This document shows, one piece after another, positions 1 to 64,000 of a DNA stretch of 64,000 nucleotides. Within the stretch, counting starts at the first letter, position 1. Each line of letters starts with the position of its first letter. Where the stretch lies: contig NZ_CP109487.1 of the NCBI RefSeq assembly GCF_036227605.1, positions 6,695,501 to 6,759,500 of the forward strand, written 5' to 3'. This DNA is from Streptomyces sp. NBC_01439 (GTDB lineage Bacteria; Actinomycetota; Actinomycetes; Streptomycetales; Streptomycetaceae). The notes under the pieces are model-generated. The model searched no databases. It saw nothing but the letters and a program-made list of their open reading frames with translations, and had not been told where the DNA came from. A program made the translations under genes and the position numbers.

Positions 1-658
1 CCAGCAGCTTCGAGCTGTTCTCGTCCTCGACCGGCACGAGGTGCTTGAGGCCCTCGATGACGGTGATGTCGGAACCGAAGGACTTCCACGCCGAGGCGAA
101 CTCGACGCCGATGACGCCGCCGCCCAGGACGATCGCCGACTCCGGGACGCGGTCCAGGACCAGCGCGTGGTCCGAGGAGATGATGCGGTTGCCGTCGATG
201 TCCAGGCCCGGCAGGGACTTCGGCACGGAGCCGGTCGCCAGCAGGATGTGGCGGCCCTGGATGCGCTGGCCGTTCACGTCGACGGAAGTCGGGGAGGAGA
301 GGCGGCCCTCTCCCTCGATGTAGGTCACCTTGCGGGAGGCGACCAGGCCCTGCAGACCCTTGTACAGGCCCGAGATGACCTCGTCCTTGTACTTGTGGAC
401 ACCCGCGATGTCGATTCCCTCGAAGGAGGTCTTGACACCGAACTGGGCGGCTTCACGAGCCTGGTCCGCGATCTCGCCCGCGTGCAGCAGAGCCTTCGTG
501 GGGATGCAGCCGTTGTGCAGGCAGGTGCCACCGAGCTTGTTCTTCTCGATCAGGGCAACGTCCAGACCCAGCTGGGATGCGCGCAGCGCCGCGGCGTAAC
601 CGCCACTGCCACCGCCGAGGATCACTAGGTCGAAAACGGTGCTGGCGTCGTTCGCCAC
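1..658 (-). CDS. lpdA: Dihydrolipoyl dehydrogenase (E3), N-terminal part
   Basis: FAD-dependent E3 subunit of the 2-oxo acid dehydrogenase complexes; it reoxidises lipoyl groups with NAD+ in the cytoplasm. About 219 N-terminal residues lie in the window and the gene runs off the left edge. The translated N-terminus carries the FAD-binding GGGSGGYAA motif and the redox-active disulfide motif GGTCLHNGC; a second glycine-rich motif (VLGGGVIGVEFAS) begins the NAD domain. The start is the GTG at 658, which has GGAGG seven bases upstream. It lies downstream of pepA on the same strand but is separated from it by about 310 bases and a hairpin, so it probably has its own promoter. Confidence 0.93.
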   Translation of the reverse strand, partial: MANDASTVFDLVILGGGSGGYAAALRASQLGLDVALIEKNKLGGTCLHNGCIPTKALLHAGEIADQAREAAQFGVKTSFEGIDIAGVHKYKDEVISGLYKGLQGLVASRKVTYIEGEGRLSSPTSVDVNGQRIQGRHILLATGSVPKSLPGLDIDGNRIISSDHALVLDRVPESAIVLGGGVIGVEFASAWKSFGSDITVIEGLKHLVPVEDENSSKLL

Positions 659-860
659 GTCACGTCCTCCATGCATGTGCGCCGGGCACCGGTCCTCAGT
701 GACCGGGCGGCGGCTGGTATACGGCCGCTTGTTTCTTCGGCCCTGTGGTGGGGGCCCTGTCCTGCCGAGAACCCATCTTCGCATTTGTCGGGGGCACGCG
801 GGACGCCGGGCCCACGATGTGATCGGGCGATCTGCCCGGACCGGGGGTTACCGCTGCGTA

Positions 861-884
861 GATACCTACCGAGATACCTACCGA
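861..884 (-). repeat. 12-bp tandem direct repeat upstream of lpdA
   Basis: GATACCTACCGA occurs twice back to back (861-872 and 873-884), about 205 bases upstream of the lpdA start. On the lpdA strand each unit reads TCGGTAGGTATC. Regularly spaced direct repeats of this size often mark a regulator site or promoter-proximal element, but no regulator is identified. The rest of the 659-967 gap shows only the hairpin described separately. Confidence 0.5.
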
Positions 885-910
885 TTCCTTCAGGTTTCGT
901 CGTGAGACGG

Positions 911-945
911 ACGCACCCCGGGCCCTGACCCGGCCCGGGGTGCGT
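911..945 (-). terminator. Hairpin terminator after pepA
   Basis: ACGCACCCCGGGCC at 911-924 pairs perfectly with GGCCCGGGGTGCGT at 932-945 across a 7-base loop. It lies 23 bases past the pepA stop codon on the minus strand. There is no long U-run, as is usual for Streptomyces hairpin terminators. Confidence 0.7.
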
Positions 946-967
946 CACGTCACATCGAACGGGGTGG

Positions 968-2506
968 TCAGCCGAGGTCGCCCGTGGCCGTGCGCTCGGC
1001 GAGGCGCACCAGGGTGCGGACGGCGGAGCCGGTGCCGCCCTTGGGGGTGTAGCCGTGCGGCGCACCCTCGTGGAAGGCCGGGCCGGCGATGTCGAGGTGG
1101 GCCCAGGTGATGCCCTCGCCGACGAACTCCTGCAGGAAGAGGCCGGCCACCAGGCCGCCGCCCATGCGGACGCCCATGTTCGCGATGTCGGCGGTGGGGG
1201 AGTCCATGGTCTTGCGCAGCTCCGCGGGGAGCGGCATCGGCCAGGAGGACTCGCCGACCTCCTCGGCGATCTCGTGGATCGACGTGCGGAAGGCGTCGTC
1301 GTTGGCCATGATCCCGAAGGTGCGGTCGCCGAGGGCGAGCACCATGGCGCCGGTCAGGGTGGCGACGTCGACGATCGCGTCCGGGTTGTCCTCGGAGGCC
1401 TTGGTCAGCGCGTCACCGAGGACCAGACGGCCCTCGGCGTCGGTGTTGAGGACCTCGACGGTCTTGCCGCTGTACATGCGCAGCACGTCACCGGGCTTGG
1501 TGGCGGAGCCGGACGGCATGTTCTCGGCGAGCGCGAGCCAACCGGTGACGTTGACCTTCAGGCCCAGCTTCGCGGCCGCGACGACGGAGGCGAACACGGC
1601 GGCGGCGCCGGCCATGTCGCACTTCATCGTCTCGTTGTGGCCGGCCGGCTTCAGGGAGATGCCGCCCGAGTCGTAGGTGATGCCCTTGCCGACGAAGGCC
1701 AGGGTCTTCTCCGCCTTCGGGTGCGTGTAGGTGAGCTTGACCAGGCGCGGCAGGTTCTCGGAGCCCTTGCCGACGCCCATGATGCCGCCGTAGCCGCCCT
1801 TGACCAGGGCCTTCTCGTCCAGCACCTGGACCTTGATGCCGTTCTCCTTCGCGGCCGCGGAGGCGACCGCGGCGAAGGCCTCGGGGGTCAGGTCGTTCGG
1901 CGGGGTGTTCACCAGGTCACGGGCGACGTTGACCTCGGTCGCGACGACCGCGGCGCGCTCGGCGGCGGCCTTGTGCTCCTTGTCGCGGGGCTTGGCGCCC
2001 AGCAGGGCCACCTCGGCGAGCGGCTGCTTCGGGCCGGCACCCTTGGCTTCCTTGCGGGCCTTGTTCTCGCCGCCCTGGTAGGCGGTGAACGCGTACGCGC
2101 CCAGCAGGGCGCCCTCGGCGACGGCGGTGACGGCCGAGGCGTCCTCCAGGGGGAGGGCGAAGGCGGCCTTCTTGTTGCCGTGCAGCGCGCGGGCGGCGGC
2201 GCCGGCGGCGCGGCGCAGCACCTCCTCGTCGAACGACTCGCCCTTCTCCGGGACGGAGCCGAGCCCCACTGCCAGCACGACCGGGACCTTGAGGCCCGCC
2301 GGGGCCGGCAGCTTGGTGATCTCGCCTTCGGCGCCCGAGGCGCCCAGCGCGTCGAGGACGCCGGCGAGCTTACCGTCGTACGCCTTGTCCACGGCCTCGG
2401 CGCCCGCGGCGACGATCGGTCCCTTGGGGCCCTTCGCCACGCCGACCACGAGGGCGTCGGCGCGGAGCGTCGCCGCGCCGGCAGTGCTGAGAGTCAGAGC
2501 AGTCAC
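968..2506 (-). CDS. pepA: Leucyl aminopeptidase (M17 family)
   Basis: Cytosolic dinuclear-metal aminopeptidase that removes N-terminal residues, leucine preferred, in peptide turnover. The 512-residue product has the usual family length. The M17 signature NTDAEGRLVL is in the C-terminal catalytic half, preceded by the metal/Lys motif GKGITYDSGG. The start chosen is GTG at 2506 (VTALTLSTAG); longer open frames upstream run into the divergent promoter region and look non-coding. Located behind lpdA on the same strand, as in other Streptomyces; hairpin terminator at 911-945. Confidence 0.93.
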   Translation of the reverse strand: MTALTLSTAGAATLRADALVVGVAKGPKGPIVAAGAEAVDKAYDGKLAGVLDALGASGAEGEITKLPAPAGLKVPVVLAVGLGSVPEKGESFDEEVLRRAAGAAARALHGNKKAAFALPLEDASAVTAVAEGALLGAYAFTAYQGGENKARKEAKGAGPKQPLAEVALLGAKPRDKEHKAAAERAAVVATEVNVARDLVNTPPNDLTPEAFAAVASAAAKENGIKVQVLDEKALVKGGYGGIMGVGKGSENLPRLVKLTYTHPKAEKTLAFVGKGITYDSGGISLKPAGHNETMKCDMAGAAAVFASVVAAAKLGLKVNVTGWLALAENMPSGSATKPGDVLRMYSGKTVEVLNTDAEGRLVLGDALTKASEDNPDAIVDVATLTGAMVLALGDRTFGIMANDDAFRTSIHEIAEEVGESSWPMPLPAELRKTMDSPTADIANMGVRMGGGLVAGLFLQEFVGEGITWAHLDIAGPAFHEGAPHGYTPKGGTGSAVRTLVRLAERTATGDLG

Positions 2507-2850
2507 GGTGGTGAAGTCTCGCTTCCGTTGTGTGTGTGGGCCGAGTGGGTGGACGGCCATCCGTAGCGATCGTATTCGGGCCCGACGGCCGCCAGAAATG
2601 AGCCTACGCGTACGCGCTCGTCCGTACGTCACTCGAAGGTTTGGCAAGTTGTTCGATCAAGCGGCCATCAGGTTCACCCATCTGTGGACTCTGCTCCAGG
2701 TTTGCCCCGTAGACCTAACGAGGTCCGAGAGACTCGGTCCACTCTCGCAAGGGGACGCGGGGTTCCTTTGCATGATTTCCACAGAGCCTCCCAGGCCCGG
2801 CTGTCCGCCAAGGGCCGGTCGAGGGACGCCTGCGGGGGGAAAGGCCGAAT
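2507..2850. promoter_or_regulatory. Divergent intergenic region, pepA / exopolysaccharide locus
   Basis: This 344-base gap must hold the promoters of pepA (leftward) and of the exopolysaccharide locus (rightward). Two small inverted repeats are visible: GACCT-aacg-AGGTC at 2712-2725 and CCGAG-aga-CTCGG immediately after it (2725-2738). They could be an operator or RNA hairpins in the leader of the rightward transcript. No convincing -35/-10 pair was identified and no small gene is evident. Confidence 0.35.
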
Positions 2851-4878
2851 ATGGTCAACAAGAATCGGATGAACAGGGTCGCCGCGATGATGGCGGCAGC
2901 CGCCTTGGTGTCCGTGGTAGTACCCGCCTCGACCGCCCAGGCGGCCGTGGCACCGCGCATCGACCTGAAGGTGCTGGTCGTCGACGACGGCGGCAGCTCG
3001 GTCGAGGCGATCACCGCGGAACTCCGCGACACGGGGGTGCCCTACACCCGCGTCCAGCTGGGCAGCAGCGGCCGCCCGGTCATCAACGCGGGCTTCCTCA
3101 GCGACACGGTCGACGGCCGCCCGCGCGCCAAGTACCAGGGCGTCGTCCTGCCGAACGAGAACCCGTTCGGCGAGGGTTCGGCCGAGATGGCCGCCCTCAC
3201 CGCTTACGAGACGACCTACGGCATCCGCCAGGTTGACGCCTACACCTGGGCCCACCCGGGCGTCGGGCTGGAATACACCGACAACGGCGGCTACAGCGGC
3301 CAGCTCGACGGCACCCAGGCCGCCGTCACCACCGCCGGAAAGGCCGGCCCCTTCGCCTACCTCGGCGGCCAGGTCACCTTCGAGGACAACTCGGCCCTGG
3401 TCCCCGAGAGCTTCGGCTTCATGGGCAAGCCGCGCCCCGGCTACACCAGCTACGTCGATGCGCCCGTCGGCTCCGGCCGGGCCTCCCTCGTCGGCGAGTA
3501 CACGCACGACGGCCGCAGCGAACTGGTCGTCACCTTCGGCTACAACCAGTACCAGCAGCAGTTCCGGCTGCTCGCCCGCGGCATCGTCGACTGGCTGACC
3601 CAGGGCGTGCACCTCGGCCAGAGCCGCAGCTACTTCGCGGTCCACGTCGATGACGTCTTCGCCCCCGACGCCCGCTGGAACAAGGAGCTGAACTGCACGC
3701 CGGGCGACTACGCCTGTGCGGGCGGCGAGGGCAAGGAGAGCACCATCCGGATGAGCGCCGCCGACGCCGTGTACGCGGCGCAGTGGCAGACGTCCAAGAA
3801 CTTCAAGCTGGACATGCTCTTCAACGGCGGCGCCGGCGAGGAGTGGAAGGCCGAGAACGGCGGCGTCGACGCGATGACCGCCCAGCTCGTCGCCGACCGC
3901 GCCAAGTACCGGTGGATGAACCACACCTACACCCACCCGTTCCTCGGCTGCGTCCAGAACACCGCCGTCACCCCGTGGACCTGCACGAAGAACGCCGCCG
4001 GCGCGATCCAGTACATGAGCCGCGCCGACATCTCCGCCCAGATCCGCGACAACAACAACTGGGCCGCCGCCAAGGGCATCACCACCGACAAGACCGAACT
4101 GGTCACCGGTGAGCACTCCGGTCTCAAGACCGCACCGCAGCAGCCCGTGGACAACCCCAACCTGGCCGGCGCCCTCGCCGACAACGGGGTCAAGTGGGCG
4201 GGCAGCGACAACTCCCGCGAACCGGCGCAGCGAGCCGTCGGCGCGGCCCTCACCGTCCCCCGGCACCCGATGAACGTGTACTACAACACGGGCACCAACG
4301 CCGAGATGGCCGACGAGTACAACTGGATCTACACCAGCCGCGCCCACGGCGGAAGCGGCATCTGCGAGGACAACCCGGCGACCTCCACCTGCCTGCCGGC
4401 CCCGCTGAACGTCAACACCGGCTACCTCGACACCATTGTCCCGGCCGAAGCCCGCACCGCCCTGCGGCACGTCCTGGCCAACGACCCGCGGCCGCACTAC
4501 GTCCACCAGTCCAACCTCGCCGAGGACCGGACCCTCTACCCCGTGCTCAACCAGGTCCTCGACACCTACCGCACCCTGTACGCCCCCAGCGCGCCGATCG
4601 TCAACCAGAGCATGAAGGACACCGGCGTCGAGTTCCAGCGCCGCGCCGCCTGGGACAAGGCCCTCGCGGACGGCAAGGTCACCGCCTACCGCATCGGCAA
4701 GGACGTCACCATCAAGGCGCCCTCCGGGGTCGTCGCCCCGATGACCGCCCCCACCGGCACCAAGAAGCAGCTGCTGCTCGGCACCGCCGACTTCGGCACC
4801 GCCTACGCCGGTACCCGCTCCGCCTGGACCGGTCCGGAGACGCTCCAGAGCGCCGTCACGCTCAAGCTGCCCAGCTGA
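2851..4878 (+). CDS. Secreted polysaccharide deacetylase-like protein (Agd3/CE18-like)
   Basis: A 675-residue exported protein. Residues 1-31 form a Sec signal peptide (basic start, alanine-rich core, probable cleavage after AQA). A deacetylase-like centre is suggested by HVDD at 265-268 and HTYTH at 358-362, which resemble the Asp and HxxxH metal ligands of NodB-like esterases. Gene context (GT4 enzyme, Sph3-like protein, GH114 protein) points to the Agd3/CE18 type, which partly deacetylates galactosaminogalactan. The start ATG follows a purine-rich GGGGGGAAAGG. It is the first gene of the locus; a hairpin lies before the next gene. The exact esterase family is inferred from context and motifs. 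Confidence 0.68.
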   Translation: MVNKNRMNRVAAMMAAAALVSVVVPASTAQAAVAPRIDLKVLVVDDGGSSVEAITAELRDTGVPYTRVQLGSSGRPVINAGFLSDTVDGRPRAKYQGVVLPNENPFGEGSAEMAALTAYETTYGIRQVDAYTWAHPGVGLEYTDNGGYSGQLDGTQAAVTTAGKAGPFAYLGGQVTFEDNSALVPESFGFMGKPRPGYTSYVDAPVGSGRASLVGEYTHDGRSELVVTFGYNQYQQQFRLLARGIVDWLTQGVHLGQSRSYFAVHVDDVFAPDARWNKELNCTPGDYACAGGEGKESTIRMSAADAVYAAQWQTSKNFKLDMLFNGGAGEEWKAENGGVDAMTAQLVADRAKYRWMNHTYTHPFLGCVQNTAVTPWTCTKNAAGAIQYMSRADISAQIRDNNNWAAAKGITTDKTELVTGEHSGLKTAPQQPVDNPNLAGALADNGVKWAGSDNSREPAQRAVGAALTVPRHPMNVYYNTGTNAEMADEYNWIYTSRAHGGSGICEDNPATSTCLPAPLNVNTGYLDTIVPAEARTALRHVLANDPRPHYVHQSNLAEDRTLYPVLNQVLDTYRTLYAPSAPIVNQSMKDTGVEFQRRAAWDKALADGKVTAYRIGKDVTIKAPSGVVAPMTAPTGTKKQLLLGTADFGTAYAGTRSAWTGPETLQSAVTLKLPS

Positions 4879-4911
4879 CCGTCCGGCAAGCCACCACAAG
4901 CACCACGTAGC

Positions 4912-4949
4912 GCCGGCGCTCCGCGAACCCACGGGCGCCGGCCCCTTTT
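4912..4949 (+). terminator. Hairpin plus T-run inside the exopolysaccharide locus
   Basis: GCCGGCGC (4912-4919) pairs with GCGCCGGC (4935-4942) and is followed by CCCTTTT. It sits between the deacetylase-like gene and the glycosyltransferase. It may be a partial terminator that lowers expression of the downstream genes relative to the secreted enzyme. Confidence 0.45.
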
Positions 4950-4971
4950 CCGTCCTGGGGGGACACACCGC

Positions 4972-6525
4972 ATGAGTCATGGGCGTCACGTCACCATGCT
5001 CACCGAAGGCACCTATCCGCACGTCCACGGCGGCGTCAGCACCTGGTGCGACCAACTGGTACGAGGCATGCCGGAGGTCGACTTCAACGTCATAGCCCTG
5101 ACCGGCTCCGGACGAGAGCCGGTCACCTGGGAACTGCCCCGCAACGTCTACCGGCACACCGCCTTCCCGCTCTGGGGGCCGCTCCCGGCGCGCATCCGCC
5201 GGTCGACCCTGCGCGGCAGGGCGCAGCGCCGCTTCACCGAGGTCTACGAGAGCTTCCTGCTCACCCTGCTCGATCCCGAGCCCGATCCGGCCCGGCACAG
5301 CTTCTCCGAGGCCCTGCGCGAACTGGCCGTCCTCGCCCGGGCCGGAAAGCTCGCCCCGGCCCTGCGCTCCGAGTCGGTGCTGCGCCTGCTGATGAACGTG
5401 TGGACCCGGCCCGGACTCGTCACCGCCGAGGCCGAGCCCACGATCCACGACGCGCTCACCGCCACCGACCTGCTGGAACACGCGCTGCGCCCGCTCGGCG
5501 TCCGGATCCCTCCCGACAGCGTCGCGCACGCCGTCAGCAGCGGCCTCGCCACCCTCCCGGCCCTCGCCGCCAAATACCTCGACGGGGTCCCCTTCCTGCT
5601 CACCGAGCACGGCATCTACCTGCGCGAGCGCTACCTCGGCTACCGCAGCGCCGCCCAGCGCTGGCCCGTCAAGGCCCTCATGCTCGGCTTCTACCGCGAG
5701 CTCAACACCGAGGGCTACCGGCAGGCCGACCTGATCACCCCGTGCAACCAGTACAACCGCCGCTGGGAGGAGCGCGGGGGTGCCGAGTCCGAGCGCATCC
5801 GCACCGTTTACAACGGCGTGGACCCGCACGCCTTCCCCGAGGCCGGCCCCGAACCCGACGTGCCCACCCTCAGCTGGTGCGGCCGCATCGACCCGATCAA
5901 GGACCTCGAAACCCTCATCCGGGCCTACGCCTTCATGCGTGAGGAACTCCCCGCCCTGCGGCTGCGCCTCTTCGGGCCCGTCCCGGCCGGCTGCGAGGAG
6001 TACAAGCTCCGCCTGGAGAAGCTCGCCGCCGAACTCGGCGTGACCGACGGAATCACCTACGAGGGCCGCATAGAGCAGGTGGCCCTGGCCTACGCGGCCG
6101 GCAGCGTCGTCATGCTCTCCTCCATCAGCGAGGGCTTCCCCTTCAGCATCATCGAGGCCATGTCCTGCGGCCGCACCACCGTCTCCACCGACGTCGGCGG
6201 GGTCCGCGAGGCCGTCGGCGACACCGGCCTCGTCGTACCGCCGCGCGAGCCCGAGACCATGGCCCGCGCCACCCTCGCCCTGCTGCGCGACGACGAACGC
6301 CGGGCCGAGCTCGGCCGGCTGTCCCGCAAGCGGGTCGTCGAGAAGTTCACCCTCCACCAGTCCGTGGACGGCTTCCGGCACATCTACCGCGAACTCGCCG
6401 GCCAGCCCGTCCTGCCCGTCCACGCGGGCGACGCGTGGACCCAGCGGCTCGCCGATCCCTGGTACCGCGAACTCGCCGCCATGGGGCACCCCCAGACGGA
6501 CTCCGGGGAAGGGGGCTCGTGGTGA
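4972..6525 (+). CDS. PelF-like GT4 glycosyltransferase
   Basis: A 517-residue cytoplasmic GT-B fold enzyme, probably polymerising an amino-sugar exopolysaccharide from UDP-sugars. The N-terminal motif TEGTYPHVHGGVSTW is typical of PelF-type GT4 proteins, and the C-terminal domain has the nucleotide-sugar motif SEGFPFSIIEAMSCG (E-x7-E). No membrane segment is seen. The start ATG has a GGGGGGA ribosome-binding site. It overlaps the next gene, for a membrane protein, by a few bases, so the two are translationally coupled. In Pel systems PelF works with the membrane protein PelG; in Aspergillus the corresponding enzyme is Gtb3. The acceptor and sugar are inferred. Confidence 0.8.
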   Translation: MSHGRHVTMLTEGTYPHVHGGVSTWCDQLVRGMPEVDFNVIALTGSGREPVTWELPRNVYRHTAFPLWGPLPARIRRSTLRGRAQRRFTEVYESFLLTLLDPEPDPARHSFSEALRELAVLARAGKLAPALRSESVLRLLMNVWTRPGLVTAEAEPTIHDALTATDLLEHALRPLGVRIPPDSVAHAVSSGLATLPALAAKYLDGVPFLLTEHGIYLRERYLGYRSAAQRWPVKALMLGFYRELNTEGYRQADLITPCNQYNRRWEERGGAESERIRTVYNGVDPHAFPEAGPEPDVPTLSWCGRIDPIKDLETLIRAYAFMREELPALRLRLFGPVPAGCEEYKLRLEKLAAELGVTDGITYEGRIEQVALAYAAGSVVMLSSISEGFPFSIIEAMSCGRTTVSTDVGGVREAVGDTGLVVPPREPETMARATLALLRDDERRAELGRLSRKRVVEKFTLHQSVDGFRHIYRELAGQPVLPVHAGDAWTQRLADPWYRELAAMGHPQTDSGEGGSW

Positions 6526-8078
6526 GCGGATCGCTCTGGCTCAAGCCGCCCGGTTCCGGCGCCGACACGCTCCCGGCCGTCCCCCGGCCGCGCCGCGACG
6601 GCCCCGGCGCGGACGTCACCGCCGCCGACGCCGCCACCGACCCGATGGACGAACTCGCCGAACGCCTCGACGTGTTCATCGCCTCTGCCGTCCACCCCGA
6701 CGAGATCGCCGCCATCCTCGAATCCGACGGCATGACGGACGAGTACATCCGGCTCACCTACGGCCGGCACGACTCCTTCGCGCTCGCCGAGGAGCTCTAC
6801 GCCCGGGTGCCCCGCTCTTTCCCGGAGCCGGGCGCCGCCCCCGACCCCTGGAAGGTCTCCCTCACCGCCTGCCTGCTGCGCGGGGTGATCTTCGCCCTGC
6901 CCGGCCTCGCCTACCTGCTCGGCGCGCCCCTGCTCGAAGGCCCCCAGGACCGCCTCGGCCTGCCCGCCGGAACCCTGACCCTGCTCGCCGGTGCGCTCAT
7001 CGGCTGGGTCTGGGACCAGACCCTGTCCCACCGGGCGTACTCCTGGCTCGGCCTCGGCGACCGGCGCGCCGCCGGGCGGACCCTGCTCGTCGGAGCCCCC
7101 GTCGGCGCCCTGTTGGGCACCGCCGCCGCACTGGCGGTGCCCGGCGGGCCGCCGTTCTCCTACGCCTTCGCCGCCGGACAGGCCTTCTACGTCGGGGCCG
7201 CCACCGTCCTGCTGGTCCTCGGCCGGGAACGGGTCCTGCTTGCCGCGCTCGCCCCGATGGCCGCCGGAGCACTGCTCGCGCTCTTCGTCGACCTGCCCGT
7301 GCCGGTCCGGGTGACCCTGCTCGTGGTGTCCCTGCTGGCCGCCTGCGCCCTGGCCCTACGGGAACTCCCGCTGCGCGCCGGGCTGCGGTCCGCCGTGCGC
7401 CGGATCCGTGCCCACGCGGCCCGCCGACCCGGCCAGGGCCCCGTGCGCTGGCAGATGCTGCGCGGCGCCGAGGAGGACTTCGCACCCCGCGGACCCCGGA
7501 TCGGGGACTCGGTCCCCTTCGGGGTGTTCGGCCTCGGCACCGGCCTGCTCGTGCTGTACGCCGCCCTCGGGGAGGTCCTCGCCGGAGGCCCCGCCGAGGA
7601 GGTCGCCGCCCCCTCGGCGGTGGCCCTCACCCTCAGCATGGGCCCGGCCGAATGGCTGCTCCACCGTTTCCGCAGCGGGACCCTCTCCGGACTCCAGGGG
7701 GCCCGCTCGCCCCGGGCCTTCCGCCAGAGGATGCTCGCCACCCTGACCCGGTGCCTGGCCGTCTACCTGACCGTCCTGCTGGTCCTGGGACTGGCCGGCA
7801 CCCTGCTCTGGCCCGGCGCCCCCGTCCTCACCGGAGTCCGGATCGCGACCCTGCTGCTGCTCGGGGCCGTCATGTGGACCGGGCTGCTCCTGCAGTCCTT
7901 CGGAGCGGTCCGGCCCGCGGCCGTGGTCTGCTCCTCGGCCGCCGTCGTCCAGAGCCTGGCCCTGCTGACCGGCCTCGGCCAGCCCCGGGCGGTCCAACTG
8001 GTGGTGGCGGGCGCCGCCGCCACCGTACTGGCCGCCCTGGTCTGCCTGCTCCTCGGCCGCGCGACCGCCCACCGATGA
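6519..8078 (+). CDS. Polytopic membrane protein of the exopolysaccharide locus (PelG analogue?)
   Basis: A 519-residue protein with a cytoplasmic N-terminal stretch of about 110 residues followed by roughly ten or more hydrophobic segments to the C-terminus. No enzymatic motif is visible. It starts at GTG 6519 or the adjacent GTG 6522, inside the stop of the glycosyltransferase gene, and itself overlaps an ATGA at 8075. Position next to a PelF-like enzyme suggests it carries the polymer or polymerase through the membrane, as PelG or the transmembrane part of fungal Gtb3 would. I cannot show sequence homology to PelG, so the role is inferred from context and topology. Confidence 0.6.
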   Translation: MVSGSLWLKPPGSGADTLPAVPRPRRDGPGADVTAADAATDPMDELAERLDVFIASAVHPDEIAAILESDGMTDEYIRLTYGRHDSFALAEELYARVPRSFPEPGAAPDPWKVSLTACLLRGVIFALPGLAYLLGAPLLEGPQDRLGLPAGTLTLLAGALIGWVWDQTLSHRAYSWLGLGDRRAAGRTLLVGAPVGALLGTAAALAVPGGPPFSYAFAAGQAFYVGAATVLLVLGRERVLLAALAPMAAGALLALFVDLPVPVRVTLLVVSLLAACALALRELPLRAGLRSAVRRIRAHAARRPGQGPVRWQMLRGAEEDFAPRGPRIGDSVPFGVFGLGTGLLVLYAALGEVLAGGPAEEVAAPSAVALTLSMGPAEWLLHRFRSGTLSGLQGARSPRAFRQRMLATLTRCLAVYLTVLLVLGLAGTLLWPGAPVLTGVRIATLLLLGAVMWTGLLLQSFGAVRPAAVVCSSAAVVQSLALLTGLGQPRAVQLVVAGAAATVLAALVCLLLGRATAHR

Positions 8079-8107
8079 CGCACCCCCCGTCCGAGAAGAA
8101 GGACCCC

Positions 8108-8770
8108 ATGCTGCTGGTGCCCCTCTACGAGCATCCCGCCGACCGGCCGGAAGCCTGGGAGCGGCTCATCCGCTCCGCCGGCCGGCTGCACTCGGTGGTC
8201 CTCAACCCCGACAGCGGACCGGGCGCTGTCCGCGACGAACGGTTCGCCGTCGTCGCCGAACGGCTGCGCGAGGCCGGGGTACCCGTCCTCGGGTACGCCG
8301 ACACCGACTACGGGCGGCGCCCGCACGCCGAGGTGGTGCAGGACCTGCTGCGCCACCGCGACTGGTACGCCACCGACGGGGCCTTCCTCGACCAGGCCTC
8401 CGCCGACCCGGAACTGCTCCCGCACTACGGGCGGCTCGCGGTCGCCGCCCGGGCCGCGGGCGCCCGCACCCTCGTCCTCAACCACGGGATCCACCCGCAC
8501 CCCGGGTACGCCGAACTCGCCGACCTGCTCGTCACCTTCGAGGGCCCCTGGGACGCCTACCGGGACGCGGCCCCCGCACCGCCGTGGACCGCCGACCACC
8601 CGGCCGCGCGGTTCTGCCACCTCGTCTACGCCGTCCCGCCGGGCCCGTTCGCCGCCCGGCGCGCCGAGGAACTCGCCACCGAACGCGGGGCCGCGGTGCA
8701 CTGCGCCGTCCCGGGCAGCGGCGCGCACCCCTGGGGGACCCTGCCGTACGCGCTGGAGGCGGCGGGATGA
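8108..8770 (+). CDS. Spherulin-4 / Sph3-like protein (GH135-like)
   Basis: A 220-residue protein whose start (MLLVPLYEHP) and motifs VVLNPDSGPG, VLGYADTDYG and GAFLDQAS match the spherulation-specific family 4 pattern, a TIM-barrel family that includes the fungal galactosaminogalactan hydrolase Sph3 (GH135). The start at 8108 has a good AGAAGGA site; ATG 8075 (ATGA overlap with the previous gene) is the alternative but lacks one. Neither start gives a signal peptide, unlike fungal Sph3, which is odd for a polymer hydrolase and suggests a cytoplasmic or membrane-associated role. It overlaps the GH114 gene by ATGA. Confidence 0.72.
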   Translation: MLLVPLYEHPADRPEAWERLIRSAGRLHSVVLNPDSGPGAVRDERFAVVAERLREAGVPVLGYADTDYGRRPHAEVVQDLLRHRDWYATDGAFLDQASADPELLPHYGRLAVAARAAGARTLVLNHGIHPHPGYAELADLLVTFEGPWDAYRDAAPAPPWTADHPAARFCHLVYAVPPGPFAARRAEELATERGAAVHCAVPGSGAHPWGTLPYALEAAG

Positions 8771-9576
8771 GGAAGATCGCACTGCTGCTGGCCGTGCCCC
8801 TGCTGCTGCTCGCGGCGTGCACGGCCGAGCCGGAACCGGAACGCGACGGGCTGTCGCCCGATCCGCCGCCGGGGGAGCGCTGGCAGCCGAAGCCGGGGGT
8901 CGGCTGGCAGTGGCAGCTCACCGGGAAGCTCGACACCTCGGTGAAGGCGGCCGTGTACGACGTGGACGGGTTCAACACCACCAAGGAGCAGGTGGCCACC
9001 TTGAAGAAGGCCGGCCGCAAGACCATCTGCTACCTCTCCACCGGCGCCTGGGAGGACTTCCGGCCGGACGCCGGATCCTTCCCGAAGGCGCTGCTGGGCC
9101 AGGGCAACGGCTGGGAGGGCGAACGCTGGTTGGACGTCCGGCGCCTGGCGGAACTGGAACCGCTGATGGCCAAGCGGTTCGACATGTGCAAGGCGAAGGG
9201 CTTTGACGCGGTGGAGCCCGACAACATGGACGGTTACGCCAACCGGTCCGGCTTCCCGCTGACCGCGGACGACCAGCTGAAGTACAACCGCCTGATCGCC
9301 CGGCTGGTGCACGAGCGGGGCATGTCGGTGGGGCTGAAGAACGACCTGGACCAGATCCCGGAGTTGGTGGGCGACTTCGACTTCGCGGTCAACGAGCAGT
9401 GCATGGAGTACGAGGAGTGCGACCGGTACGTGCCGTTCATCGACGCGGGCAAGGCGGTGTTCCACGTGGAGTACGAGGGCAAGCTGAACCGCTGGTGTCC
9501 GCGGGCCCGGGCGGCGAAGCTCAGCTCGCTGCAGAAGCGGTACGACCTGGACGCATGGCGCCAGGTCTGCCAGTAG
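8767..9576 (+). CDS. GH114-like endo-alpha-1,4-polygalactosaminidase lipoprotein
   Basis: A 269-residue lipoprotein: the N-terminus MRKIALLLAVPLLLLAAC ends in a lipobox with Cys18 as the lipid-modified residue, so the enzyme is anchored outside the membrane. The body has GH114 hallmarks: YDVDGF near the start of the barrel, TICYLSTGAWED, and VEPDNMDGY, with acidic residues suited to catalysis. GH114 enzymes (fungal Ega3) cleave deacetylated polygalactosamine. It starts in an ATGA overlap with the Sph3-like gene and ends the locus; the next gene is convergent. It would trim or release the deacetylated polymer made by this locus. Confidence 0.82.
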   Translation: MRKIALLLAVPLLLLAACTAEPEPERDGLSPDPPPGERWQPKPGVGWQWQLTGKLDTSVKAAVYDVDGFNTTKEQVATLKKAGRKTICYLSTGAWEDFRPDAGSFPKALLGQGNGWEGERWLDVRRLAELEPLMAKRFDMCKAKGFDAVEPDNMDGYANRSGFPLTADDQLKYNRLIARLVHERGMSVGLKNDLDQIPELVGDFDFAVNEQCMEYEECDRYVPFIDAGKAVFHVEYEGKLNRWCPRARAAKLSSLQKRYDLDAWRQVCQ

Positions 9577-9661
9577 CCGCGCCGGCGGTTTCGGCAGCCT
9601 TCGTGAGGGCCGCCCCCGGCCCCGGCCGGGGCCACCTCGGCCCCGCCGGGCCCTTTGGACG

Positions 9662-10279
9662 TCACGGTGAAGCGCCGGTGCCCGGTGCCGGCGCGCGGCT
9701 GTTGATGACCGCGCAGGCGTACGACGTGAGGCCGGCGCGCAACTGGTCCCAGCCCTCCTCGTCGTCGGGCGCGAGGCCTGCCATCAACCGGCGCTGCTGC
9801 TCCACCACGAAGGGCCACGAGGCGATCCCGATCAGGGTCATCAGCAGATGACCGACCTCCTGGGGCGAGGTGAGGGACAGCGCCTTTCCGAGGGTCTCGT
9901 TCTTGCTCAGGTAGTACGCCTGGCGCTCCTCCTCGCCGGGAATCGCGGCGTCTCCGTAGTGCAGGCCCTCCCAGGCCAGGAGCCGCACGAGGCTGGTGTC
10001 ACGGCGGTGGTAGTCGAAGATCTGGCCGACGTAGTGCTCGAGGTCCTCCCTCGTCGTCGGCACCGGCACCTGCTCGCCCAGTTCCCGGTACGCGTGCTTC
10101 AGGACGGTGGAGAACAACTGCTCCTTGCTGCCGAAGTAGGAATACAGGCGCTGCTTGTTCGCCGCAGCCTGCTCGGCGATGCGGTCCACCCTGGCGCCTG
10201 CGATGCCGAACTTGGCGAACTCAGCACGGGCCGCGTCCAGGAGACGGGTCGGCGTGTCTCGGGTTGCGTCCTTGGTCAT
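9662..10279 (-). CDS. TetR-family transcriptional regulator
   Basis: A 205-residue one-component regulator. Residues about 10-55 hold the TetR helix-turn-helix (GARVDRIAEQAAANKQRLYSYFGSK); the C-terminal domain would bind a ligand and dimerise. It diverges from the AfsA-like operon, with a 38-bp palindrome (10297-10334) 17 bases upstream of its start, so it most likely represses both itself and the operon. The recognition helix does not look like the ScbR/ArpA gamma-butyrolactone receptors, so the ligand may be an intermediate or a different small molecule. Convergent with the GH114 gene. Confidence 0.9.
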   Translation of the reverse strand: MTKDATRDTPTRLLDAARAEFAKFGIAGARVDRIAEQAAANKQRLYSYFGSKEQLFSTVLKHAYRELGEQVPVPTTREDLEHYVGQIFDYHRRDTSLVRLLAWEGLHYGDAAIPGEEERQAYYLSKNETLGKALSLTSPQEVGHLLMTLIGIASWPFVVEQQRRLMAGLAPDDEEGWDQLRAGLTSYACAVINSRAPAPGTGASP

Positions 10280-10296
10280 GAACTCACCTTAGCGGC

Positions 10297-10334
10297 CAAC
10301 CAACTGGATAGTTAAGAAACCATCTAGTTGGTTG
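10297..10334. promoter_or_regulatory. Palindromic operator between tetR gene and AfsA-like operon
   Basis: CAACCAACTGGAT (10297-10309) and ATCTAGTTGGTTG (10322-10334) are inverted copies with one mismatch, separated by 12 bases. The site is much less GC-rich than its surroundings and lies between the two divergent genes. The right half contains TTGGTT, which could be a -35 for the rightward operon with TTTAGT about 19 bases on. This is the likely binding site of the adjacent TetR protein. Confidence 0.78.
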
Positions 10335-10547
10335 CACCCTTTCGGGTGATCGTTTAGTGTCGGTGACGTCAGCCCGGCAGGCACCTCCGACAGAGCCGCC
10401 GGGGCCTGGAGCAGCCCGGCACACGGCCTGGGCCGGAATCCGCACGGCGCTCGGAGCCGCGCCGGTCTCCGCGCTTCGCACACTCATCACTCCGGTCAGC
10501 CGTCGTGGCAGTTCCATGCCGCACGGCCCCACTACCGAGGAGTTCCC

Positions 10548-11315
10548 ATCAATCACTCGATCCAGAGCATCGTCCTGGTCGGGGACCGGTTCATCGGGTT
10601 CGCCGTCCAGGAGAACGTCTTCACCGTCTCGCAGTTAGTCGACGACATCCGGCGCGGCGTCTACGCCAAGGAGGGCGACCCGGTCCTCATAGAAAGCGCC
10701 CAGGGCGTGTCCGAGGCCGATGTCTTCCTCATCGTCGAGGAACTGCGTCATCGCGGCCTGGACCGCGTACACGTCCGGCTTCAGCCCTCCACCCTCAGCG
10801 GAGCCGGCGAGGTCCACAAACACCAGGTCGCCAACGCCCTGATCGCGGATCTCCACCAGGTGGACGACTCGCACTTCGGCGCCGGACTGCGGCTGCACAA
10901 CGACAACGAGCTCCTGCTCGACCACCAGACCGGGCAGCACGTGCAGGGCATGGTCGCCATCGAGGCGTCCCGGCAGATGTTCCTCGCCGTGACCGAGCGG
11001 TTCTTCGCCGCCCAGTGGCCGCAGCGCAGGTACTACTTCGTCATCGAGCACATGAACACCACCTTCGAGAACTTCCTGTTCCCGCTGTGTTCGACCATCG
11101 AGTACCGGATCACCGAGTCCCGGACGCAGGACCCGTCCAGGCTCTCCTTCAGCGCCGAGGTCGGCATCCACCAGGCCGGCCGCCGCGCCGCCTTCACCCA
11201 GCTGGCCTTCACCGCCTTCGAGACCGACGTGATCGAGGCCAAGGAGGACCGGCGTGCCCGCCGGGCCGTCGAGCACACGCTCCGGGCCCCGGCCGACGCC
11301 CTGTCCGGCGTCTGA
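10548..11315 (+). CDS. AfsA-like hotdog-domain protein, non-canonical start, TTA codon
   Basis: Related to AfsA, which joins a beta-ketoacyl-ACP to dihydroxyacetone phosphate in butyrolactone signal synthesis. The motif DHQTGQHVQGMVAIEASRQ in the C-terminal half matches the AfsA hotdog repeat. The first usual start in frame is GTG 10707 (202 residues), but good codon usage and a sensible protein continue upstream to 10548. There GAGGAG sits five bases before ATC; no ATG, GTG or TTG is in frame in that extension. From ATC the product would be 255 residues. The extension contains a TTA leucine codon at 10635-10637. Either an ATC start, a point mutation of ATG, or a one-base frameshift from ATG 10516 explains this. 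Confidence 0.7.
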   Translation: MNHSIQSIVLVGDRFIGFAVQENVFTVSQLVDDIRRGVYAKEGDPVLIESAQGVSEADVFLIVEELRHRGLDRVHVRLQPSTLSGAGEVHKHQVANALIADLHQVDDSHFGAGLRLHNDNELLLDHQTGQHVQGMVAIEASRQMFLAVTERFFAAQWPQRRYYFVIEHMNTTFENFLFPLCSTIEYRITESRTQDPSRLSFSAEVGIHQAGRRAAFTQLAFTAFETDVIEAKEDRRARRAVEHTLRAPADALSGV

Positions 11316-11322
11316 CAGACCC

Positions 11323-11403
11323 CGGCCCCCGGCCGTTTCCGCGGCCCCCGGCCGCTTTCCCGGCCCGGCCGTTTCCCCGGCCCCCGGCCGTTCCCTCGGC
11401 CGC
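11323..11403. repeat. Degenerate GC-rich tandem repeats
   Basis: The 147-base gap between the AfsA-like gene and the next gene is made largely of about four imperfect copies of a roughly 20-base unit around CCCCCGGCCGTTTCC. No gene or clear terminator is seen. The units could pair as RNA or be a slippage-prone spacer. Confidence 0.5.
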
Positions 11404-11462
11404 CGCCGCACCCCGGGCGTCGCCCGGTTCCCCCTTCTGTAGATCCCCTGAGGAGCACAGTC

Positions 11463-12080
11463 ATGTCCGCATCACTCATCACCGCCGTGGAACTGTCGGT
11501 CAAGCCCGACCAGGTCGATGCCGCCGCCACCGCATGGAAGGCCCACCACGCCGCGTCGGCGTTCGAAGGCCGTGCCCTGTTCCGCAGCCTGGAGGGTTCC
11601 AGCCTCCTGGAGCTGGCCCCGCTCGCCGGCTGGGAACAGCTCGACGCCCTGCGCGCCGACTGGGAGCAGCTGTGGGAGACGCTGGCCCCGGCGGCCGAGG
11701 GCGACTTCCGCCGTCAGGTGCTGGGCTTCGTCGACGCGCCCAAGCCGGTCGACACCCCGCTGCCGCAGACGGCCTACGTGCAGATGCGCCACATCGAGGT
11801 GCCGCCGCGGGTGTACACCGCGTACCGCGCCTGGCGTGAGGAGACCATCTACGACGTGGTGCGCGGCGCCGACGAGGTCGAGGCCTTCGAGGCGTACCAC
11901 TCGGTGCTGAGCACCGAACCCGGTGTCATGTTCGTCTCCGGGTTCAACTGCGACCCGGCCGAGTACAACGCGGTGTTCACCTCACCGCGTTACCAGGAGA
12001 TCGTCCGCCAGGCCGGTGACCGCTTCATCGCGGGCGGCGAGCGCGGTCTCTACACCACGATCTACGCCCGCGTGGCGTAG
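11463..12080 (+). CDS. Unfamiliar 205-residue protein, possible dimeric alpha/beta-barrel (NIPSNAP/ABM-like)
   Basis: Not recognised with certainty. Two halves of about 100 residues each begin with a beta-strand-like stretch and end in a helix-rich segment (ITAVELSVKPDQVDAAATAW; YVQMRHIEVPPRVYTAYRAW), as in ferredoxin-like barrels of the NIPSNAP or antibiotic-monooxygenase type. No catalytic motif is evident and there is no signal peptide. The ATG start has GAGGAG seven bases upstream. It is the second gene of the TetR-controlled operon; a cyclase, isomerase or cofactor-free oxygenase role would fit the pathway but is a guess. Confidence 0.6.
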   Translation: MSASLITAVELSVKPDQVDAAATAWKAHHAASAFEGRALFRSLEGSSLLELAPLAGWEQLDALRADWEQLWETLAPAAEGDFRRQVLGFVDAPKPVDTPLPQTAYVQMRHIEVPPRVYTAYRAWREETIYDVVRGADEVEAFEAYHSVLSTEPGVMFVSGFNCDPAEYNAVFTSPRYQEIVRQAGDRFIAGGERGLYTTIYARVA

Positions 12081-12180
12081 GCGCCGCACGCAGGCCCGTC
12101 GCAGAACCAGGAACCCGACCGGTCGCAGAACGAGGAACCGGCACCGGTCACAGAACGAGCAACCAGACGAGGAGGAGCGG

Positions 12181-13032
12181 ATGGGACCGTCGCGCACCTA
12201 CCAGCTGAGTCTCACCACCCAGGGACCGGCCTACCCGCCCAGCGAAGTGATGGACGAGAACGGCGACTTCGTCGTGATCGGTCGCATCAACCGTGACGAC
12301 GGGGCGGGCGGCGTCTCGAACGGCTGGGGGTGCGCGATCGTCGCCGCCGACAGCCCGCTGCCGGAGTTCGGCAAGAACGAGCCGTACCGCATTGTCCGTG
12401 AACTGCCGGACCACCCGGGCCAGTTCAGCCCCGCCGACAACGCGATCGTGCTCCACACGCTGCCCCTGCCGCTGCCGTGCAGCAACTACCCGATGGTGTT
12501 CGCCCCCGAGCAGTTCCCGGACGCGTCCGAGGTCGTCCGCCCCAGCTATCCGTTCCACCAGGTCGCCGTGCCGGATCTGCGGGCGCAGGACGGGCCGAAG
12601 GTGACCGAACCGGTGACGCTCGGCACCTGGGGCCGGGCGCGCGGCGAGCTCGAGGTACGGCTGAGCGACGACAGGAAGTCCGGAGAGTTCGGCTTCGAGT
12701 TCTCCGGGATGCTGCCGAACAGCCTGTACACGGTGATGTCGCTGCGCGAGCACGACCTGGACCCGGCCGGGCCGACCCGGCCCGGACCGCTCGGAGTGCC
12801 CAACGCCTTCGTCACCGACCAGGACGGCAGGGGCCGCTATCGGGCCGTGCTGCCCGACCCCTTCCCGGCGCCCGGCACCGGCGGCAACCGCATCGTGAAC
12901 GTCGTCGTGCTGTGGATGAGCTACCAGCAGAACTACGGCGGGGCGATCGGCCAGTTCGGTCTGGGCGGGGACATCCACGCGCAACTGAAGCTGCAGGGAC
13001 CGAGCTTCGGCGAATTCATCACCACCGGCTGA
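12181..13032 (+). CDS. Unrecognised 283-residue protein of the TetR-controlled operon
   Basis: I do not recognise a family. The protein is soluble, without signal peptide or membrane segment, and rich in beta-strand-like and proline/glycine stretches. The second half (about residues 148-283, LGTWGRARGELEVRLS through NRIVNVVVLWMSYQQ) reads like a compact beta domain. The ATG start follows GAGGAGGAGCGG, a strong ribosome-binding site, and the reading frame has typical GC3. It lies between the barrel-like protein and the tautomerase in the same orientation, so it probably serves the same pathway as an enzyme or binding protein. Confidence 0.75.
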   Translation: MGPSRTYQLSLTTQGPAYPPSEVMDENGDFVVIGRINRDDGAGGVSNGWGCAIVAADSPLPEFGKNEPYRIVRELPDHPGQFSPADNAIVLHTLPLPLPCSNYPMVFAPEQFPDASEVVRPSYPFHQVAVPDLRAQDGPKVTEPVTLGTWGRARGELEVRLSDDRKSGEFGFEFSGMLPNSLYTVMSLREHDLDPAGPTRPGPLGVPNAFVTDQDGRGRYRAVLPDPFPAPGTGGNRIVNVVVLWMSYQQNYGGAIGQFGLGGDIHAQLKLQGPSFGEFITTG

Positions 13033-13049
13033 CGAGAGGAACGACCACC

Positions 13050-13268
13050 ATGCCGATCATTTCCGTGACGACCTGGCCCAGCGAGGACGACGACAAGTGC
13101 CGTGAGCTCATGGAAGAGCTGACGGAGACCGTGCACCGGGTCACCGGGGCGCCGCGCGACCGGATCACCGTCTACGTCCAGGAGGTGCCGCGAAAGCGCT
13201 GGTCCGAAGGCGGCGCGCTGGGGTCCGACCCGGATTTCGCGCGGCTCAGCCGGGCCGGCGGCCTCTGA
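13050..13268 (+). CDS. 4-oxalocrotonate tautomerase-like protein
   Basis: A 72-residue protein beginning MPIISVTTWP; Pro2 (Pro1 after Met removal) is the catalytic base of the tautomerase superfamily. Length and the pattern MEELTETVHRVTGAPRDRITVYVQEVP match the 4-OT fold, which assembles as small oligomers and moves protons between keto and enol forms. It starts 17 bases after the previous stop with GAGAGGA upstream. In this operon it could tautomerise a beta-keto or enol intermediate. Confidence 0.85.
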   Translation: MPIISVTTWPSEDDDKCRELMEELTETVHRVTGAPRDRITVYVQEVPRKRWSEGGALGSDPDFARLSRAGGL

Positions 13269-13365
13269 CACCGCACGCTCCCGGCACCACCGGCGGCGGT
13301 CCCGGTGCCGGGCACGACGCCCGGCACCGGGACCGCACCACCCCGCACCAGGAAGGAACGCCGGC

Positions 13366-14178
13366 ATGAGCACCCCCCGCCCCGGCACCGAGCACGACAA
13401 CGACAACGACCACGACCGCATGGAGCGCGGGCTGCGGACGCTGCGCCGGATCGAGGCCACCGAGCGGCCCGGCATCCTCGACGGTTTCCAGGACGTGGCC
13501 CCCGGCTTCGGCGAGCTGGTCGTCGGCTTCGCCTTCGGCGACATCTGCTCCCGCCCGGACCTGGAGCTGCCCACCCGCCAGCTCGTCACCGTTGCGGCGC
13601 TCACCGCGCTGGGCAACGCCGCCCCGCAGCTGGAGTTCCACGTACGGGGCGCACGCAACGTCGGGTGCGACCGCCGCGAGATCGTCGAAACGGTCCTGTG
13701 GCTGAGCGGCTACACCGGTTTCCCCGCGACGCTGAAGGCGCTGGGCGTCGTCCGGTCCGTCTTCGCCGCCGAGGGGGCGGGCACGGACGCGCCGTCCGCC
13801 GAACGGTCCGAACGCGCGCTGCGAACGCTGCGCGCCCCCGACGGCGACGGCGGTGTCTGCGAGCAGGTGCTGGCCTCCGTGCGCGCCCTCGACCCGGCCC
13901 TCGCGGACGATCTCGTCGAGAGTGCCTTCGGCCACCTCGACCCCGTCACCTCGCGCGGCGGTCTCGACCCGCTCACCCGCGCCATCGTCTCCGTGGCCGC
14001 CTGCACCGCCCTGGGCACGCTCCGGCCGCAGCTCACGGCACAGGTGCACGCGATCCTCGACGCCGGCGGCACACCGCAGCACGCCGTCGAGACGATCCTG
14101 CAGATGGCCGTGTACGCCGGTGTCCCGGCGGCCGTGAACGGCCTCAACGCGGCGCGCGACGTCTTCCGCACGCGATGA
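13366..14178 (+). CDS. Carboxymuconolactone decarboxylase family protein, two domains
   Basis: A 270-residue protein with two carboxymuconolactone decarboxylase/AhpD-like domains: about residues 62-125 (LPTRQLVTVAALTALG through HVRGARNVGCDRREIVE) and about 202-262 (DPLTRAIVSVAACTALG through AVETILQMAVYAGVPAA). The CxxC pair of AhpD peroxidases is absent, so decarboxylase or lactone chemistry is more likely than peroxide reduction. ATG is preceded by AGGAAGGA. The N-terminus has an Asp/Asn/His-rich stretch (residues 9-18) that looks disordered. Member of the TetR-controlled operon. Confidence 0.85.
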   Translation: MSTPRPGTEHDNDNDHDRMERGLRTLRRIEATERPGILDGFQDVAPGFGELVVGFAFGDICSRPDLELPTRQLVTVAALTALGNAAPQLEFHVRGARNVGCDRREIVETVLWLSGYTGFPATLKALGVVRSVFAAEGAGTDAPSAERSERALRTLRAPDGDGGVCEQVLASVRALDPALADDLVESAFGHLDPVTSRGGLDPLTRAIVSVAACTALGTLRPQLTAQVHAILDAGGTPQHAVETILQMAVYAGVPAAVNGLNAARDVFRTR

Positions 14179-14251
14179 CCGCCGCCATCGAGCCGCTGCC
14201 GCCGCGCGGCGGCCCCGGAGCCCGATCCCGCATCAGAAGGAGGGACCCGTC

Positions 14252-14956
14252 ATGACCTCTCGTTCCTACCTTGTCTTCGCCGACGTGGACGAGACCCTGA
14301 TCCACTGCAAGAGCATGTTCGACTTCCTGCGGTACCACCTGACCGGCCGGCACGGCGCCGCGGGGACGGCCGAGTACGACCGGCTCCTCGCCGGCTTCCG
14401 GGAGGCCGCCGACTCCGGCACGCCGCGCGAGGAGATCAACCGCGCCTACTACGCCGCCTACGCGGGTGAATCCGTGGACACCATCGCCGCCTGGGGCGAG
14501 CGCTGGTTCGCGGCCCGCGCCGCGGACGGTCTGTTCATCGACACGACCCGGGACGCGCTGCGCGCCCACCGCGAGGCCGGCGCCGAAATCGTCCTGGTCT
14601 CGGGTTCGTTCCCCGCCTGCCTGGACCCCGTCGCACGGGCCGTCGGCGCCGGGCACCTGTTGTGCAGCCGCCCTCTCGTCGAGGCGGACGGCCCGACCGG
14701 ACCGGGCGGTGGCGGTACCTACACGGGGCTGATCGAGACCCCGATGATCGGCGCGCAGAAGGCGGTCGCGGTCCGTCAACTGCTCGCCGCCCGGCCGGAG
14801 ATCGACCCGCGGGACTGCTACGCCTACGGCGATCACCCATCCGACCTGCCGATGCTCGAATGCGTCGGCCACCCGGTCGCGGTCGGCGACGACCCCGTGC
14901 TGCGAGCCCTGCTCGACGCCCGGCCCTCCTCCACTCCTCTGGAGCACCAACTGTGA
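14252..14956 (+). CDS. HAD-superfamily (IB/SerB-type) phosphatase
   Basis: A 234-residue haloacid dehalogenase hydrolase. Motif I is DVDET at residues 11-15 (Asp11 nucleophile, Asp13 acid/base), motif II is LVSGS, and the C-terminal metal motif is GDHPSDLPML. The size and helical cap suggest subclass IB, acting on small phosphorylated metabolites. A very strong GGAGGG site precedes the ATG. Its stop overlaps the GTG of the KAS III-like gene. Next to an AfsA-like protein, a phosphatase could remove the phosphate that AfsA-type condensation leaves on the product; this is inference. Confidence 0.87.
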   Translation: MTSRSYLVFADVDETLIHCKSMFDFLRYHLTGRHGAAGTAEYDRLLAGFREAADSGTPREEINRAYYAAYAGESVDTIAAWGERWFAARAADGLFIDTTRDALRAHREAGAEIVLVSGSFPACLDPVARAVGAGHLLCSRPLVEADGPTGPGGGGTYTGLIETPMIGAQKAVAVRQLLAARPEIDPRDCYAYGDHPSDLPMLECVGHPVAVGDDPVLRALLDARPSSTPLEHQL

Positions 14957-16032
14957 CCGTGTACTCACCAGCAACGTCAACCATCGGCATCGTCGGATCC
15001 GGCTCGTACCTCCCGAGCGACATCGTGCCCAACTCCGAGGTCGCCGAACGGGCCGGGGTCACCCCCGAGTGGATCGTCCGCAAGACCGGCATTCGCGAGC
15101 GCCGCCACGCCGCGCCGCACGAAGCGACCTCCGACCTGGCCACCGCCGCCGCGCGGGCCGCCATGGACGACGCCGGGATCTCCGAACGCGACATCGCCTG
15201 GGTGATCGTGGCGACCTCCACCCCCGACTACCCGCAGCCGGCCACGGCCTGTCTGGTGCAGGACCGGATCGGCGCGAAGCAGGCCGCCGCCTTCGACATC
15301 AACGCCGTCTGCGCCGGCTTCGTCTTCGCCCTCCAGACCGGTGCCCAGCTGCTGGCCGGGATCAGCGAGCACAGCGAGGCCAAGTACGCACTGGTCGTGG
15401 GCGCGGACGTCTACTCGCGGATCCTGGACCACAGCGACCGCAAGACCGCGGTGCTGTTCGGCGACGGCGCGGGAGCCGTCGTACTCGGCCCGGCCCGGCC
15501 CGGATTCGGCATCGTCGGTACCGGTACCAGCACCGACGGCAGCCTCCACGCGCTGATCGGGGTCCAGGCGGGCGGCAGCCGCCACCCCGCCTCGGCCGGC
15601 ACCCTCGCCAACGGCCAGCACTTCTTCAAGATGCAGGGGCGCGAGGTCCGCGACTTCGTCAACGAGCGCCTGCCGGCCGCCGTCCGAGGGGTGCTGGCCG
15701 CGCACGACGTGGATCCGGCCGCGGTCAGGCACTTCGTCCCGCACCAGGCCAACGGTGTGATGGTCGGCGAGGTCATCCCCAGCCTCGGGCTGCCCAACGC
15801 CCAGGCCCACCTGCCGGTCGACCTGCACGGCAACACCGGCGCCGCCTCGATACCGCTCGCGCTCGACCAGGCCAACCGGTCCGGCGCACTGCTGGACGGC
15901 GATCTGGTGCTGCTGGCCGGCTTCGGCGGCGGCATGGGGGTCGGCACGGCCCTGATCCGCTGGGACGCCGAGTCCCCCAAACACCTGCCGCGCGAGCGCG
16001 CGGCGCAGCTCGTGGGGAGCGTCGCCCGGTGA
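14953..16032 (+). CDS. Beta-ketoacyl-ACP synthase III-like enzyme
   Basis: A 359-residue thiolase-fold enzyme with the complete KAS III triad: Cys120 (DINAVCAGFV), His264 (FVPHQAN) and Asn294 (HGNTGAASI). KAS III enzymes condense an acyl-CoA starter with malonyl-ACP; pathway copies can also form esters or C-C bonds in secondary metabolism. The start is GTG 14953 in a GTGA overlap with the phosphatase stop (GTG 14959 is the alternative). It overlaps the following 82-codon gene in the same way. It is not in a housekeeping fab cluster, so it is a pathway-specific enzyme, perhaps supplying the beta-ketoacyl unit used by the AfsA-like protein. Confidence 0.9.
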   Translation: MTVYSPATSTIGIVGSGSYLPSDIVPNSEVAERAGVTPEWIVRKTGIRERRHAAPHEATSDLATAAARAAMDDAGISERDIAWVIVATSTPDYPQPATACLVQDRIGAKQAAAFDINAVCAGFVFALQTGAQLLAGISEHSEAKYALVVGADVYSRILDHSDRKTAVLFGDGAGAVVLGPARPGFGIVGTGTSTDGSLHALIGVQAGGSRHPASAGTLANGQHFFKMQGREVRDFVNERLPAAVRGVLAAHDVDPAAVRHFVPHQANGVMVGEVIPSLGLPNAQAHLPVDLHGNTGAASIPLALDQANRSGALLDGDLVLLAGFGGGMGVGTALIRWDAESPKHLPRERAAQLVGSVAR

Positions 16033-16277
16033 ACGGATTCCCGCTGAGCCCCGCACACGCCTTCCGCTCCGCCCCCGTGTCCGACGCGCTGTGCGTCGTG
16101 CCCGGATGCGCGATCGCCCACTGGTCGATGGGACCCGACGTCCTGGACGCCGGCCCGTGCCCGCACGGCTGGAGTCCCCGCGCCCGGCCCGACCGCGACA
16201 CCTCCGCCCTCGTCCTCACCCGAACCGGCCCCGACGGCCCGACCGATGTTTCACCCCAGGGAGACCGACAGCCATGA
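16029..16277 (+). CDS. Small 82-residue Cys-containing protein in the operon
   Basis: A short gene that begins at GTG 16029, overlapping the KAS III stop by GTGA, and ends at 16277, overlapping the ATG of the MFS gene by ATGA. Overlap on both sides and uniform GC3 make it likely to be translated. The middle has CVVPGC followed by HW and GPCPHGW, giving three Cys and two His that could bind a metal; the C-terminus is Arg/Asp/Pro-rich and probably disordered. No family recognised. It may be a partner of the KAS III enzyme or of the transporter. Confidence 0.6.
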   Translation: MNGFPLSPAHAFRSAPVSDALCVVPGCAIAHWSMGPDVLDAGPCPHGWSPRARPDRDTSALVLTRTGPDGPTDVSPQGDRQP

Positions 16278-17530
16278 CACCGACCTCAACCATTTCCGCC
16301 CGGGACGGACAGCGCACCGTCGCACCCGATCCCGGCGCCTCACCGCTGCGCGCCTGGCTGGCCGTGATCGCCCTCGGGCTGGGCACGTTCTCCTTCGTCA
16401 CCACCGAGACGCTTCCCATCGGGCTGCTGCCGTCCATCGGCGCGGGCCTGGACGTCTCCGTGGGCACCGCCGGCTTCCTCGTCACCGGCTTCGCCGCCGT
16501 CGCCGCGATCACCGCGGCGCCGCTGACCACCCTGTGCGGGCGCATCGACCGCAAGTGGCTGCTGGCCGGACTCCTGGTGCTGTACGTCGCGGGCAACCTG
16601 CTGGCCGTGATCGCCAACTCCTACGGCGTGCTCCTGGGCGCCCGGGTGCTCGTGGCGCTCGCCCACGGCGTCTTCTGGTCGATCGCCGCGGCCATCGCGG
16701 TCCGTCTGGTCCCCGAGCGGCACGCCGTGCGGGCCACCGCCCTCGTCCTCGGCGGGATATCGCTGGCCTCGGTGCTCGGCGTCCCGCTGGGCACCATGAT
16801 CGGCCAGCGGTCCGGCTGGCACACCGCGTTCGCCGCCGTCGCCGCGATCGGCTTCGTCGTACTGGTCGCCGTGCTGTTCCTGCTGCCCAGCCTGCCCGCC
16901 CAGGGCGTCGGGAGCCTGGCCGCCCTGCCGCGCGTCCTGCGCAACAGCCGGCTGCGCGCCGCCGTCGGGGTCACCGCGCTGGTGATGATCGGCCACTTCC
17001 TCGCCTTTACCTACATCGCCCCGTACCTGGAGCAGGTTACCGGCATCAGCGAAGGCATGGTCGGTGTGCTGCTGCTGGTCTTCGGAGCCGCCGGATTCGC
17101 CGGCAACTTCGTCGCGGGCGCCGTCGTCGGCCGCTCGGTGCACGGCACCCTGGTGGGCGCGCTCGTCCTGATGGCCGGCTCGCTCGCCCTGCTGTGGGCC
17201 TTCGGCGACTCGCGGCCCGCGGCGATCACTCTGCTCGTCCTGTGGGGCCTGGCCTTCGCGGCCCTGCCCGTGGGCCTGCAGACCTGGGTGCTGCAGCTCG
17301 CCAAGGAAGAGTCCGACGCCGCCTCGTCGCTGTACGTGGCCGCCTTCAACGGCGCCATCGCCGTGGGGTCCCTGGCCGGCGGCCTCGTGGTGGACTCCGC
17401 CGCCGGACCGCGCGCCGTGACCGCCGTCGCCGCCGTGCTGACCGCCTGCGCCCTGCTCACCCTGGTGCTCTCCGCCCGCACCGAGCGCACCCGCACCCCC
17501 GCACCCGGCAGCAGCCTGACGAACGCCTGA
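16274..17530 (+). CDS. MFS transporter, DHA1-type exporter
   Basis: A 418-residue major facilitator protein with about twelve hydrophobic segments. The loop between TM2 and TM3 has LCGRIDRKWLLAG, the DHA1-type G-x3-D-R/K signature, and the N-terminal segment FVTTETLPIGLLPSI resembles the AraJ/Cmx chloramphenicol- and sugar-efflux branch. The ATG at 16274 overlaps the previous stop and has GGGAG upstream. As the only transporter in the operon it most likely exports the pathway product or gives self-resistance. Confidence 0.9.
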   Translation: MTPTSTISARDGQRTVAPDPGASPLRAWLAVIALGLGTFSFVTTETLPIGLLPSIGAGLDVSVGTAGFLVTGFAAVAAITAAPLTTLCGRIDRKWLLAGLLVLYVAGNLLAVIANSYGVLLGARVLVALAHGVFWSIAAAIAVRLVPERHAVRATALVLGGISLASVLGVPLGTMIGQRSGWHTAFAAVAAIGFVVLVAVLFLLPSLPAQGVGSLAALPRVLRNSRLRAAVGVTALVMIGHFLAFTYIAPYLEQVTGISEGMVGVLLLVFGAAGFAGNFVAGAVVGRSVHGTLVGALVLMAGSLALLWAFGDSRPAAITLLVLWGLAFAALPVGLQTWVLQLAKEESDAASSLYVAAFNGAIAVGSLAGGLVVDSAAGPRAVTAVAAVLTACALLTLVLSARTERTRTPAPGSSLTNA

Positions 17531-17660
17531 CCGCGCCATCGCGCACCACCGCGACACCATCGCGACGCACGCCGGCCGGCTCACGGCCTCCGACTGATCC
17601 ACGAACACCCGACCCACGACCCGGCCGGAACGCGCGGCCGGAACGAAGGAGTGGCACCCC

Positions 17661-18656
17661 ATGCACCAGCGCACCCTCGGCACCTCAGGACTCCAGGTCT
17701 CCGCGATCGGCCTCGGCTGCATGGGCATGTCGGCCTTCTACGGTACGAGCGACGACACTGAGTCGGTCGCCACGATCCGGCGCGCCCTCGACATCGGGGT
17801 GACGTTCTTCGACACCGCCGACGTCTACGCGGCCGGCCGGAACGAGGAACTGCTCGGCCGGGCCCTCAAGGGCCGCCGCGACGAGGCGGTGGTGGCGACC
17901 AAGTTCGGCATCCGCAGCATCGGGCCCGGTGGCACGGCCGGCGGCGCCGTCATCGACTCCAGTCCCGCCTACGCCCGGCAGGCCTGCGACGCGTCGCTGG
18001 CCCGGCTGGGCGTGGACACCATCGACCTCTACTACGTGCACCGCCGCAACCCCGACACACCGATCGAGGAGACCGTCGGGGCCATGGCCGAACTCGTCAC
18101 GGCCGGAAAGGTCCGGCATCTGGGGCTGTCGGAGGTCAACGCGGACACCCTGCGCCGCGCCCACGCCGTCCACCCCATCACCGCCCTGCAGACGGAGTAC
18201 TCGCTGTGGGAGCGTGATGTGGAGACCGACATCGCGCCCACAGCACGGGAGCTGGGCATCGGACTCGTGCCGTACTCACCGGTCGGCCGGGGTCTGCTCA
18301 CCGGAGCCCTCACCTCGCTCGACCAACTGGACGCGGACGACTACCGCCGCACCGACCCGCGCTTCCAAGGCGAGAACCTCACGCGCAACCTCACCCTGGT
18401 CGAACGGGTCCGGGCCCTGGCCGACCGGATCGGCTGCACGCCGGTGCAGCTCGCCCTGGCCTGGCTGCTGACCCGTGGCCCGCAGGTCGCCCCGATTCCC
18501 GGCACCAGGCGCATCACCCGCCTGGAGGAGAACGCCGGCGCGGCCGACCTGACGCTCACCGCCGAACAGCTGGACGAGCTGGAGCAGGCCGTCCCGGCGA
18601 CCGCGGTCGCCGGGGAGCGCTACGCCCCGGCGGCGCTGCGCCTGCTCAACACCTGA
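17661..18656 (+). CDS. Aldo/keto reductase
   Basis: A 331-residue NADPH-dependent reductase with the full catalytic tetrad: Asp51, Tyr56 ([16 protein letters not shown]), Lys81 (VVATKFG) and His127 (YYVHRRNP). The nucleotide-binding tail [16 protein letters not shown] is present. ATG has GGAG ten bases upstream. It lies 130 bases after the MFS gene in the same direction and is the last gene before a convergent histidine kinase, so it probably belongs to the operon, although that gap could hold its own promoter. It could supply the carbonyl-reduction step. Confidence 0.9.
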
Positions 18657-18752
18657 CGTTCCGCCGGGCGCCGCACGGAGCCCGGCCGAGCCGGGTTTCC
18701 CGGGGCGCCGCCCCAGATCCCGCGCCACGCGCGAGGCCGAAACGGGCCGCGG
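18657..18752. repeat. Intergenic GC-rich element, copy 1
   Basis: The gap between the convergent reductase and kinase genes holds a sequence of the type CCGGGTTTCC-(C/T)-GGGGC-CGCCCCAGA-CC also found at about 39101-39131. It can fold and probably serves as the transcription stop for both genes. Confidence 0.45.
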
Positions 18753-20015
18753 CTACGACACCGGCAGGATCGCGTGGACGCGGTAGCCGCCGCCGTAGCG
18801 GGGGCCCGCGAAACAGGAGCCGCCCAGCGCGCCGGTGCGCTCCCGCATGCCGAGGAGGCCGTGGCCGCCGCCCGGGTCGGTCGGTTCCGGGGCCGGTTCG
18901 GCCGGCTCGGTCCCCTCGCCGCCGTCGTCGAGGACGGTCACCTCCACCGACGGCCCGACCCGGACCACGCTGACCTCGGCCCTCGCCCCCGGGCCCGCGT
19001 GCTTGCGGACGTTCGTCAGTGCCTCCTGGATCACCCGGTACGCCGCCAGGTCCACCGCCGCCGGCAGCACCCCAGGCAGCGCCCCCGGCTCGCCGTCCAC
19101 CTGGACGATGACCTCCACCGGCAGCCCGGCGTGCCGGAAGGTGTCCACCAGCTCGTCCAGCACGCCGAGCCCCGGCGCGGGCTCCGTCGGCGCCTCCGGG
19201 TCGCCGGACTGCCGCAGCAGCCCGACCGTGGCGCGCAGTTCGTTCAGCGCCGACCGGCTGGCGTCCCGTACGTGCGCCAGCGCCTCCTTGGCCTGGTCCG
19301 GGCGCTTGTCCATGACGTGCGCGGCCACCCCCGCCTGCACGTTGACCAACGCGATGTGATGGGCCACCACGTCGTGCAGGTCCCGGGCGATCCGCAGCCG
19401 CTCCTCGGCGACGCGCCGCCTGGCCTCTTCGTCCCGGGTCCGCTCGGCGCGCTCGGCCCGTTCCCGGATGGCGTCGACGAAGGCCCGCCGGCTGCGCACG
19501 GCGTCCCCGGCGGCCGAGGCCATCCCGGTCCAGGCGAAGATCCCGATGTTCTCCTGGGCGTACCAGGGGAGCGGCCCGGCGAGCATGGCCACGCCCGTCA
19601 GCCCCGCCATGGTGAGCAGCCCGATCCGCCAGGTCGTCGGCCGGTCGGTGTGGGCGGCCACCGTGTACAGGGCGATCACCGCGCACATGGCGACGGGCGC
19701 CCGTGGCTCCCCGGTGGTCAGCTCCAGCAGGGACAGCGCGCAGGTCACGGCGAGCACGGCGCGCGGGCGTCGGCGCCGGAACACCAGGGCGGCCGCGCCG
19801 AGCAGCATCAGCAGCAGCGAGAACGGCTCCGGGGTGCGCGTCCCGAAGGTGGGTCCGTGCGGCCCGTGCGGATCGGCGAAGGAGCCGACGACCATGGCGA
19901 CGAACGCTCCGAACGCCAGCACGGCATCGGTGGCGAGCGGATGGGTCCGCATCCACTGCCGGGTGGGGGCGAACCGCCCGAGGTCTGTCGTCACCCGGAT
20001 ACGGTACGGCCTCAT
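18753..20015 (-). CDS. Sensor histidine kinase, NarL-type (HisKA_3)
   Basis: A 420-residue membrane kinase. The N-terminal ~155 residues hold about five hydrophobic segments. The dimerisation/phosphoacceptor box is ERLRIARDLHDVVAHHI, the N-box is QEALTNVRKHA and the G-box GGGHGLLGMRERTGALGG. Kinases of this kind phosphorylate LuxR-type response regulators, usually the adjacent gene, but none is adjacent here. The start is ATG 20015, with GTG 19994 possible. It lies 13 bases behind the rhomboid-like gene on the same strand, so the signal may concern the membrane. Confidence 0.9.
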   Translation of the reverse strand: MRPYRIRVTTDLGRFAPTRQWMRTHPLATDAVLAFGAFVAMVVGSFADPHGPHGPTFGTRTPEPFSLLLMLLGAAALVFRRRRPRAVLAVTCALSLLELTTGEPRAPVAMCAVIALYTVAAHTDRPTTWRIGLLTMAGLTGVAMLAGPLPWYAQENIGIFAWTGMASAAGDAVRSRRAFVDAIRERAERAERTRDEEARRRVAEERLRIARDLHDVVAHHIALVNVQAGVAAHVMDKRPDQAKEALAHVRDASRSALNELRATVGLLRQSGDPEAPTEPAPGLGVLDELVDTFRHAGLPVEVIVQVDGEPGALPGVLPAAVDLAAYRVIQEALTNVRKHAGPGARAEVSVVRVGPSVEVTVLDDGGEGTEPAEPAPEPTDPGGGHGLLGMRERTGALGGSCFAGPRYGGGYRVHAILPVS

Positions 20016-20028
20016 CAGCCGGTACCCC

Positions 20029-20730
20029 CTACGACGGGGGAGGGGGCCCCAGCGCGACGCGGGACCGCACCGGCCCCCAGCGCGCCCGCACCACGCACAC
20101 CGCCATGACGGCGGTGATGGCCGCCAGGTGCTCCTTGCCCGCCAGGTTGTCCTTGACCAGCACCTCGCCGATCATCGCCAGGATCACCAGGGCGCCGGTC
20201 AGGTACGCCCGGTAGCGCCAGCAGAGGTAGATGGCGAGCCCCACCACCGCCGCCGAGGGCCCGGTGTCGTTGACGATCCGGTCGGACAGCGGCAGACCCA
20301 GGGGATGGTCCGGCCCGAGCGCGAGCCCGATCCGCGCGTACGTGGTCCCGGCGAGGGTGGCGACGTAGCCGATCAGCAGGGTGCGCCACCAGCCGATGCA
20401 GATCTCGGCGATGCCGAAGACGAGCAGGATCTGCGCGAGCGCCCCCCACACCGGCAGGTCCAGGGCGGGGACGAACAGGGACAGCGGGGTACGCAGGAGG
20501 GCCAGTCCGAGCGGGTCGGCGGCTTTGACCGATCCGAGGTTCTGGACCGGCTGGAACCCCCAGGAGGTGTTCTGCACGATCTGGAAGACCGAGGTCAGAC
20601 AGACCGCGCCGATGGTCATCGGGATCGCCCGCCACTTGTCGCGGACGAGCGCGTCCCGGACGGTCCAGAACATGGGTCCCCACTCACGGCGGGCGAACTG
20701 CCGGAGTGGGGACGTGTTCCACGCTGTCAA
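20029..20730 (-). CDS. Rhomboid-like membrane protein, atypical active site
   Basis: About 233 residues with six or so hydrophobic segments. DTGPSAAVVGL and the later GKEHLAAITA resemble the GxSG serine and the His motif of rhomboid proteases in the expected order, but the serine motif is GPSA rather than GASG, so activity is uncertain. The start is TTG 20730 in a TTGA overlap with the stop of the MprF-like gene; the next in-frame start is ATG 20673. Tight coupling to a lysyl-lipid synthase-like protein and a histidine kinase suggests a shared envelope function. Confidence 0.7.
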   Translation of the reverse strand: MTAWNTSPLRQFARREWGPMFWTVRDALVRDKWRAIPMTIGAVCLTSVFQIVQNTSWGFQPVQNLGSVKAADPLGLALLRTPLSLFVPALDLPVWGALAQILLVFGIAEICIGWWRTLLIGYVATLAGTTYARIGLALGPDHPLGLPLSDRIVNDTGPSAAVVGLAIYLCWRYRAYLTGALVILAMIGEVLVKDNLAGKEHLAAITAVMAVCVVRARWGPVRSRVALGPPPPS

Positions 20731-22592
20731 CGGCGGGTCTCCAGGTGTCTGCGGTGCAGCCACTTCGGAAGGCCGGGAGCCTCCAGGAAGCCCTCGGCCC
20801 GGCCGGCCGCGACACCGATCCGCAGCAGGTCCGAACTCTTCTCGAAGAGCATGAACCGCGGTTCCCAGATCGGCCGGTATTTGGCGTTGGCCCGGTAGAG
20901 GGACTCGATCTGCCACCAGCGGGAGAAGAAGCTGAGCAGCGAGCGCCACATCCGCAGCACCGGACCGGCGCCGAGCCGGGACCCGCGCTCGAAGACGGAC
21001 CGGAACATCGCGAAGTTGAGGGAGACCTGGGTGACCCCGATCTCCTTGGAGCGCTCCAGGAGTTCGATGACCATGAACTCCATCAGGCCGTTCTCGGAGT
21101 CCCGGTCGCGGCGCATCAGGTCCAACGACAGCCCCTTGGGCCCCCACGGTACGAAGGACAACACGGCCCGCAGTTCGCCGTTGCCGTCGGTGCACTCCAG
21201 CATCACGCACTGGCCGTCCGCGGGGTCGCCCAGTCGGCCCAGCGCCATGGAGAAGCCGCGCTCGGTGGCGCCGTCCCGCCAGTCGTCGGCCCGGCGCACC
21301 AATTCGGCCATCTCGTCGGCCGGGATGTCGTCGTGGCGGCGGATGCGGACGGTGTACCCGGCCCGCTTGACGCGGTTGAAGGCCTGCCGGACGGTCCGCA
21401 TGGCGCGGCCCTCCAGGGTGAACTCTGCGGTCTCGACGATCGCCTCGTCACCGAGTTCGAGGGCGTCCAGGCCGTGCCGGGCGTAGATCTGCCCGGCCTC
21501 CTCGCTCGCCCCCATCACGGCCGGTACCCAGCCGTGCTCGCGAGCCTCGGCCAGCCACGGATCGATGGCGCCCGGCCAGGCCTCGGGGTCGCCGATCGGG
21601 TCGCCGGAGGCCAGGGAGACCCCGCCGACGACGCGGTAGGTGACGGCGGCCTTGCCGGTGGGGGACCAGATGACGGACTTCTCGCGGCGCAGTGCGAAGT
21701 AGCCGAGCGAGTCGCGGTCGCCCTGGCGGGCCAGCAGCGCCCGCAGCCGCTCCTCGTCCTCCTCGCTGATCGGGTCGACGGCGCGGCGCGAGCGGAAGGC
21801 GGCGAACAGCACGGCGAGCAACAGCAGCATCGACATGACGTTGATGAAGACGTCCACCCAGCCGGGCGTGACGATCGCCTCGGAGGCCCGCTCGCCGGGC
21901 GTCAGGGTGATCAGCCGCATCACGCCGTACCACCAGCGCTCCGGGAAGGAGGCCTCGGCGCTGAGCGGGGAGATGTTGGTGGCGCCGACGAGCAGCGCCG
22001 CGACCAGCGAGGTCAGCAGCAGGCCGACGGCGGCGACGGCGCTGGCGAGCGCGGGGTTGGAGCGGTCGCCCTTGGCGTAGAACTCGTGGCGGCCCAGCAG
22101 CAGGGCCCCCGTGAAGGCGGCGGTCAGGACCAGGGAGACCCAGTTCTGCGGGTGCTCGCGGATCTCCTCGTGGGTGGAGAGCGCGTAGGCGAGCAGCAGC
22201 GCCAGGAGGCCGCTGAGGACGAGGTTGAGGATCCAGGAGGCCCGCTTGCGGCGGCCGAGGGTGACGGCGAGCAGCAGCGTGAACAGCCCGGAGGCGAACC
22301 CCGCGGTGAGCATGTACGGGGTGTAGAAGTCCTCGATGTTGTGGCGCCTGAGGTCCTGCCCGAGCGAAACCCACACCGCGCTGAGGAAGTTGACGAAGGT
22401 GACGGCGCGCAGGTACCACACCGCGAAGGCGGCGCCGTGCCGCGAACGGGCGCTCCCCCGGCCGGTCTCCCGGCCGCTCCCCGCCGCCCTGCCGGCGGGG
22501 TCGCCGCCGGTCTCTTTCCTACCGGCTGACGGACCGGTTGCCGGTGCGGCGGTGCGGTCGGTCTCTGCGCTGGTCAAACGGACCTCTCCCAT
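20727..22592 (-). CDS. MprF-like membrane protein (DUF2156, aminoacyl-phosphatidylglycerol synthase type)
   Basis: A protein of about 620 residues: a disordered, Arg/Pro-rich N-terminus, five to seven membrane segments (about 50-290), and a cytosolic C-terminal domain beginning near KSVIWSPTGKAAVTYRVVGG that matches the DUF2156/MprF synthase domain, which transfers an amino acid from aminoacyl-tRNA to phosphatidylglycerol. Such lipids lower the surface charge and give resistance to cationic peptides. ATG 22592 has no ribosome-binding site; TTG 22577, with GGGAGAGG five bases upstream, may be the true start. It heads the run MprF-like, rhomboid-like, histidine kinase. Confidence 0.82.
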   Translation of the reverse strand: MGEVRLTSAETDRTAAPATGPSAGRKETGGDPAGRAAGSGRETGRGSARSRHGAAFAVWYLRAVTFVNFLSAVWVSLGQDLRRHNIEDFYTPYMLTAGFASGLFTLLLAVTLGRRKRASWILNLVLSGLLALLLAYALSTHEEIREHPQNWVSLVLTAAFTGALLLGRHEFYAKGDRSNPALASAVAAVGLLLTSLVAALLVGATNISPLSAEASFPERWWYGVMRLITLTPGERASEAIVTPGWVDVFINVMSMLLLLAVLFAAFRSRRAVDPISEEDEERLRALLARQGDRDSLGYFALRREKSVIWSPTGKAAVTYRVVGGVSLASGDPIGDPEAWPGAIDPWLAEAREHGWVPAVMGASEEAGQIYARHGLDALELGDEAIVETAEFTLEGRAMRTVRQAFNRVKRAGYTVRIRRHDDIPADEMAELVRRADDWRDGATERGFSMALGRLGDPADGQCVMLECTDGNGELRAVLSFVPWGPKGLSLDLMRRDRDSENGLMEFMVIELLERSKEIGVTQVSLNFAMFRSVFERGSRLGAGPVLRMWRSLLSFFSRWWQIESLYRANAKYRPIWEPRFMLFEKSSDLLRIGVAAGRAEGFLEAPGLPKWLHRRHLETRR

Positions 22593-22675
22593 AAAAAGCG
22601 ATCATATGGGGCGCAGCTGTCCGTGATTGCGCGGTCGGGGGCCTCGGCCGGGTCAGGACCGGGGGCCCCGGCGGC

Positions 22676-23740
22676 TCATTCCGTCGGCTCCTCCACCGCC
22701 CGCTCCGGGAGCTCCGCCGCGAGTGCGGCGGCCGCCTGGACGAGGGGAAGGGCCAGCAACGCCCCGGTACCTTCACCTACTGTGACGCCGTGATCGAGCA
22801 CGGGGTTGAGCGCCATTCGGTCAAGTGCCTTCGCCTGACCCGGTTCGCCGCTGGCCTGTCCGGCCAGCCACCAGTCCGGAGCGCGGAACGCGGCCCGCTG
22901 GGCCACCAACCCGCACGCCGCCGAAACGACACCGTCAAGGATGACCGGAGTACGGCGCACCGCACACTGGAGGAGGAATCCGGTGATCGCGGCCACGTCC
23001 GCGCCGCCGACCGCGGCCAGCAGCGCCACCTGGTCGCCCAGGACCGGGCGGGCCCGGCGCAGCGCGTCGCGGATCGCCGCGCACTTGCGCATCCAGGCCA
23101 GGTCGTCGATGGGCAGGCCGCCGCGGCCGGTGACCACCGAGGCGTCGGTTCCGCACAGGGCGGCGACGAGGGTCGCGGCGACGGTGGTCCCGCCCACGCT
23201 CAGGTCACCGAGGACGACCAGGTCCGTTCCGGAGTCGGCCTCCTCGTCGGCGATCCGCATCCCGAGCCGCACCGCGGCCTCGGCCTCCTCGGCCGTCAGC
23301 GCGTCCTCCACGTCGATCCGGCCGCTGCCGCGCCGGACCCGGTGCCCGACCACGTCCGCCGGGAGCAGCTCGGGATCGCAGTCGAGCCCGGCGTCGACGA
23401 TCCGTATGGTGGCGCCGAACCGGCCGGCCAGGACGGCCACGGGGCTGGCCCCGTCGAGGACGGCCCGCACCAGTTCGTGGCCGGTGGAAGCGGCCCGGGC
23501 GGAGACGCCCTCGGCGGCGATCCCGTGGTCGGCGGCGAACAGCACCACGCGGGGGCGCTCGATCGGTTTGACCGGAACCCGCCCCTGCGCGGCGGCGAGC
23601 CACTCGGCGAGTTCGTCGAGCCGGCCCAGCGCGCCGGGCGGGACGGCGAGGCGCTCACGGCGTTCCTCGGCGTCACGCCGGACGCCCCCGTCGGGACGCT
23701 CGATCAGATCGGAGAAGTCGTCGAGATTCAGCGTGCTCAT
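22676..23740 (-). CDS. cobT: Nicotinate-nucleotide--dimethylbenzimidazole phosphoribosyltransferase
   Basis: A 354-residue enzyme that makes alpha-ribazole phosphate from NaMN and dimethylbenzimidazole, the lower-ligand step of cobalamin synthesis. Typical motifs are present: FAADHGIAAEGVSA near residue 80, GDLSVGGTTVAATLVAAL, and the C-terminal GEGTGALLALPLVQAA containing the catalytic Glu. ATG 23740 is the only sensible start; upstream open frame is read-through of the neighbour. It follows the CobU fusion by 95 bases on the same strand; cobS is separate at 29.2 kb. Confidence 0.93.
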   Translation of the reverse strand: MSTLNLDDFSDLIERPDGGVRRDAEERRERLAVPPGALGRLDELAEWLAAAQGRVPVKPIERPRVVLFAADHGIAAEGVSARAASTGHELVRAVLDGASPVAVLAGRFGATIRIVDAGLDCDPELLPADVVGHRVRRGSGRIDVEDALTAEEAEAAVRLGMRIADEEADSGTDLVVLGDLSVGGTTVAATLVAALCGTDASVVTGRGGLPIDDLAWMRKCAAIRDALRRARPVLGDQVALLAAVGGADVAAITGFLLQCAVRRTPVILDGVVSAACGLVAQRAAFRAPDWWLAGQASGEPGQAKALDRMALNPVLDHGVTVGEGTGALLALPLVQAAAALAAELPERAVEEPTE

Positions 23741-23835
23741 CTGCCAGAGAGTACAGCCGGTAAGGCCCTCCCTCAGGCCTTCGGTGACCGACCGTCGGAC
23801 TCCCCGTCGCCCCGCCACCGCGATGCCGTTCCCCG

Positions 23836-25041
23836 CTATTCCTTGAGTACGGTCACCAGGCCCGCGACGACGAGGAGCACGTGCTCGCACTCGCCCGCGA
23901 CGGCCGCGTTCAGCCGGCCCAGCTCGTCGCGGAAGCGGCGGCCGGCGGCGGTCGCCGGGACGACCCCCGAGCCGACCTCGTTGCTGACCAGCACCACCGG
24001 ACGGCGGGTCGCGCGCACGGCCGCCACCAGCTCGGCGGTCCGCCCGGCGAGCTGCTGCGCTCCGCGCTCGGCCCACACCGCGTCGTCCCACGCCCCGGCC
24101 CGGTCCATCGCGTCCGTCAACCACAGCGCCAGGCAGTCGATCAGCAGCGGCGGCCCGTCGGCGGCCAGCAACGGAACCAGCTCGCACGTCTCCACCGTCC
24201 GCCAGCTCCCCGGCCGGCGCTCCCGGTGCAGGCCGATCCGCTGGGCCCATTCCGCGTCGCCGTCCCGGGTGCCGCCGGTGGCCACGTAGACCACCTCCGG
24301 GAAGGACTCCAGCCGCCGCTCCGCCTCCACGGACTTGCCGGAGCGGGCCCCGCCCAGCACCAGGGTCCGGCGCGGCAGGTCCGGTACCGCGCGGTACTCC
24401 CCGACGATCACGGTCGTCCCGTCCGGCAGCGCCCGGGCCCCGGCCGCCGCGCACCGGCGCTCGAGCTCCCGGCCCGGCGGGGTGTCGTGGTCCAGGTGGA
24501 CGGCGATCACGTCCGTCGCCTGGCCGACGACGCCGCTCGCCCGAAGCCGCGCCAGCGCCTCGGGCCGGCCCAACACGTCCATGAGGACCATGTCGTACGG
24601 GCGCTGCCCCGCCCGGTCGGCGAGTCCGGACGGGGCCCCGCCCGGCGGCAGGTACAGCAGCCGGGCGCCGTCCGGACCGGTCACCTCGTACCCGGTGCCC
24701 GGCGCGTCCATCGGCACCGCCCGCACCCGGTGCCCGGAGATCACCGCGAGCTCCCGCCCGTCCGGCACCCGCCCGGCGGCCGGCAGCCCGGGCGGCAGCT
24801 CGACCGCGGGCCCGTCGTGCGGGTGGGTCAGCAGCACCTGCCGCACACCGGCCAGCGAATGCCCGGCCCGGGCACCCGCCAGCACCGCCCCGGGGGTCAG
24901 GTCCAGCAGCAGCGCCCCGTCGACGAGGACGGCGGTGGCGGCGCGCGAGCGCGAGCCGACGGAGACGGCGCAGGCCGCACACGGGCAGTCGGGGCGGGGC
25001 AGGCCTTCGGGAGTTCCGGTGCCGAGCAGAGTGAGTTCCAC
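23836..25041 (-). CDS. cobU: Metallo-beta-lactamase fold / CobU (adenosylcobinamide kinase) fusion
   Basis: A 401-residue two-domain protein. Residues 1 to about 220 are a metallo-beta-lactamase-like domain (LLGTGTPEGLPRPDCPC, LLTHPHDGPAVELPPG) whose zinc motif HPHD is a reduced form of HxHxDH. From about residue 230 it is CobU/CobP: P-loop VLGGARSGKSVEAE, then the CobU motifs YVATGGTRDGD and IDCLALWLTD, and VSNEVGSGVVP. CobU phosphorylates adenosylcobinamide and attaches GMP. The GTG start at 25041 has GGAGG nine bases upstream. The phosphodiesterase-like N-terminus could act on ribazole phosphate or another cobalamin intermediate; that is inference. Confidence 0.88.
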   Translation of the reverse strand: MELTLLGTGTPEGLPRPDCPCAACAVSVGSRSRAATAVLVDGALLLDLTPGAVLAGARAGHSLAGVRQVLLTHPHDGPAVELPPGLPAAGRVPDGRELAVISGHRVRAVPMDAPGTGYEVTGPDGARLLYLPPGGAPSGLADRAGQRPYDMVLMDVLGRPEALARLRASGVVGQATDVIAVHLDHDTPPGRELERRCAAAGARALPDGTTVIVGEYRAVPDLPRRTLVLGGARSGKSVEAERRLESFPEVVYVATGGTRDGDAEWAQRIGLHRERRPGSWRTVETCELVPLLAADGPPLLIDCLALWLTDAMDRAGAWDDAVWAERGAQQLAGRTAELVAAVRATRRPVVLVSNEVGSGVVPATAAGRRFRDELGRLNAAVAGECEHVLLVVAGLVTVLKE

Positions 25042-25134
25042 AGGATGATCCTCCCGCGTCGCCGAGACTGCTGCGCGCCCGGTTACTCTGCGGGCACACT
25101 CAGGACAGGAAGCGTGCGAGCAACGGAGGCGGAC

Positions 25135-25347
25135 ATGGCGTGGACGTGGCGGTTCGAGACGGCCGACGGCACCGAGACGAGCCCGTCGGTGGTACCCGAG
25201 GAGTTCACCACGCAGGGGGACGCGGAGTCCTGGATCGGCGAGTACTGGAAGGACCTGCTGGAAGGCGGCGTCGAGCAGGTGAAGCTGTCCGACGACGGCG
25301 GGACCGAGCTCTACACGATGAGCCTGCGCGCCGCCCTGGACGCGTAA
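25135..25347 (+). CDS. Conserved small acidic protein, unknown function
   Basis: A 70-residue acidic protein (MAWTWRFETADGTETS...) with no membrane segment or motif I recognise; Trp-rich start and an amphipathic central helix. The ATG has GGAGG five bases upstream. It diverges from cobU across 93 bases, and a bidirectional hairpin at 25393-25433 follows. It looks like a widespread Streptomyces orphan protein rather than part of cobalamin synthesis. Confidence 0.82.
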   Translation: MAWTWRFETADGTETSPSVVPEEFTTQGDAESWIGEYWKDLLEGGVEQVKLSDDGGTELYTMSLRAALDA

Positions 25348-25392
25348 CCCTGCCCCGGGCCCGGCAGATCTAGGGCCGCAGTCGCAGTCGAA

Positions 25393-25433
25393 GAAGGGGC
25401 GGGCCGGGGGTTCTCCCCCCGGCCCGCCCCTTC
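25393..25433. terminator. Bidirectional hairpin terminator
   Basis: GAAGGGGCGGGCCGGGGG (25393-25410) and CCCCCCGGCCCGCCCCTTC (25415-25433) are near-perfect inverted copies around a short loop. It separates the convergent 25135 gene and the methyltransferase gene and is well placed to stop both. Confidence 0.85.
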
Positions 25434-25453
25434 CTCGTGCCTGTTCCGCGGGG

Positions 25454-26266
25454 CTAGCCCCGTACCCCGCAAAGGTGCAGCAGTGCCGCCACACCCCGGT
25501 AGGGGTCGCTCCGACCGGCCCGGTCCTCGGCGGCGAGCAGCTGCTCCAGCTCCTCGTCGGGCGGCAGGACCTCGCCCGCCTCGGTGCCGTCGGTGAAGAC
25601 GCGGACGCCGTACCAGGACTGCAGCGGCGCACCGATCCCCGACAGGGTCGCCGTCAGTCCGGCCAGCCGGTCCGCGCGGACCTCGAGCCCCAGCCGGTTC
25701 GTGTAGTCGGTGCAGTCGAACGCGGCCAGCGCGCCCTTCCAGTCGCCGCCCAGTCCCGGCCGCATGGCGAGCGCGTCGCCGTTGCGCACGAGCAGGGACA
25801 GCAGTCCGCCCGGGGCCAGCATCCGGGCCAGCCCGGCCAGCATGGCGTCCGGTTCGGGCACGTACATCAGCACCCCGTGGCACAGCACCACGTCGAAACT
25901 GCCCGGCAGGAAGTGGGCGCCGGTCTCGCGCCCGTCCCCCTCGAGCAGGGTGACCCGGTCGCGGATCCCCTCGGGCTCCGCGGCCAGCGCCTCACGGGCG
26001 ACGGCCAGCATCCCGGGGTCCTGTTCCAGGCCCGTCACCTTGTGCCCGGCGCGGGCCAGCCGCAGTGCCTGCGTGCCCTGGCCCATGCCGACGTCGAGCA
26101 CGCGCAGCCGCTGCCCGACCGGGAAGCGCTGCGCGATCTGCTCGTCCACCTGTCGGCCCACGAGCTCCTGACGGACCGCGTTGCGCAGTCCGCCCAGGCC
26201 CTCGAGCCACAGGCGTGCCCCCTCGGCGAAGCCTTCCCCCGACGCGCCGGGCGTCCCTCCGGTCAG
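25454..26266 (-). CDS. SAM-dependent methyltransferase (class I, CmoM/SmtA-like)
   Basis: About 270 residues with the class I methyltransferase core: motif I VLDVGMGQGTQALRLA, post-I acidic loop VTGLEQDP, and motif IV FDVVLCHGVLMYVPEPDAMLAG. The C-terminus (GIGAPLQSWYGVRVFTD) resembles the CmoM/SmtA tRNA-modification branch, but the substrate cannot be set from sequence. The start is unclear: no ATG or GTG is at the expected place. CTG 26266, overlapping the stop of the upstream DUF3043 gene, would give translational coupling and 270 residues. Confidence 0.82.
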   Translation of the reverse strand: MTGGTPGASGEGFAEGARLWLEGLGGLRNAVRQELVGRQVDEQIAQRFPVGQRLRVLDVGMGQGTQALRLARAGHKVTGLEQDPGMLAVAREALAAEPEGIRDRVTLLEGDGRETGAHFLPGSFDVVLCHGVLMYVPEPDAMLAGLARMLAPGGLLSLLVRNGDALAMRPGLGGDWKGALAAFDCTDYTNRLGLEVRADRLAGLTATLSGIGAPLQSWYGVRVFTDGTEAGEVLPPDEELEQLLAAEDRAGRSDPYRGVAALLHLCGVRG

Positions 26267-26871
26267 GGCCGTTCCCCGCGCTTGACCTGAGGCTTCGGGA
26301 GACGGAGCCGGCGCATCTGGAGGGTGCGCATGAGGCCGTAGGCGATGGCGCCGCGGCGGGGCTCGTCCGGGAAGCGCGTGGCCAGGGCCTTGCGGAGGCG
26401 GAACACCAGGCCGATGGAGTCGAGCAGGATCAGGACGATCACGACGAGCCACAGCGTCAGCGCGATGCTCTGGACCGAGGTCTGCCGCACCATGCTCAGC
26501 ACCAGGATGACCACCGCCAGGGGCAGGAACATCTCGGCGACCGAGTAGCGGGAGTCCACGTAGTCGCGGACGAACCGGCGGACGGGGCCCTTGTCACGGG
26601 TGGGCAGGTAACGCTCGTCGCCGTTGGCCAGCGCCTCGCGCTGCTTGGCCATCTCGGTGCGGCGACGCTCGCGGGCTCGCTTGGCATCCTCCTTGCGGTT
26701 GCCGGTCGAGGCCACCACGGCCTTGCGCTGCGACTGGGCCACAGCACGCTTCGGCGTAGGGCGGCCCTTCGGGGCCTGCGGGTCACGGGGCTGCGAGAGG
26801 TCGGCGCTCACCTTGTCGGTGGCGGCGGCCTTCTCTTCCTTGGAGGAGCGGCTACCAAACACAAAACCCAA
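26263..26871 (-). CDS. DUF3043 membrane protein
   Basis: About 202 residues: a charged, Lys/Arg-rich N-terminal half (residues 10-100, probably disordered or coiled), then two hydrophobic segments around 115-160 (MFLPLAVVILVLSMV; TLWLVVIVLILLDSIGLVF), and a basic C-terminus. The layout and the segment YLPTRDKGPVRRFVRDYVDSR match the actinobacterial DUF3043 family of unknown function. The start is TTG 26871 or GTG 26862. It diverges from pspA, sharing a 263-base intergenic region. Confidence 0.87.
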   Translation of the reverse strand: MGFVFGSRSSKEEKAAATDKVSADLSQPRDPQAPKGRPTPKRAVAQSQRKAVVASTGNRKEDAKRARERRRTEMAKQREALANGDERYLPTRDKGPVRRFVRDYVDSRYSVAEMFLPLAVVILVLSMVRQTSVQSIALTLWLVVIVLILLDSIGLVFRLRKALATRFPDEPRRGAIAYGLMRTLQMRRLRLPKPQVKRGERP

Positions 26872-27134
26872 GCCTACGTGGTTGCGGGCACGGGCCCCAC
26901 CCCGCTGGGGAACGATCCGGCAACGGCGGGCGTCCTTCCTCTTGCACGGTCCGTGCGGTGGGCCCGTTCTCCTGGGATCACCTACTCCTTACGCCTGATG
27001 GGGCGGGGGCGTAGTCCTCCTGGAGGAGGAGCGCATCCGTACTCGAACAGTGCGGTAATGGAGGCAGGGCCCGTACTGTGGGTTCTGTCGGTGATCTGGA
27101 GCACAGTCCGTCTAGAAGGGGGCGCGCGAAGCCC

Positions 27135-27929
27135 ATGAGCGGTGTCATGAAGCGTATGGGGATGATCTTCCGCGCGAAGGCGAACAAGGCCCTTGACCGG
27201 GCCGAGGACCCGCGCGAAACCCTCGACTACTCGTACCAGAAGCAGCTGGAGCTGCTGCAGAAGGTGCGCCGCGGGGTCGCGGACGTGGCGACCTCCCGCA
27301 AGCGCCTGGAACTTCAGCTGAACCAGCTCCAGGGGCAGTCCGCCAAGCTGGAGGACCAGGGCCGCAAGGCCCTCGCCCTGGGCCGCGAGGACCTGGCCCG
27401 CGAGGCCCTGTCCCGGCGCGCCTCGCTCCAGCAGCAGGTCAGCGACCTGGAGGTGCAGCACCAGACCCTGCAGGGCGAGGAGGAGAAGCTGACGCTGGCC
27501 GCCCAGCGGCTCCAGGCCAAGGTGGACGCCTTCCGCACGAAGAAGGAGACCATCAAGGCCACCTACACGGCGGCCCAGGCGCAGACCCGGATCGCGGAGT
27601 CCTTCTCCGGCATCTCCGAGGAGATGAGCGACGTCGGCCTGGCCATCCAGCGGGCCGAGGACAAGACCGCCCAGCTGCAGGCCCGCGCCGGTGCGATCGA
27701 CGAGCTGCTGGCCTCCGGCGCGCTCGACGACCAGAGCGGCCTCGGCTCCAAGGACGACATCCAGGCCGAGCTGGACCGCCTCTCGGGCGGTACGGACGTG
27801 GAGCTGGAGCTCCAGCGCATGAAGGCCGAGCTGGCGGGCGGCCCGTCCGCCCAGCAGCAGGCCATCGAGGGCGGCGCGCAGGGCAACGGCCAGCAGCCGC
27901 AGGCTCCGCACCGGTTCGACAAGCAGTAG
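27135..27929 (+). CDS. pspA: Phage shock protein A (PspA/IM30 family)
   Basis: A 264-residue, almost wholly helical protein. The N-terminus (MKRMGMIFRAKANKALDRAEDPRETLDYSYQKQLELLQKVRRGVADVATSRK, split here only for reading) is the family's amphipathic membrane-binding and first coiled-coil region; long coiled coils follow to about residue 220. PspA/Vipp1 proteins form rods on stressed inner membranes and limit proton leakage. The start at ATG 27135 was chosen over in-frame upstream codons because it begins the conserved N-terminus. It is followed 13 bases later by its usual small partner gene. No sigma-54 site is seen, in line with Gram-positive regulation. Confidence 0.93.
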   Translation: MSGVMKRMGMIFRAKANKALDRAEDPRETLDYSYQKQLELLQKVRRGVADVATSRKRLELQLNQLQGQSAKLEDQGRKALALGREDLAREALSRRASLQQQVSDLEVQHQTLQGEEEKLTLAAQRLQAKVDAFRTKKETIKATYTAAQAQTRIAESFSGISEEMSDVGLAIQRAEDKTAQLQARAGAIDELLASGALDDQSGLGSKDDIQAELDRLSGGTDVELELQRMKAELAGGPSAQQQAIEGGAQGNGQQPQAPHRFDKQ

Positions 27930-27942
27930 GACGGGGCCCGTC

Positions 27943-28221
27943 ATGATCGTCCGCATCATGGGGGAAGGTCAGGTGGAAGTGGCCGACAGCCACTTCCCCG
28001 AGCTGAACGAGCTCGACGACGAACTGCTCGCGGAGCTGGAGGGCGGTGACGAGGAGGGCTTCCGGCGGACCCTGGGCGCACTGCTCGACGCCGTACGGCG
28101 ACTCGGCACACCGCTCCCGGACGATGCGCTGGAGCCGTCCGAGCTGATCCTCCCCGGTGACGAAGCCGCCCTGGACGAGGTCAGGGAGATGCTCAGCGAC
28201 GACGGACTGATCCCGGGCTGA
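27943..28221 (+). CDS. PspA-associated protein (PspAA-like)
   Basis: A 92-residue acidic protein (MIVRIMGEGQVEVADSHFPELNELDDELL...) directly after pspA. The N-terminal beta-strand segment and position match the PspAA family found beside actinobacterial pspA, thought to act with PspA at the membrane. It begins 13 bases after pspA and is certainly cotranscribed; a strong hairpin at 28251-28288 follows. Confidence 0.88.
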   Translation: MIVRIMGEGQVEVADSHFPELNELDDELLAELEGGDEEGFRRTLGALLDAVRRLGTPLPDDALEPSELILPGDEAALDEVREMLSDDGLIPG

Positions 28222-28250
28222 GCCCGGGCCGGGTACACCGACGCCATGGC

Positions 28251-28288
28251 GGCGGGCTCTCCCCCTTTCGAAGGGGGGAGAGCCCGCC
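28251..28288. terminator. Perfect hairpin, bidirectional terminator
   Basis: GGCGGGCTCTCCCCC (from 28251) pairs with GGGGGAGAGCCCGCC (to 28288) around TTTCGAAG. It lies between the convergent pspAA and 28296-29117 genes. Confidence 0.88.
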
Positions 28289-28295
28289 GTCGTCG

Positions 28296-29117
28296 TCAGT
28301 GTGGGGGCGGCTTCTCCAGGGAGACCGCCTGGTCCGGATCGGAGTCCGGGCCGTGTCCCAGGCCGCGGTCCGGGCCGTGGTCCGGGTCCGGGGTCCCGCC
28401 GATGAAGTTCTCGAACCTGCGGCGCGGCCCCGCCCAGCGCCGGTCGTGGTGGAAGGCGCGCAGCCCGGCCTTGGCCCGGGCGCGCGGCCGGTTCGCGTAG
28501 AACCTCTTCGCGTACGGGGATCCGGGCCGGGCCAGCCGGATCGCGCCCACGAGCGCCACGAGGGGCACGACCAGGCCGAAGAGCGCGGTGCGCGCCTTGC
28601 CCTTCCACAGGGCGAGCAGGGAGAGGCAGAAGTTGGTGGCCCCGTTCATGACCACCAGGCCGCGGCTCTGGCGCTCCTCGGTCGACAGGTCGTTCACCCC
28701 GAAGGGCACGAAACCGCCGATGACCAGGGCCACGACGGCGGCCGTGATGACCACGAGCTCCACGCTCTTGCGGCCCTGCTCGCTCCAGTAGACGTCGTCG
28801 AGGTGCAGGATCAGCGCGAACTCGTCCAGGACCAGGCCCGCACCCAGCCCGAAGATCACGGCCGAGACGTACGCGCCGAAGCCGTACCGGCCGCTGCCGA
28901 CCGCGCCGAAGCCGCCGATGATCACGAGGATCACGCCCGGCACCACGTGGTGGATGTGCAGACCTCCCGGGGTGACGTTCCCGAAGGGCCCCCGGCCGGC
29001 CCGGATCATCCGGGTGATTACACGGGTGACCAGGAACGACATCACGAAGGAGAGCAGGGCGAGCAGGAGCGGCAGCTTCCCCGGTTCGACGATATTCCGA
29101 TACCACCAGTGACCCAT
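28296..29117 (-). CDS. Conserved integral membrane protein, unknown function
   Basis: A 273-residue protein with six or seven hydrophobic segments (about 15-205) and a basic, disordered C-terminal tail. GGLHIHHVVPGVIL at about residue 52 is a conserved His cluster near a membrane boundary and LVLDEFALILHLDDVYW places acidic and His residues in the next one, suggesting metal or lipid handling. No family name is known to me. It diverges from cobS, with a small palindrome (29147-29157) between them. Confidence 0.82.
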   Translation of the reverse strand: MGHWWYRNIVEPGKLPLLLALLSFVMSFLVTRVITRMIRAGRGPFGNVTPGGLHIHHVVPGVILVIIGGFGAVGSGRYGFGAYVSAVIFGLGAGLVLDEFALILHLDDVYWSEQGRKSVELVVITAAVVALVIGGFVPFGVNDLSTEERQSRGLVVMNGATNFCLSLLALWKGKARTALFGLVVPLVALVGAIRLARPGSPYAKRFYANRPRARAKAGLRAFHHDRRWAGPRRRFENFIGGTPDPDHGPDRGLGHGPDSDPDQAVSLEKPPPH

Positions 29118-29146
29118 CCCACTGACTCCCTATTTGGCATGTAATG

Positions 29147-29157
29147 GGTAATTTACC
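29147..29157. promoter_or_regulatory. AT-rich 11-bp palindrome between 28296-29117 gene and cobS
   Basis: GGTAA-T-TTACC lies in the short divergent gap. It is an AT-rich patch in a GC-rich genome and is likely part of a promoter or operator. No cobalamin riboswitch features are seen in front of cobS. Confidence 0.35.
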
Positions 29158-29187
29158 GCTCGCGTGGAGCGGGTACCGTTCCCGCCG

Positions 29188-30009
29188 ATGACAGATTCGT
29201 ACGACGGCCCGCCCCCGATGCCGCCCCCGGAACGCGCCTCGTTCCGCGACGGCCTCCGTTTCGCGTTCGGCACGCTCACCGTGCTGCCCGCCCGCATCAC
29301 CCGCTGGGACCGTCCCGCCGCCCGTACCGGAATGGCCTGCGCCCCGCTCGCTGGGCTGGTCGTGGGCGTGCTCGCGGCCCTGCCCGGAGCGCTCCTGCTG
29401 CTGCTCGGCGGGGGACCGCTGCTCGCCGCGGCCGTCACCGTCGCCGTACCGGCCGCACTGACCCGGGGACTGCACCTCGACGGCCTCGCCGACACGGCCG
29501 ACGGCCTCGGCAGCGCCAAACCCGCCGACGAGGCCCTGCGGATCATGAAGCAGTCCGACATCGGCCCCTTCGGCGTCGTGGCCCTGGTGTTCGTGCTGCT
29601 CCTGCAGGTCGCCGCGCTGTCCGACATCTACGCCGACAGCTGGATCCGCGGCGCCCTCGCCGCCGTGGTCGCCGCCGTTGCGGCCCGCGTCGCCATGACC
29701 CTGGCCTGCCGGGAAGGGGTCCCGGCGGCCCGCCCCGGAGGGCTCGGGGCAGCCGTCGCCGGGGTGGTCCCGCGCCGCGCCGCCGTCCTGATCGCCGTGC
29801 TCACCGTCGCCCTGGCCGCGGCAGCCGCACTCCCGCTGGGCCTGACCGCCGTCGGCCGGAGCGCGGCGGCGGTCCTGGCCGCCCTGCTCGCCGCGCAGCT
29901 GCTGCTCCGCCGCTGCGTACGCCGCTTCGACGGGGTCACCGGTGACGTCTTCGGCGCCCTCGCGGAGGTCGCGGCGACCACCGCCCTGATCGTCCTCGCC
30001 CTGGGCTGA
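29188..30009 (+). CDS. cobS: Adenosylcobinamide-GDP ribazoletransferase (cobalamin synthase)
   Basis: A 273-residue polytopic enzyme that joins adenosylcobinamide-GDP with alpha-ribazole in the last steps of cobalamin synthesis. The signature LTRGLHLDGLADTADGLG with its Asp-rich metal site is at about residues 92-110, followed by RIMKQSDIGPFG and several membrane segments. ATG 29188 gives the usual N-terminus; GTG 29164 would add eight residues and neither has a clear ribosome-binding site. It supplies the enzyme that acts after CobU and CobT, encoded 4-6 kb away on the other strand. Confidence 0.92.
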   Translation: MTDSYDGPPPMPPPERASFRDGLRFAFGTLTVLPARITRWDRPAARTGMACAPLAGLVVGVLAALPGALLLLLGGGPLLAAAVTVAVPAALTRGLHLDGLADTADGLGSAKPADEALRIMKQSDIGPFGVVALVFVLLLQVAALSDIYADSWIRGALAAVVAAVAARVAMTLACREGVPAARPGGLGAAVAGVVPRRAAVLIAVLTVALAAAAALPLGLTAVGRSAAAVLAALLAAQLLLRRCVRRFDGVTGDVFGALAEVAATTALIVLALG

Positions 30010-30025
30010 GCCCGGCCGGGCGGGC

Positions 30026-30055
30026 CCGCGTACCCTCACCCCGCGTACCCTCACC
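30026..30055 (+). repeat. 15-bp tandem duplication upstream of the response regulator
   Basis: CCGCGTACCCTCACC is present twice in tandem, ending three bases before the GTG start of the response regulator gene. It replaces a recognisable ribosome-binding site, so the gene is either poorly translated or leaderless. Confidence 0.6.
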
Positions 30056-30057
30056 CC

Positions 30058-30786
30058 GTGGACCAACATGCGACGGACCTGCCCTCCGCCGCGCCCGTCA
30101 GGGTGCTGCTCGCCGACGACCAGGCGCTGCTGCGCAGCGCCTTCAAGGTGCTCGTCGACTCCGAGCCCGACATGGAGGTCGTCGGGGAGGCCTCCGACGG
30201 GGCACAGGCCTTTGAACTCGCCCGCCGGATGCGTCCCGACGTCGTCCTCATGGACATCCGGATGCCCGGCACCGACGGGCTCGCCGCCACCCGCATGATC
30301 AGCGCGGACCCGGAACTCGCCGCCGTGCGCGTGGTGATGCTCACGACCTTCGAGGTCGACGAGTACGTGGTCTCGGCCCTGCGGGCCGGCGCCTCCGGCT
30401 TCCTCGGCAAGGGGGCCGAACCCGAGGAGCTGCTCAACGCGATCCGCGTCGCCGCGGCCGGCGAGGCGCTGCTCTCCCCGGCCGCCACCAAAGGGCTCAT
30501 CGCCACCTTCCTCGCCCAGGGCGGCGGCGCCGATCCGGCAGCCGCCGGGGCCTCGGCCGGGGCGCACGCGCAGCGGCTCGCCGCGCTGACCGTCCGGGAG
30601 CGCGAGGTCCTCGTACACGTCGCGGCCGGACTGTCGAACGACGGGATCGCCGGGCGGTTGGAGGTCAGCCCGCTGACCGTCAAGACCCACGTGAACCGGG
30701 CCATGGCGAAGCTCGGCGCCCGCGACCGGGCCCAATTGGTGGTCATTGCCTACGAATCGGGACTGGTCCGCCCGCGCGCGGAGTAG
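30058..30786 (+). CDS. NarL/LuxR-family response regulator
   Basis: A 242-residue two-component regulator. The receiver domain (residues about 14-130) has the acidic pair DD, phosphoacceptor Asp in DVVLMDIRMPG, Thr in MLTTF and Lys in FLGKG. The C-terminal LuxR helix-turn-helix is LTVREREVLVHVAAGLSNDGIAGRLEVSPLTVKTHVNRAM, read in parts. No kinase gene is adjacent; the nearest NarL-type kinase is 10 kb away (18753-20015). The start is a GTG right after a tandem repeat with no clear Shine-Dalgarno sequence. Confidence 0.92.
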   Translation: MDQHATDLPSAAPVRVLLADDQALLRSAFKVLVDSEPDMEVVGEASDGAQAFELARRMRPDVVLMDIRMPGTDGLAATRMISADPELAAVRVVMLTTFEVDEYVVSALRAGASGFLGKGAEPEELLNAIRVAAAGEALLSPAATKGLIATFLAQGGGADPAAAGASAGAHAQRLAALTVREREVLVHVAAGLSNDGIAGRLEVSPLTVKTHVNRAMAKLGARDRAQLVVIAYESGLVRPRAE

Positions 30787-30922
30787 TGCCGCTCCGTACG
30801 ACGTACTCCAGACGCGGTATGCCGCACATAAGGACGGCACCTGCGAGCGACGAAACGTGGCACCCCGGTGCGACAGGGTAGGAGTGCCCTCGCGTTCGTC
30901 ACTGCAGAGAGATCTCATACCC

Positions 30923-33900
30923 ATGACCTGGCTGTCCCGCTTCAGCCTGGCCCAAAGGGCCCTGGTCGGCCTCGTGTCGATCGTCGCGCTCCTCTTCGGC
31001 GCCATAGCCATCCCGCAGCTCAAGCAGCAGCTGCTGCCCTCCATCGAATTGCCGATGGTGTCCGTGCTCGCGCCGTACCAGGGCGCCTCGCCCGACGTGG
31101 TCGAGAAGCAGGTCGTCGAACCGATCGAGGCCATGCTCAAGGGTGTCGACGGCATCACCGGCATCACCTCCACCGCCAGCGAGGGCAACGCCCTCATCAT
31201 GGCCACCTTCGACTACGGCGACAGCGGCACCAAGCAGCTCGTCGCGGACGTCCAGCAGGCCGTGAACCGGGCCCGTGTCCGGCTGCCCGCCGAGGTGGAC
31301 CCGCAGGTCGTCGCCGGTTCCACCGACGACATCCCGACCGTCATCCTGGCCGTCACCGCCGACAAGGACCAGCAGGCGCTCGCCGACCAGCTGGAACGAT
31401 CCGTCGTCCCCGTCCTGTCGGACATCGAGGGCGTCGGCCAGGTCACCGTCGACGGCGTCCAGGACCTCCAGGTCACCGTCACCCCCGACAACGCCAAGCT
31501 CGCGGCGGCCGGCCTCGACGGCGCCTCCCTCGCCCAGGGCCTCCAAGCGGGCGGCGCCGCCGTTCCCGCCGGCTCCTTCGACGAGGCCGGCAAGAACCGC
31601 ACCGTCCGCGTGGGCAACGGCTTCACTTCCCTCGCCCAGGTCGAGGACCTGCGGCTGACCCCCGGCCCGGGCAAGCCGGCCGTCCGCCTCGCCGACGTCG
31701 CCACCGTCAAGCAGGAGCCGGCCAAGGCCGTCTCCATCACCCGCACCAACGGCAAGCCCAGCCTCGCCCTCGTCCTGACCATGGACAAGGACGGCAGCGC
31801 GGTCGCCATCTCCGACGCGGTCAAGGACAAGCTGCCCGAGCTGCGCACCGCGCTCGGTGCCGGCGCCGACCTGACCGTCGTCAGCGACCAGGGCCCGGCC
31901 GTCGCCAAGTCCATCTCCAGCCTCACCACCGAAGGCATGCTCGGCCTGCTCTTCGCGGTGATCGTGATCCTGGTCTTCCTGGCCTCGCTGCGCTCGACGC
32001 TGGTCACGGCGGTCTCCATCCCGCTGTCCGTCGTCCTCGCGCTCATCGTGCTGTGGACCCAGGACCTGTCGCTGAACATGCTGACCCTGGGCGCCCTCAC
32101 CATCGCCATCGGCCGCGTGGTCGACGACTCGATCGTGGTCCTGGAGAACATCAAGCGCCACCTCGGTTACGGCGAGGAGCGCGAGGCCGCGATCATCACC
32201 GCGGTCAAGGAGGTCGCCGGGGCGGTCACCTCCTCCACCCTCACCACCGTCGCCGTCTTCCTGCCGATCGGCCTCACCAGCGGCATGATCGGCGAGCTCT
32301 TCGGCTCCTTCTCGCTCACCGTCACCGCGGCCCTGCTGGCCTCGCTGCTCGTGTCGCTGACGGTCGTACCGGTGCTCTCGTACTGGTTCCTGAGCGCGCC
32401 CAAGGGCGTCGAGCCCGGGAACGCCGAGAGCGCGGCCAAGGCGCGCCGCGAAGCCGAGGAGAAGGAGGCGCGCAGCCGCCTCCAGCTCTTCTACGTCCGC
32501 GTGCTGGGCTTCGCCACCCGGCGCCGGGTGACCAGTGTGGCCATCGCGGTGGTCGTCCTGATCGCCACCTTCGGGATGACCCCGCTGCTGAAGACCAACT
32601 TCTTCGACCAGGGCGAGCAGGAGGTCCTGACGGTCAAGCAGGAGCTCGCCCCCGGCACCTCGCTGGCCGCCTCCGACGAGGCGAGCCGCAAGATCGAGCA
32701 GGTGCTCGCCTCGGTCGACGGGGTCAAGAGCTACCAGGTCACCGTCGGCTCCTCCGGCTTCCTCGCGGCCTTCGGCGGCGGTACGGGCTCCAACCAGGCC
32801 TCGTACCAGGTCAGCCTGAAGGACTCCGACAAGGCGGACGCCGTCAAGAAGGGCATCGAGGGCAAGCTGGCCGCTCTCGACGGCATCGGCGAGACCCGCA
32901 TCGTGGCGGGCGACGGCTTCGGCAACCAGAACCTCAGCGTGGTCGTCAAGGCCGGTGACGGCAAGGTCCTCGCCGAGGCCGCCGAGCAGGTCCGCGCCGA
33001 GGTCGCGAAGCTCAAGAACGTCGCCGACGTGCAGAGCGACCTGTCCCAGTCCGTGCCCCGCATCTCCGTGACCGCCACCCCCAAGGCGGCCGAGGCCGGC
33101 CTGGACCAGGCCGCGCTCGGCGCGATCGTCGCGCAGGCCGTCCGGGGCAACCCGGCGGGCAAGGCCGTACTCGACGACACCGAGCGGGACATCGTCATCA
33201 GGTCCGCGCAGCCGGCCACCACCCTGGCCGAACTGCAGGCGCTCCCCGTCGGCCCGGTCAAGCTCGGCGACATCGCCGAGGTCAAGGAAGTCCCCGGCCC
33301 GGTCGCGATGACCCGGATCGACGGCGCCCGCGCCGCCACCGTCACCGCACGGCCGCTCGGCGACAACACCGGCGCGGTCAGCACCGAACTGCAGACCAAG
33401 CTCAAGGCCCTGGACCTGCCGGAGGGCGCCACCGCATCCATCGGCGGTGTCTCCGAGGACCAGGACGAGGCCTTCGGCTCGCTGGGCCTGGCCATGCTCG
33501 CGGCCATCGCGATCGTGTTCATGCTGCTGGTCGCGACCTTCCGGTCGCTGGTCCAGCCGCTGATCCTGCTGGTCTCCATCCCGTTCGCGGCGACCGGCGC
33601 GCTCGGCCTGCTCATCGCCACCGGCACCCCGATGGGCGTCCCGGCCATGATCGGCATGCTGATGCTCATCGGCATCGTCGTGACCAACGCGATCGTCCTG
33701 ATCGACCTGGTCAACCAGTACCGCGCGCAGGGCCTGGGCGTCGTGGAAGCGGTCATCGAGGGCGGCCGGCACCGGCTGCGCCCGATCCTGATGACGGCCC
33801 TGGCGACGATCTTCGCGCTGCTCCCGATGGCGCTGGGCGTCACCGGCGAGGGCGGCTTCATCTCGCAGCCGCTCGCGGTCGTGGTGATCGGCGGCCTGGT

Positions 33901-34072
33901 CAGCTCCACCCTGCTGACGCTGCTGCTCGTGCCGACCCTCTACACGATGGTCGAGCTCCGCAAGGAGCGCCGCCGCGCCAAGCGCGCGGCGAAGCGCGGG
34001 GCCAAGCTGAGGGTGATCTCCCCCAGCGGGTCCAGCGAGTCCAGCGAGGAAGAGACCCCGGCCAACGCCTGA
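30923..34072 (+). CDS. RND-family efflux transporter (AcrB-like permease)
   Basis: A 1049-residue RND permease with the duplicated layout: TM1 (residues 10-30), a large extracellular porter loop, six TMs, a second porter loop and the final six TMs. The proton-relay pair is Asp401-Asp402 (GRVVDDSIVVLEN). The porter domain motifs (ELPMVSVLAPYQGASPDVVEKQV) are of the HAE1/AcrB type rather than MmpL, although Gram-positive bacteria have no outer membrane for a tripartite pump, so the substrate is uncertain. ATG 30923 was chosen because it starts TM1 directly. Two hairpins (34080-34106, 34128-34165) follow the stop. Confidence 0.92.
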   Translation: MTWLSRFSLAQRALVGLVSIVALLFGAIAIPQLKQQLLPSIELPMVSVLAPYQGASPDVVEKQVVEPIEAMLKGVDGITGITSTASEGNALIMATFDYGDSGTKQLVADVQQAVNRARVRLPAEVDPQVVAGSTDDIPTVILAVTADKDQQALADQLERSVVPVLSDIEGVGQVTVDGVQDLQVTVTPDNAKLAAAGLDGASLAQGLQAGGAAVPAGSFDEAGKNRTVRVGNGFTSLAQVEDLRLTPGPGKPAVRLADVATVKQEPAKAVSITRTNGKPSLALVLTMDKDGSAVAISDAVKDKLPELRTALGAGADLTVVSDQGPAVAKSISSLTTEGMLGLLFAVIVILVFLASLRSTLVTAVSIPLSVVLALIVLWTQDLSLNMLTLGALTIAIGRVVDDSIVVLENIKRHLGYGEEREAAIITAVKEVAGAVTSSTLTTVAVFLPIGLTSGMIGELFGSFSLTVTAALLASLLVSLTVVPVLSYWFLSAPKGVEPGNAESAAKARREAEEKEARSRLQLFYVRVLGFATRRRVTSVAIAVVVLIATFGMTPLLKTNFFDQGEQEVLTVKQELAPGTSLAASDEASRKIEQVLASVDGVKSYQVTVGSSGFLAAFGGGTGSNQASYQVSLKDSDKADAVKKGIEGKLAALDGIGETRIVAGDGFGNQNLSVVVKAGDGKVLAEAAEQVRAEVAKLKNVADVQSDLSQSVPRISVTATPKAAEAGLDQAALGAIVAQAVRGNPAGKAVLDDTERDIVIRSAQPATTLAELQALPVGPVKLGDIAEVKEVPGPVAMTRIDGARAATVTARPLGDNTGAVSTELQTKLKALDLPEGATASIGGVSEDQDEAFGSLGLAMLAAIAIVFMLLVATFRSLVQPLILLVSIPFAATGALGLLIATGTPMGVPAMIGMLMLIGIVVTNAIVLIDLVNQYRAQGLGVVEAVIEGGRHRLRPILMTALATIFALLPMALGVTGEGGFISQPLAVVVIGGLVSSTLLTLLLVPTLYTMVELRKERRRAKRAAKRGAKLRVISPSGSSESSEEETPANA

Positions 34073-34079
34073 CCGGGTG

Positions 34080-34165
34080 GGGCGGGCCGAGCCACTCGGC
34101 CCGCCCGACCGGCCGACCGGCCGAACGCCGAAGGGGCGGCTCCCGTACGGGAGCCGCCCCTTCGG
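34080..34165. terminator. Two consecutive hairpins between the RND gene and nadA
   Basis: GGGCGGGCCGAG/CTCGGCCCGCCC forms the first hairpin (34080-34106). The second, 34129-34164, pairs CGAAGGGGCGGCTCCC with GGGAGCCGCCCCTTCG around GTAC. The genes converge here, so the pair probably stops both. Confidence 0.88.
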
Positions 34166-34197
34166 GCGTCTGCGGGCCGGAGCCGCACCGGTCGCCC

Positions 34198-35376
34198 CTA
34201 CGGGAGGGCGAGCATCCGCTCCAGCGCGAGCTTCGCGAAGCTCTCCGTCTCCTTGTCGACCTGGATCTGGTTGACAAGGTTGCCCTCGGCCAGGGACTCC
34301 AGGGTCCACACCAGGTGCGGGAGGTCGATGCGGTTCATCGTCGAGCAGAAGCAGACCGTCTTGTCGAGGAAGACGACTTCCTTGTCCTCGGCAGCGAACC
34401 GGTTCGCCAGCCGGCGGACCAGGTTCAGCTCGGTGCCGATGGCCCACTTGGAACCGGCCGGGGCCGCCTCCAGCGCCTTGATGATGTACTCCGTCGAACC
34501 GACGTAGTCCGCGGCCGCCACGACCTCGTGCTTGCACTCGGGGTGGACCAGGACGTTCACGCCGGGGATCCGGGCGCGGACGTCGTTGACCGAGTCGACC
34601 GAGAACCGGCCGTGCACCGAGCAGTGCCCCCGCCACAGGATCATCTTGGCGTTCCGCAACTGCTCGACGGTGAGGCCGCCGTTCGGCTTGTGCGGGTTGT
34701 AGAGCACGCAGTCGTCCAGGGACATGCCCATGTCGCGGACGGCGGTGTTGCGGCCCAGGTGCTGGTCCGGGAGGAAGAGGATCTTCTCGCCCTGCTCGAA
34801 GGCCCACTCCAGGGCCTTCTTCGCGTTGGACGAGGTGCAGATCGTGCCGCCGTGCTTGCCGGTGAAGGCCTTGATGTCGGCGGAGGAGTTCATGTACGAG
34901 ACGGGCACCGTGCTGCCGGCTATGCCGGCCTCGGTCAGTACGTCCCAGCACTCCGCGACCTGCTCGGCGGTGGCCATGTCGGCCATCGAGCAGCCGGCGG
35001 CCAGGTCGGGCAGGACCACCTTCTGGTCGTCCGAGGTCAGGATGTCCGCGGACTCGGCCATGAAGTGCACGCCGCAGAAGACGATGTACTCGGCCTCCGG
35101 CTTGGCGGCCGCGTCCTTGGCCAGCTTGAAGGAGTCGCCGGTGACGTCCGCGAACTCGATGACCTCGTCACGCTGGTAGTGGTGGCCCAGGATGAAGACC
35201 TTGTCCCCGAGCTTCTCCTTGGCCGCGCGGGCACGCTCCACGAGGTTCGGGTCCGACGGCGAGGGCAGGTCGCCGGGGCACTCCACCCCGCGCTCGCTCT
35301 TGGGGTCGGCCTCACGGCCGAGCAGCAGCAGGGCAAGGGGCGTCGGCTGGACGTCCAACGGCTGGGCGGTGGTCAC
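34198..35376 (-). CDS. nadA: Quinolinate synthase
   Basis: A 392-residue [4Fe-4S] enzyme that condenses iminoaspartate with DHAP to quinolinate in NAD synthesis. Conserved motifs are ILGHHYQRDEV, the Cys in VFCGVHFM, HPECKHEV, and the C-terminal CFCSTMNR, which supply the cluster and substrate ligands. GTG 35376 was chosen because AAAGGG lies eight bases before it; GTG 35385 is too close to that site. It diverges from the Fe-S carrier gene, fitting its cluster requirement, across a 302-base region that holds a cluster of palindromes (35418-35503). Confidence 0.94.
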   Translation of the reverse strand: MTTAQPLDVQPTPLALLLLGREADPKSERGVECPGDLPSPSDPNLVERARAAKEKLGDKVFILGHHYQRDEVIEFADVTGDSFKLAKDAAAKPEAEYIVFCGVHFMAESADILTSDDQKVVLPDLAAGCSMADMATAEQVAECWDVLTEAGIAGSTVPVSYMNSSADIKAFTGKHGGTICTSSNAKKALEWAFEQGEKILFLPDQHLGRNTAVRDMGMSLDDCVLYNPHKPNGGLTVEQLRNAKMILWRGHCSVHGRFSVDSVNDVRARIPGVNVLVHPECKHEVVAAADYVGSTEYIIKALEAAPAGSKWAIGTELNLVRRLANRFAAEDKEVVFLDKTVCFCSTMNRIDLPHLVWTLESLAEGNLVNQIQVDKETESFAKLALERMLALP

Positions 35377-35417
35377 GACACGCACCCTTTCTGTTCTGCG
35401 ACAAGGGACTTCTGGAT

Positions 35418-35503
35418 CGTCACTTCGACTTCTCGTCTATTTGACGTTATCTATGATAGCCGCTTCACGTCAGTTTGACGATGCCGATAGTGTCAATGTG
35501 ACG
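35418..35503. promoter_or_regulatory. Array of CGTC-N5-GACG palindromes, nadA / Fe-S carrier intergenic region
   Basis: Copies: CGTC-acttc-GACt (35418-35430), CGTC-tattt-GACG (35434-35446), CGTC-agttt-GACG (35468-35480), tGTC-aatgt-GACG (35491-35503). Two are perfect and two have one mismatch, with centres 16, 34 and 23 bases apart. The patch is AT-rich and lies immediately upstream of nadA. It is a likely operator for a dimeric regulator of NAD synthesis. The rest of the 302-base gap shows no gene. Confidence 0.6.
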
Positions 35504-35678
35504 CATCAGCCCACGATTCGCCGGGTCCACCCCCGCGCGCGGTGTGCGAGCATGGAATATCTGAAACAAGCGTCGGGTCCCGGAATGAATCCGCGGTCCC
35601 GCTCGTTGCCACCGACGGCAAGAGTCCGACGTTTCCCCGCCCCCCGCGGGGAGCCGCCCACTTCGGGAGTGAATGCAG

Positions 35679-36035
35679 ATGTCCGTACAGGACGACAAGA
35701 CCACTGTGAGCGACGGCATCCTCCTGTCCGACGCCGCCGCCGAGAAGGTCAGGACCCTGCTGGAGCAGGAAGGCCGCGATGACCTGGCACTCCGCGTCGC
35801 CGTCCAGCCCGGTGGCTGCTCCGGCCTGCGCTACCAGCTCTTCTTCGACGAGCGCTCCCTCGACGGCGACGTCGTGAAGGACTTCGACGGTGTGAAGGTC
35901 GTCACGGACCGGATGAGCTCCCCGTACCTCCACGGGGCTTCCATCGACTTCGTCGACACCATCGAGAAGCAGGGCTTCACGATCGACAACCCCAACGCCA
36001 CGGGCTCCTGCGCCTGCGGCGACTCGTTCAGCTAA
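35679..36035 (+). CDS. Iron-sulfur cluster insertion protein, ErpA/IscA (HesB) family
   Basis: A 118-residue A-type carrier that passes Fe-S clusters to apo-proteins. The three ligand cysteines are present: GGCSGLRY near residue 44 and the C-terminal CACGDSF. Start ATG 35679 is preferred to ATG 35673 because GGGAG lies nine bases before it and only three before the other. It stands alone, divergent from nadA, a [4Fe-4S] enzyme, and is followed by a strong hairpin. Confidence 0.92.
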   Translation: MSVQDDKTTVSDGILLSDAAAEKVRTLLEQEGRDDLALRVAVQPGGCSGLRYQLFFDERSLDGDVVKDFDGVKVVTDRMSSPYLHGASIDFVDTIEKQGFTIDNPNATGSCACGDSFS

Positions 36036-36053
36036 GCCTGGACACCCGCGTGA

Positions 36054-36097
36054 CGAGGGCCCGCCCCCGGTCGAATCCGACCGGGGGCGGGCCCTCG
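36054..36097. terminator. Strong hairpin terminator
   Basis: CGAGGGCCCGCCCCCGGTCG (36054-36073) pairs with its inverted copy ending at 36097 around a four-base AATC loop. It separates the convergent Fe-S carrier gene and the 36135-37595 gene. Confidence 0.9.
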
Positions 36098-36134
36098 TGC
36101 CATACCGGGCTCCGGGCCCTGCCCGGGACCCCTG

Positions 36135-37595
36135 CTACTGCCGGGGGAGCGGCTTGCCCGTGGCCGCGTCGATCACCTTCCGGTCGCCCAGCGGCTGCTG
36201 CAGCTGCACCGTCAAGGACATGTCCTTCGCCAGCATGATGCAGGCCTGGCCCGGCTTGTTCGGGGTGTCCGTGATCTTCACCAGCACCGATTCCGCCTGC
36301 TCCCGCGCCTCCACGGCGTAGGTGCTGCACACACCGCCCCAGAAGTTCACGGTCAGCTTCCGGTCGGCCTCCGCGTACGAGAACCCGGTCACCGTGCGCA
36401 TGTCCTTCGGGCCCGGAGTGCTCTCCTGGGCGGCCGCAGCCGGCTGGGCCACCGTGCGGCCCGGCGCGCCGCCCTGGCCCGCCACCTCGAAGAGCCAGGC
36501 CGGAACCAGCCCCTGCGCCCCGTTCACCGTGCCGGGGACCAGCCCGAGCACGGCGCCCTTCACCGTCTCCGTCCGCGGCGGCTTCATCGGCCGCGGCTCC
36601 GGGTTGCACGGCACCGCGTCCGTGGACGACACCGGGGTGTCCGCCGCCAGCGGGACCGCGCTTGCACAACCGCTGGGCTCGGGGTTGCCCTCCTGGCCGC
36701 CCGACTTCGCGTTCAGCCGGGCCAACGCCTCCACGGCCCCGACCACCTGCTGGTCGGCCGCCCGCACGGGGGCCTTCAGCTCCCCGTTGCCCCCCACCAC
36801 CGAGCCGTCGGAGCCCACGCTCACCTTCGTGGACCAGCCCTGCGTGGGCAGCCCGCCGACCACCGGGTCGGCGGCCACCACCCGTACCGAACCCTGGTGG
36901 GACCGGGCGTCCGCCTTGGCCCCCTCCACCCCCGCGGCCGCCAGCACGGGGGCCGCGGCGGCCTTGGCGGCCTCCTCCGACACCGGCGTGCCCGTCTCGG
37001 CCCCGCCGCCCGCACCCGCCCCCGGGTCCTGCGGGAGCGTGGCCGGGCCGCAGGTGTCCTTGCCGCGCACACAGTCGTCCCCGGCACCGTTCCCGCCGCC
37101 GTTGCCCGGAGCCTGGAAGCGGGCGAAGTTCCACGTCCCCGGGGCCGTGCGGGCCACCGTGAGCCGGGGCCCGGAGCCGTCGGCGGCCTCCCCGGCCAGC
37201 CACACGTCCCCGCTCAGCCGCGGCTCGCCGGGCAGGCCCAGGGCCGCCGCGAGGCGGGCCACCTCCGCCGAGGTGACCTCACCGGACAGTGCATAGGTGG
37301 GCGCGCCTGCCGGGGCCTCCGGAAGCTTCACGTCGGCCCGGTAGACCACCGCGCCGCCGGACGGATCGGGCTCCCCCGGCGCGATGCCCGGGCCCGAGGG
37401 GTCTCCCGCGTCGCGGGGCGCGGAGGCCGCGCTGTCACCCGTACGGTGGCCCTGCCCACCTTCGCCGTAGGCCGTCGACGCCCAGTACGCGGTGCCGCCG
37501 CCCGCCAGCAGGACGGCGGCCGCGATCGAGCCGACGGCCCAGGCCGGCCGCCGCCGTGTGCCGCGTGTTGTGTCGTCGGGTCCTTCGCTGGTCAC
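36135..37595 (-). CDS. Single-pass membrane or secreted protein, unknown function
   Basis: A 486-residue protein with a short cytoplasmic start, one hydrophobic segment at about residues 19-40 (AVGSIAAAVLLAGGGTAYWA) and a long extracytoplasmic region rich in Gly, Ala and Pro. Cysteines occur in separated positions (DDCVRGKDTCG; WGGVCSTYAV; GQACIML), so disulfides are likely. No enzymatic motif was recognised. The GTG start follows AGGAG by a few bases. It looks like a conserved Streptomyces cell-surface protein. Confidence 0.82.
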   Translation of the reverse strand: MTSEGPDDTTRGTRRRPAWAVGSIAAAVLLAGGGTAYWASTAYGEGGQGHRTGDSAASAPRDAGDPSGPGIAPGEPDPSGGAVVYRADVKLPEAPAGAPTYALSGEVTSAEVARLAAALGLPGEPRLSGDVWLAGEAADGSGPRLTVARTAPGTWNFARFQAPGNGGGNGAGDDCVRGKDTCGPATLPQDPGAGAGGGAETGTPVSEEAAKAAAAPVLAAAGVEGAKADARSHQGSVRVVAADPVVGGLPTQGWSTKVSVGSDGSVVGGNGELKAPVRAADQQVVGAVEALARLNAKSGGQEGNPEPSGCASAVPLAADTPVSSTDAVPCNPEPRPMKPPRTETVKGAVLGLVPGTVNGAQGLVPAWLFEVAGQGGAPGRTVAQPAAAAQESTPGPKDMRTVTGFSYAEADRKLTVNFWGGVCSTYAVEAREQAESVLVKITDTPNKPGQACIMLAKDMSLTVQLQQPLGDRKVIDAATGKPLPRQ

Positions 37596-37667
37596 CGCAT
37601 CGCTCCTTCACCGGTCCCGTCGTACCTGATGCGGGTGTGACGGAGCGGGAGCGAAACCGGTTCCCTC

Positions 37668-37907
37668 CTACTGGTCCCCGTACACGGACGTGGCGGCGAT
37701 CAGCCGTGCCGAGGCCGGCGGGACGCTGATCCCGTGGATCTGCGAAGGGGCCACCCGGACCGGCCGGGGACCCGCCGGGACCGCCCAGTGCGGGGCCATC
37801 CGGGCACAGTCACCCAGCAGACGGGCGAAACCGGGCTGTCGTGGGGCTTCCGCGCCGCGCTTGTCGGCGGTGTACTCGGAGTAGCCGAAACCGTCGGTGT
37901 AGGTCAT
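37668..37907 (-). CDS. Small hypothetical protein
   Basis: A 79-residue frame beginning MTYTDGFGYSEYTADKR, with basic middle and no membrane segment. It diverges from the PfkB kinase gene and precedes the membrane protein gene on the same strand. Codon bias is acceptable but the frame is short and there is no clear ribosome-binding site, so it is probable rather than certain. Confidence 0.55.
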   Translation of the reverse strand: MTYTDGFGYSEYTADKRGAEAPRQPGFARLLGDCARMAPHWAVPAGPRPVRVAPSQIHGISVPPASARLIAATSVYGDQ

Positions 37908-38038
37908 GCAGGCACCGTAGGCATCGGAACTGTGGCGAAGAAAGACCTACTAAGGGGTAGTTTCTGGGGTACAGCCGGGGGCCGCTTACCGGGTAGTTTT
38001 GACTGTCCCTCGCCGTCCTCAGCAGGAGCGTCCACGCC

Positions 38039-39013
38039 GTGCGCATCGCAGTCACCGGCTCCATCGCCACCGACCACCTCATGACCTTCCCCGGCCGTTT
38101 CGCCGACCAGCTGGTCGCGGACCAGCTGCACACGGTCTCCCTCTCCTTCCTCGTCGACAACCTCGACGTCCGGCGGGGCGGGGTCGGCCCGAACATCTGC
38201 TTCGGTATGGGGCAGCTCGGCATCCGCCCGATCCTCGTCGGAGCCGCCGGCTCCGACTTCGACGAGTACCGCGCCTGGCTGGACCGGCACGGCGTCGACA
38301 CCGAGTCCGTCCGGATCTCCGAGGTGCTGCACACCGCGCGCTTCGTGTGCACCACGGACTCCGACCACAACCAGATCGGCTCCTTCTACACGGGCGCGAT
38401 GAGCGAGGCCCGGCTGATCGAGCTGAAGTCCGTCGCCGACCGGGTGGGCGGGCTCGACCTCGTCCTGATCGGCGCGGACGACCCCGAGGCGATGCTGCGC
38501 CACACGGAGGAGTGCCGCACGCGCGGGATCCCCTTCGCCGCCGACTTCTCGCAGCAGATCGCGCGGATGGACGGCGACAACATCCGCACCCTGATGGAGG
38601 GCGCGACCTTCCTCTTCTCGAACGAGTACGAGAAGGGCCTCATCGAGTCGAAGTCCGGCTGGACCGACGAGGAGATCCTGTCGAAGGTCGGCACCCGCGT
38701 GACCACGCTGGGCTCCAACGGCGTCCGGATCGAGCGCGTCGGCGAGGCCCCGATCGTGGTCGGCTGCCCGGAGGAGACCGCGAAGGTCGACCCGACGGGT
38801 GTCGGCGACGCGTTCCGCGCCGGGTTCCTGACCGGTCTGGGCTGGGGCGTCGGCCTGGAGCGTGCGGCGCAGCTGGGCTGCATGCTCGCGACGCTGGTGA
38901 TCGAAACCCTGGGCACCCAGGAGTACACCCTGGCCCGTGCCCACTTCATGGAGCGCTTCACCAAGGCCTACGGCGACGAAGCCGCGGCGGAGGTCCGCGC
39001 CCACCTCGCCTGA
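38039..39013 (+). CDS. PfkB-family carbohydrate/nucleoside kinase
   Basis: A 324-residue ribokinase-fold kinase. The N-terminal RRGGVGPNICFGMGQLG is the PfkB signature 1; the C-terminal signature DPTGVGDAFRAGF carries the catalytic Asp257 and the anion hole. The overall pattern (VTGSIATDHLMTFPGRF) resembles adenosine-kinase-like actinobacterial proteins, but the substrate is unproven. GTG start 38039 with AGGAG upstream. It stands alone, in front of the Fe-S fusion gene on the other strand, with a repeated element in between. Confidence 0.9.
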   Translation: MRIAVTGSIATDHLMTFPGRFADQLVADQLHTVSLSFLVDNLDVRRGGVGPNICFGMGQLGIRPILVGAAGSDFDEYRAWLDRHGVDTESVRISEVLHTARFVCTTDSDHNQIGSFYTGAMSEARLIELKSVADRVGGLDLVLIGADDPEAMLRHTEECRTRGIPFAADFSQQIARMDGDNIRTLMEGATFLFSNEYEKGLIESKSGWTDEEILSKVGTRVTTLGSNGVRIERVGEAPIVVGCPEETAKVDPTGVGDAFRAGFLTGLGWGVGLERAAQLGCMLATLVIETLGTQEYTLARAHFMERFTKAYGDEAAAEVRAHLA

Positions 39014-39069
39014 CCGCCGGGCCCGGGCCCACTCCAGCCCATTGGGGCTGAGCCCGGGCAATTCCAGCC

Positions 39070-39175
39070 ACGCCGGAGGGGCTGGATGTGCCCGGCGGAG
39101 CCGGGTTTCCTGGGGCTCCGCCCCAGACCCCGCTCCTCAAACGCCGGAGGGGCTGGATGTGCCCGGCGGAGCCGG
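39070..39175. repeat. 35-bp direct repeat, intergenic GC-rich element copy 2
   Basis: A 35-base sequence starting ACGCCGGAGGGGCTGGATG occurs at 39070-39104 and identically at 39141-39175, 71 bases apart. Between the copies is a sequence like that at 18.7 kb. The GCCGGAGGGGCTGGA core, and its inverse near 53.9 kb, belong to a family of dispersed intergenic elements common in Streptomyces. It lies between convergent genes and may act as a terminator. Confidence 0.75.
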
Positions 39176-39211
39176 ATCGGGGCCGGTGAGGCTGAAGGTG
39201 GCCCGGCCCGG

Positions 39212-40591
39212 TCAGAGGGCTCGGCGGACCGTGTAGGCGGTGCCGGTTTCGCGCGGGGTCTCGCCGACATAGGTGTGGCCCCGCATCGCGCACCACGCCG
39301 GGATGTCCAACCGGGCCACCTCGTCGTCGGAGACGACCGTGACGGTCCCGCCCACGGGGACCGTGACGATCGCCCGGGCCAGTTCGATCACCGGCTGGGG
39401 GCACCGCAGCCCGAGCGCGTCGAGCTCCAGGGAGTCCGCCACCGGAGCCACCGCCGGGGGCTCCGACACGCCGAGCCGTTTCCGTACGTCCGCCACCGCG
39501 CGCGGCAGCACCTCCAGGAACGCGTTGACCTCCTGCGCCGGCGTCCCCGGCGGCAGGGACACCCGTACGTTCCCCTCCGACAGCGCGCCCATCGCCCGCA
39601 GCACGTGACTGGGGGTCAGCGTGGAGCTCGTGCACGAAGAGCCGGAGGACACCGAGAAGCCGGCCCGGTCCAGCTCGTGCAACAGCGTCTCCCCGTCGAC
39701 GTACAGGCAGGAGAAGGTGACCAGGTGCGGCAGCCGCCGCTCCGGATCGCCCACCACCTCCACGTCCGGGACCAGCCGCACCACCCGTCGCCGGATGCGG
39801 TCCACCAGGACCCGCAGTCGGGCCGCCTCCGCGTCCGCTTCGGCCCGTACGGCCCGCAAGGAAGCCGCCGCGGCCACGATCGCGGGCAGGTTCGTGAAAC
39901 CGGGGGAGCGGCCCGACTCCCGCTCGTCCGCGGGGCCTTGGGGAGAGAAGCGCACCCCCTTGCGGACCGCCAGCAGGCCGACCCCGGGCGGGCCGCCCCA
40001 CTTGTGCGCACTCGCGGCCAGTACGGACCAGGCGCCCTCCACCGGCCCCCAGCCCAGCGACTGGGCCGCGTCCACCAGCAGCGGCACCCCGGCCGCCGCG
40101 CAGACCTCGGCCACCTCCGCCACCGGCTGGACCGTGCCCACCTCGTGGTTGGCCGACTGGAGGCAGGCGAGGGCGCTCTCCGGGACGAGCGCCTGCGCGT
40201 AGCCGGCGGGAGTCACCGCGCCCCACCGGTCCACCGGGACCTCGGTCACCGTCCCGCCGCGCGCCCCGTGCGCCTCGGCCGCGTGCAATACAGAACTGTG
40301 TTCGACCGCCGATACGAGCAGGTGGCCACCGATGCGCCGGCGCCCCGCGAGGACCCCCGCCACCCCCGTGTGAACCGCGTGCGTCCCCGAAGGAGTGAAC
40401 ACGAGCTCGTCGGGCCGGCATCCCACCGCCTCCGCGGCGGCCTCCCGCGCCGCGTCCAGCAACAGTCGGGCGCGCCTGCCCTCCCGGTAGAGCCGGGCCG
40501 GATCGGCCCAGCCCTCGTCCAGGGAGGCCTGCAACGCCTGGCGGGCCACGGGGTGCAGGGGAGCGGCGGACGCGCTGTCGAAGTACGGCAT
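39212..40591 (-). CDS. Cysteine desulfurase / TusA sulfurtransferase fusion
   Basis: A 459-residue fusion. Residues 1 to about 375 are a class V PLP enzyme: SAHKWGG with the Schiff-base Lys197 and SSGSSCTSSTLTPSHVL with the sulfur-accepting Cys320. Residues about 388-459 are a TusA-like domain (LDALGLRCPQPVIELARAI) with the persulfide Cys397 and CPxP motif. Desulfurase and sulfur relay are thus on one polypeptide, which suggests sulfur is passed directly from Cys320 to Cys397 for tRNA thiolation or cofactors. ATG start; lone gene on its strand, divergent from ctaC. Confidence 0.9.
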   Translation of the reverse strand: MPYFDSASAAPLHPVARQALQASLDEGWADPARLYREGRRARLLLDAAREAAAEAVGCRPDELVFTPSGTHAVHTGVAGVLAGRRRIGGHLLVSAVEHSSVLHAAEAHGARGGTVTEVPVDRWGAVTPAGYAQALVPESALACLQSANHEVGTVQPVAEVAEVCAAAGVPLLVDAAQSLGWGPVEGAWSVLAASAHKWGGPPGVGLLAVRKGVRFSPQGPADERESGRSPGFTNLPAIVAAAASLRAVRAEADAEAARLRVLVDRIRRRVVRLVPDVEVVGDPERRLPHLVTFSCLYVDGETLLHELDRAGFSVSSGSSCTSSTLTPSHVLRAMGALSEGNVRVSLPPGTPAQEVNAFLEVLPRAVADVRKRLGVSEPPAVAPVADSLELDALGLRCPQPVIELARAIVTVPVGGTVTVVSDDEVARLDIPAWCAMRGHTYVGETPRETGTAYTVRRAL

Positions 40592-40874
40592 CCGGCCACG
40601 CTAGCTCCAGCCCCCGAGCGTTCGAGGTCAGGGGGCGTCAGATGGGCTCCGGAGCCCGCCATTCAGGGCCATTCGCACCGTCCCCCGGACGGCGGATCCA
40701 TCCCTTCGGGGGCAGTAGCGGCGCGTTGGGCACCCTCCCCGCGCGACCCCAAATAGCGTCCAGTAGGGTTTGGTCCGCATAAACATCCAAACCCCTGCCT
40801 GCGTCAGGGCCGGCGACCGACCCGAACACGGCCGCGGCCGGCCGCGCGGGCCGAGACTCTCGGGAAGGCGCTAC

Positions 40875-41849
40875 GTGAGTCCCTACGGCTCCGACCGCTC
40901 GCCGCGGCGCCCGATGCGGCGGAAGCTGCTGCAGGCGCTGACTGCGGGCGTGGTCCTGGCGACCGCCACTGGTTGCTCGTATACATGGAAAGACTTCCCC
41001 CGCCTCGGAATGCCGACTCCGGTAACCGAGGAGGCGCCGCGCATCCTCTCCCTGTGGCAGGGATCCTGGGCGGCCGCGCTGGTCACGGGCATCCTCGTGT
41101 GGGGCCTGATCATCTGGAGCGTCATCTTCCACCGGCGCAGCCGGACGAAGATCGAGGTCCCCGCGCAGACCCGGTACAACATGCCCATCGAGGCGCTGTA
41201 CACCGTGGTCCCGCTCATCATCGTCTCGGTGCTCTTCTACTTCACCGCGCGTGACGAGTCGAAGCTCCTGGCCCTCACCCCGAAGCCGCCGCACACGATC
41301 AACGTGATCGGCTTCCAGTGGAGCTGGGGCTTCAACTACGTCGAGAACGTCGACGGCGACGCGGCGACCCCGAAGGCGGGCGCGGTCCCGAAGGAGCTCG
41401 CCTCCATCCCGGACCGCTTCACCAAGGACTTCCCGGCGGGCGCCGAGGGCGTCTACCAGAAGGGCGTCCCGGGCGACCGGAACCCCCAGACGGGCAACCC
41501 GGGTCCGACCCTGGTCCTCCCCAAGGGCGAGAAGGTCCGCTTCATCCTGTCGTCGAACGACGTGATCCACTCCTTCTGGGTGGTCCCGTTCCTGTTCAAG
41601 CAGGACGTCATTCCGGGCCACACCAACGTCTTCGAGGTCACCCCGTCCGAATACGGCACCTTCATGGGCAAGTGCGCCGAGCTCTGCGGCGTTGACCACT
41701 CCCGGATGCTCTTCAACGTCAAGGTGGTCTCCCCCGAGGAGTACCGGGCGTACCTGAAGGATCTGGCGGAGAAGGGTCAGACCGGCTACCTCCCGGCCGG
41801 TATCCAGCAGACCGACCCGGCCCGGAATGCGGAAGTGAACAAACTGTGA
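40875..41849 (+). CDS. ctaC: Cytochrome c oxidase subunit II
   Basis: A 324-residue lipoprotein subunit of the aa3 oxidase that accepts electrons from the bcc complex. The lipobox LATATGC follows a basic start, two membrane segments span about 70-90 and 110-130, and the cupredoxin domain has the CuA ligands His232 (VIHSFW), Cys267, Cys271, His275 and Met278 ([12 protein letters not shown]). The start is GTG 40875 with GGGAAGG upstream. It overlaps ctaD at GTGA. The 283-base upstream gap holds the oxidase promoter; nothing specific was recognised there. Confidence 0.95.
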
Positions 41850-43576
41850 GCATCCTCAACGAATCCCAGGGTGCCGCCGCCGACTCGTATGAGAACGAGC
41901 TGCCGGTACGGCGCAAGCAGCCGGGCAACGTGGTCGTGAAGTGGATGACCACGACCGACCACAAGACCATCGGCACGATGTACCTGGTCACGTCGTTCGT
42001 GTTCTTCATCATCGGCGGCCTGCTGGCGCTCTTCATGCGCGCCGAGCTGGCCCGTCCGGGCACGCAGATCATGTCGAACGAGCAGTTCAACCAGGCGTTC
42101 ACCATGCATGGCACGATCATGCTGCTGATGTTCGCCACCCCGCTCTTCGCGGGCTTCGCCAACTGGATCATGCCGCTGCAGATCGGCGCGCCCGACGTGG
42201 CGTTCCCGCGGCTGAACATGTTCGCGTACTGGCTGTACCTCTTCGGCTCGACCATCGCGGTGGCCGGCTTCGTCACGCCGAACGGCGCCGCCGACTTCGG
42301 TTGGTTCGCCTACTCCCCGCTGTCGGACGCGGTCCGGTCGCCGGGCATCGGCGCCGACATGTGGATCATGGGTCTGGCCTTCTCCGGCTTCGGCACCATC
42401 CTCGGCTCGGTCAACTTCATCACCACGATCATCTGCATGCGCGCACCCGGCATGACGATGTTCCGCATGCCGATCTTCACCTGGAACGTGCTGCTGACCG
42501 GTGTTCTGGTCCTGCTCGCCTTCCCGGTGCTGGCCGCCGCGCTCTTCGCGCTGGAGGCCGACCGCAAGTTCGGTTCGCACGTGTTCGACGCCGCGAACGG
42601 CGGCGCATTGCTATGGCAACACCTCTTCTGGTTCTTCGGACACCCAGAGGTGTACATCATCGCCCTGCCGTTCTTCGGAATCGTCTCCGAGATCATCCCG
42701 GTCTTCAGCCGCAAGCCCATGTTCGGCTACATCGGCCTGATCGCCGCGACGATCGCGATCGCCGGCCTCTCCGTGACCGTGTGGGCCCACCACATGTACG
42801 TCACCGGTGGTGTGCTGCTGCCGTTCTTCTCCTTCATGACCTTCCTGATCGCGGTACCGACCGGTGTGAAGTTCTTCAACTGGATCGGCACCATGTGGAA
42901 GGGCTCGTTGTCCTTCGAGACCCCGATGCTCTGGACGATCGGCTTCCTGGTCACCTTCACCTTCGGTGGTCTGACCGGCGTCATCCTGGCCTCGCCCCCG
43001 ATGGACTTCCACGTCTCCGACTCGTACTTCGTCGTCGCGCACTTCCACTACGTCGTCTTCGGCACCGTGGTGTTCGCGATGTTCGCCGGCTTCCACTTCT
43101 GGTGGCCGAAGTTCACGGGCAAGATGCTGGACGAGCGTCTCGGCAAGATGACGTTCTGGACGCTGTTCGTCGGCTTCCACGGCACCTTCCTGGTGCAGCA
43201 CTGGCTCGGTGCCGAGGGCATGCCGCGTCGTTACGCGGACTACCTCGCCGCCGACGGTTTCACCGCGCTGAACACGATCTCGACGATCAGCTCGTTCGTG
43301 CTCGGCCTGTCGATGCTGCCGTTCATGTACAACGTCTGGAAGACCGCCAAGTACGGCAAGAAGGTCGAGGTCGACGACCCGTGGGGTTACGGCCGTTCGC
43401 TCGAGTGGGCGACGTCCTGCCCGCCGCCGCGGCACAACTTCCTCACCCTGCCGCGGATCCGTTCCGAGTCCCCGGCGTTCGACCTGCACCACCCTGAGAT
43501 CGCGGCCCTCGACCACCTCGAGGACCACAGCGTCGCCGCCCAGGCCGTCACCGGCGGCAAGGAGGCCGACAAGTGA
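41846..43576 (+). CDS. ctaD: Cytochrome c oxidase subunit I
   Basis: A 576-residue, 12-helix subunit that carries heme a and the heme a3-CuB centre where O2 is reduced and protons are pumped. Typical motifs: [10 protein letters not shown] (heme a His), [10 protein letters not shown] (CuB His-Tyr), WAHHMYVTG (CuB His pair) and HFHYVVFG (hemes a3 and a). The start overlaps ctaC by GTGA, and ctaF begins within the stop, so three genes are coupled. Confidence 0.97.
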
Positions 43577-43971
43577 AGATCCAGGGCAAGATGTTCCTCT
43601 GGCTCTCCTTCTTCATCCTGATCATGGCCGTCGTGTACGGCGTGTGGTCGAAGGAGCCCGTCGGTACCACCGCGCTCTTCCTGGCCTTCGGCCTGAGCGT
43701 CATGATCGGCTACTACCTGGCCTTCACGGCCAAGCGCGTGGACGAGATGGCCCAGGACAACCTGGAGGCCGACGTCGCCGACGAGGCGGGCGAGCTGGGG
43801 TTCTTCTCCCCGCACAGCTGGCAGCCGCTCTCGCTGGGCATCGGCGGCGCGCTCGCGTTCATGGGCGTCATCTTCGGCTGGTGGCTCATGTACTTCTCGG
43901 CCCCGATCATCGTGATCGGCCTGTGGGGCTGGGTGTACGAGTACTACCGCGGTGAGAACCAGAACCAGTAG
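43573..43971 (+). CDS. ctaF: Cytochrome c oxidase subunit IV (actinobacterial)
   Basis: A 132-residue membrane subunit peculiar to actinobacterial aa3 oxidase, with four hydrophobic segments in two pairs (about 5-55 and 80-125) and a charged central loop. It starts with GTG at 43573 in a GTGA overlap with ctaD and ends the first cta unit. A strong hairpin follows. Confidence 0.93.
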
Positions 43972-44003
43972 CAGCACCTTCGCGGCCGCGCCGCGACGCA
44001 CTT

Positions 44004-44041
44004 GGGGCCCGGGCACCTCCTCCAGGAGGAGCCCGGGCCCC
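44004..44041 (+). terminator. Hairpin terminator after ctaF
   Basis: GGGGCCCGGGC pairs with GCCCGGGCCCC, and the inner CCTCCT/AGGAGG extends the stem. It ends the ctaC-ctaD-ctaF transcript before the L,D-transpeptidase gene. Confidence 0.88.
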
Positions 44042-44096
44042 TCGTTTGCAGTCACCCCGCGCGCCGTAATTGTCATATCTTCATAGCGTTGGCTCC

Positions 44097-45344
44097 ATGA
44101 AGCACTCACCGCGTCTTTGGACGGTACTCAGCTGCTCCCTGCTGGTCGCGTCCCTCGGGGCCGGCGCCACCGCATGCGGGTCCGGCGACAAGAACCCGCT
44201 GTCAGCCCGCCCGTACGACGCGGGCGATCAGGTCGCCTTCAACCAGCGCGCCGGCAGCCGCCCCGTGGACCCCGACCGGCCCCTCGAAATCACCGCCAAG
44301 AGCGGTGGCGGCCGGATCACCGACGTGCTGGCCGTGGACACCCACGGCCGCCGCCTGGCGGGCGAACTGAGCGCCAAGGGGGACCGCTGGCACAGCACCA
44401 CCCCGATGGCCTCAGGCGTCCGCTACACGGTCACCGTGAGCACCGAGGACGAGCGGGGCGCCCCCGGGCAGCGCACGCTCACCTTCGACACCACCCCGTC
44501 CAAGGGGATCCTGAAGGTCGAGTTCGGCCCGGACGAGGGCAAGTACGGCGTCGGACAGCCCATCACCGCCGAACTCAGCGAGCCGGTCAAGGACAAGGCC
44601 GCCCGCGCCATCGTGGAACGGGGCCTCGTCGTCGACGCCCCGCCCGGAGTCGAGGGCGCCTGGCACTGGGTGGACGACAAGAACCTCCACTACCGGCCCA
44701 AGGACTACTGGCCCGCCAACTCCGCCGTATCCGTACGGAGCAACCTGGAGGGCGTCCGGATCACCGACGAGCTCCACGGGGCCGTCGCCAAGCCGCTGAA
44801 GCTGGAGATCGGCGACCGGGTCGAGGTCACCACCGACGCCTCCTCGCACTACCTCACGTTCAAGCGCAACGGAGAAGTGATCAACACCATTCCGGTGACC
44901 ACCGGCAAGCCCGGCTTCTCCACCCGAAACGGCATCAAGGTGGTGCTGGGCAAGCAGTACTTCGTACAGATGCGCGGCGACACCGTCGGCATCGGCGGCA
45001 GCGAGTACTACAACCTGCCCGTCTACTACGCCACCCGCGTCACCTGGAGTGGTGAATACGTCCACGCCGCACCGTGGTCCGTCGGCTCCCAGGGCTACGA
45101 GAACGTCAGCCACGGCTGCACGGGCATGAGCACCGGCAACGCCGCCTGGTTCTACGAGAACATCACCGAGGGCGACATCGTCCAGGTGATCAACAGCATC
45201 GGCGACGACATGGACGTCTTCGGCAACGGCTTCGGCGACTGGAACATGGACTGGAAGGACTGGCGCCAGGGCAGCGCCCTGCTCAAGGGCACCCAGGAAG
45301 GCCGCAGCCCGGTCGACCAGGCCCGCCTGCGCCCCACCGTCTGA
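44097..45344 (+). CDS. L,D-transpeptidase lipoprotein (Ldt, YkuD domain)
   Basis: A 415-residue exported lipoprotein: signal sequence with lipobox ending at Cys27 (GATAC), Ig-like domains at about 55-240 typical of actinobacterial Ldt proteins, and a C-terminal YkuD domain with the catalytic SHGCTGMS at about 338-345 (Cys341 nucleophile). It makes 3-3 cross-links in peptidoglycan, outside the membrane. ATG 44097. It lies between the two cytochrome oxidase gene blocks but is separated by terminators on both sides, so it is independent. Confidence 0.92.
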   Translation: MKHSPRLWTVLSCSLLVASLGAGATACGSGDKNPLSARPYDAGDQVAFNQRAGSRPVDPDRPLEITAKSGGGRITDVLAVDTHGRRLAGELSAKGDRWHSTTPMASGVRYTVTVSTEDERGAPGQRTLTFDTTPSKGILKVEFGPDEGKYGVGQPITAELSEPVKDKAARAIVERGLVVDAPPGVEGAWHWVDDKNLHYRPKDYWPANSAVSVRSNLEGVRITDELHGAVAKPLKLEIGDRVEVTTDASSHYLTFKRNGEVINTIPVTTGKPGFSTRNGIKVVLGKQYFVQMRGDTVGIGGSEYYNLPVYYATRVTWSGEYVHAAPWSVGSQGYENVSHGCTGMSTGNAAWFYENITEGDIVQVINSIGDDMDVFGNGFGDWNMDWKDWRQGSALLKGTQEGRSPVDQARLRPTV

Positions 45345-45365
45345 GCCGTCCCGGGCCGGCCCCTC

Positions 45366-45388
45366 CCCCCGGAGGACGTCCGGGGGGA
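45366..45388 (+). terminator. Hairpin terminator after the L,D-transpeptidase gene
   Basis: CCCCCCGGA-ggacg-TCCGGGGGG is followed by AAATT. It lies 22 bases past the stop. Confidence 0.75.
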
Positions 45389-45500
45389 AATTCCCGGCCC
45401 GTTCACCCGTACGGCCCCCCTACGAGGCACGCGCGGGCCCTACAAGGGGTGTCCTGCCGGTCGGGCCGGGTGTGACCGACAAGGCGCCCCCAAGGGCTTA

Positions 45501-45902
45501 TCAGGCGTCCAGGGACAGACGGGTCCTCAGCAGGCCCGCCAGGGTGTCCGCGAACTGCACCGGGTCCACCGGAAGGGTCACGGCGGCGTCCGCGCGACTC
45601 CACGTGGCCAGCCAGGCGTCCTGGGGGCGCCCCATCAGCAACAGCACCGGCGGACACCGGAAGATCTCGTCCTTGATCTGTCGGCACACCCCCATGCCCC
45701 CGGCCGGAACCGCCTCGCCGTCCAGCACGCACACGTCGATGCCGCCCGCATCCAGCTCCGTCAGGACCGCCGGCAGCGTCGCGCACTCCAGGAACTCCAC
45801 CGGCGGCAGGTCCGCGGCGGGCCTGCGTCCTGCCGCCAGCCGCACCTGCTCCCGGGTGCCCGCGTCGTTGCTGTAGACCAGAACCCGCGCAGTCGCCCGC
45901 AT
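45501..45902 (-). CDS. Response-regulator receiver-like protein (degenerate)
   Basis: A 133-residue receiver-fold protein (ARVLVYSNDAGTREQVRLAAG; IDVCVLDGEAVPAGGMGVC with Asp where a phosphoacceptor would be). The usual acidic pair at the start and the Thr/Lys at the end are not clearly conserved, so phosphorylation is uncertain. No output domain. It diverges from ctaE. Confidence 0.85.
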   Translation of the reverse strand: MRATARVLVYSNDAGTREQVRLAAGRRPAADLPPVEFLECATLPAVLTELDAGGIDVCVLDGEAVPAGGMGVCRQIKDEIFRCPPVLLLMGRPQDAWLATWSRADAAVTLPVDPVQFADTLAGLLRTRLSLDA

Positions 45903-46101
45903 TTCGTTCCTCCACGTGGCCGTGAATCACGTTGATGTTGCGCGGGATGCTACTCCTCCCGGTGCGCCGTCAACATCGGTTCGAACATGTCGCAGGTGGC
46001 CGCGCGGAGGACTCATCTGATGGGCCGTTCGGGCCTTGCACACGCCCCTGACACTCCGAACGGCACCCCCCGGGGTGAGGGCGGGATAAGCGACCGACAT
46101 A

Positions 46102-46722
46102 ATGTCGGTCGTGGCGACAGCAACGACAGTAGATACCGGGCACGCGCACCCGACGGTCAACCGGCCGAACCTCGTCAGCGTCGGAACCATCATCTGGTTG
46201 AGTTCCGAGCTGATGTTCTTCGCGGCCCTCTTCGCGATGTACTTCACCCTGCGATCCGTGATGGGTCCCGAGTTCTGGACAGAACAGGCCGACGCCCTGA
46301 ATCTGCCCTTCTCGGCGACGAACACGACGATCCTGGTGCTTTCCTCGCTCACCTGCCAGCTCGGCGTATTCGCCGCCGAGCGCGGTGACGTGAAGAAGCT
46401 CCGGACGTGGTTCATCATCACGTTCGTCATGGGTGCGATCTTCATTGGCGGCCAGGTGTTCGAGTACACCGAGCTGGTCAAGCATGAGGGCCTGTCCCTC
46501 TCGTCCAACCCGTACGGCTCGGTGTTCTACCTGACCACCGGCTTCCACGGGCTGCACGTGACGGGCGGTCTCATCGCCTTCCTGCTGGTCCTCGGCCGGA
46601 CGTACGCGGCCAAGAGGTTCACCCACGAACAGGCCACGTCGGCCATCGTCGTGTCCTACTACTGGCACTTCGTCGACGTCGTCTGGATCGGCCTCTTCGC
46701 GACGATCTACCTGATCAAGTAG
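46102..46722 (+). CDS. ctaE: Cytochrome c oxidase subunit III
   Basis: A 206-residue protein with five membrane segments of the subunit III fold ([39 protein letters not shown], quoted in parts) and the conserved Glu/His residues of the family. ATG 46102, with GTG 46111 as an alternative. It is the first gene of the ctaE-qcrC-qcrA-qcrB block, 76 bases before qcrC. Confidence 0.95.
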
Positions 46723-46798
46723 CGAACACGTCACCGGGCAAGACCCGGCACTCCATCCAGACACACCGACGCAGAAGATCCTGACACCGGGGTAATCC

Positions 46799-47608
46799 GT
46801 GAAAAAGCTCTCCGCACGACGACGCCATCCGCTGGCGGCGGTCGTCGTTCTACTCCTCGCGCTGGCGGCCACTGGGGGGCTGTACGCCGCCTTCGCCCCC
46901 GCGGGCAAGGCGCAGGCCGATGAAACCGCCCAGTCCCTCGCCATCGAGGAGGGCAAGAAGCTCTACGCCGTGGGTTGCGCAAGCTGCCACGGAACCGGCG
47001 GTCAGGGTTCCTCTGACGGCCCGAGCCTGGTCGGCGTCGGCTCCGCGGCCGTCGACTTCCAGGTGAGCACGGGCCGCATGCCCGCCCAGCAGCCCGGCGC
47101 CCAGGTGCCGAAGAAGCCCGTCATTTACGACCAGGCGCAGATCGACCAGCTGGCCGCGTACATCGCGTCCCTCGGCGCAGGTCCGATCACGCCGACCGCG
47201 AAGCAGTACGACCCGGCGGGCGCCGACATCGCCAACGGTGGTGAGCTCTTCCGCAACAACTGCGCGCAGTGCCACAACTTCACCGGCGAAGGCGGCGCAC
47301 TGACGAACGGCAAGTACGCCCCCAACCTTGAGGACGTCTCGCCGAAGCACATCTACGAGGCCATGCAGACCGGCCCGCAGAACATGCCCTCCTTCCCCGA
47401 CAGCACCATGCCGGAGAAGCAGAAGAAGGACATCATCGCGTACCTCCAGAACGTGAACGGCGAGAAGTCGACCAGCCCCGGCGGCCTGAAGCTCGGTGGC
47501 CTCGGCCCCGTCTCCGAGGGTCTGTTCGGCTGGATCTTCGCCCTGGGTGCGCTGATCGCTGTCGCCGTCTGGGTCGCGGCCCACACCGCTAAGGCCAAGA
47601 AGTCATGA
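46799..47608 (+). CDS. qcrC: Cytochrome bc1 complex diheme cytochrome c subunit
   Basis: A 269-residue membrane-anchored cytochrome cc. Two heme-binding motifs: CASCH at 60-64 and CAQCH at 156-160, so electrons pass to the oxidase without a soluble cytochrome. N-terminal signal anchor and a C-terminal TM (about 240-262). The GTG start has GGGGT upstream, and the stop overlaps the ATG of qcrA. Confidence 0.95.
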   Translation: MKKLSARRRHPLAAVVVLLLALAATGGLYAAFAPAGKAQADETAQSLAIEEGKKLYAVGCASCHGTGGQGSSDGPSLVGVGSAAVDFQVSTGRMPAQQPGAQVPKKPVIYDQAQIDQLAAYIASLGAGPITPTAKQYDPAGADIANGGELFRNNCAQCHNFTGEGGALTNGKYAPNLEDVSPKHIYEAMQTGPQNMPSFPDSTMPEKQKKDIIAYLQNVNGEKSTSPGGLKLGGLGPVSEGLFGWIFALGALIAVAVWVAAHTAKAKKS

Positions 47609-48660
47609 GTAGCCAAGAGATTCCCGAAGACAAGCACCTGCCGAGCGAGCAGGGCGACGCCCACCACGGCGTAGCGGTCGCGGACGACCCGTTCGCCGAC
47701 CCGGGCCTGCCGGTCCACAAGCCGCGCATCCAGGACATCGACGAGCGGGCGGCGAAGCGCTCCGAGCGCACCGTGGCGATGCTCTTCACGCTGTCGATGC
47801 TGGCGACGATCGCCTTCATCGCGTCCTACGTGATCTTCCCGGTCGACAAGATCGTCTACATCTTCCCCATCGGGAAGGTCAGCGCGCTCAACTTCTCCCT
47901 GGGCATGACCCTGGGCGTGGCCCTCTTCTGCATCGGCGCGGGCGCGGTCCACTGGGCCCGCACCCTGATGTCCGACGTCGAGGTCGCCGCCGAGCGCCAC
48001 GAGATCGCCGCTCCGGCCGAGGTCAAGGCGCAGGTCCTGCAGGACTTCGCCGACGGCGCGAACGAGTCCGGCATCGGCCGACGTCCCCTGATCCGCAACA
48101 CGATGCTGGGCGCGCTGGCCATGCTGCCGCTGTCCGCCGTCATGATCATGCGCGACCTGGGCCCGCTGCCCGAGGACAAGCTGCGCAAGACCCTGTGGGC
48201 CAAGGGCAAGCTGCTCATCAACCAGAACACGATGGAGCCGCTGCGTCCCGAGGACGTGTACGTCGGTTCGCTCACCTTCGCCATGCCGGAAGGCCTGGAG
48301 GAGGAGCAGCACGACTTCCAGGTCCAGATCGCCAAGGCCGCCCTGATGATCGTCCGCATTCAGCCGGAGGACATCAAGGACAAGAAGGAACTGGAGTGGT
48401 CCCACGACGGGATCGTGGCCTACTCCAAGATCTGTACCCACGTCGGCTGCCCGATCAGCCTGTACGAGCAGCAGACGCACCACGTGCTCTGCCCGTGCCA
48501 CCAGTCCACCTTCGACCTCTCCGACGGCGCCCGTGTCATCTTCGGCCCGGCCGGTCACGCGCTTCCGCAGCTGCGGATCGGCGTGAATGACGAAGGCTTC
48601 CTCGAAGCGCTCGGCGACTTCGAAGAGCCCGTCGGTCCTGCATTCTGGGAGCGCGGATGA
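47605..48660 (+). CDS. qcrA: Rieske iron-sulfur subunit of the bc1 complex
   Basis: A 351-residue subunit with three predicted N-terminal membrane segments, as in Actinobacteria, and a C-terminal Rieske fold. [2Fe-2S] ligands: Cys277-x-His279 and Cys296-x-x-His299, with Cys282 and Cys298 as the disulfide pair. It starts in an ATGA overlap with qcrC and overlaps qcrB similarly. Confidence 0.96.
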   Translation: MSSQEIPEDKHLPSEQGDAHHGVAVADDPFADPGLPVHKPRIQDIDERAAKRSERTVAMLFTLSMLATIAFIASYVIFPVDKIVYIFPIGKVSALNFSLGMTLGVALFCIGAGAVHWARTLMSDVEVAAERHEIAAPAEVKAQVLQDFADGANESGIGRRPLIRNTMLGALAMLPLSAVMIMRDLGPLPEDKLRKTLWAKGKLLINQNTMEPLRPEDVYVGSLTFAMPEGLEEEQHDFQVQIAKAALMIVRIQPEDIKDKKELEWSHDGIVAYSKICTHVGCPISLYEQQTHHVLCPCHQSTFDLSDGARVIFGPAGHALPQLRIGVNDEGFLEALGDFEEPVGPAFWERG

Positions 48661-50282
48661 GCACCAGCGAGAACAACGAGCGCAAAGCGCCGGCCGGCGA
48701 GCGCGTAGCGGACTGGGCGGACGGCCGCCTGGGCATCTACAGCCTCGCCAAGGCCAACATGCGCAAGATCTTCCCGGACCACTGGTCCTTCATGCTCGGT
48801 GAGATCTGCCTCTACAGCTTCATCATCATCATCCTCACGGGTGTGTACCTGACGCTGTTCTTCCACCCGAGCATGAACGAGGTCGTGTACCACGGCTCGT
48901 ACGTGCCGATGCAGGGCGTCATGATGTCCGAGGCCTTCGCCTCGACGCTGGACATCAGCTTCGACGTCCGCGGTGGCCTGCTGATCCGTCAGATCCACCA
49001 CTGGGCGGCGCTGATCTTCGTCGCAGCGATGGTCGTGCACATGATGCGCGTCTTCTTCACCGGCGCGTTCCGCAAGCCCCGTGAGGTCAACTGGATCTTC
49101 GGCTTCCTGCTGCTGGTCCTCGGCATGTTCACCGGCTTCACCGGTTACTCGCTGCCGGACGACCTGCTCTCGGGTACCGGTGTCCGCTTCATGCAGGGCG
49201 CCATCCTGTCCGTCCCGGTCGTCGGCACGTACCTGTCGATGTTCCTGTTCGGCGGGGAGTTCCCGGGCGGCGACTTCGTCGCGCGGTTCTACTCGGTGCA
49301 CATCCTGCTGCTGCCCGGCATCATGATGGGCCTGCTCGTTGCCCACCTGATCCTGGTCTTCTACCACAAGCACACCCAGTTCGCGGGCCCCGGCAAGACG
49401 AACAACAACGTCGTCGGCATGCCGCTGCTGCCGGTCTACATGGCCAAGGCCGGAGGCTTCTTCTTCCTGGTCTTCGGTGTCATCGCGGCCGTCGCGGCCG
49501 TCGCCTCGATCAACCCGATCTGGGCGCTCGGCCCGTACCGCCCGGACCACGTGTCCACCGGTGCGCAGCCCGACTGGTACATGGGTATGCCGGAAGGCCT
49601 GATCCGAGCCATGCCCGGCTGGGAGATCAACATGTGGGGCCACACGCTCGTCCTGGGCGTGTTCATCCCGCTGCTGCTCTTCCCGCTGGTGCTCGGCGCG
49701 ATCGCCGTCTGGCCGTTCATCGAGTCCTGGGTCACCGGCGACAAGCGCGAGCACCACATCCTGGACCGCCCGCGCAACGTCCCGACCCGTACGGCCTTCG
49801 GTGTCGCCTGGATCGCGGAGTACATCGTGCTCCTCATCGGCGGCGGCAACGACATGTTCGCCCAGTACTTCCACCTGTCGATCAACTCGATCACCTGGTT
49901 CGTCCGGATCGGCTTCTTCGTCGTCCCGGTCCTCGCCTTCATCGTCACCAAGCGGATCTGCCTCGGCCTCCAGCGCCGGGACCACGACAAGGTGCTGCAC
50001 GGTCGCGAGACCGGCATCATCAAGCGTCTGCCGCACGGTGAGTTCGTCGAGGTCCACGAGCCGCTCCCGCAGGGCAAGCTGCACACCCTCACCGCGCACG
50101 AGCAGTACAAGCCGTACGAGATCGGCCCGACGGTCGACGAGAACGGTGTCGAGCGCAAGGTGAAGGCCACCGAGAAGCTGCGCGCGAAGCTCAGCAAGGG
50201 CTTCTACGCCGAGGGCAACCAGATCCCGAAGCCCACGGTGGAGGAGTACCAGGAGATCCAGTCCGGCCACGGCCACCACTGA
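48657..50282 (+). CDS. qcrB: Cytochrome b subunit of the bc1 complex
   Basis: A 541-residue subunit with eight or nine membrane helices. Heme b ligands are in RQIHHWAALIF / MVVHMMRVFFTG and YSVHILLLPG / LLVAHLILVFYHKH. The C-terminus is extended and hydrophilic, typical of actinobacterial QcrB. ATGA overlap with qcrA. A hairpin with T-run at 50339-50371 ends the operon. Confidence 0.96.
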   Translation: MSTSENNERKAPAGERVADWADGRLGIYSLAKANMRKIFPDHWSFMLGEICLYSFIIIILTGVYLTLFFHPSMNEVVYHGSYVPMQGVMMSEAFASTLDISFDVRGGLLIRQIHHWAALIFVAAMVVHMMRVFFTGAFRKPREVNWIFGFLLLVLGMFTGFTGYSLPDDLLSGTGVRFMQGAILSVPVVGTYLSMFLFGGEFPGGDFVARFYSVHILLLPGIMMGLLVAHLILVFYHKHTQFAGPGKTNNNVVGMPLLPVYMAKAGGFFFLVFGVIAAVAAVASINPIWALGPYRPDHVSTGAQPDWYMGMPEGLIRAMPGWEINMWGHTLVLGVFIPLLLFPLVLGAIAVWPFIESWVTGDKREHHILDRPRNVPTRTAFGVAWIAEYIVLLIGGGNDMFAQYFHLSINSITWFVRIGFFVVPVLAFIVTKRICLGLQRRDHDKVLHGRETGIIKRLPHGEFVEVHEPLPQGKLHTLTAHEQYKPYEIGPTVDENGVERKVKATEKLRAKLSKGFYAEGNQIPKPTVEEYQEIQSGHGHH

Positions 50283-50338
50283 TCCCCGCATGAACGCATG
50301 AGGGACTGATTCCGGTCAGTCCTGGTGTCGCCACGGCG

Positions 50339-50371
50339 AGAGCCCCGTCCAGTGTCTGGACGGGGCTCTTT
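50339..50371 (+). terminator. Rho-independent terminator after qcrB
   Basis: AGAGCCCCGTCCAG pairs perfectly with CTGGACGGGGCTCT around TGT and is followed by TTT. Confidence 0.92.
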
Positions 50372-50446
50372 GCCGTAACCGGGGCTGGATAGGCTGAACC
50401 CTGACCCATCAGACGTGGAATCCTCCACCGACAGCAGGAGCGGACC

Positions 50447-51511
50447 ATGAACGTTGCGACCCCGGCAGGCGGCGACAGCGTGGCGGCCCGTGGCTGGCCG
50501 GGCGTTCTCGACGCCCTGTTGACCGGCCAGGACCTGCGCGCGGAGGACACCGCCTGGGCCATGGACCGGATCATGCGGGGGGAGGCCACCGACGCCCAGA
50601 TCGCCGGCTTCACGGTCGCGCTGCGGGCCAAGGGAGAGACGGTCGAGGAGATCAACGGCCTCGTACGGGCTATGTACGCGCACGCCAACCTGATCGAGGT
50701 GCCGGGCCGCACGGTGGACATCGTCGGCACCGGCGGCGACGGGGCCAAAACGGTGAACATCTCCACGATGTCGGCCGTCGTCGTGGCCGGGACCGGCGCC
50801 AAGGTCGTCAAGCACGGCAACCGGGCCGCGTCCTCCGCGAGCGGCTCCTCGGACGTCCTGGAGAAGCTCGGGGTGAACCTCCACCTGAGCCGGGAACGGG
50901 TCGTGGAGGTCGCCGAAGAGGCCGGCATCACCTTCTGCTTCGCCGTGAAGTTCCACCCCGCACTGCGCCACGTGGCCGCGGCCCGCAAGGAACTGGGCAT
51001 CCGGACCTTCTTCAACGCGCTGGGCCCGCTGACCAACCCGGCCCGGGTGCGCGCCCAGGCGACCGGCGTGGCCGACCCCCGGATGGCCCCGATCATCGCG
51101 GGCGTGCTCGCCGAGCGGGGCTCGTCCGCGCTGGTCTTCCGCGGTGACGACGGCTTGGACGAACTGACCACGACGTCGACCTCGCGCGTCTGGTGGGTCC
51201 GCGACGGCAAGGTCTCCGAGCAGGCCTTCGACCCCCGTGACGTGGGCATCTCCCTGGTCGACGTCTCCGCCCTGGCCGGCGGGGACCCCTCGTACAACGC
51301 GGACGTGGCCCGCCGCCTGCTGGCCGGCGAGACCGGCCCGGTCCGCGACGCCGTCCTGCTGAACTCGGCGGCGGCCCTGGTGGCCCTCGACCCCGGTCCG
51401 GGCACCCTGGAGGAGCAGATCGCGGCCGGAATCACCCGCGCGGCGGAGTCCATCGACTCGGGTGCGGCCCGGGCCGCCCTGGAACGCTGGGTGACGGCCA
51501 GCAACGTCTAG
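50447..51511 (+). CDS. trpD: Anthranilate phosphoribosyltransferase
   Basis: A 354-residue enzyme that transfers phosphoribose from PRPP to anthranilate, the second step of tryptophan synthesis. The PRPP loop [18 protein letters not shown] and the following [18 protein letters not shown], the anthranilate/Mg motifs [14 protein letters not shown] and [13 protein letters not shown] are all present. ATG 50447 (MNVATPAGG). It stands alone, as is usual for scattered trp genes in Streptomyces, with hairpins before and after it. Confidence 0.95.
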
Positions 51512-51537
51512 GCGCGCGGGAACGACGCGAAAACGAT

Positions 51538-51566
51538 GACCCCGGTCCACCATGCGGACCGGGGTC
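51538..51566 (+). terminator. Hairpin terminator after trpD
   Basis: GACCCCGGTCC pairs with GGACCGGGGTC around a seven-base loop, 27 bases past the trpD stop. It leaves room for a promoter before the riboswitch (TTGCGT 51567-51572 and CAGGAT 51589-51594 are candidates). Confidence 0.85.
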
Positions 51567-51599
51567 TTGCGTACCCGCGATCATGTGGCAGGATGCACA

Positions 51600-51717
51600 C
51601 CAGGTCACGAGTGACAGCGTTTAGGCCCCGGCTTGCTGTCCGGCAACCCTCCTTCCGTGGCGGGGTGCCCCGGGTGATGACCAGGTCGTAGGCAACAAGG
51701 CCTATGGCAAGCGCGGA
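51600..51717 (+). ncRNA. SAM-IV-type (SAM-I/IV) riboswitch aptamer
   Basis: The leader matches the SAM-IV consensus I remember: a GGTCACGAG start, CCCCGGCTTGCTG, CCGGCAACCCTCC, GGCGGGGTGCCCCGGGTGATGACC, and a 3' GGCAAGCGCGG. P1 can form from GGTCA (51603-51607) and TGACC (51678-51682). It precedes a PLP-enzyme gene. Assignment is by motif recognition, not covariance search. Confidence 0.85.
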
Positions 51718-51719
51718 TC

Positions 51720-51759
51720 CCTCGACACCAGGGGTCCTGGTCTTCTCGAGGAGCTTTTT
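51720..51759 (+). terminator. Riboswitch expression platform: intrinsic terminator
   Basis: CCTCGA-c-ACCAGG (51720-51732) folds back on CCTGGT...TCGAGG (51736-51751) and is followed by AGCTTTTT. CCTGGTC at 51736-51742 is also the exact complement of GACCAGG at 51679-51685 in the P1 strand, so aptamer and terminator compete with an antiterminator. Confidence 0.72.
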
Positions 51760-51761
51760 CC

Positions 51762-51782
51762 GTGAGCAAGCGAATGCGATAG
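51762..51782 (+). other. Possible leader mini-ORF (six codons)
   Basis: GTG-AGC-AAG-CGA-ATG-CGA-TAG follows GAGGAG by eight bases, right after the terminator. Its ribosome-binding site is partly inside the terminator stem. It may be a leader peptide or a vestigial start. Confidence 0.3.
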
Positions 51783-51941
51783 GGCGACTCCGCCCCCACT
51801 TCACCCTCGGACCAGGGTCACTTCCGCGTACCCCCGCCCCGTGCGATCCGAGGACCCTCCCGTACCCCGGACGGCCGCAGCGCCCTACCCGCGTACGGGC
51901 ACACCGAAGCCATTCAGCCCTGCCTGCCGGGAGATACCGCC

Positions 51942-53330
51942 ATGTCCGCATCCCTGAACGCCGCCGTCGCCACCGCCACCGCAGCCACCGTCGACCCCGC
52001 CTGTGCCGAGCCGCTCGCGGTCCTCGGCCGGGACGTCACCGTCCCCCTCGTCACCGGCGGCGAGGTCACCTACGCGGCCCTCGACTACGCGGCCAGCGCC
52101 CCCGCCCTGCAGCGCGTCTGGGACGACGTGGCCGCGTACGCCCCGTACTACGGCAGCGTGCACCGCGGCGCCGGGTACCTCTCGCAGCTCTCCACCGACC
52201 TCTTCGAGCAGAGCCGGGTCACCGTCGCCGAGTTCCTCGACTGCCGCCCCACCGACCAGGTCGTCTTCACCCGGTCCACCACCGACTCGCTGAACCTGCT
52301 CGCCGCCGTGCTCCCCGCCGACTGCCAGGTGTTCGTCTTCGAGTCCGAGCACCACGCCTCGCTGCTGCCGTGGACCAACGCCCAGGTCACCTACCTCAAC
52401 GCGCCGCGCACCCCGGCCGAGGCCGTCGCCACCCTGGAGCGGGCGCTGGCCGACCGCGACCCCTACGGCCCGGCCCTGGTCTGCGTCACCGGAGCCTCCA
52501 ACGTCACCGGAGAACTGTGGCCGGTCAAGGAACTCGCCGCCGCCGCGCACGCCCACGGCGCGCGCATCGTGCTGGACGCCGCCCAACTGGCCCCGCACCA
52601 CCCCGTCTCTGTACAGGAGCTGGACGTCGACTGGGTCGCCTTCTCCGGGCACAAGCTCTACGCGCCCTTCGGCTCGGGCGTGCTCGCCGGGCGCGCCGAT
52701 TGGCTCCAGCAGGCCGACCCCTACCTCGCGGGCGGCGGAGCCTCCCGCACGGTGGCCCGGCGCGAGGACGGCGGCGTGGACGTCGAGTGGCACACCACCG
52801 CGGCCCGCCACGAGGCCGGCTCCCCGAACGTCATCGGCGTCTACTCCATCGCCTCGGCCTGCAAGGCCCTGACCGAGGCCGGCTTCGGGAACCTCGTCGC
52901 CCGCGAGCAGCACCTCATCGAGAAGGTCCGGGAGGGCCTGGCGGAGGTCCCCGCGGTCCGGATCCTCTCCCTCTTCGGGGACGACGCCCCGCGGGTCGGC
53001 GTCATCTCCTTCGTGGTGGACGGCTGGAACAGCTCTCACTTCGCCGCCGCGCTGTCCGCCGAGTACGGGATCGGCGTACGTGACGGCCTGTTCTGCGCCC
53101 ACCCGCTGGTCCGCACCCTGCTCGGCAGCGAGCCGCAGGCCCAGGGCGAATGCGGAGCCCCGGAGGCGGCGCCGGGCGAGCGCTCGCTGAACGCGATCCG
53201 CGTCAGCTTCGGCGCCGGCACCCCCGACGAGCACGTGGAGCGCTTCGTCGGCGCGGTGAAGGAACTCGTGGCGGACGGCGCCAAGTGGCAGTACCGCACG
53301 GAGGAAGGCCGCTGCGTCCCGGCGGTATGA
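51942..53330 (+). CDS. Class V aminotransferase (cysteine desulfurase-like), riboswitch-controlled
   Basis: A 462-residue PLP enzyme of the class V fold. Visible motifs: VLDAAQLAPHHPV before the PLP Asp and SGHKLYAPFGSG with the Schiff-base lysine; SSNVTGE-type cofactor contacts upstream (SNVTGELWPVKE). It is longer than ordinary desulfurases. A SAM-IV riboswitch leader suggests a role in sulfur amino-acid or SAM metabolism, for example a cysteine/homocysteine C-S lyase. ATG 51942 begins after GGGAG; the longer upstream frame is in a different phase. Confidence 0.86.
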   Translation: MSASLNAAVATATAATVDPACAEPLAVLGRDVTVPLVTGGEVTYAALDYAASAPALQRVWDDVAAYAPYYGSVHRGAGYLSQLSTDLFEQSRVTVAEFLDCRPTDQVVFTRSTTDSLNLLAAVLPADCQVFVFESEHHASLLPWTNAQVTYLNAPRTPAEAVATLERALADRDPYGPALVCVTGASNVTGELWPVKELAAAAHAHGARIVLDAAQLAPHHPVSVQELDVDWVAFSGHKLYAPFGSGVLAGRADWLQQADPYLAGGGASRTVARREDGGVDVEWHTTAARHEAGSPNVIGVYSIASACKALTEAGFGNLVAREQHLIEKVREGLAEVPAVRILSLFGDDAPRVGVISFVVDGWNSSHFAAALSAEYGIGVRDGLFCAHPLVRTLLGSEPQAQGECGAPEAAPGERSLNAIRVSFGAGTPDEHVERFVGAVKELVADGAKWQYRTEEGRCVPAV

Positions 53331-53340
53331 CCGGCGGTCG

Positions 53341-53464
53341 GCTCGGCGGTTTTGCGGTTCGGTGGCACGTTGCGTCGTGCCGAGGTGGTTCGCCGGGTCC
53401 CCTGCGGGGGGCTCGGCGGTTTTGCGGTTCGGTGGCACGTTGCCTCGTGCCGAGGTGGTTCGCC
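53341..53464. repeat. 54-bp direct repeat
   Basis: 53341-53394 and 53411-53464 are identical except for one base (GCG versus GCC before TCGTGCC), 70 bases apart. They lie immediately after the PLP-enzyme gene in a region without genes. Confidence 0.85.
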
Positions 53465-53510
53465 TCAATCGCCGGCGGGGCTGGGTGGTGTGGGGCGGTG
53501 CCCCGCCGAA

Positions 53511-53840
53511 GTGTCTCCTCGGCTCGCGCCAGGCGGCCGTGGTTCTGCCGTTCGGCCTGGGTTGCGCGCTCGTCCTGCGGGGACACTCCGCCGTGTCCCC
53601 GCCCCACGGTAGGGCTTCGACAGCCCAACCTTGTCCCCCCACCTCCCCATGAACCGGCACCGCCAACGGGTGACTGACCCCTTTCCCGGTGGGCCTGCAC
53701 TGTCAACGGGTGAGTGGGGGCTTCCCTGTGGGGTTGTGCTGCTGAGGGGAGGGGGGACGTGGTGGGGTGTCCCCGCAGGACGAGGCGCTACCACCGGGCA
53801 CAGCCGAGACATGCCCGCACGCGCCGAGCCGAGGAGACAC
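53511..53840. repeat. Long imperfect inverted repeat in a gene-free stretch
   Basis: The left arm has GTGTCTCCTCGGCTCGCGC (53511-53529) and CGTCCTGCGGGGACAC (53571-53586); the right arm has the complements at 53821-53840 (one base longer) and 53767-53783 (exact, 17 bp with its flank). The order is inverted, so the two arms of about 80 bases can fold. A smaller GGGGACAC/GTGTCCCC hairpin (53579-53600) is embedded. Relic of a mobile element or a large RNA structure. Confidence 0.65.
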
Positions 53841-53930
53841 CCCACCACGGCCCCCCGGACCGACCCGTGCCGACAAGCCCGCCCACCCGCCGAGGCGCGG
53901 GCCCGCTCATTCAGCCCCGCCGGCGTTTGA

Positions 53931-54068
53931 GGCGCGGGTCCGGGCAGCGCCCGGCAGACGGCAGCAACACGACCAAGCAGCCCGCAGGGCAACGGCGCGG
54001 GTCCGGGCAGCGCCCGGCGAGGATCCGGACCCGCCGGACACCACCGAGCAGGCCCGCAGGGCAACGGC
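53931..54068. repeat. Two further direct repeats before the Lrp-like gene
   Basis: A 25-bp sequence starting GGCGCGGGTCCGGGC is exact at 53931-53955 and 53994-54018. GCCCGCAGGGCAACGGC is exact at 53980-53996 and 54052-54068. Together with the preceding repeats they fill 53331-54114, in which no gene is supported. The start resembles the dispersed Streptomyces element CCGGCGTTTGAGG. Confidence 0.75.
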
Positions 54069-54114
54069 CCGGTGGGGATCCGGCCGGACCGGACCGCAGA
54101 CCGCGCCGGAGGCG

Positions 54115-54396
54115 CTACGCGTCCAGGCCGATGGCGAACGCCGCTTCCAGGTCGTGCTGGGAGTACGTGCGGAAGGCCACGTGGGTGTCCGTCGCCTCGA
54201 CGCCCGGGATCTTGCTGATGCGGCCGGGGATGATGTCCGCCAGGTTCTCGTGGCGGGCCACGCGGACCAGCGCGATCAGGTCGTACGTCCCCGTGACGGA
54301 GTAGACCTCGCTGACGTTCTCGAGGGCGGCGATGGCCTCGGCGATCTCGGGGATCCGGTCCACGCTGGTCTTGATGAGCACGATCGCGGTGATCAC
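54115..54396 (-). CDS. Lrp/AsnC ligand-binding domain protein (stand-alone RAM domain)
   Basis: A 93-residue protein matching the C-terminal RAM (ACT-like) domain of Lrp/AsnC regulators (TAIVLIKTSVDRIPEIAEAI; VSEVYSVTGTYDLIALVRV), without a helix-turn-helix. Such proteins bind amino acids and may form mixed oligomers with full-length Lrp proteins. The GTG start overlaps the stop of the rhomboid gene by GTGA, so the two are coupled. Confidence 0.88.
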   Translation of the reverse strand: MITAIVLIKTSVDRIPEIAEAIAALENVSEVYSVTGTYDLIALVRVARHENLADIIPGRISKIPGVEATDTHVAFRTYSQHDLEAAFAIGLDA

Positions 54397-55127
54397 GGCT
54401 GGCTGTCTCCCTCGGTGGCCGTCGCTGGTCGACTCACTCTAGTCGTACCCCGGTAGCGGGCCCACGCGTAGAGGAAGCCGAGCGAGAAGCCCACCAGGTG
54501 GGCGAGGTAGGCCACCCCGGGGCCGCTCTCCGCGCGCTGCGCCGCCAGCCATTGGAGGGCGAACCAGAAGAGCAGCACCATCCACGCCGGGAACCGCAGC
54601 GGCAGGAAGAAGAGGAACGGGAACAGGCTCGTCACCCGCGCGCGCGGGAGCAGGAAGAGGAAGGCGCCCAGCACCGCCGAGATGGCACCGGAGGCCCCGA
54701 TCAGCGTCTGCGGGGAGCCCGCGTTGGCCGCCGCGTACGCCGCCATCGCCAGGTACCCCGCACAGAGGTAGAAGACGAGGAACGCCGGGCGGCCCATCCG
54801 TTCCTCCGCCATTGCGCCAAAGACGTAGAGGAAGAGCATGTTTCCGAGCAGGTGGAGCCAGCTGCCGTGGACGAACAGCGCGGTCAGCGGGGTCAGCCAG
54901 GCGCGCGGGCCGTCCGTGAAGAGCTCGTCCGGGACCACGCCCCAGCGCCGGAAGTGGGCCGTCCCGGCGGCCAGCAGCTCTTCCCCCGTCCCGTAGGCCG
55001 GGTTGAGTCCCGAGGCCGGTCCGAGTACGAACGCCACGGCGCAGCCCGCGATCAGCGCATGGGTGACCACCGGTCCCCGGGCGGCCTCGCGAACGGCCCG
55101 CCACTTTACGATCATGTGACAGAGCAT
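54393..55127 (-). CDS. Rhomboid family intramembrane serine protease
   Basis: A protein of about 244 residues with six membrane helices. The catalytic dyad is Ser146 (LIGASGAISAVLG) and His210 (YLAHLVGFSLGF); WLHLLGNMLFLYVFG with His and Asn of the L1 loop is also present. It would cleave membrane protein substrates in the cytoplasmic membrane. ATG 55127 or ATG 55115 starts. Coupled to the RAM-domain gene behind it. Confidence 0.92.
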   Translation of the reverse strand: MLCHMIVKWRAVREAARGPVVTHALIAGCAVAFVLGPASGLNPAYGTGEELLAAGTAHFRRWGVVPDELFTDGPRAWLTPLTALFVHGSWLHLLGNMLFLYVFGAMAEERMGRPAFLVFYLCAGYLAMAAYAAANAGSPQTLIGASGAISAVLGAFLFLLPRARVTSLFPFLFFLPLRFPAWMVLLFWFALQWLAAQRAESGPGVAYLAHLVGFSLGFLYAWARYRGTTRVSRPATATEGDSQP

Positions 55128-55251
55128 GACGTAAGGGGACCCACCTGAAGCGGTGGCAGGCCGTAGGGTTACGAGCTGCGGTCCGTAGGACGACGCATAC
55201 GGCGGCGCGGGCGGCTTTAATTGAATCAGCTACGAAGGAGAGAGCGGCCTG

Positions 55252-55491
55252 ATGACGGTTCCCCTGCCGACCGACACCACCCGGTGGCGCTGCACCCTGT
55301 GCGGCAATCTCACGCGCTTCGACGTGACCCGTTCGTCGAAGGTCGTGGAGTACGTCCACCTGGACCTCGCCGGGGAGCCCAAGGTCGAGGAGCGCGAGGT
55401 GGTCAATGAGACCATCGAGTCGGTCCGCTGCCGCTGGTGCAACGCGGTGGACCAGATCGAGCTCGTGGACAGGCCGGGCGCGGACTCCTGA
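55252..55491 (+). CDS. Small zinc-ribbon protein
   Basis: A 79-residue protein with CTLCGN and CRWCNA pairs, a four-cysteine zinc ribbon, and an acidic centre (YVHLDLAGEPKVEERE). Conserved with an unknown role; GAAGGAG lies before the ATG. It precedes the NYN protein gene by 43 bases and is probably cotranscribed with it. Confidence 0.87.
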   Translation: MTVPLPTDTTRWRCTLCGNLTRFDVTRSSKVVEYVHLDLAGEPKVEEREVVNETIESVRCRWCNAVDQIELVDRPGADS

Positions 55492-55534
55492 CGGAGACGC
55501 ACCCACAGGAAGATCACGGTAGGGGTGACGGATT

Positions 55535-56896
55535 GTGGAGCCAGCAAGCGGCGCTGAGCCGGCCGACGCGGCCGGCGACGCCGCCGAGGCGCTCGACCAC
55601 CCGCTGCCGGAAGGCGTGCGGCGCCGGGTCGTCGCGCTCGTCTCGGACGCCTTCGGCGCACTGACGGTCGCGGACCTCCCGGCGCAGCTGCGTCAGTACG
55701 CCCGGTTCACCCCGACCCGGCGCGCCAAGTTCGCCGGCAATGCCATGGCCGCGGCGGTCGAGACCGACGCCGTGTTCCGCAGCCGGGTCGCCGAGAAGTT
55801 GCGCGAGGCGCAGGCAGATCTGGCCGCGGCGCTGGAGGCCGGCGCGCCCCCGGCCGCCGCGGATCCGCTGGACGTGGCGGCGGCCGCCTTCGTCCTGCGG
55901 CCGGCCGGTTGGGTCAAGCTGGTGGCCGCCGCGGGCGAGGAGGCGCAGCGCGCCGACGCCGAGCGGGTCGGCGAGGAGACCCGGCGCGAGCTGGAGAGGT
56001 TGCGCGAGGAGCTGACCCACGCGCGGGACCTCCAGCGCACGGGCGGGGAGCAGGTTCGGGTCGAGCTGGACGCGGCCCGCAAGGAAGCGGAATCGCTTCA
56101 GCGCAAGCTGCGGAGCGCCCTCAGCGACGTCAAGCGGGGTGACGCTGCCCTGCGCAAGGTGAATGCGGAGATCGACGGGATCCGCGGTGACGCGGCTGCC
56201 CGGGTGGCCGCGGCCGAGAGCGAGACCCGCCGGCTCAAGGCCCGTCTCGCGGAGGTGGAAGCGGCGTTGGAGACCTCGCGCCGGGCCACGCGCGAGGGGC
56301 GCAGCATCGAGGACATGCGGCTGAGGCTGCTGCTGGACACCGTGTTGGACGCGGCCCAGGGGCTGCGCCGGGAGCTGGCCCTGCCGCCGGTCTCGACGCG
56401 GCCGGCCGACACGGTGGAGGCGGTGGAGCCGGGCCGGATGACGCCGAAGGACATTGCGGCGCGGGCCCTCTCGGAGACCGATCCGGCCCTGCTGGACCAG
56501 TTGTTGGCGCTGCCCCAGGCGCATCTGGTGGTCGACGGTTACAACGTGACCAAGACGGGCTATCCGACGATGCCGCTGGAGAAGCAGCGGCTGCGGCTCC
56601 TGGGTGGTTTGTCCATGTTGGCCGCGCAGACGGGTGCGGAGATGACCTGTGTCTTCGACGGGGCGGAACTGGCGGCCCCGGTGCTGCTTGCGCCGCCGCG
56701 CGGGGTGCGGGTGCTGTTCTCCAAGGCCGGGGTGACGGCGGACGAGCTGATCCGCCAGTTGGTGCGTGCGGAGCCGCCCGGCCGGCCGGTGGTCGTGGTC
56801 TCCACGGACCGGGAGGTCGCCGACGGGGTGGCCAAGGCGGGTGCGCGGCCCGTGGCGTCCGCATTGTTGCTGAAGCGGCTTTCGCGCGTTTCGTAA
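55535..56896 (+). CDS. NYN-domain (YacP-like) RNA-binding/nuclease protein
   Basis: A 453-residue protein. Residues 1-110 are helical; a long coiled coil (about 150-260: EELTHARDLQRTGGEQVRVELDAARKEAESLQ, read in parts) follows; the C-terminal 160 residues are an NYN domain with the acidic motif HLVVDGYNVTKTG, TCVFDGAE and VVVSTDREVADGV. NYN domains are metal-dependent ribonucleases. GTG start 55535. The coiled coil suggests an oligomer acting on RNA at the ribosome. Confidence 0.88.
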   Translation: MEPASGAEPADAAGDAAEALDHPLPEGVRRRVVALVSDAFGALTVADLPAQLRQYARFTPTRRAKFAGNAMAAAVETDAVFRSRVAEKLREAQADLAAALEAGAPPAAADPLDVAAAAFVLRPAGWVKLVAAAGEEAQRADAERVGEETRRELERLREELTHARDLQRTGGEQVRVELDAARKEAESLQRKLRSALSDVKRGDAALRKVNAEIDGIRGDAAARVAAAESETRRLKARLAEVEAALETSRRATREGRSIEDMRLRLLLDTVLDAAQGLRRELALPPVSTRPADTVEAVEPGRMTPKDIAARALSETDPALLDQLLALPQAHLVVDGYNVTKTGYPTMPLEKQRLRLLGGLSMLAAQTGAEMTCVFDGAELAAPVLLAPPRGVRVLFSKAGVTADELIRQLVRAEPPGRPVVVVSTDREVADGVAKAGARPVASALLLKRLSRVS

Positions 56897-57017
56897 CTCC
56901 TCGCCGGAATGCCCGAATTGAGGGGACTCGCGGAGGACGGACCGTCAAGTGACCTGCACGGAGCGTGCGCTGTGGGTAAAGAACCTGGTCGAGGGGTGAG
57001 TTTTTTCTCGACAGGAT

Positions 57018-57047
57018 TTGAACTGATCACAGATGGGTCACTAGGGT
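57018..57047 (+). promoter_or_regulatory. Probable promoter for the first NlpC/P60 gene
   Basis: TTGAAC (57018-57023) and TAGGGT (57042-57047) are separated by 18 bases, a good vegetative-type promoter for Streptomyces, and lie about 105 bases before the GTG start. The 253-base gap has no c-di-AMP riboswitch motif that I can recognise. Confidence 0.55.
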
Positions 57048-57149
57048 CTGCTCAAACCTTCGTGCGGTAGATCACTCATTCGGGGTGGCGGCGGAGGTGC
57101 TGCCGAGTTGCGTTCTTCGGCGGCTCCCAGGAAGAAGGAGATCGCCTTC

Positions 57150-58178
57150 GTGGCGTCCCACCGTCGACCCAAGCAGCCGAACCGCGCTCGTGTGACCGTG
57201 CTCACCTCGGTCGCGGCCGCAGCCGTCGCCCTCACCGCGCAGAGCGCCTCCGCCGCGCCGGCGAAGCCGAGCAAGGACGAGGTCAAGAGCCAGGTCGACG
57301 CGCTCTACGAAGAGGCGGAGCAGGCCACCGAGAAGTTCAACGGGGCCAAGGAGCGCCAGGACAAGCTGGAGAAGGAGATAAGCCAGCTGCAGGACCAGGT
57401 CGCGCGCGGCCAGGGCGAGCTCAACGACCTCCGCAGCACGCTCGGTTCGATGGCCAGCGCCCAGTACCGCAGCGGCGGCATCGACCCCTCCCTCGCGCTC
57501 CTCCTCTCCGAGGACCCTGACGGCTACCTCGACAAGGCCTCCTCCCTGGAGCACCTGAGCGCCAAGCAGGTCGAGGGGGTCCAGCGGATCCAGGACAAGC
57601 AGCGGACCCTCGCGCAGCAGCGCCAGGAGGCCGCCGGCAAGCTCGCGGACCTCGACGCCACCCGCAAGGAGCTCGGCGAGAAGAAGAAGGTCTCCACCGA
57701 GAAGCTCGCCGCGGCCCAGGCCCTGCTCAACACCCTGACCACGCAGGAGCGCGCGGCGCTCAAGGACGAGGAGACGCGCGCCAGCCGCGCCGACAGCCAG
57801 CGCGTCGACCTCGGCAACGTCAAGGCCTCCGGTCGTGCCGGAGCCGCCCTCGAAGCCGCCAAGACGAAGCTGGGCTTCACCTACCAGTCCGGCGGTACCG
57901 GCCCCACCGTCTACGACTGCTCCGGGCTGACGCAGTGGGCCTACAAGCAGGCCGGCGTCAACATCAGCCGCACCACCTTCACCCAGGTGAACGACGGCAC
58001 CCGCATCGGCCGCAGCCAGCTCCAGCCCGGTGACCTGGTCTTCTTCTACGGCGACCTGCACCACGTCGGCCTCTACGCCGGCAACAACATGACGCTGCAC
58101 GCCTCGAACCCGCGCAGCGGCATCAAGTACGAGTCCATGGACAACATGCCGTTCCAGTTCGGCGTCCGGGTCGGCTGA
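57150..58178 (+). CDS. NlpC/P60 (C40) peptidoglycan hydrolase, coiled-coil type
   Basis: A 342-residue secreted protein. A signal peptide (about residues 1-37, ending in ASA) is followed by a coiled coil at about 40-225 and a C-terminal NlpC/P60 domain with the catalytic Cys257 (YDCSGLTQW) and His305 (LHHVGLY). The layout is that of the RipA/CwlO endopeptidases that cut D-Glu-meso-DAP links in peptide stems. GTG 57150 has AAGGAG ten bases upstream. It is followed by a paralogue 240 bases on. Confidence 0.92.
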   Translation: MASHRRPKQPNRARVTVLTSVAAAAVALTAQSASAAPAKPSKDEVKSQVDALYEEAEQATEKFNGAKERQDKLEKEISQLQDQVARGQGELNDLRSTLGSMASAQYRSGGIDPSLALLLSEDPDGYLDKASSLEHLSAKQVEGVQRIQDKQRTLAQQRQEAAGKLADLDATRKELGEKKKVSTEKLAAAQALLNTLTTQERAALKDEETRASRADSQRVDLGNVKASGRAGAALEAAKTKLGFTYQSGGTGPTVYDCSGLTQWAYKQAGVNISRTTFTQVNDGTRIGRSQLQPGDLVFFYGDLHHVGLYAGNNMTLHASNPRSGIKYESMDNMPFQFGVRVG

Positions 58179-58418
58179 TCCGCTCCGCGGTCCGGGACGG
58201 GCCGTACGCCGCCCATCCGGGCGAATTCCGCGGCCCCCCTCTGACCACACGCCCCGCCGGTGACCTGCGTCTCCTGCGGGGCGTCGGCATGTGTGCCCGC
58301 CGACGGTCGTTGGTCGGTGCGTGGTCGCGCCGCTACTGTCTGCCAGCGCGGAACCCGGTACACGGCCGTCCACGGAGGGCGGACCCGGGCCCCGCACAGC
58401 GGAAGGGAGCGGTTTCAC

Positions 58419-59477
58419 GTGGCGTCCCATCGCCGGGCCGGGCTCGGCAGCCTCGACCGGAACACGAAGATCACCGTCCTCACCGCCGCCGCCGCGGCCA
58501 CCGCCGCGGTCGCCATGACGGGCGTACCCGCGAACGCGGCCGCCGGCCTCCCGTACGAACCCGGCGGCGGGGCGAGAACCGGCATCAGCGCCCAGGTCGA
58601 CCGCCTCTTCGAGGAGGCCGAGCAGGCCACCGAGCGCTTCAACGAGGCGGGCGAGAAGGCCGACCGGCTCCGCGTCGAGGTCAACCGGGCCCAGGACGCG
58701 GTGGCCCGCGGCCAGGAGCGCATCAACACCCTGCGGGGCGTCCTCGGCTCCTTCGCCGGGGCCCAGTACCGCGGCGGCGGCATCGACCCCGCCGTCGGCC
58801 TGATGCTGTCGGAGGATCCCGACGGGTACCTCGAGCGCGCCGCGGCCCTCGACCGGCTGACCAGCCGCCAGGCCCGCCAGCTCGACGAACTCCGCGAGGA
58901 GCAGCGCGAACTCGGCCAGGAGCGCCGGGAGGCCTCCCGCAAACTCGCCGAACTCGACGCCCTGCGCTCCGACGTGGCCCGGCACAAGAGCGCCGTCACC
59001 GCGAAGCTCGCGGCCGCCCGGCGCCTGCTCAACGCCATGCCCTCCGGGGAGCGGGCCGACTACGAACGCTCCTCGCGCTCCGCGGGCCGCCCCGAGGGGT
59101 TGCCCGAGCTGTCCTCTTTCGGACCCTCCTCCGGACGCGCCGCGGCCGCCGTGATGGCGGCCCGGGCCGCGGTCGGCCGGCCGTACGTGTGGGGTTCCAC
59201 CGGGCCCAGCAGCTTCGACTGCTCCGGGCTGATGGTCTGGTCGTACCGGCAGGCCGGGGTCTCGCTGCCGCGCACCTCGCAGGCCCAGCGGCACGCGGGC
59301 CGGCAGGTGCCGCTGTCGCAGGCCCGCCCGGGCGACCTGGTGACGTACCGCTCGGACGCCAGCCACGTCGGCATGTACGTCGGCAACGGCCAGGTGGTGC
59401 ACGCCCCCTACCCCGGGGCCCGGGTCCGCTACGACCCCGTGGGGATGATGCCGATCTCCTCGGTGACCCGGCCCTAG
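58419..59477 (+). CDS. NlpC/P60 (C40) peptidoglycan hydrolase, paralogue
   Basis: A 352-residue paralogue of the preceding protein with the same plan: signal peptide (about 1-42), coiled coil, then an NlpC/P60 domain with Cys268 (FDCSGLMVW) and His316 (SHVGMY). Segments such as GGGIDPAVGLMLSEDPDGYLE correspond closely to GGIDPSLALLLSEDPDGYLD of the first copy, so they arose by tandem duplication. GTG 58419 is preceded by AAGGGAG. The 240-base gap before it could hold a promoter. Confidence 0.92.
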   Translation: MASHRRAGLGSLDRNTKITVLTAAAAATAAVAMTGVPANAAAGLPYEPGGGARTGISAQVDRLFEEAEQATERFNEAGEKADRLRVEVNRAQDAVARGQERINTLRGVLGSFAGAQYRGGGIDPAVGLMLSEDPDGYLERAAALDRLTSRQARQLDELREEQRELGQERREASRKLAELDALRSDVARHKSAVTAKLAAARRLLNAMPSGERADYERSSRSAGRPEGLPELSSFGPSSGRAAAAVMAARAAVGRPYVWGSTGPSSFDCSGLMVWSYRQAGVSLPRTSQAQRHAGRQVPLSQARPGDLVTYRSDASHVGMYVGNGQVVHAPYPGARVRYDPVGMMPISSVTRP

Positions 59478-59559
59478 GCCCTGTCGTCAAAGTAGCGCCG
59501 GTCAGGCCCGGCCCGATCGGCAGGGCACCCCCGAGCGCACCCGTGCGTACGATCGTCGG

Positions 59560-60675
59560 ATGTTCCCCGTCCGCCGGTGCCCCGTACGCGTGCTGCCGCT
59601 CCTGCTGAGCGTGCTGCTCGCCGGGTGCGGCGCGCCCGCCCCTCGGGACGCCGCGGAGCGGGACGTCCGGGAGGCGGTTGCCGACTGGTCGAGGACGCCG
59701 CCCGCGGGGCTCGCCGGGATCCCGCTGGAGGGCTGGGCGTACGAGGTCTCCGAGGTCCGGCGGGACGGTGCCGGAGCCACCGTCCGGGCGGAGCTGCACT
59801 ACCGGCTCACCGGCTACGACGCGGCCGCCGCCGGGTCGGCGCGCGAGGTGCGCCTGACCCGGGACGGCGGGCGGTGGCACGTCACCGGGGACCGGGCCGC
59901 GCCGGGCGCGTTGCCGCAGCTGTGGGACCAGGGCCCGGTGGCGGTGGTCCGCGGGTCGCGCTCGCTGGTGCTGGGCGTCGGGCAGGATGCGGGGACGTTG
60001 TCCGCGATCGCGGCGGAGGCCGACCGGGCGGTGCCCGCGGTGAGCGCCGCCTGGCCGGAGCTCTGGGCGGGCCGGGCCGTGGTGCTGGTCCCCGGATCCC
60101 TGGAGCGGATGGCGGAGCTGCTGGGCCGCCCGGCGGCCGAGTACCGGGGCATGGGGGCCGTCACGACGGGCCGGGTGGGCGCGGCCCCCGCCCCCGCCGA
60201 CCGGGTCGTCGTGAACCCGCAGGGGTGGGCCGAGCTCAGCCCGGCGGGCCGCGGGGTCATCCTGACCCACGAGGTCACCCATGTGGCCACTCGGGCGGCG
60301 ACCACCGCCACCACCCCGCTGTGGCTCTCCGAGGGCTTCGCGGACTGGGCCGGCTACCGCGGCACCGCGGCCACCCCGGAGCGGGCCGCTCCTGCGCTGG
60401 CCCGGGCCCTGCGGCGGGGCGAGGTGCCCGGCGAGCTGCCCCGGGCGGAGGACTTCGCCTTCGGCGGCGACCCGGAGGCGCTGGCCCGGGCGTACGAGGG
60501 CGCCTGGCTGGCCTGCCGGCTGATCGCGGACCGATGGGGCGAGGCGGCGCTCGTGGACCTGTACGGGCGGGCGGGGCGCGAACCGTGGCCGGTGGCGGTT
60601 CGGGGCGCCCTCGGAGTGGACCCGGACGCTTTGACGGAGGACTGGCAGGAGGCCCTGCGCGCGGAGTTCCGCTGA
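59560..60675 (+). CDS. Metallopeptidase-like lipoprotein
   Basis: A 371-residue lipoprotein with lipobox LLAGC. The C-terminal half has a zinc-peptidase signature: HEVTH at 237-241 and, 16 residues on, SEGFADW with Glu258, the gluzincin pattern. The N-terminal half looks like a regulatory or inhibitory domain. The substrate is unknown. It is followed by the PimB-like gene 23 bases later, so the two are probably cotranscribed. Confidence 0.83.
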   Translation: MFPVRRCPVRVLPLLLSVLLAGCGAPAPRDAAERDVREAVADWSRTPPAGLAGIPLEGWAYEVSEVRRDGAGATVRAELHYRLTGYDAAAAGSAREVRLTRDGGRWHVTGDRAAPGALPQLWDQGPVAVVRGSRSLVLGVGQDAGTLSAIAAEADRAVPAVSAAWPELWAGRAVVLVPGSLERMAELLGRPAAEYRGMGAVTTGRVGAAPAPADRVVVNPQGWAELSPAGRGVILTHEVTHVATRAATTATTPLWLSEGFADWAGYRGTAATPERAAPALARALRRGEVPGELPRAEDFAFGGDPEALARAYEGAWLACRLIADRWGEAALVDLYGRAGREPWPVAVRGALGVDPDALTEDWQEALRAEFR

Positions 60676-60698
60676 GGGCGTCCGGTACGTTGGCAGCG

Positions 60699-61841
60699 AT
60701 GCACAAGACGCTGATCGTGACCAACGACTTCCCGCCGCGACCGGGCGGCATCCAGGCCTTCCTGCACAACATGGCGCTACGGCTGGATCCCGACCGGATC
60801 GTCGTCTACGCCTCCACCTGGAAGCACAGCGCGGAGGGCCGCGAGGCCACCGCGGCCTTCGACGCGGAGCAGCCGTTCCAGGTGGTCCGCGACCGTACGA
60901 CGATGCTGCTGCCGACCCCGCGAGTGACGCGGCGGGCGGTGGGCCTGCTGCGCGAACACGGATGCGAGTCCGTGTGGTTCGGGGCGGCGGCCCCGCTCGG
61001 GCTGATGGGCCCGGCGCTGCGGCGGGCGGGTGCGCGGCGGATCGTGGCGACGACCCACGGGCACGAGGCGGGCTGGGCCCAGCTGCCGGCCGCGCGGCAG
61101 TTGCTGCGCCGGATCGGCGAGGGCACCGACACGCTGACCTACCTGGGGGAGTACACGCGCTCGCGGATCGCCTCGGCGGTGACGGACCGGGCGGCGGCCC
61201 GGATGGTGCAACTCCCGCCGGGGGTGGACGAGAAGACCTTCCACCCCGGATCGGGCGGGGCGGAGGTCCGGGCCCGGCTCGGGCTGACGGACCGGCCGGT
61301 GGTCGTGTGCGTCTCCCGGCTGGTGCCGCGCAAGGGGCAGGACACGCTGATCGAGGCGATGCCGCAGATCCTGGCGGCGGTGCCGGACGCGGTGCTGCTG
61401 ATCGTGGGCGGCGGGCCCTACGAGGCGGACCTGCGGGAGCTGGCCGTCTCCACCGGGGTCTCGGACTCCGTCGTCTTCACCGGTGCCGTCCCGTGGTCGG
61501 AACTCGCGGCCCACTACGGCGCGGGCGACGTCTTCGCCATGCCGTGCCGGACCCGCCGGGGCGGGCTGGACGTGGAGGGGCTCGGCATCGTCTACCTGGA
61601 GGCCTCGGCGACGGGCCTGCCGGTGATCGCGGGCGACTCCGGCGGGGCGCCGGACGCCGTGCTGGACGGCGAAACGGGCTGGGTCGTACGGGGCGGATCC
61701 CCCGAGGACGCGGCGGACCGGATCGTCACCCTGCTGAAGGATCCCGAACTGCGCGCGCGGATGGGCGCGGCCGGCCGTGCGTGGGTCGAGGACCGCTGGC
61801 GCTGGGACCTCCTGGCGGAACGGCTGCGCGAGCTGCTCTGA
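60699..61841 (+). CDS. pimB: GT4 glycosyltransferase, PimB-like mannosyltransferase
   Basis: A 380-residue GT-B enzyme. The N-terminal TNDFPPRPGGIQ motif and LSRLVPRKGQD-type UDP/GDP-binding region (VCVSRLVPRKGQDTLI) plus the E-x7-E motif (GLDVEGLGIVYLEASATGLP) are those of GDP-mannose-dependent alpha-(1-6)-phosphatidylinositol monomannoside mannosyltransferases (PimB'). It would act on the cytoplasmic membrane face in PIM synthesis. ATG 60699. Ends in a large hairpin (61848-61905). Confidence 0.85.
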   Translation: MHKTLIVTNDFPPRPGGIQAFLHNMALRLDPDRIVVYASTWKHSAEGREATAAFDAEQPFQVVRDRTTMLLPTPRVTRRAVGLLREHGCESVWFGAAAPLGLMGPALRRAGARRIVATTHGHEAGWAQLPAARQLLRRIGEGTDTLTYLGEYTRSRIASAVTDRAAARMVQLPPGVDEKTFHPGSGGAEVRARLGLTDRPVVVCVSRLVPRKGQDTLIEAMPQILAAVPDAVLLIVGGGPYEADLRELAVSTGVSDSVVFTGAVPWSELAAHYGAGDVFAMPCRTRRGGLDVEGLGIVYLEASATGLPVIAGDSGGAPDAVLDGETGWVVRGGSPEDAADRIVTLLKDPELRARMGAAGRAWVEDRWRWDLLAERLRELL

Positions 61842-61847
61842 TCGCCG

Positions 61848-61905
61848 GGTGCGGCGCCGCTGCCGGGGGCTCTGCTCCCGGACCCCCGACCAGCGGAGCC
61901 GCACC
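61848..61905 (+). terminator. Large hairpin after the PimB-like gene
   Basis: GGTGCGGC (61848-61855) pairs with GCCGCACC (61898-61905), with an inner CCGGGGGC/CTCCCGG stem. It lies seven bases past the stop and probably acts as a terminator. Confidence 0.7.
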
Positions 61906-61930
61906 TGACCGGCTGCGTAGCCACGCCTGA

Positions 61931-63613
<1,683 letters not shown>

Positions 63614-63631
63614 CCGCCGACCGGCCGCGGC

Positions 63632-64000
63632 CTAGCCGCGGTACAGCGCCTCGATCTCGTCCGCGTAGTCCTTCGCCACCACATTGCGCTTCAGCTTCAG
63701 CGACGGCGTGATGTGACCCGACTCCTCCGTGAACTGGGAGGGCAGAATGCGGAATTTCCGCACCGATTCCGCCTTGGAGACCGCCGCGTTGCCGTCGTCG
63801 ATCGCCTTCTGGACGGCGGCGATGAGGTCCGCGTCCTCGCGCAGGTCCGCCGCCGTGACCCCGGCGGGCTTGCCGTTCTCCGCCGCCCAACGGCCGAGGA
63901 ACTCCTCGTCGATGGTGACCAGCGCGGCCACGAACGGCCTCGCGTCGCCGACCACCATGCACTCGGCGACCAGCGCGTGCGCCCGGATCCGGTCCTCGAT
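63632..64000 (-). CDS. Long-chain fatty-acid--CoA ligase, C-terminal fragment
   Basis: The last 122 residues of an AMP-forming acyl-CoA synthetase; the gene runs off the right edge. MVVGDARPFVAALVTIDEEFL and the terminal TPSLKLKRNVVAKDYADEIEALY are the C-terminal domain of FadD15-type actinobacterial ligases, with the catalytic lysine region at LKLKR. Confidence 0.88.
   Translation of the reverse strand: MEDRIRAHALVAECMVVGDARPFVAALVTIDEEFLGRWAAENGKPAGVTAADLREDADLIAAVQKAIDDGNAAVSKAESVRKFRILPSQFTEESGHITPSLKLKRNVVAKDYADEIEALYRG

Follow-up and report, generated by a model that had tools for sequence, protein, structure and literature searches.

The closest systems described so far are the bacterial agd3 operons surveyed by Bamford et al. 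2020 (PMC7229062), which according to the text of that paper encode a cytoplasmic glycosyltransferase and a membrane protein with several spans, in very many cases together with GH114, and with spherulin-4 genes in such operons of some Actinobacteria. In the open-access literature, represented mostly by titles and abstract openings, no work was seen in which a polymer of this kind had been studied by experiment in Streptomyces; this survey and a 2025 paper cloning a S. platensis GH114 come nearest. Here we examine a Streptomyces operon that the initial annotation had read as a compact counterpart of the fungal galactosaminogalactan cluster. Our analysis largely supports this interpretation, and its outline was already known: the novelty as stated does not hold, bacterial Agd3 operons being part of what that survey reports (PMC7229062).

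The window, by which we mean the whole stretch of 64,000 nucleotides that was analysed, comes from Streptomyces sp. NBC_01439 (GCF_036227605.1, NZ_CP109487.1, positions 6,695,501-6,759,500, forward strand). Five plus-strand open reading frames at window positions 2851-9576 make up a tight operon, in the order listed here after the neighbouring pepA gene:

968..2647, minus strand: pepA leucyl aminopeptidase (NF002073, 664 bits over 968-2566)
2851..4878, plus strand: secreted 675-aa polysaccharide deacetylase of the Agd3-like (CE18/CBM87) type, with a signal-type N terminus
4972..6525, plus strand: PelF-type GT4 glycosyltransferase, 517 aa
6522..8078, plus strand: polytopic membrane protein, suggested MOP-exporter-like fold, 518 aa counted from GTG 6522 (GTG 6519 is a possible alternative start)
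8075..8770, plus strand: Spherulin4/GH135-type hydrolase, 231 aa, without a signal-like N terminus
8767..9576, plus strand: GH114 endo-alpha-1,4-polygalactosaminidase-type protein, 269 aa, lipobox-like N terminus (LLAAC)

The pepA frame is measured from its first TTG, and the true start probably lies further in. Genes 2/3, 3/4 and 4/5 each overlap by 4 bases. That the five genes are coupled, as had been proposed, is borne out by these frames and overlaps, by the family matches given below and by the conserved neighbourhood. Named loci were sampled as the best 80 of 524 deacetylase relatives, so the list is biased toward the window's own type. Within this best 80 of 524, pepA adjoins the deacetylase gene in 80/80 close named Streptomyces loci, while pelF is found in 77, the membrane gene in 73, GH135 in 70 and GH114 in 62; where the locus extends 6.5 kb or more downstream, as in 69 cases, all five genes are kept in 58, which agrees with the co-occurrence in other Streptomyces that the initial annotation had called for. 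The pepA and all-five counts rule out chance adjacency. The gene overlaps are also conserved in the same best 80 of 524, for pelF/membrane in 65/72 loci and for GH135/GH114 in 50/56. We regard pepA as the conserved left boundary of the locus, outside the system. The Agd3-like gene is carried by about half of the sampled Streptomyces species (195/392 genomes).

The relationship of the first gene to Agd3 becomes apparent when its relatives are pooled. Alone, the deacetylase scores 23.7 bits (2.8e-5) against Pfam Agd3_CE and 19.2 bits (0.0011) against CBM87, both under the cut-off of 27.6 and with the CBM87 match preceding the CE match, and a phmmer search of the PDB with the single sequence gave no match. 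A profile from 16 relatives has Agd3 (6nwz) as its single PDB sequence match, with an E-value of 1.1e-12. The metal/base residues of CM1 (Asp-Asp; D267, D268) and CM2 (HxxxH; H358, H362) are invariant in the 16 sequences; the Asp-Asp pair aligns with the Asp pair of Agd3, and the HxxxH is assigned by motif, without an Agd3 alignment. In CM4, H552 is conserved and aligns with the His of HQAN in 6nwz, and Y550 occupies the place of Agd3 M666, both in a segment whose match is insignificant (i-Evalue 25); M666 is reported as required in the fungal enzyme. R456 and R461, invariant in the 16 sequences, are candidates for the CM3 Arg. The structural model shows C-terminal strands, which would complete a CBM-CE-C-terminal beta order, at a mean pLDDT of 54, and the top Foldseek match of this low-confidence model is again 6nwz (E 1.9e-11, TM 0.25).

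The GT4 protein encoded by the second gene matches Pfam DUF3492 with 196.5 bits, passes the NCBIfam PelF equivalog NF038011 (168.2 bits against a cut-off of 100) and carries an E(x7)E motif starting at residue 387. Its membrane partner matches no Pfam or NCBIfam family, PelG (PF16933) included; hhalign finds no sequence similarity to PelG (Prob 0.5, with two sequences on the PelG side), and neither phmmer nor a profile of the membrane protein matches anything in the PDB. With a distant membrane relative as query, 18 proteins were retrieved, all the named ones being called hypothetical. The protein combines a helical domain at its N-terminal side (41-95) with about 12 transmembrane helices, and the modelled transmembrane part superposes on MOP exporters (MATE/WzxE/MurJ). 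This suggests a MOP-exporter-like fold, from which a role in export would follow, and the protein occupies the place that PelG has in Pel-type clusters. Among 120 listed public proteins (of 873 matches), 8 have the membrane profile after the glycosyltransferase part, and 5 of these 8 fusions cover nearly the full profile; none of the named entries among the 120 is fungal, many entries being nameless.

Both hydrolases are recognized directly. The GH135 protein scores 104 bits against PF12138 Spherulin4 (cut-off 30.2) and matches Sph3 (5c5g, 3.7e-8); the GH114 protein scores 285 bits against PF03537 (cut-off 27) and matches Ega3 (6oj1, 6e-56). In the GH114 protein D152 and E210 align with Ega3 D189/E247, and among named relatives (best 80 of 524) the catalytic Asp is present in 60/62 and the Glu in 62/62. 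The GH135 protein has D106 and E156 opposite the Sph3 catalytic pair, which by a hand count along the 5c5g chain is Asp116/Glu172; the aligned Asp lies in GIFFDET of Sph3 and is presumably D166. The residue after this Asp is Gln in the window and Glu in Sph3. PMC12054363 prints the Sph3 nucleophile as Asp196. The proposed one-to-one correspondence of families with Agd3, Sph3, Ega3 and a GT4 synthase is supported by profile and PDB matches and by aligned catalytic pairs, with the qualification that the expected profile match of the deacetylase appears with the 16-relative profile and not with the single sequence.

A crude hydrophobicity test on named relatives (best 80 of 524) finds a signal-like N terminus in 75/80 deacetylases, 62/62 GH114 proteins and 0/76 PelF proteins, and none in 63/66 GH135 proteins, a result that speaks to hydrophobicity and not to localisation. 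The word secreted therefore suits the deacetylase and GH114 and does not suit GH135. In the fungal model both hydrolases are membrane-bound and their substrate is the extracellular polymer; the export feature to be expected from the fungal Sph3 model was not found in the GH135 N termini (3/66 signal-like, best 80 of 524), and from its sequence the protein appears cytosolic.

Taking these enzymes together, we consider it likely that the operon serves to build, export and modify an amino-sugar polymer that is de-N-acetylated in part and, like Pel and fungal galactosaminogalactan, most likely rich in alpha-1,4-GalNAc. UDP-GalNAc would be supplied by one or more housekeeping GalE-type epimerases and, judging from its family, PelF would polymerise it in the cytoplasm. 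The MOP-fold membrane protein, given its computed fold and fusions, may export the chain, and the secreted Agd3-like enzyme, whose residues are conserved, would strip acetyl groups to leave a cationic chain that sticks. With its conserved catalytic pair, the GH114 protein may trim deacetylated stretches at the cell surface, and more speculatively the apparently cytosolic GH135 protein may act at the inner face, where it would edit acetylated chains or clear them away. What is published on the activities of Agd3, Ega3 and Sph3 and on the Pel model agrees with these roles.

Pfam and NCBIfam find no epimerase among the five operon genes, and four GalE-family matches over cut-off lie elsewhere in the genome, as the initial annotation had anticipated. 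Inspected by eye, the GalE position that we take to be equivalent to E. coli Tyr299 holds Leu in L175, Val in L176 and Ala in L177, which does not imply UDP-GlcNAc use. In sister loci of type 2 the membrane and GH135 genes are separated by genes for a LegB-like 4,6-dehydratase, for a sugar-1-P nucleotidyltransferase and for another SDR, in 9/9 that are long enough (one of the nine, L048, being the source of the cassette queries), and an NDP-sugar dehydrogenase is present in L055 and L168. Because sister loci differ in their sugar-nucleotide genes, the core enzymes seem to be combined with more than one kind of sugar, and the same machinery could, in the window as well, yield a deacetylated product built from a different HexNAc or from mixed sugars (GlcNAc, a Gal/GalNAc mix or 6-deoxy-HexNAc). 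We think this unlikely: the window-type operon has none of these cassette genes, GalE-family genes are at hand in the genome, and the characterised relatives Agd3 and Ega3 are reported to work on GalNAc/GalN polymers.

Another alternative, which we hold to be rather improbable, is that the galactosamine polymer is bound to the wall, in the manner of a teichuronic acid or as a structural component, and does not form a biofilm or adhesion matrix. Galactosamine polysaccharides at low levels in Streptomyces walls are cited in the text of Bamford 2020 (PMC7229062), and a lipobox-like N terminus like that of the window's GH114 protein occurs in 42/62 named relatives (best 80 of 524); however, no wall-ligation family is found among the five genes, and the characterised Agd3/GH sets are exopolysaccharide systems.

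The hydrolases could also serve degradation. In 20 sampled genomes that lack the deacetylase gene, GH114 is the sole gene of the set left at the pepA site in 18, and 2 retain membrane and GH135 genes or pieces of them as well. Across the phylum GH114 occurs in 75/396 genomes against 13/396 for the Agd3-like gene, and of 29 GH114 loci flanked by about 1.5 kb of DNA on either side, 3 had a gene of the membrane, GH135 or deacetylase kind next to them; being common without the other genes, GH114 is not diagnostic of the system. S. griseus is reported to secrete an endogalactosaminidase, and the lone GH114 genes of the pepA-cobS site are candidates for this sequence-less enzyme (1975). These genes and that secretion would suit a scavenging or defence set against fungal galactosaminogalactan or the Pel of other bacteria, but we give this very little credence and reject a purely degradative locus, since a GT4 synthase and an exporter-like protein stand side by side in the operon and degradation needs neither. 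In a GH114 tree of 44 sequences, fungal Ega3 groups with the actinobacterial L178 (97/84) outside the Streptomyces clade and the F. solani GH114 sits unresolved on a long branch, so the tree settles no transfer.

Returning to the synthesis and export of an amino-sugar polymer, a broader possibility may be put forward tentatively. PelF with a MOP-like exporter could constitute a synthase of a second type, distinct from PelF-PelG and in some cases a single polypeptide, and fungal Gtb3 could have in it a putative bacterial counterpart or even an ancestor. The clusters with this synthase would swap sugar-nucleotide cassettes and so give rise to several related cationic polymers, of GalN type in the window and of 6-deoxy-hexosamine and uronate type in the sister clusters, with GH135 editing the chain from the cytosolic side. 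If the main reading of an exported amino-sugar polymer is right, a further cationic polymer may underlie pellet formation and adhesion in Streptomyces as well as its contact with fungi, and the split or fused synthase could be a tractable bacterial model for Gtb3.

Comparison with the known systems shows how far the likeness extends. Pel of Gram-positives (pelDEADAFG, PMC7112168) shares the PelF family, a membrane partner and an extracytoplasmic deacetylase; the five genes of the window lack PelD, PelE and PelG, and have an Agd3-type deacetylase and GH114/GH135 where Pel has a PelA-type deacetylase and GH166. A canonical Pel operon is ruled out, as pelF is the only one of pelD, pelE, PelA-type deacetylase, pelG and pelF among the five genes. 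The earlier statement that Pel does not show this combination was nevertheless too sharp: two relatives have PelF and PelG with a deacetylase of Agd3 type next to them, L172 in the order PelF-PelG-Agd3 and L173 in the same order as judged by BLAST, length and 87% PelG identity. MatAB (PNAG) makes an amino-sugar adhesin of Streptomyces, as the window operon may, by enzyme families different from those of the window operon. A polymer serving biofilm or aerial growth and separate from those of MatAB and CslA, as the initial annotation put forward, is a proposal. The fungal cluster (Uge3, Gtb3, Sph3, Ega3, Agd3) shares the CE18-type deacetylase, GH135, GH114 and a GT4-type synthase, whereas the window operon has no epimerase, its GH135 is leaderless, and it encodes the glycosyltransferase and the membrane protein in two genes, which some public relatives have in fused form. 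The operons of Bamford et al. (PMC7229062), as described in the text, are like the window operon in their Agd3 homologue, glycosyltransferase, membrane protein and GH114, with spherulin-4 in some Actinobacteria. Neither an exporter fold nor sugar cassettes are mentioned in that text, nor are a chromosomal site, a glycosyltransferase-exporter fusion or a leaderless GH135, though its figures and supplements may overlap; the MOP-like fold and the PelF-exporter fusions are additions beyond the text of Bamford et al. 2020. Our further additions are the Agd3-PelF-PelG neighbours, the sister sugar cassettes, the leaderless GH135 and the lone GH114 at the site. The operon resembles the machinery with which moulds produce a sugar coat that is sticky and carries positive charge, and its export protein and an apparently intracellular enzyme set it apart from the fungal version as well as from Pel.

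The five plus-strand genes that fill 2851-9576 form an operon that is real and widespread. Genes 2 to 5 are joined by 4-base overlaps and genes 1 and 2 are separated by 93 bases. The host genome is a single contig of 9.58 Mb; Streptomyces sp. CG 926 and S. virginiae hold the nearest of the named loci listed (the best 80 of 524 deacetylase relatives). The cluster and the two genes after it are as follows.

Gene 1, + strand: Agd3-like deacetylase (Agd3_CE 23.7 bits, CBM87 19.2 bits; both below the cut-offs of 27.6 and weak alone)
Gene 2, + strand: PelF (NF038011, 168 bits, cut-off 100)
Gene 3, + strand: membrane protein (family searches of the window gene gave no family)
Gene 4, + strand: Spherulin4 (104 bits)
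Gene 5, + strand: GH114 (285 bits)
9662-10279, - strand: TetR regulator, directly downstream of the cluster and divergent from the AfsA-type gene
10707-11312, + strand: AfsA-type gene (A-factor hotdog, 58.9 bits)

Agd3-like genes are carried by 22 of 61 near genomes (the window's own counted), by 195 of 392 Streptomyces genomes and by 13 of 396 genomes sampled over the phylum, where they are found in 7 of 236 genera. At all 80 of the closest named loci (the best 80 of 524 relatives) the deacetylase gene adjoins pepA, the left boundary. All five genes are present in 58 of the 69 of these loci with enough DNA; GH114 alone is missing in seven and GH135 alone in two, while one locus is reduced to deacetylase plus GH135 and one to the deacetylase. 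On the right side, cobS lies downstream in 44 of the 80, and none is seen in most of the close relatives L066-L092. The TetR and AfsA-type genes look like a gamma-butyrolactone receptor/synthase pair, and since the TetR gene is matched at just one of the 80 it is probably outside the system. At 9577-14200 of the window these two are followed by two ORFs without a Pfam match and a carboxymuconolactone-decarboxylase-family protein.

For a profile of 16 relatives of the deacetylase, the fungal Agd3 structure 6nwz was the sole PDB sequence matched (1.1e-12). Of the 50.3 bits of this match, 43.9 are contributed by the CBM region, as far as the Asp-Asp motif. D267, D268, H358, H362 and H552 are invariant across the 16 sequences, and Tyr550 occupies the position of Agd3 M666, although CM4 is mapped only tentatively. 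AF2 gave a poor model (pLDDT 54); with it Foldseek placed 6nwz first at an E-value of 1.9e-11, but with a TM of 0.25, followed by human heparan sulfate N-deacetylase.

The window GH114 matches Ega3 at 6e-56 and keeps both catalytic residues, D152 and E210. All 62 named GH114 relatives have a signal-like N terminus; a lipobox-like motif is found in 42 and is absent by the same test in 20. For the GH135 protein the match is to Sph3 (3.7e-8); D106 and E156 align with the catalytic pair, and Gln stands where Sph3 has Glu after the catalytic Asp. By a simple hydrophobicity test over the first 45 residues, which predicts a signal and not localisation, a signal-like stretch is found in 3 of 66 GH135 proteins, those at the threshold (1.80-1.86), compared to 75 of 80 deacetylases, all 62 GH114 and none of 76 PelF proteins. 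Some GH135 starts were set too far upstream by the script (e.g. L072, L093, L117, L142), which leaves their class unchanged. Most GH135 proteins of these loci are predicted to be leaderless. Among a further 11 from other cluster types one (L047) reaches 2.01, and in L172 and L173 the GH135 N terminus is hydrophobic as judged by eye.

L172 and L173 also provide a bridge to Pel. A PelF-like gene is nearby in six of seven fetched non-Streptomyces genomes, and L172 has the order GAF-GGDEF protein, PelF, PelG (475 bits), Agd3 (85.8 bits, above cut-off) and STAS, while Spherulin4 is encoded on the opposite strand. Judged from BLAST and length, the order in L173 is the same, and its PelG is 87% identical. 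An Agd3-type deacetylase can therefore accompany a true Pel synthase; in Streptomyces the place of PelG is occupied by the membrane protein. Residues 41-95 of this membrane protein (window 6642-6806) form a conserved soluble helical domain ahead of the exporter part, also spanned in PelF fusions, for which no family match was found.

A second cluster type, with deacetylase identity of 58-61%, is placed elsewhere in the genome and sometimes shares it with the first. Between its membrane and GH135 genes are a LegB-like 4,6-dehydratase (444.6 bits, below the cut-off of 475), a nucleotidyltransferase and an SDR in nine of the nine loci long enough, counting L048, the source of the queries; a tenth, L049, is too short. 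L055 and L168 carry a nucleotidyltransferase, SDRs and an NDP-sugar dehydrogenase, which suggests a third, uronate-containing variant. The sugars of these sister clusters are putative, deduced from family names. In one genome (G016, loci L041 and L054) the pepA site holds only the deacetylase gene and the second-type cluster elsewhere has just a deacetylase fragment; one could serve the other.

GH114 also occurs independently of the system, in 75 of 396 genomes over the phylum. It is found in some form in 360 of 392 Streptomyces genomes, and a strong match (E-value of 1e-95 or better) is present in 70 of the 197 that lack the deacetylase gene, by a hand count whose overlap was checked. We sampled the pepA site in 20 of the 23 best listed deacetylase-less genomes (L207-L226; G266, G375 and G259 were left out). 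All 20 have GH114 at pepA and 19 also have cobS, the contig of the twentieth ending; 18 have GH114 without other cluster genes and two have membrane and GH135 matches too. The lone genes are candidates for the S. griseus endogalactosaminidase that lacks a sequence. On a pepA tree built by a quick method (111 rows, 105 labelled), the synthesis core switches between present and absent at least 12 times, five of these forced by well-supported branches. Repeated loss with GH114 retained is the simplest reading; gain is a possible alternative.

Among the matches listed in the open-access literature there was no functional study of the five-gene locus (related work: PMC4817252, PMC7112168, PMC13254593, PMC11356417, PMC8224951). 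PMC12054363 describes cloned GH114 genes, one from S. platensis, with few soluble proteins obtained. The identity and role given to the polymer are inferred. The initial annotation took the operon for a compact bacterial counterpart of the fungal galactosaminogalactan cluster. That likeness is sound at the level of enzyme family, but its outline was already published: Bamford et al. 2020 (PMC7229062) report Agd3 homologues in 45 bacterial species, describe bacterial operons with a GT, a membrane protein and GH114, with spherulin-4 in some Actinobacteria, and argue for transfer between bacteria and fungi. The comparisons made here extend that outline.
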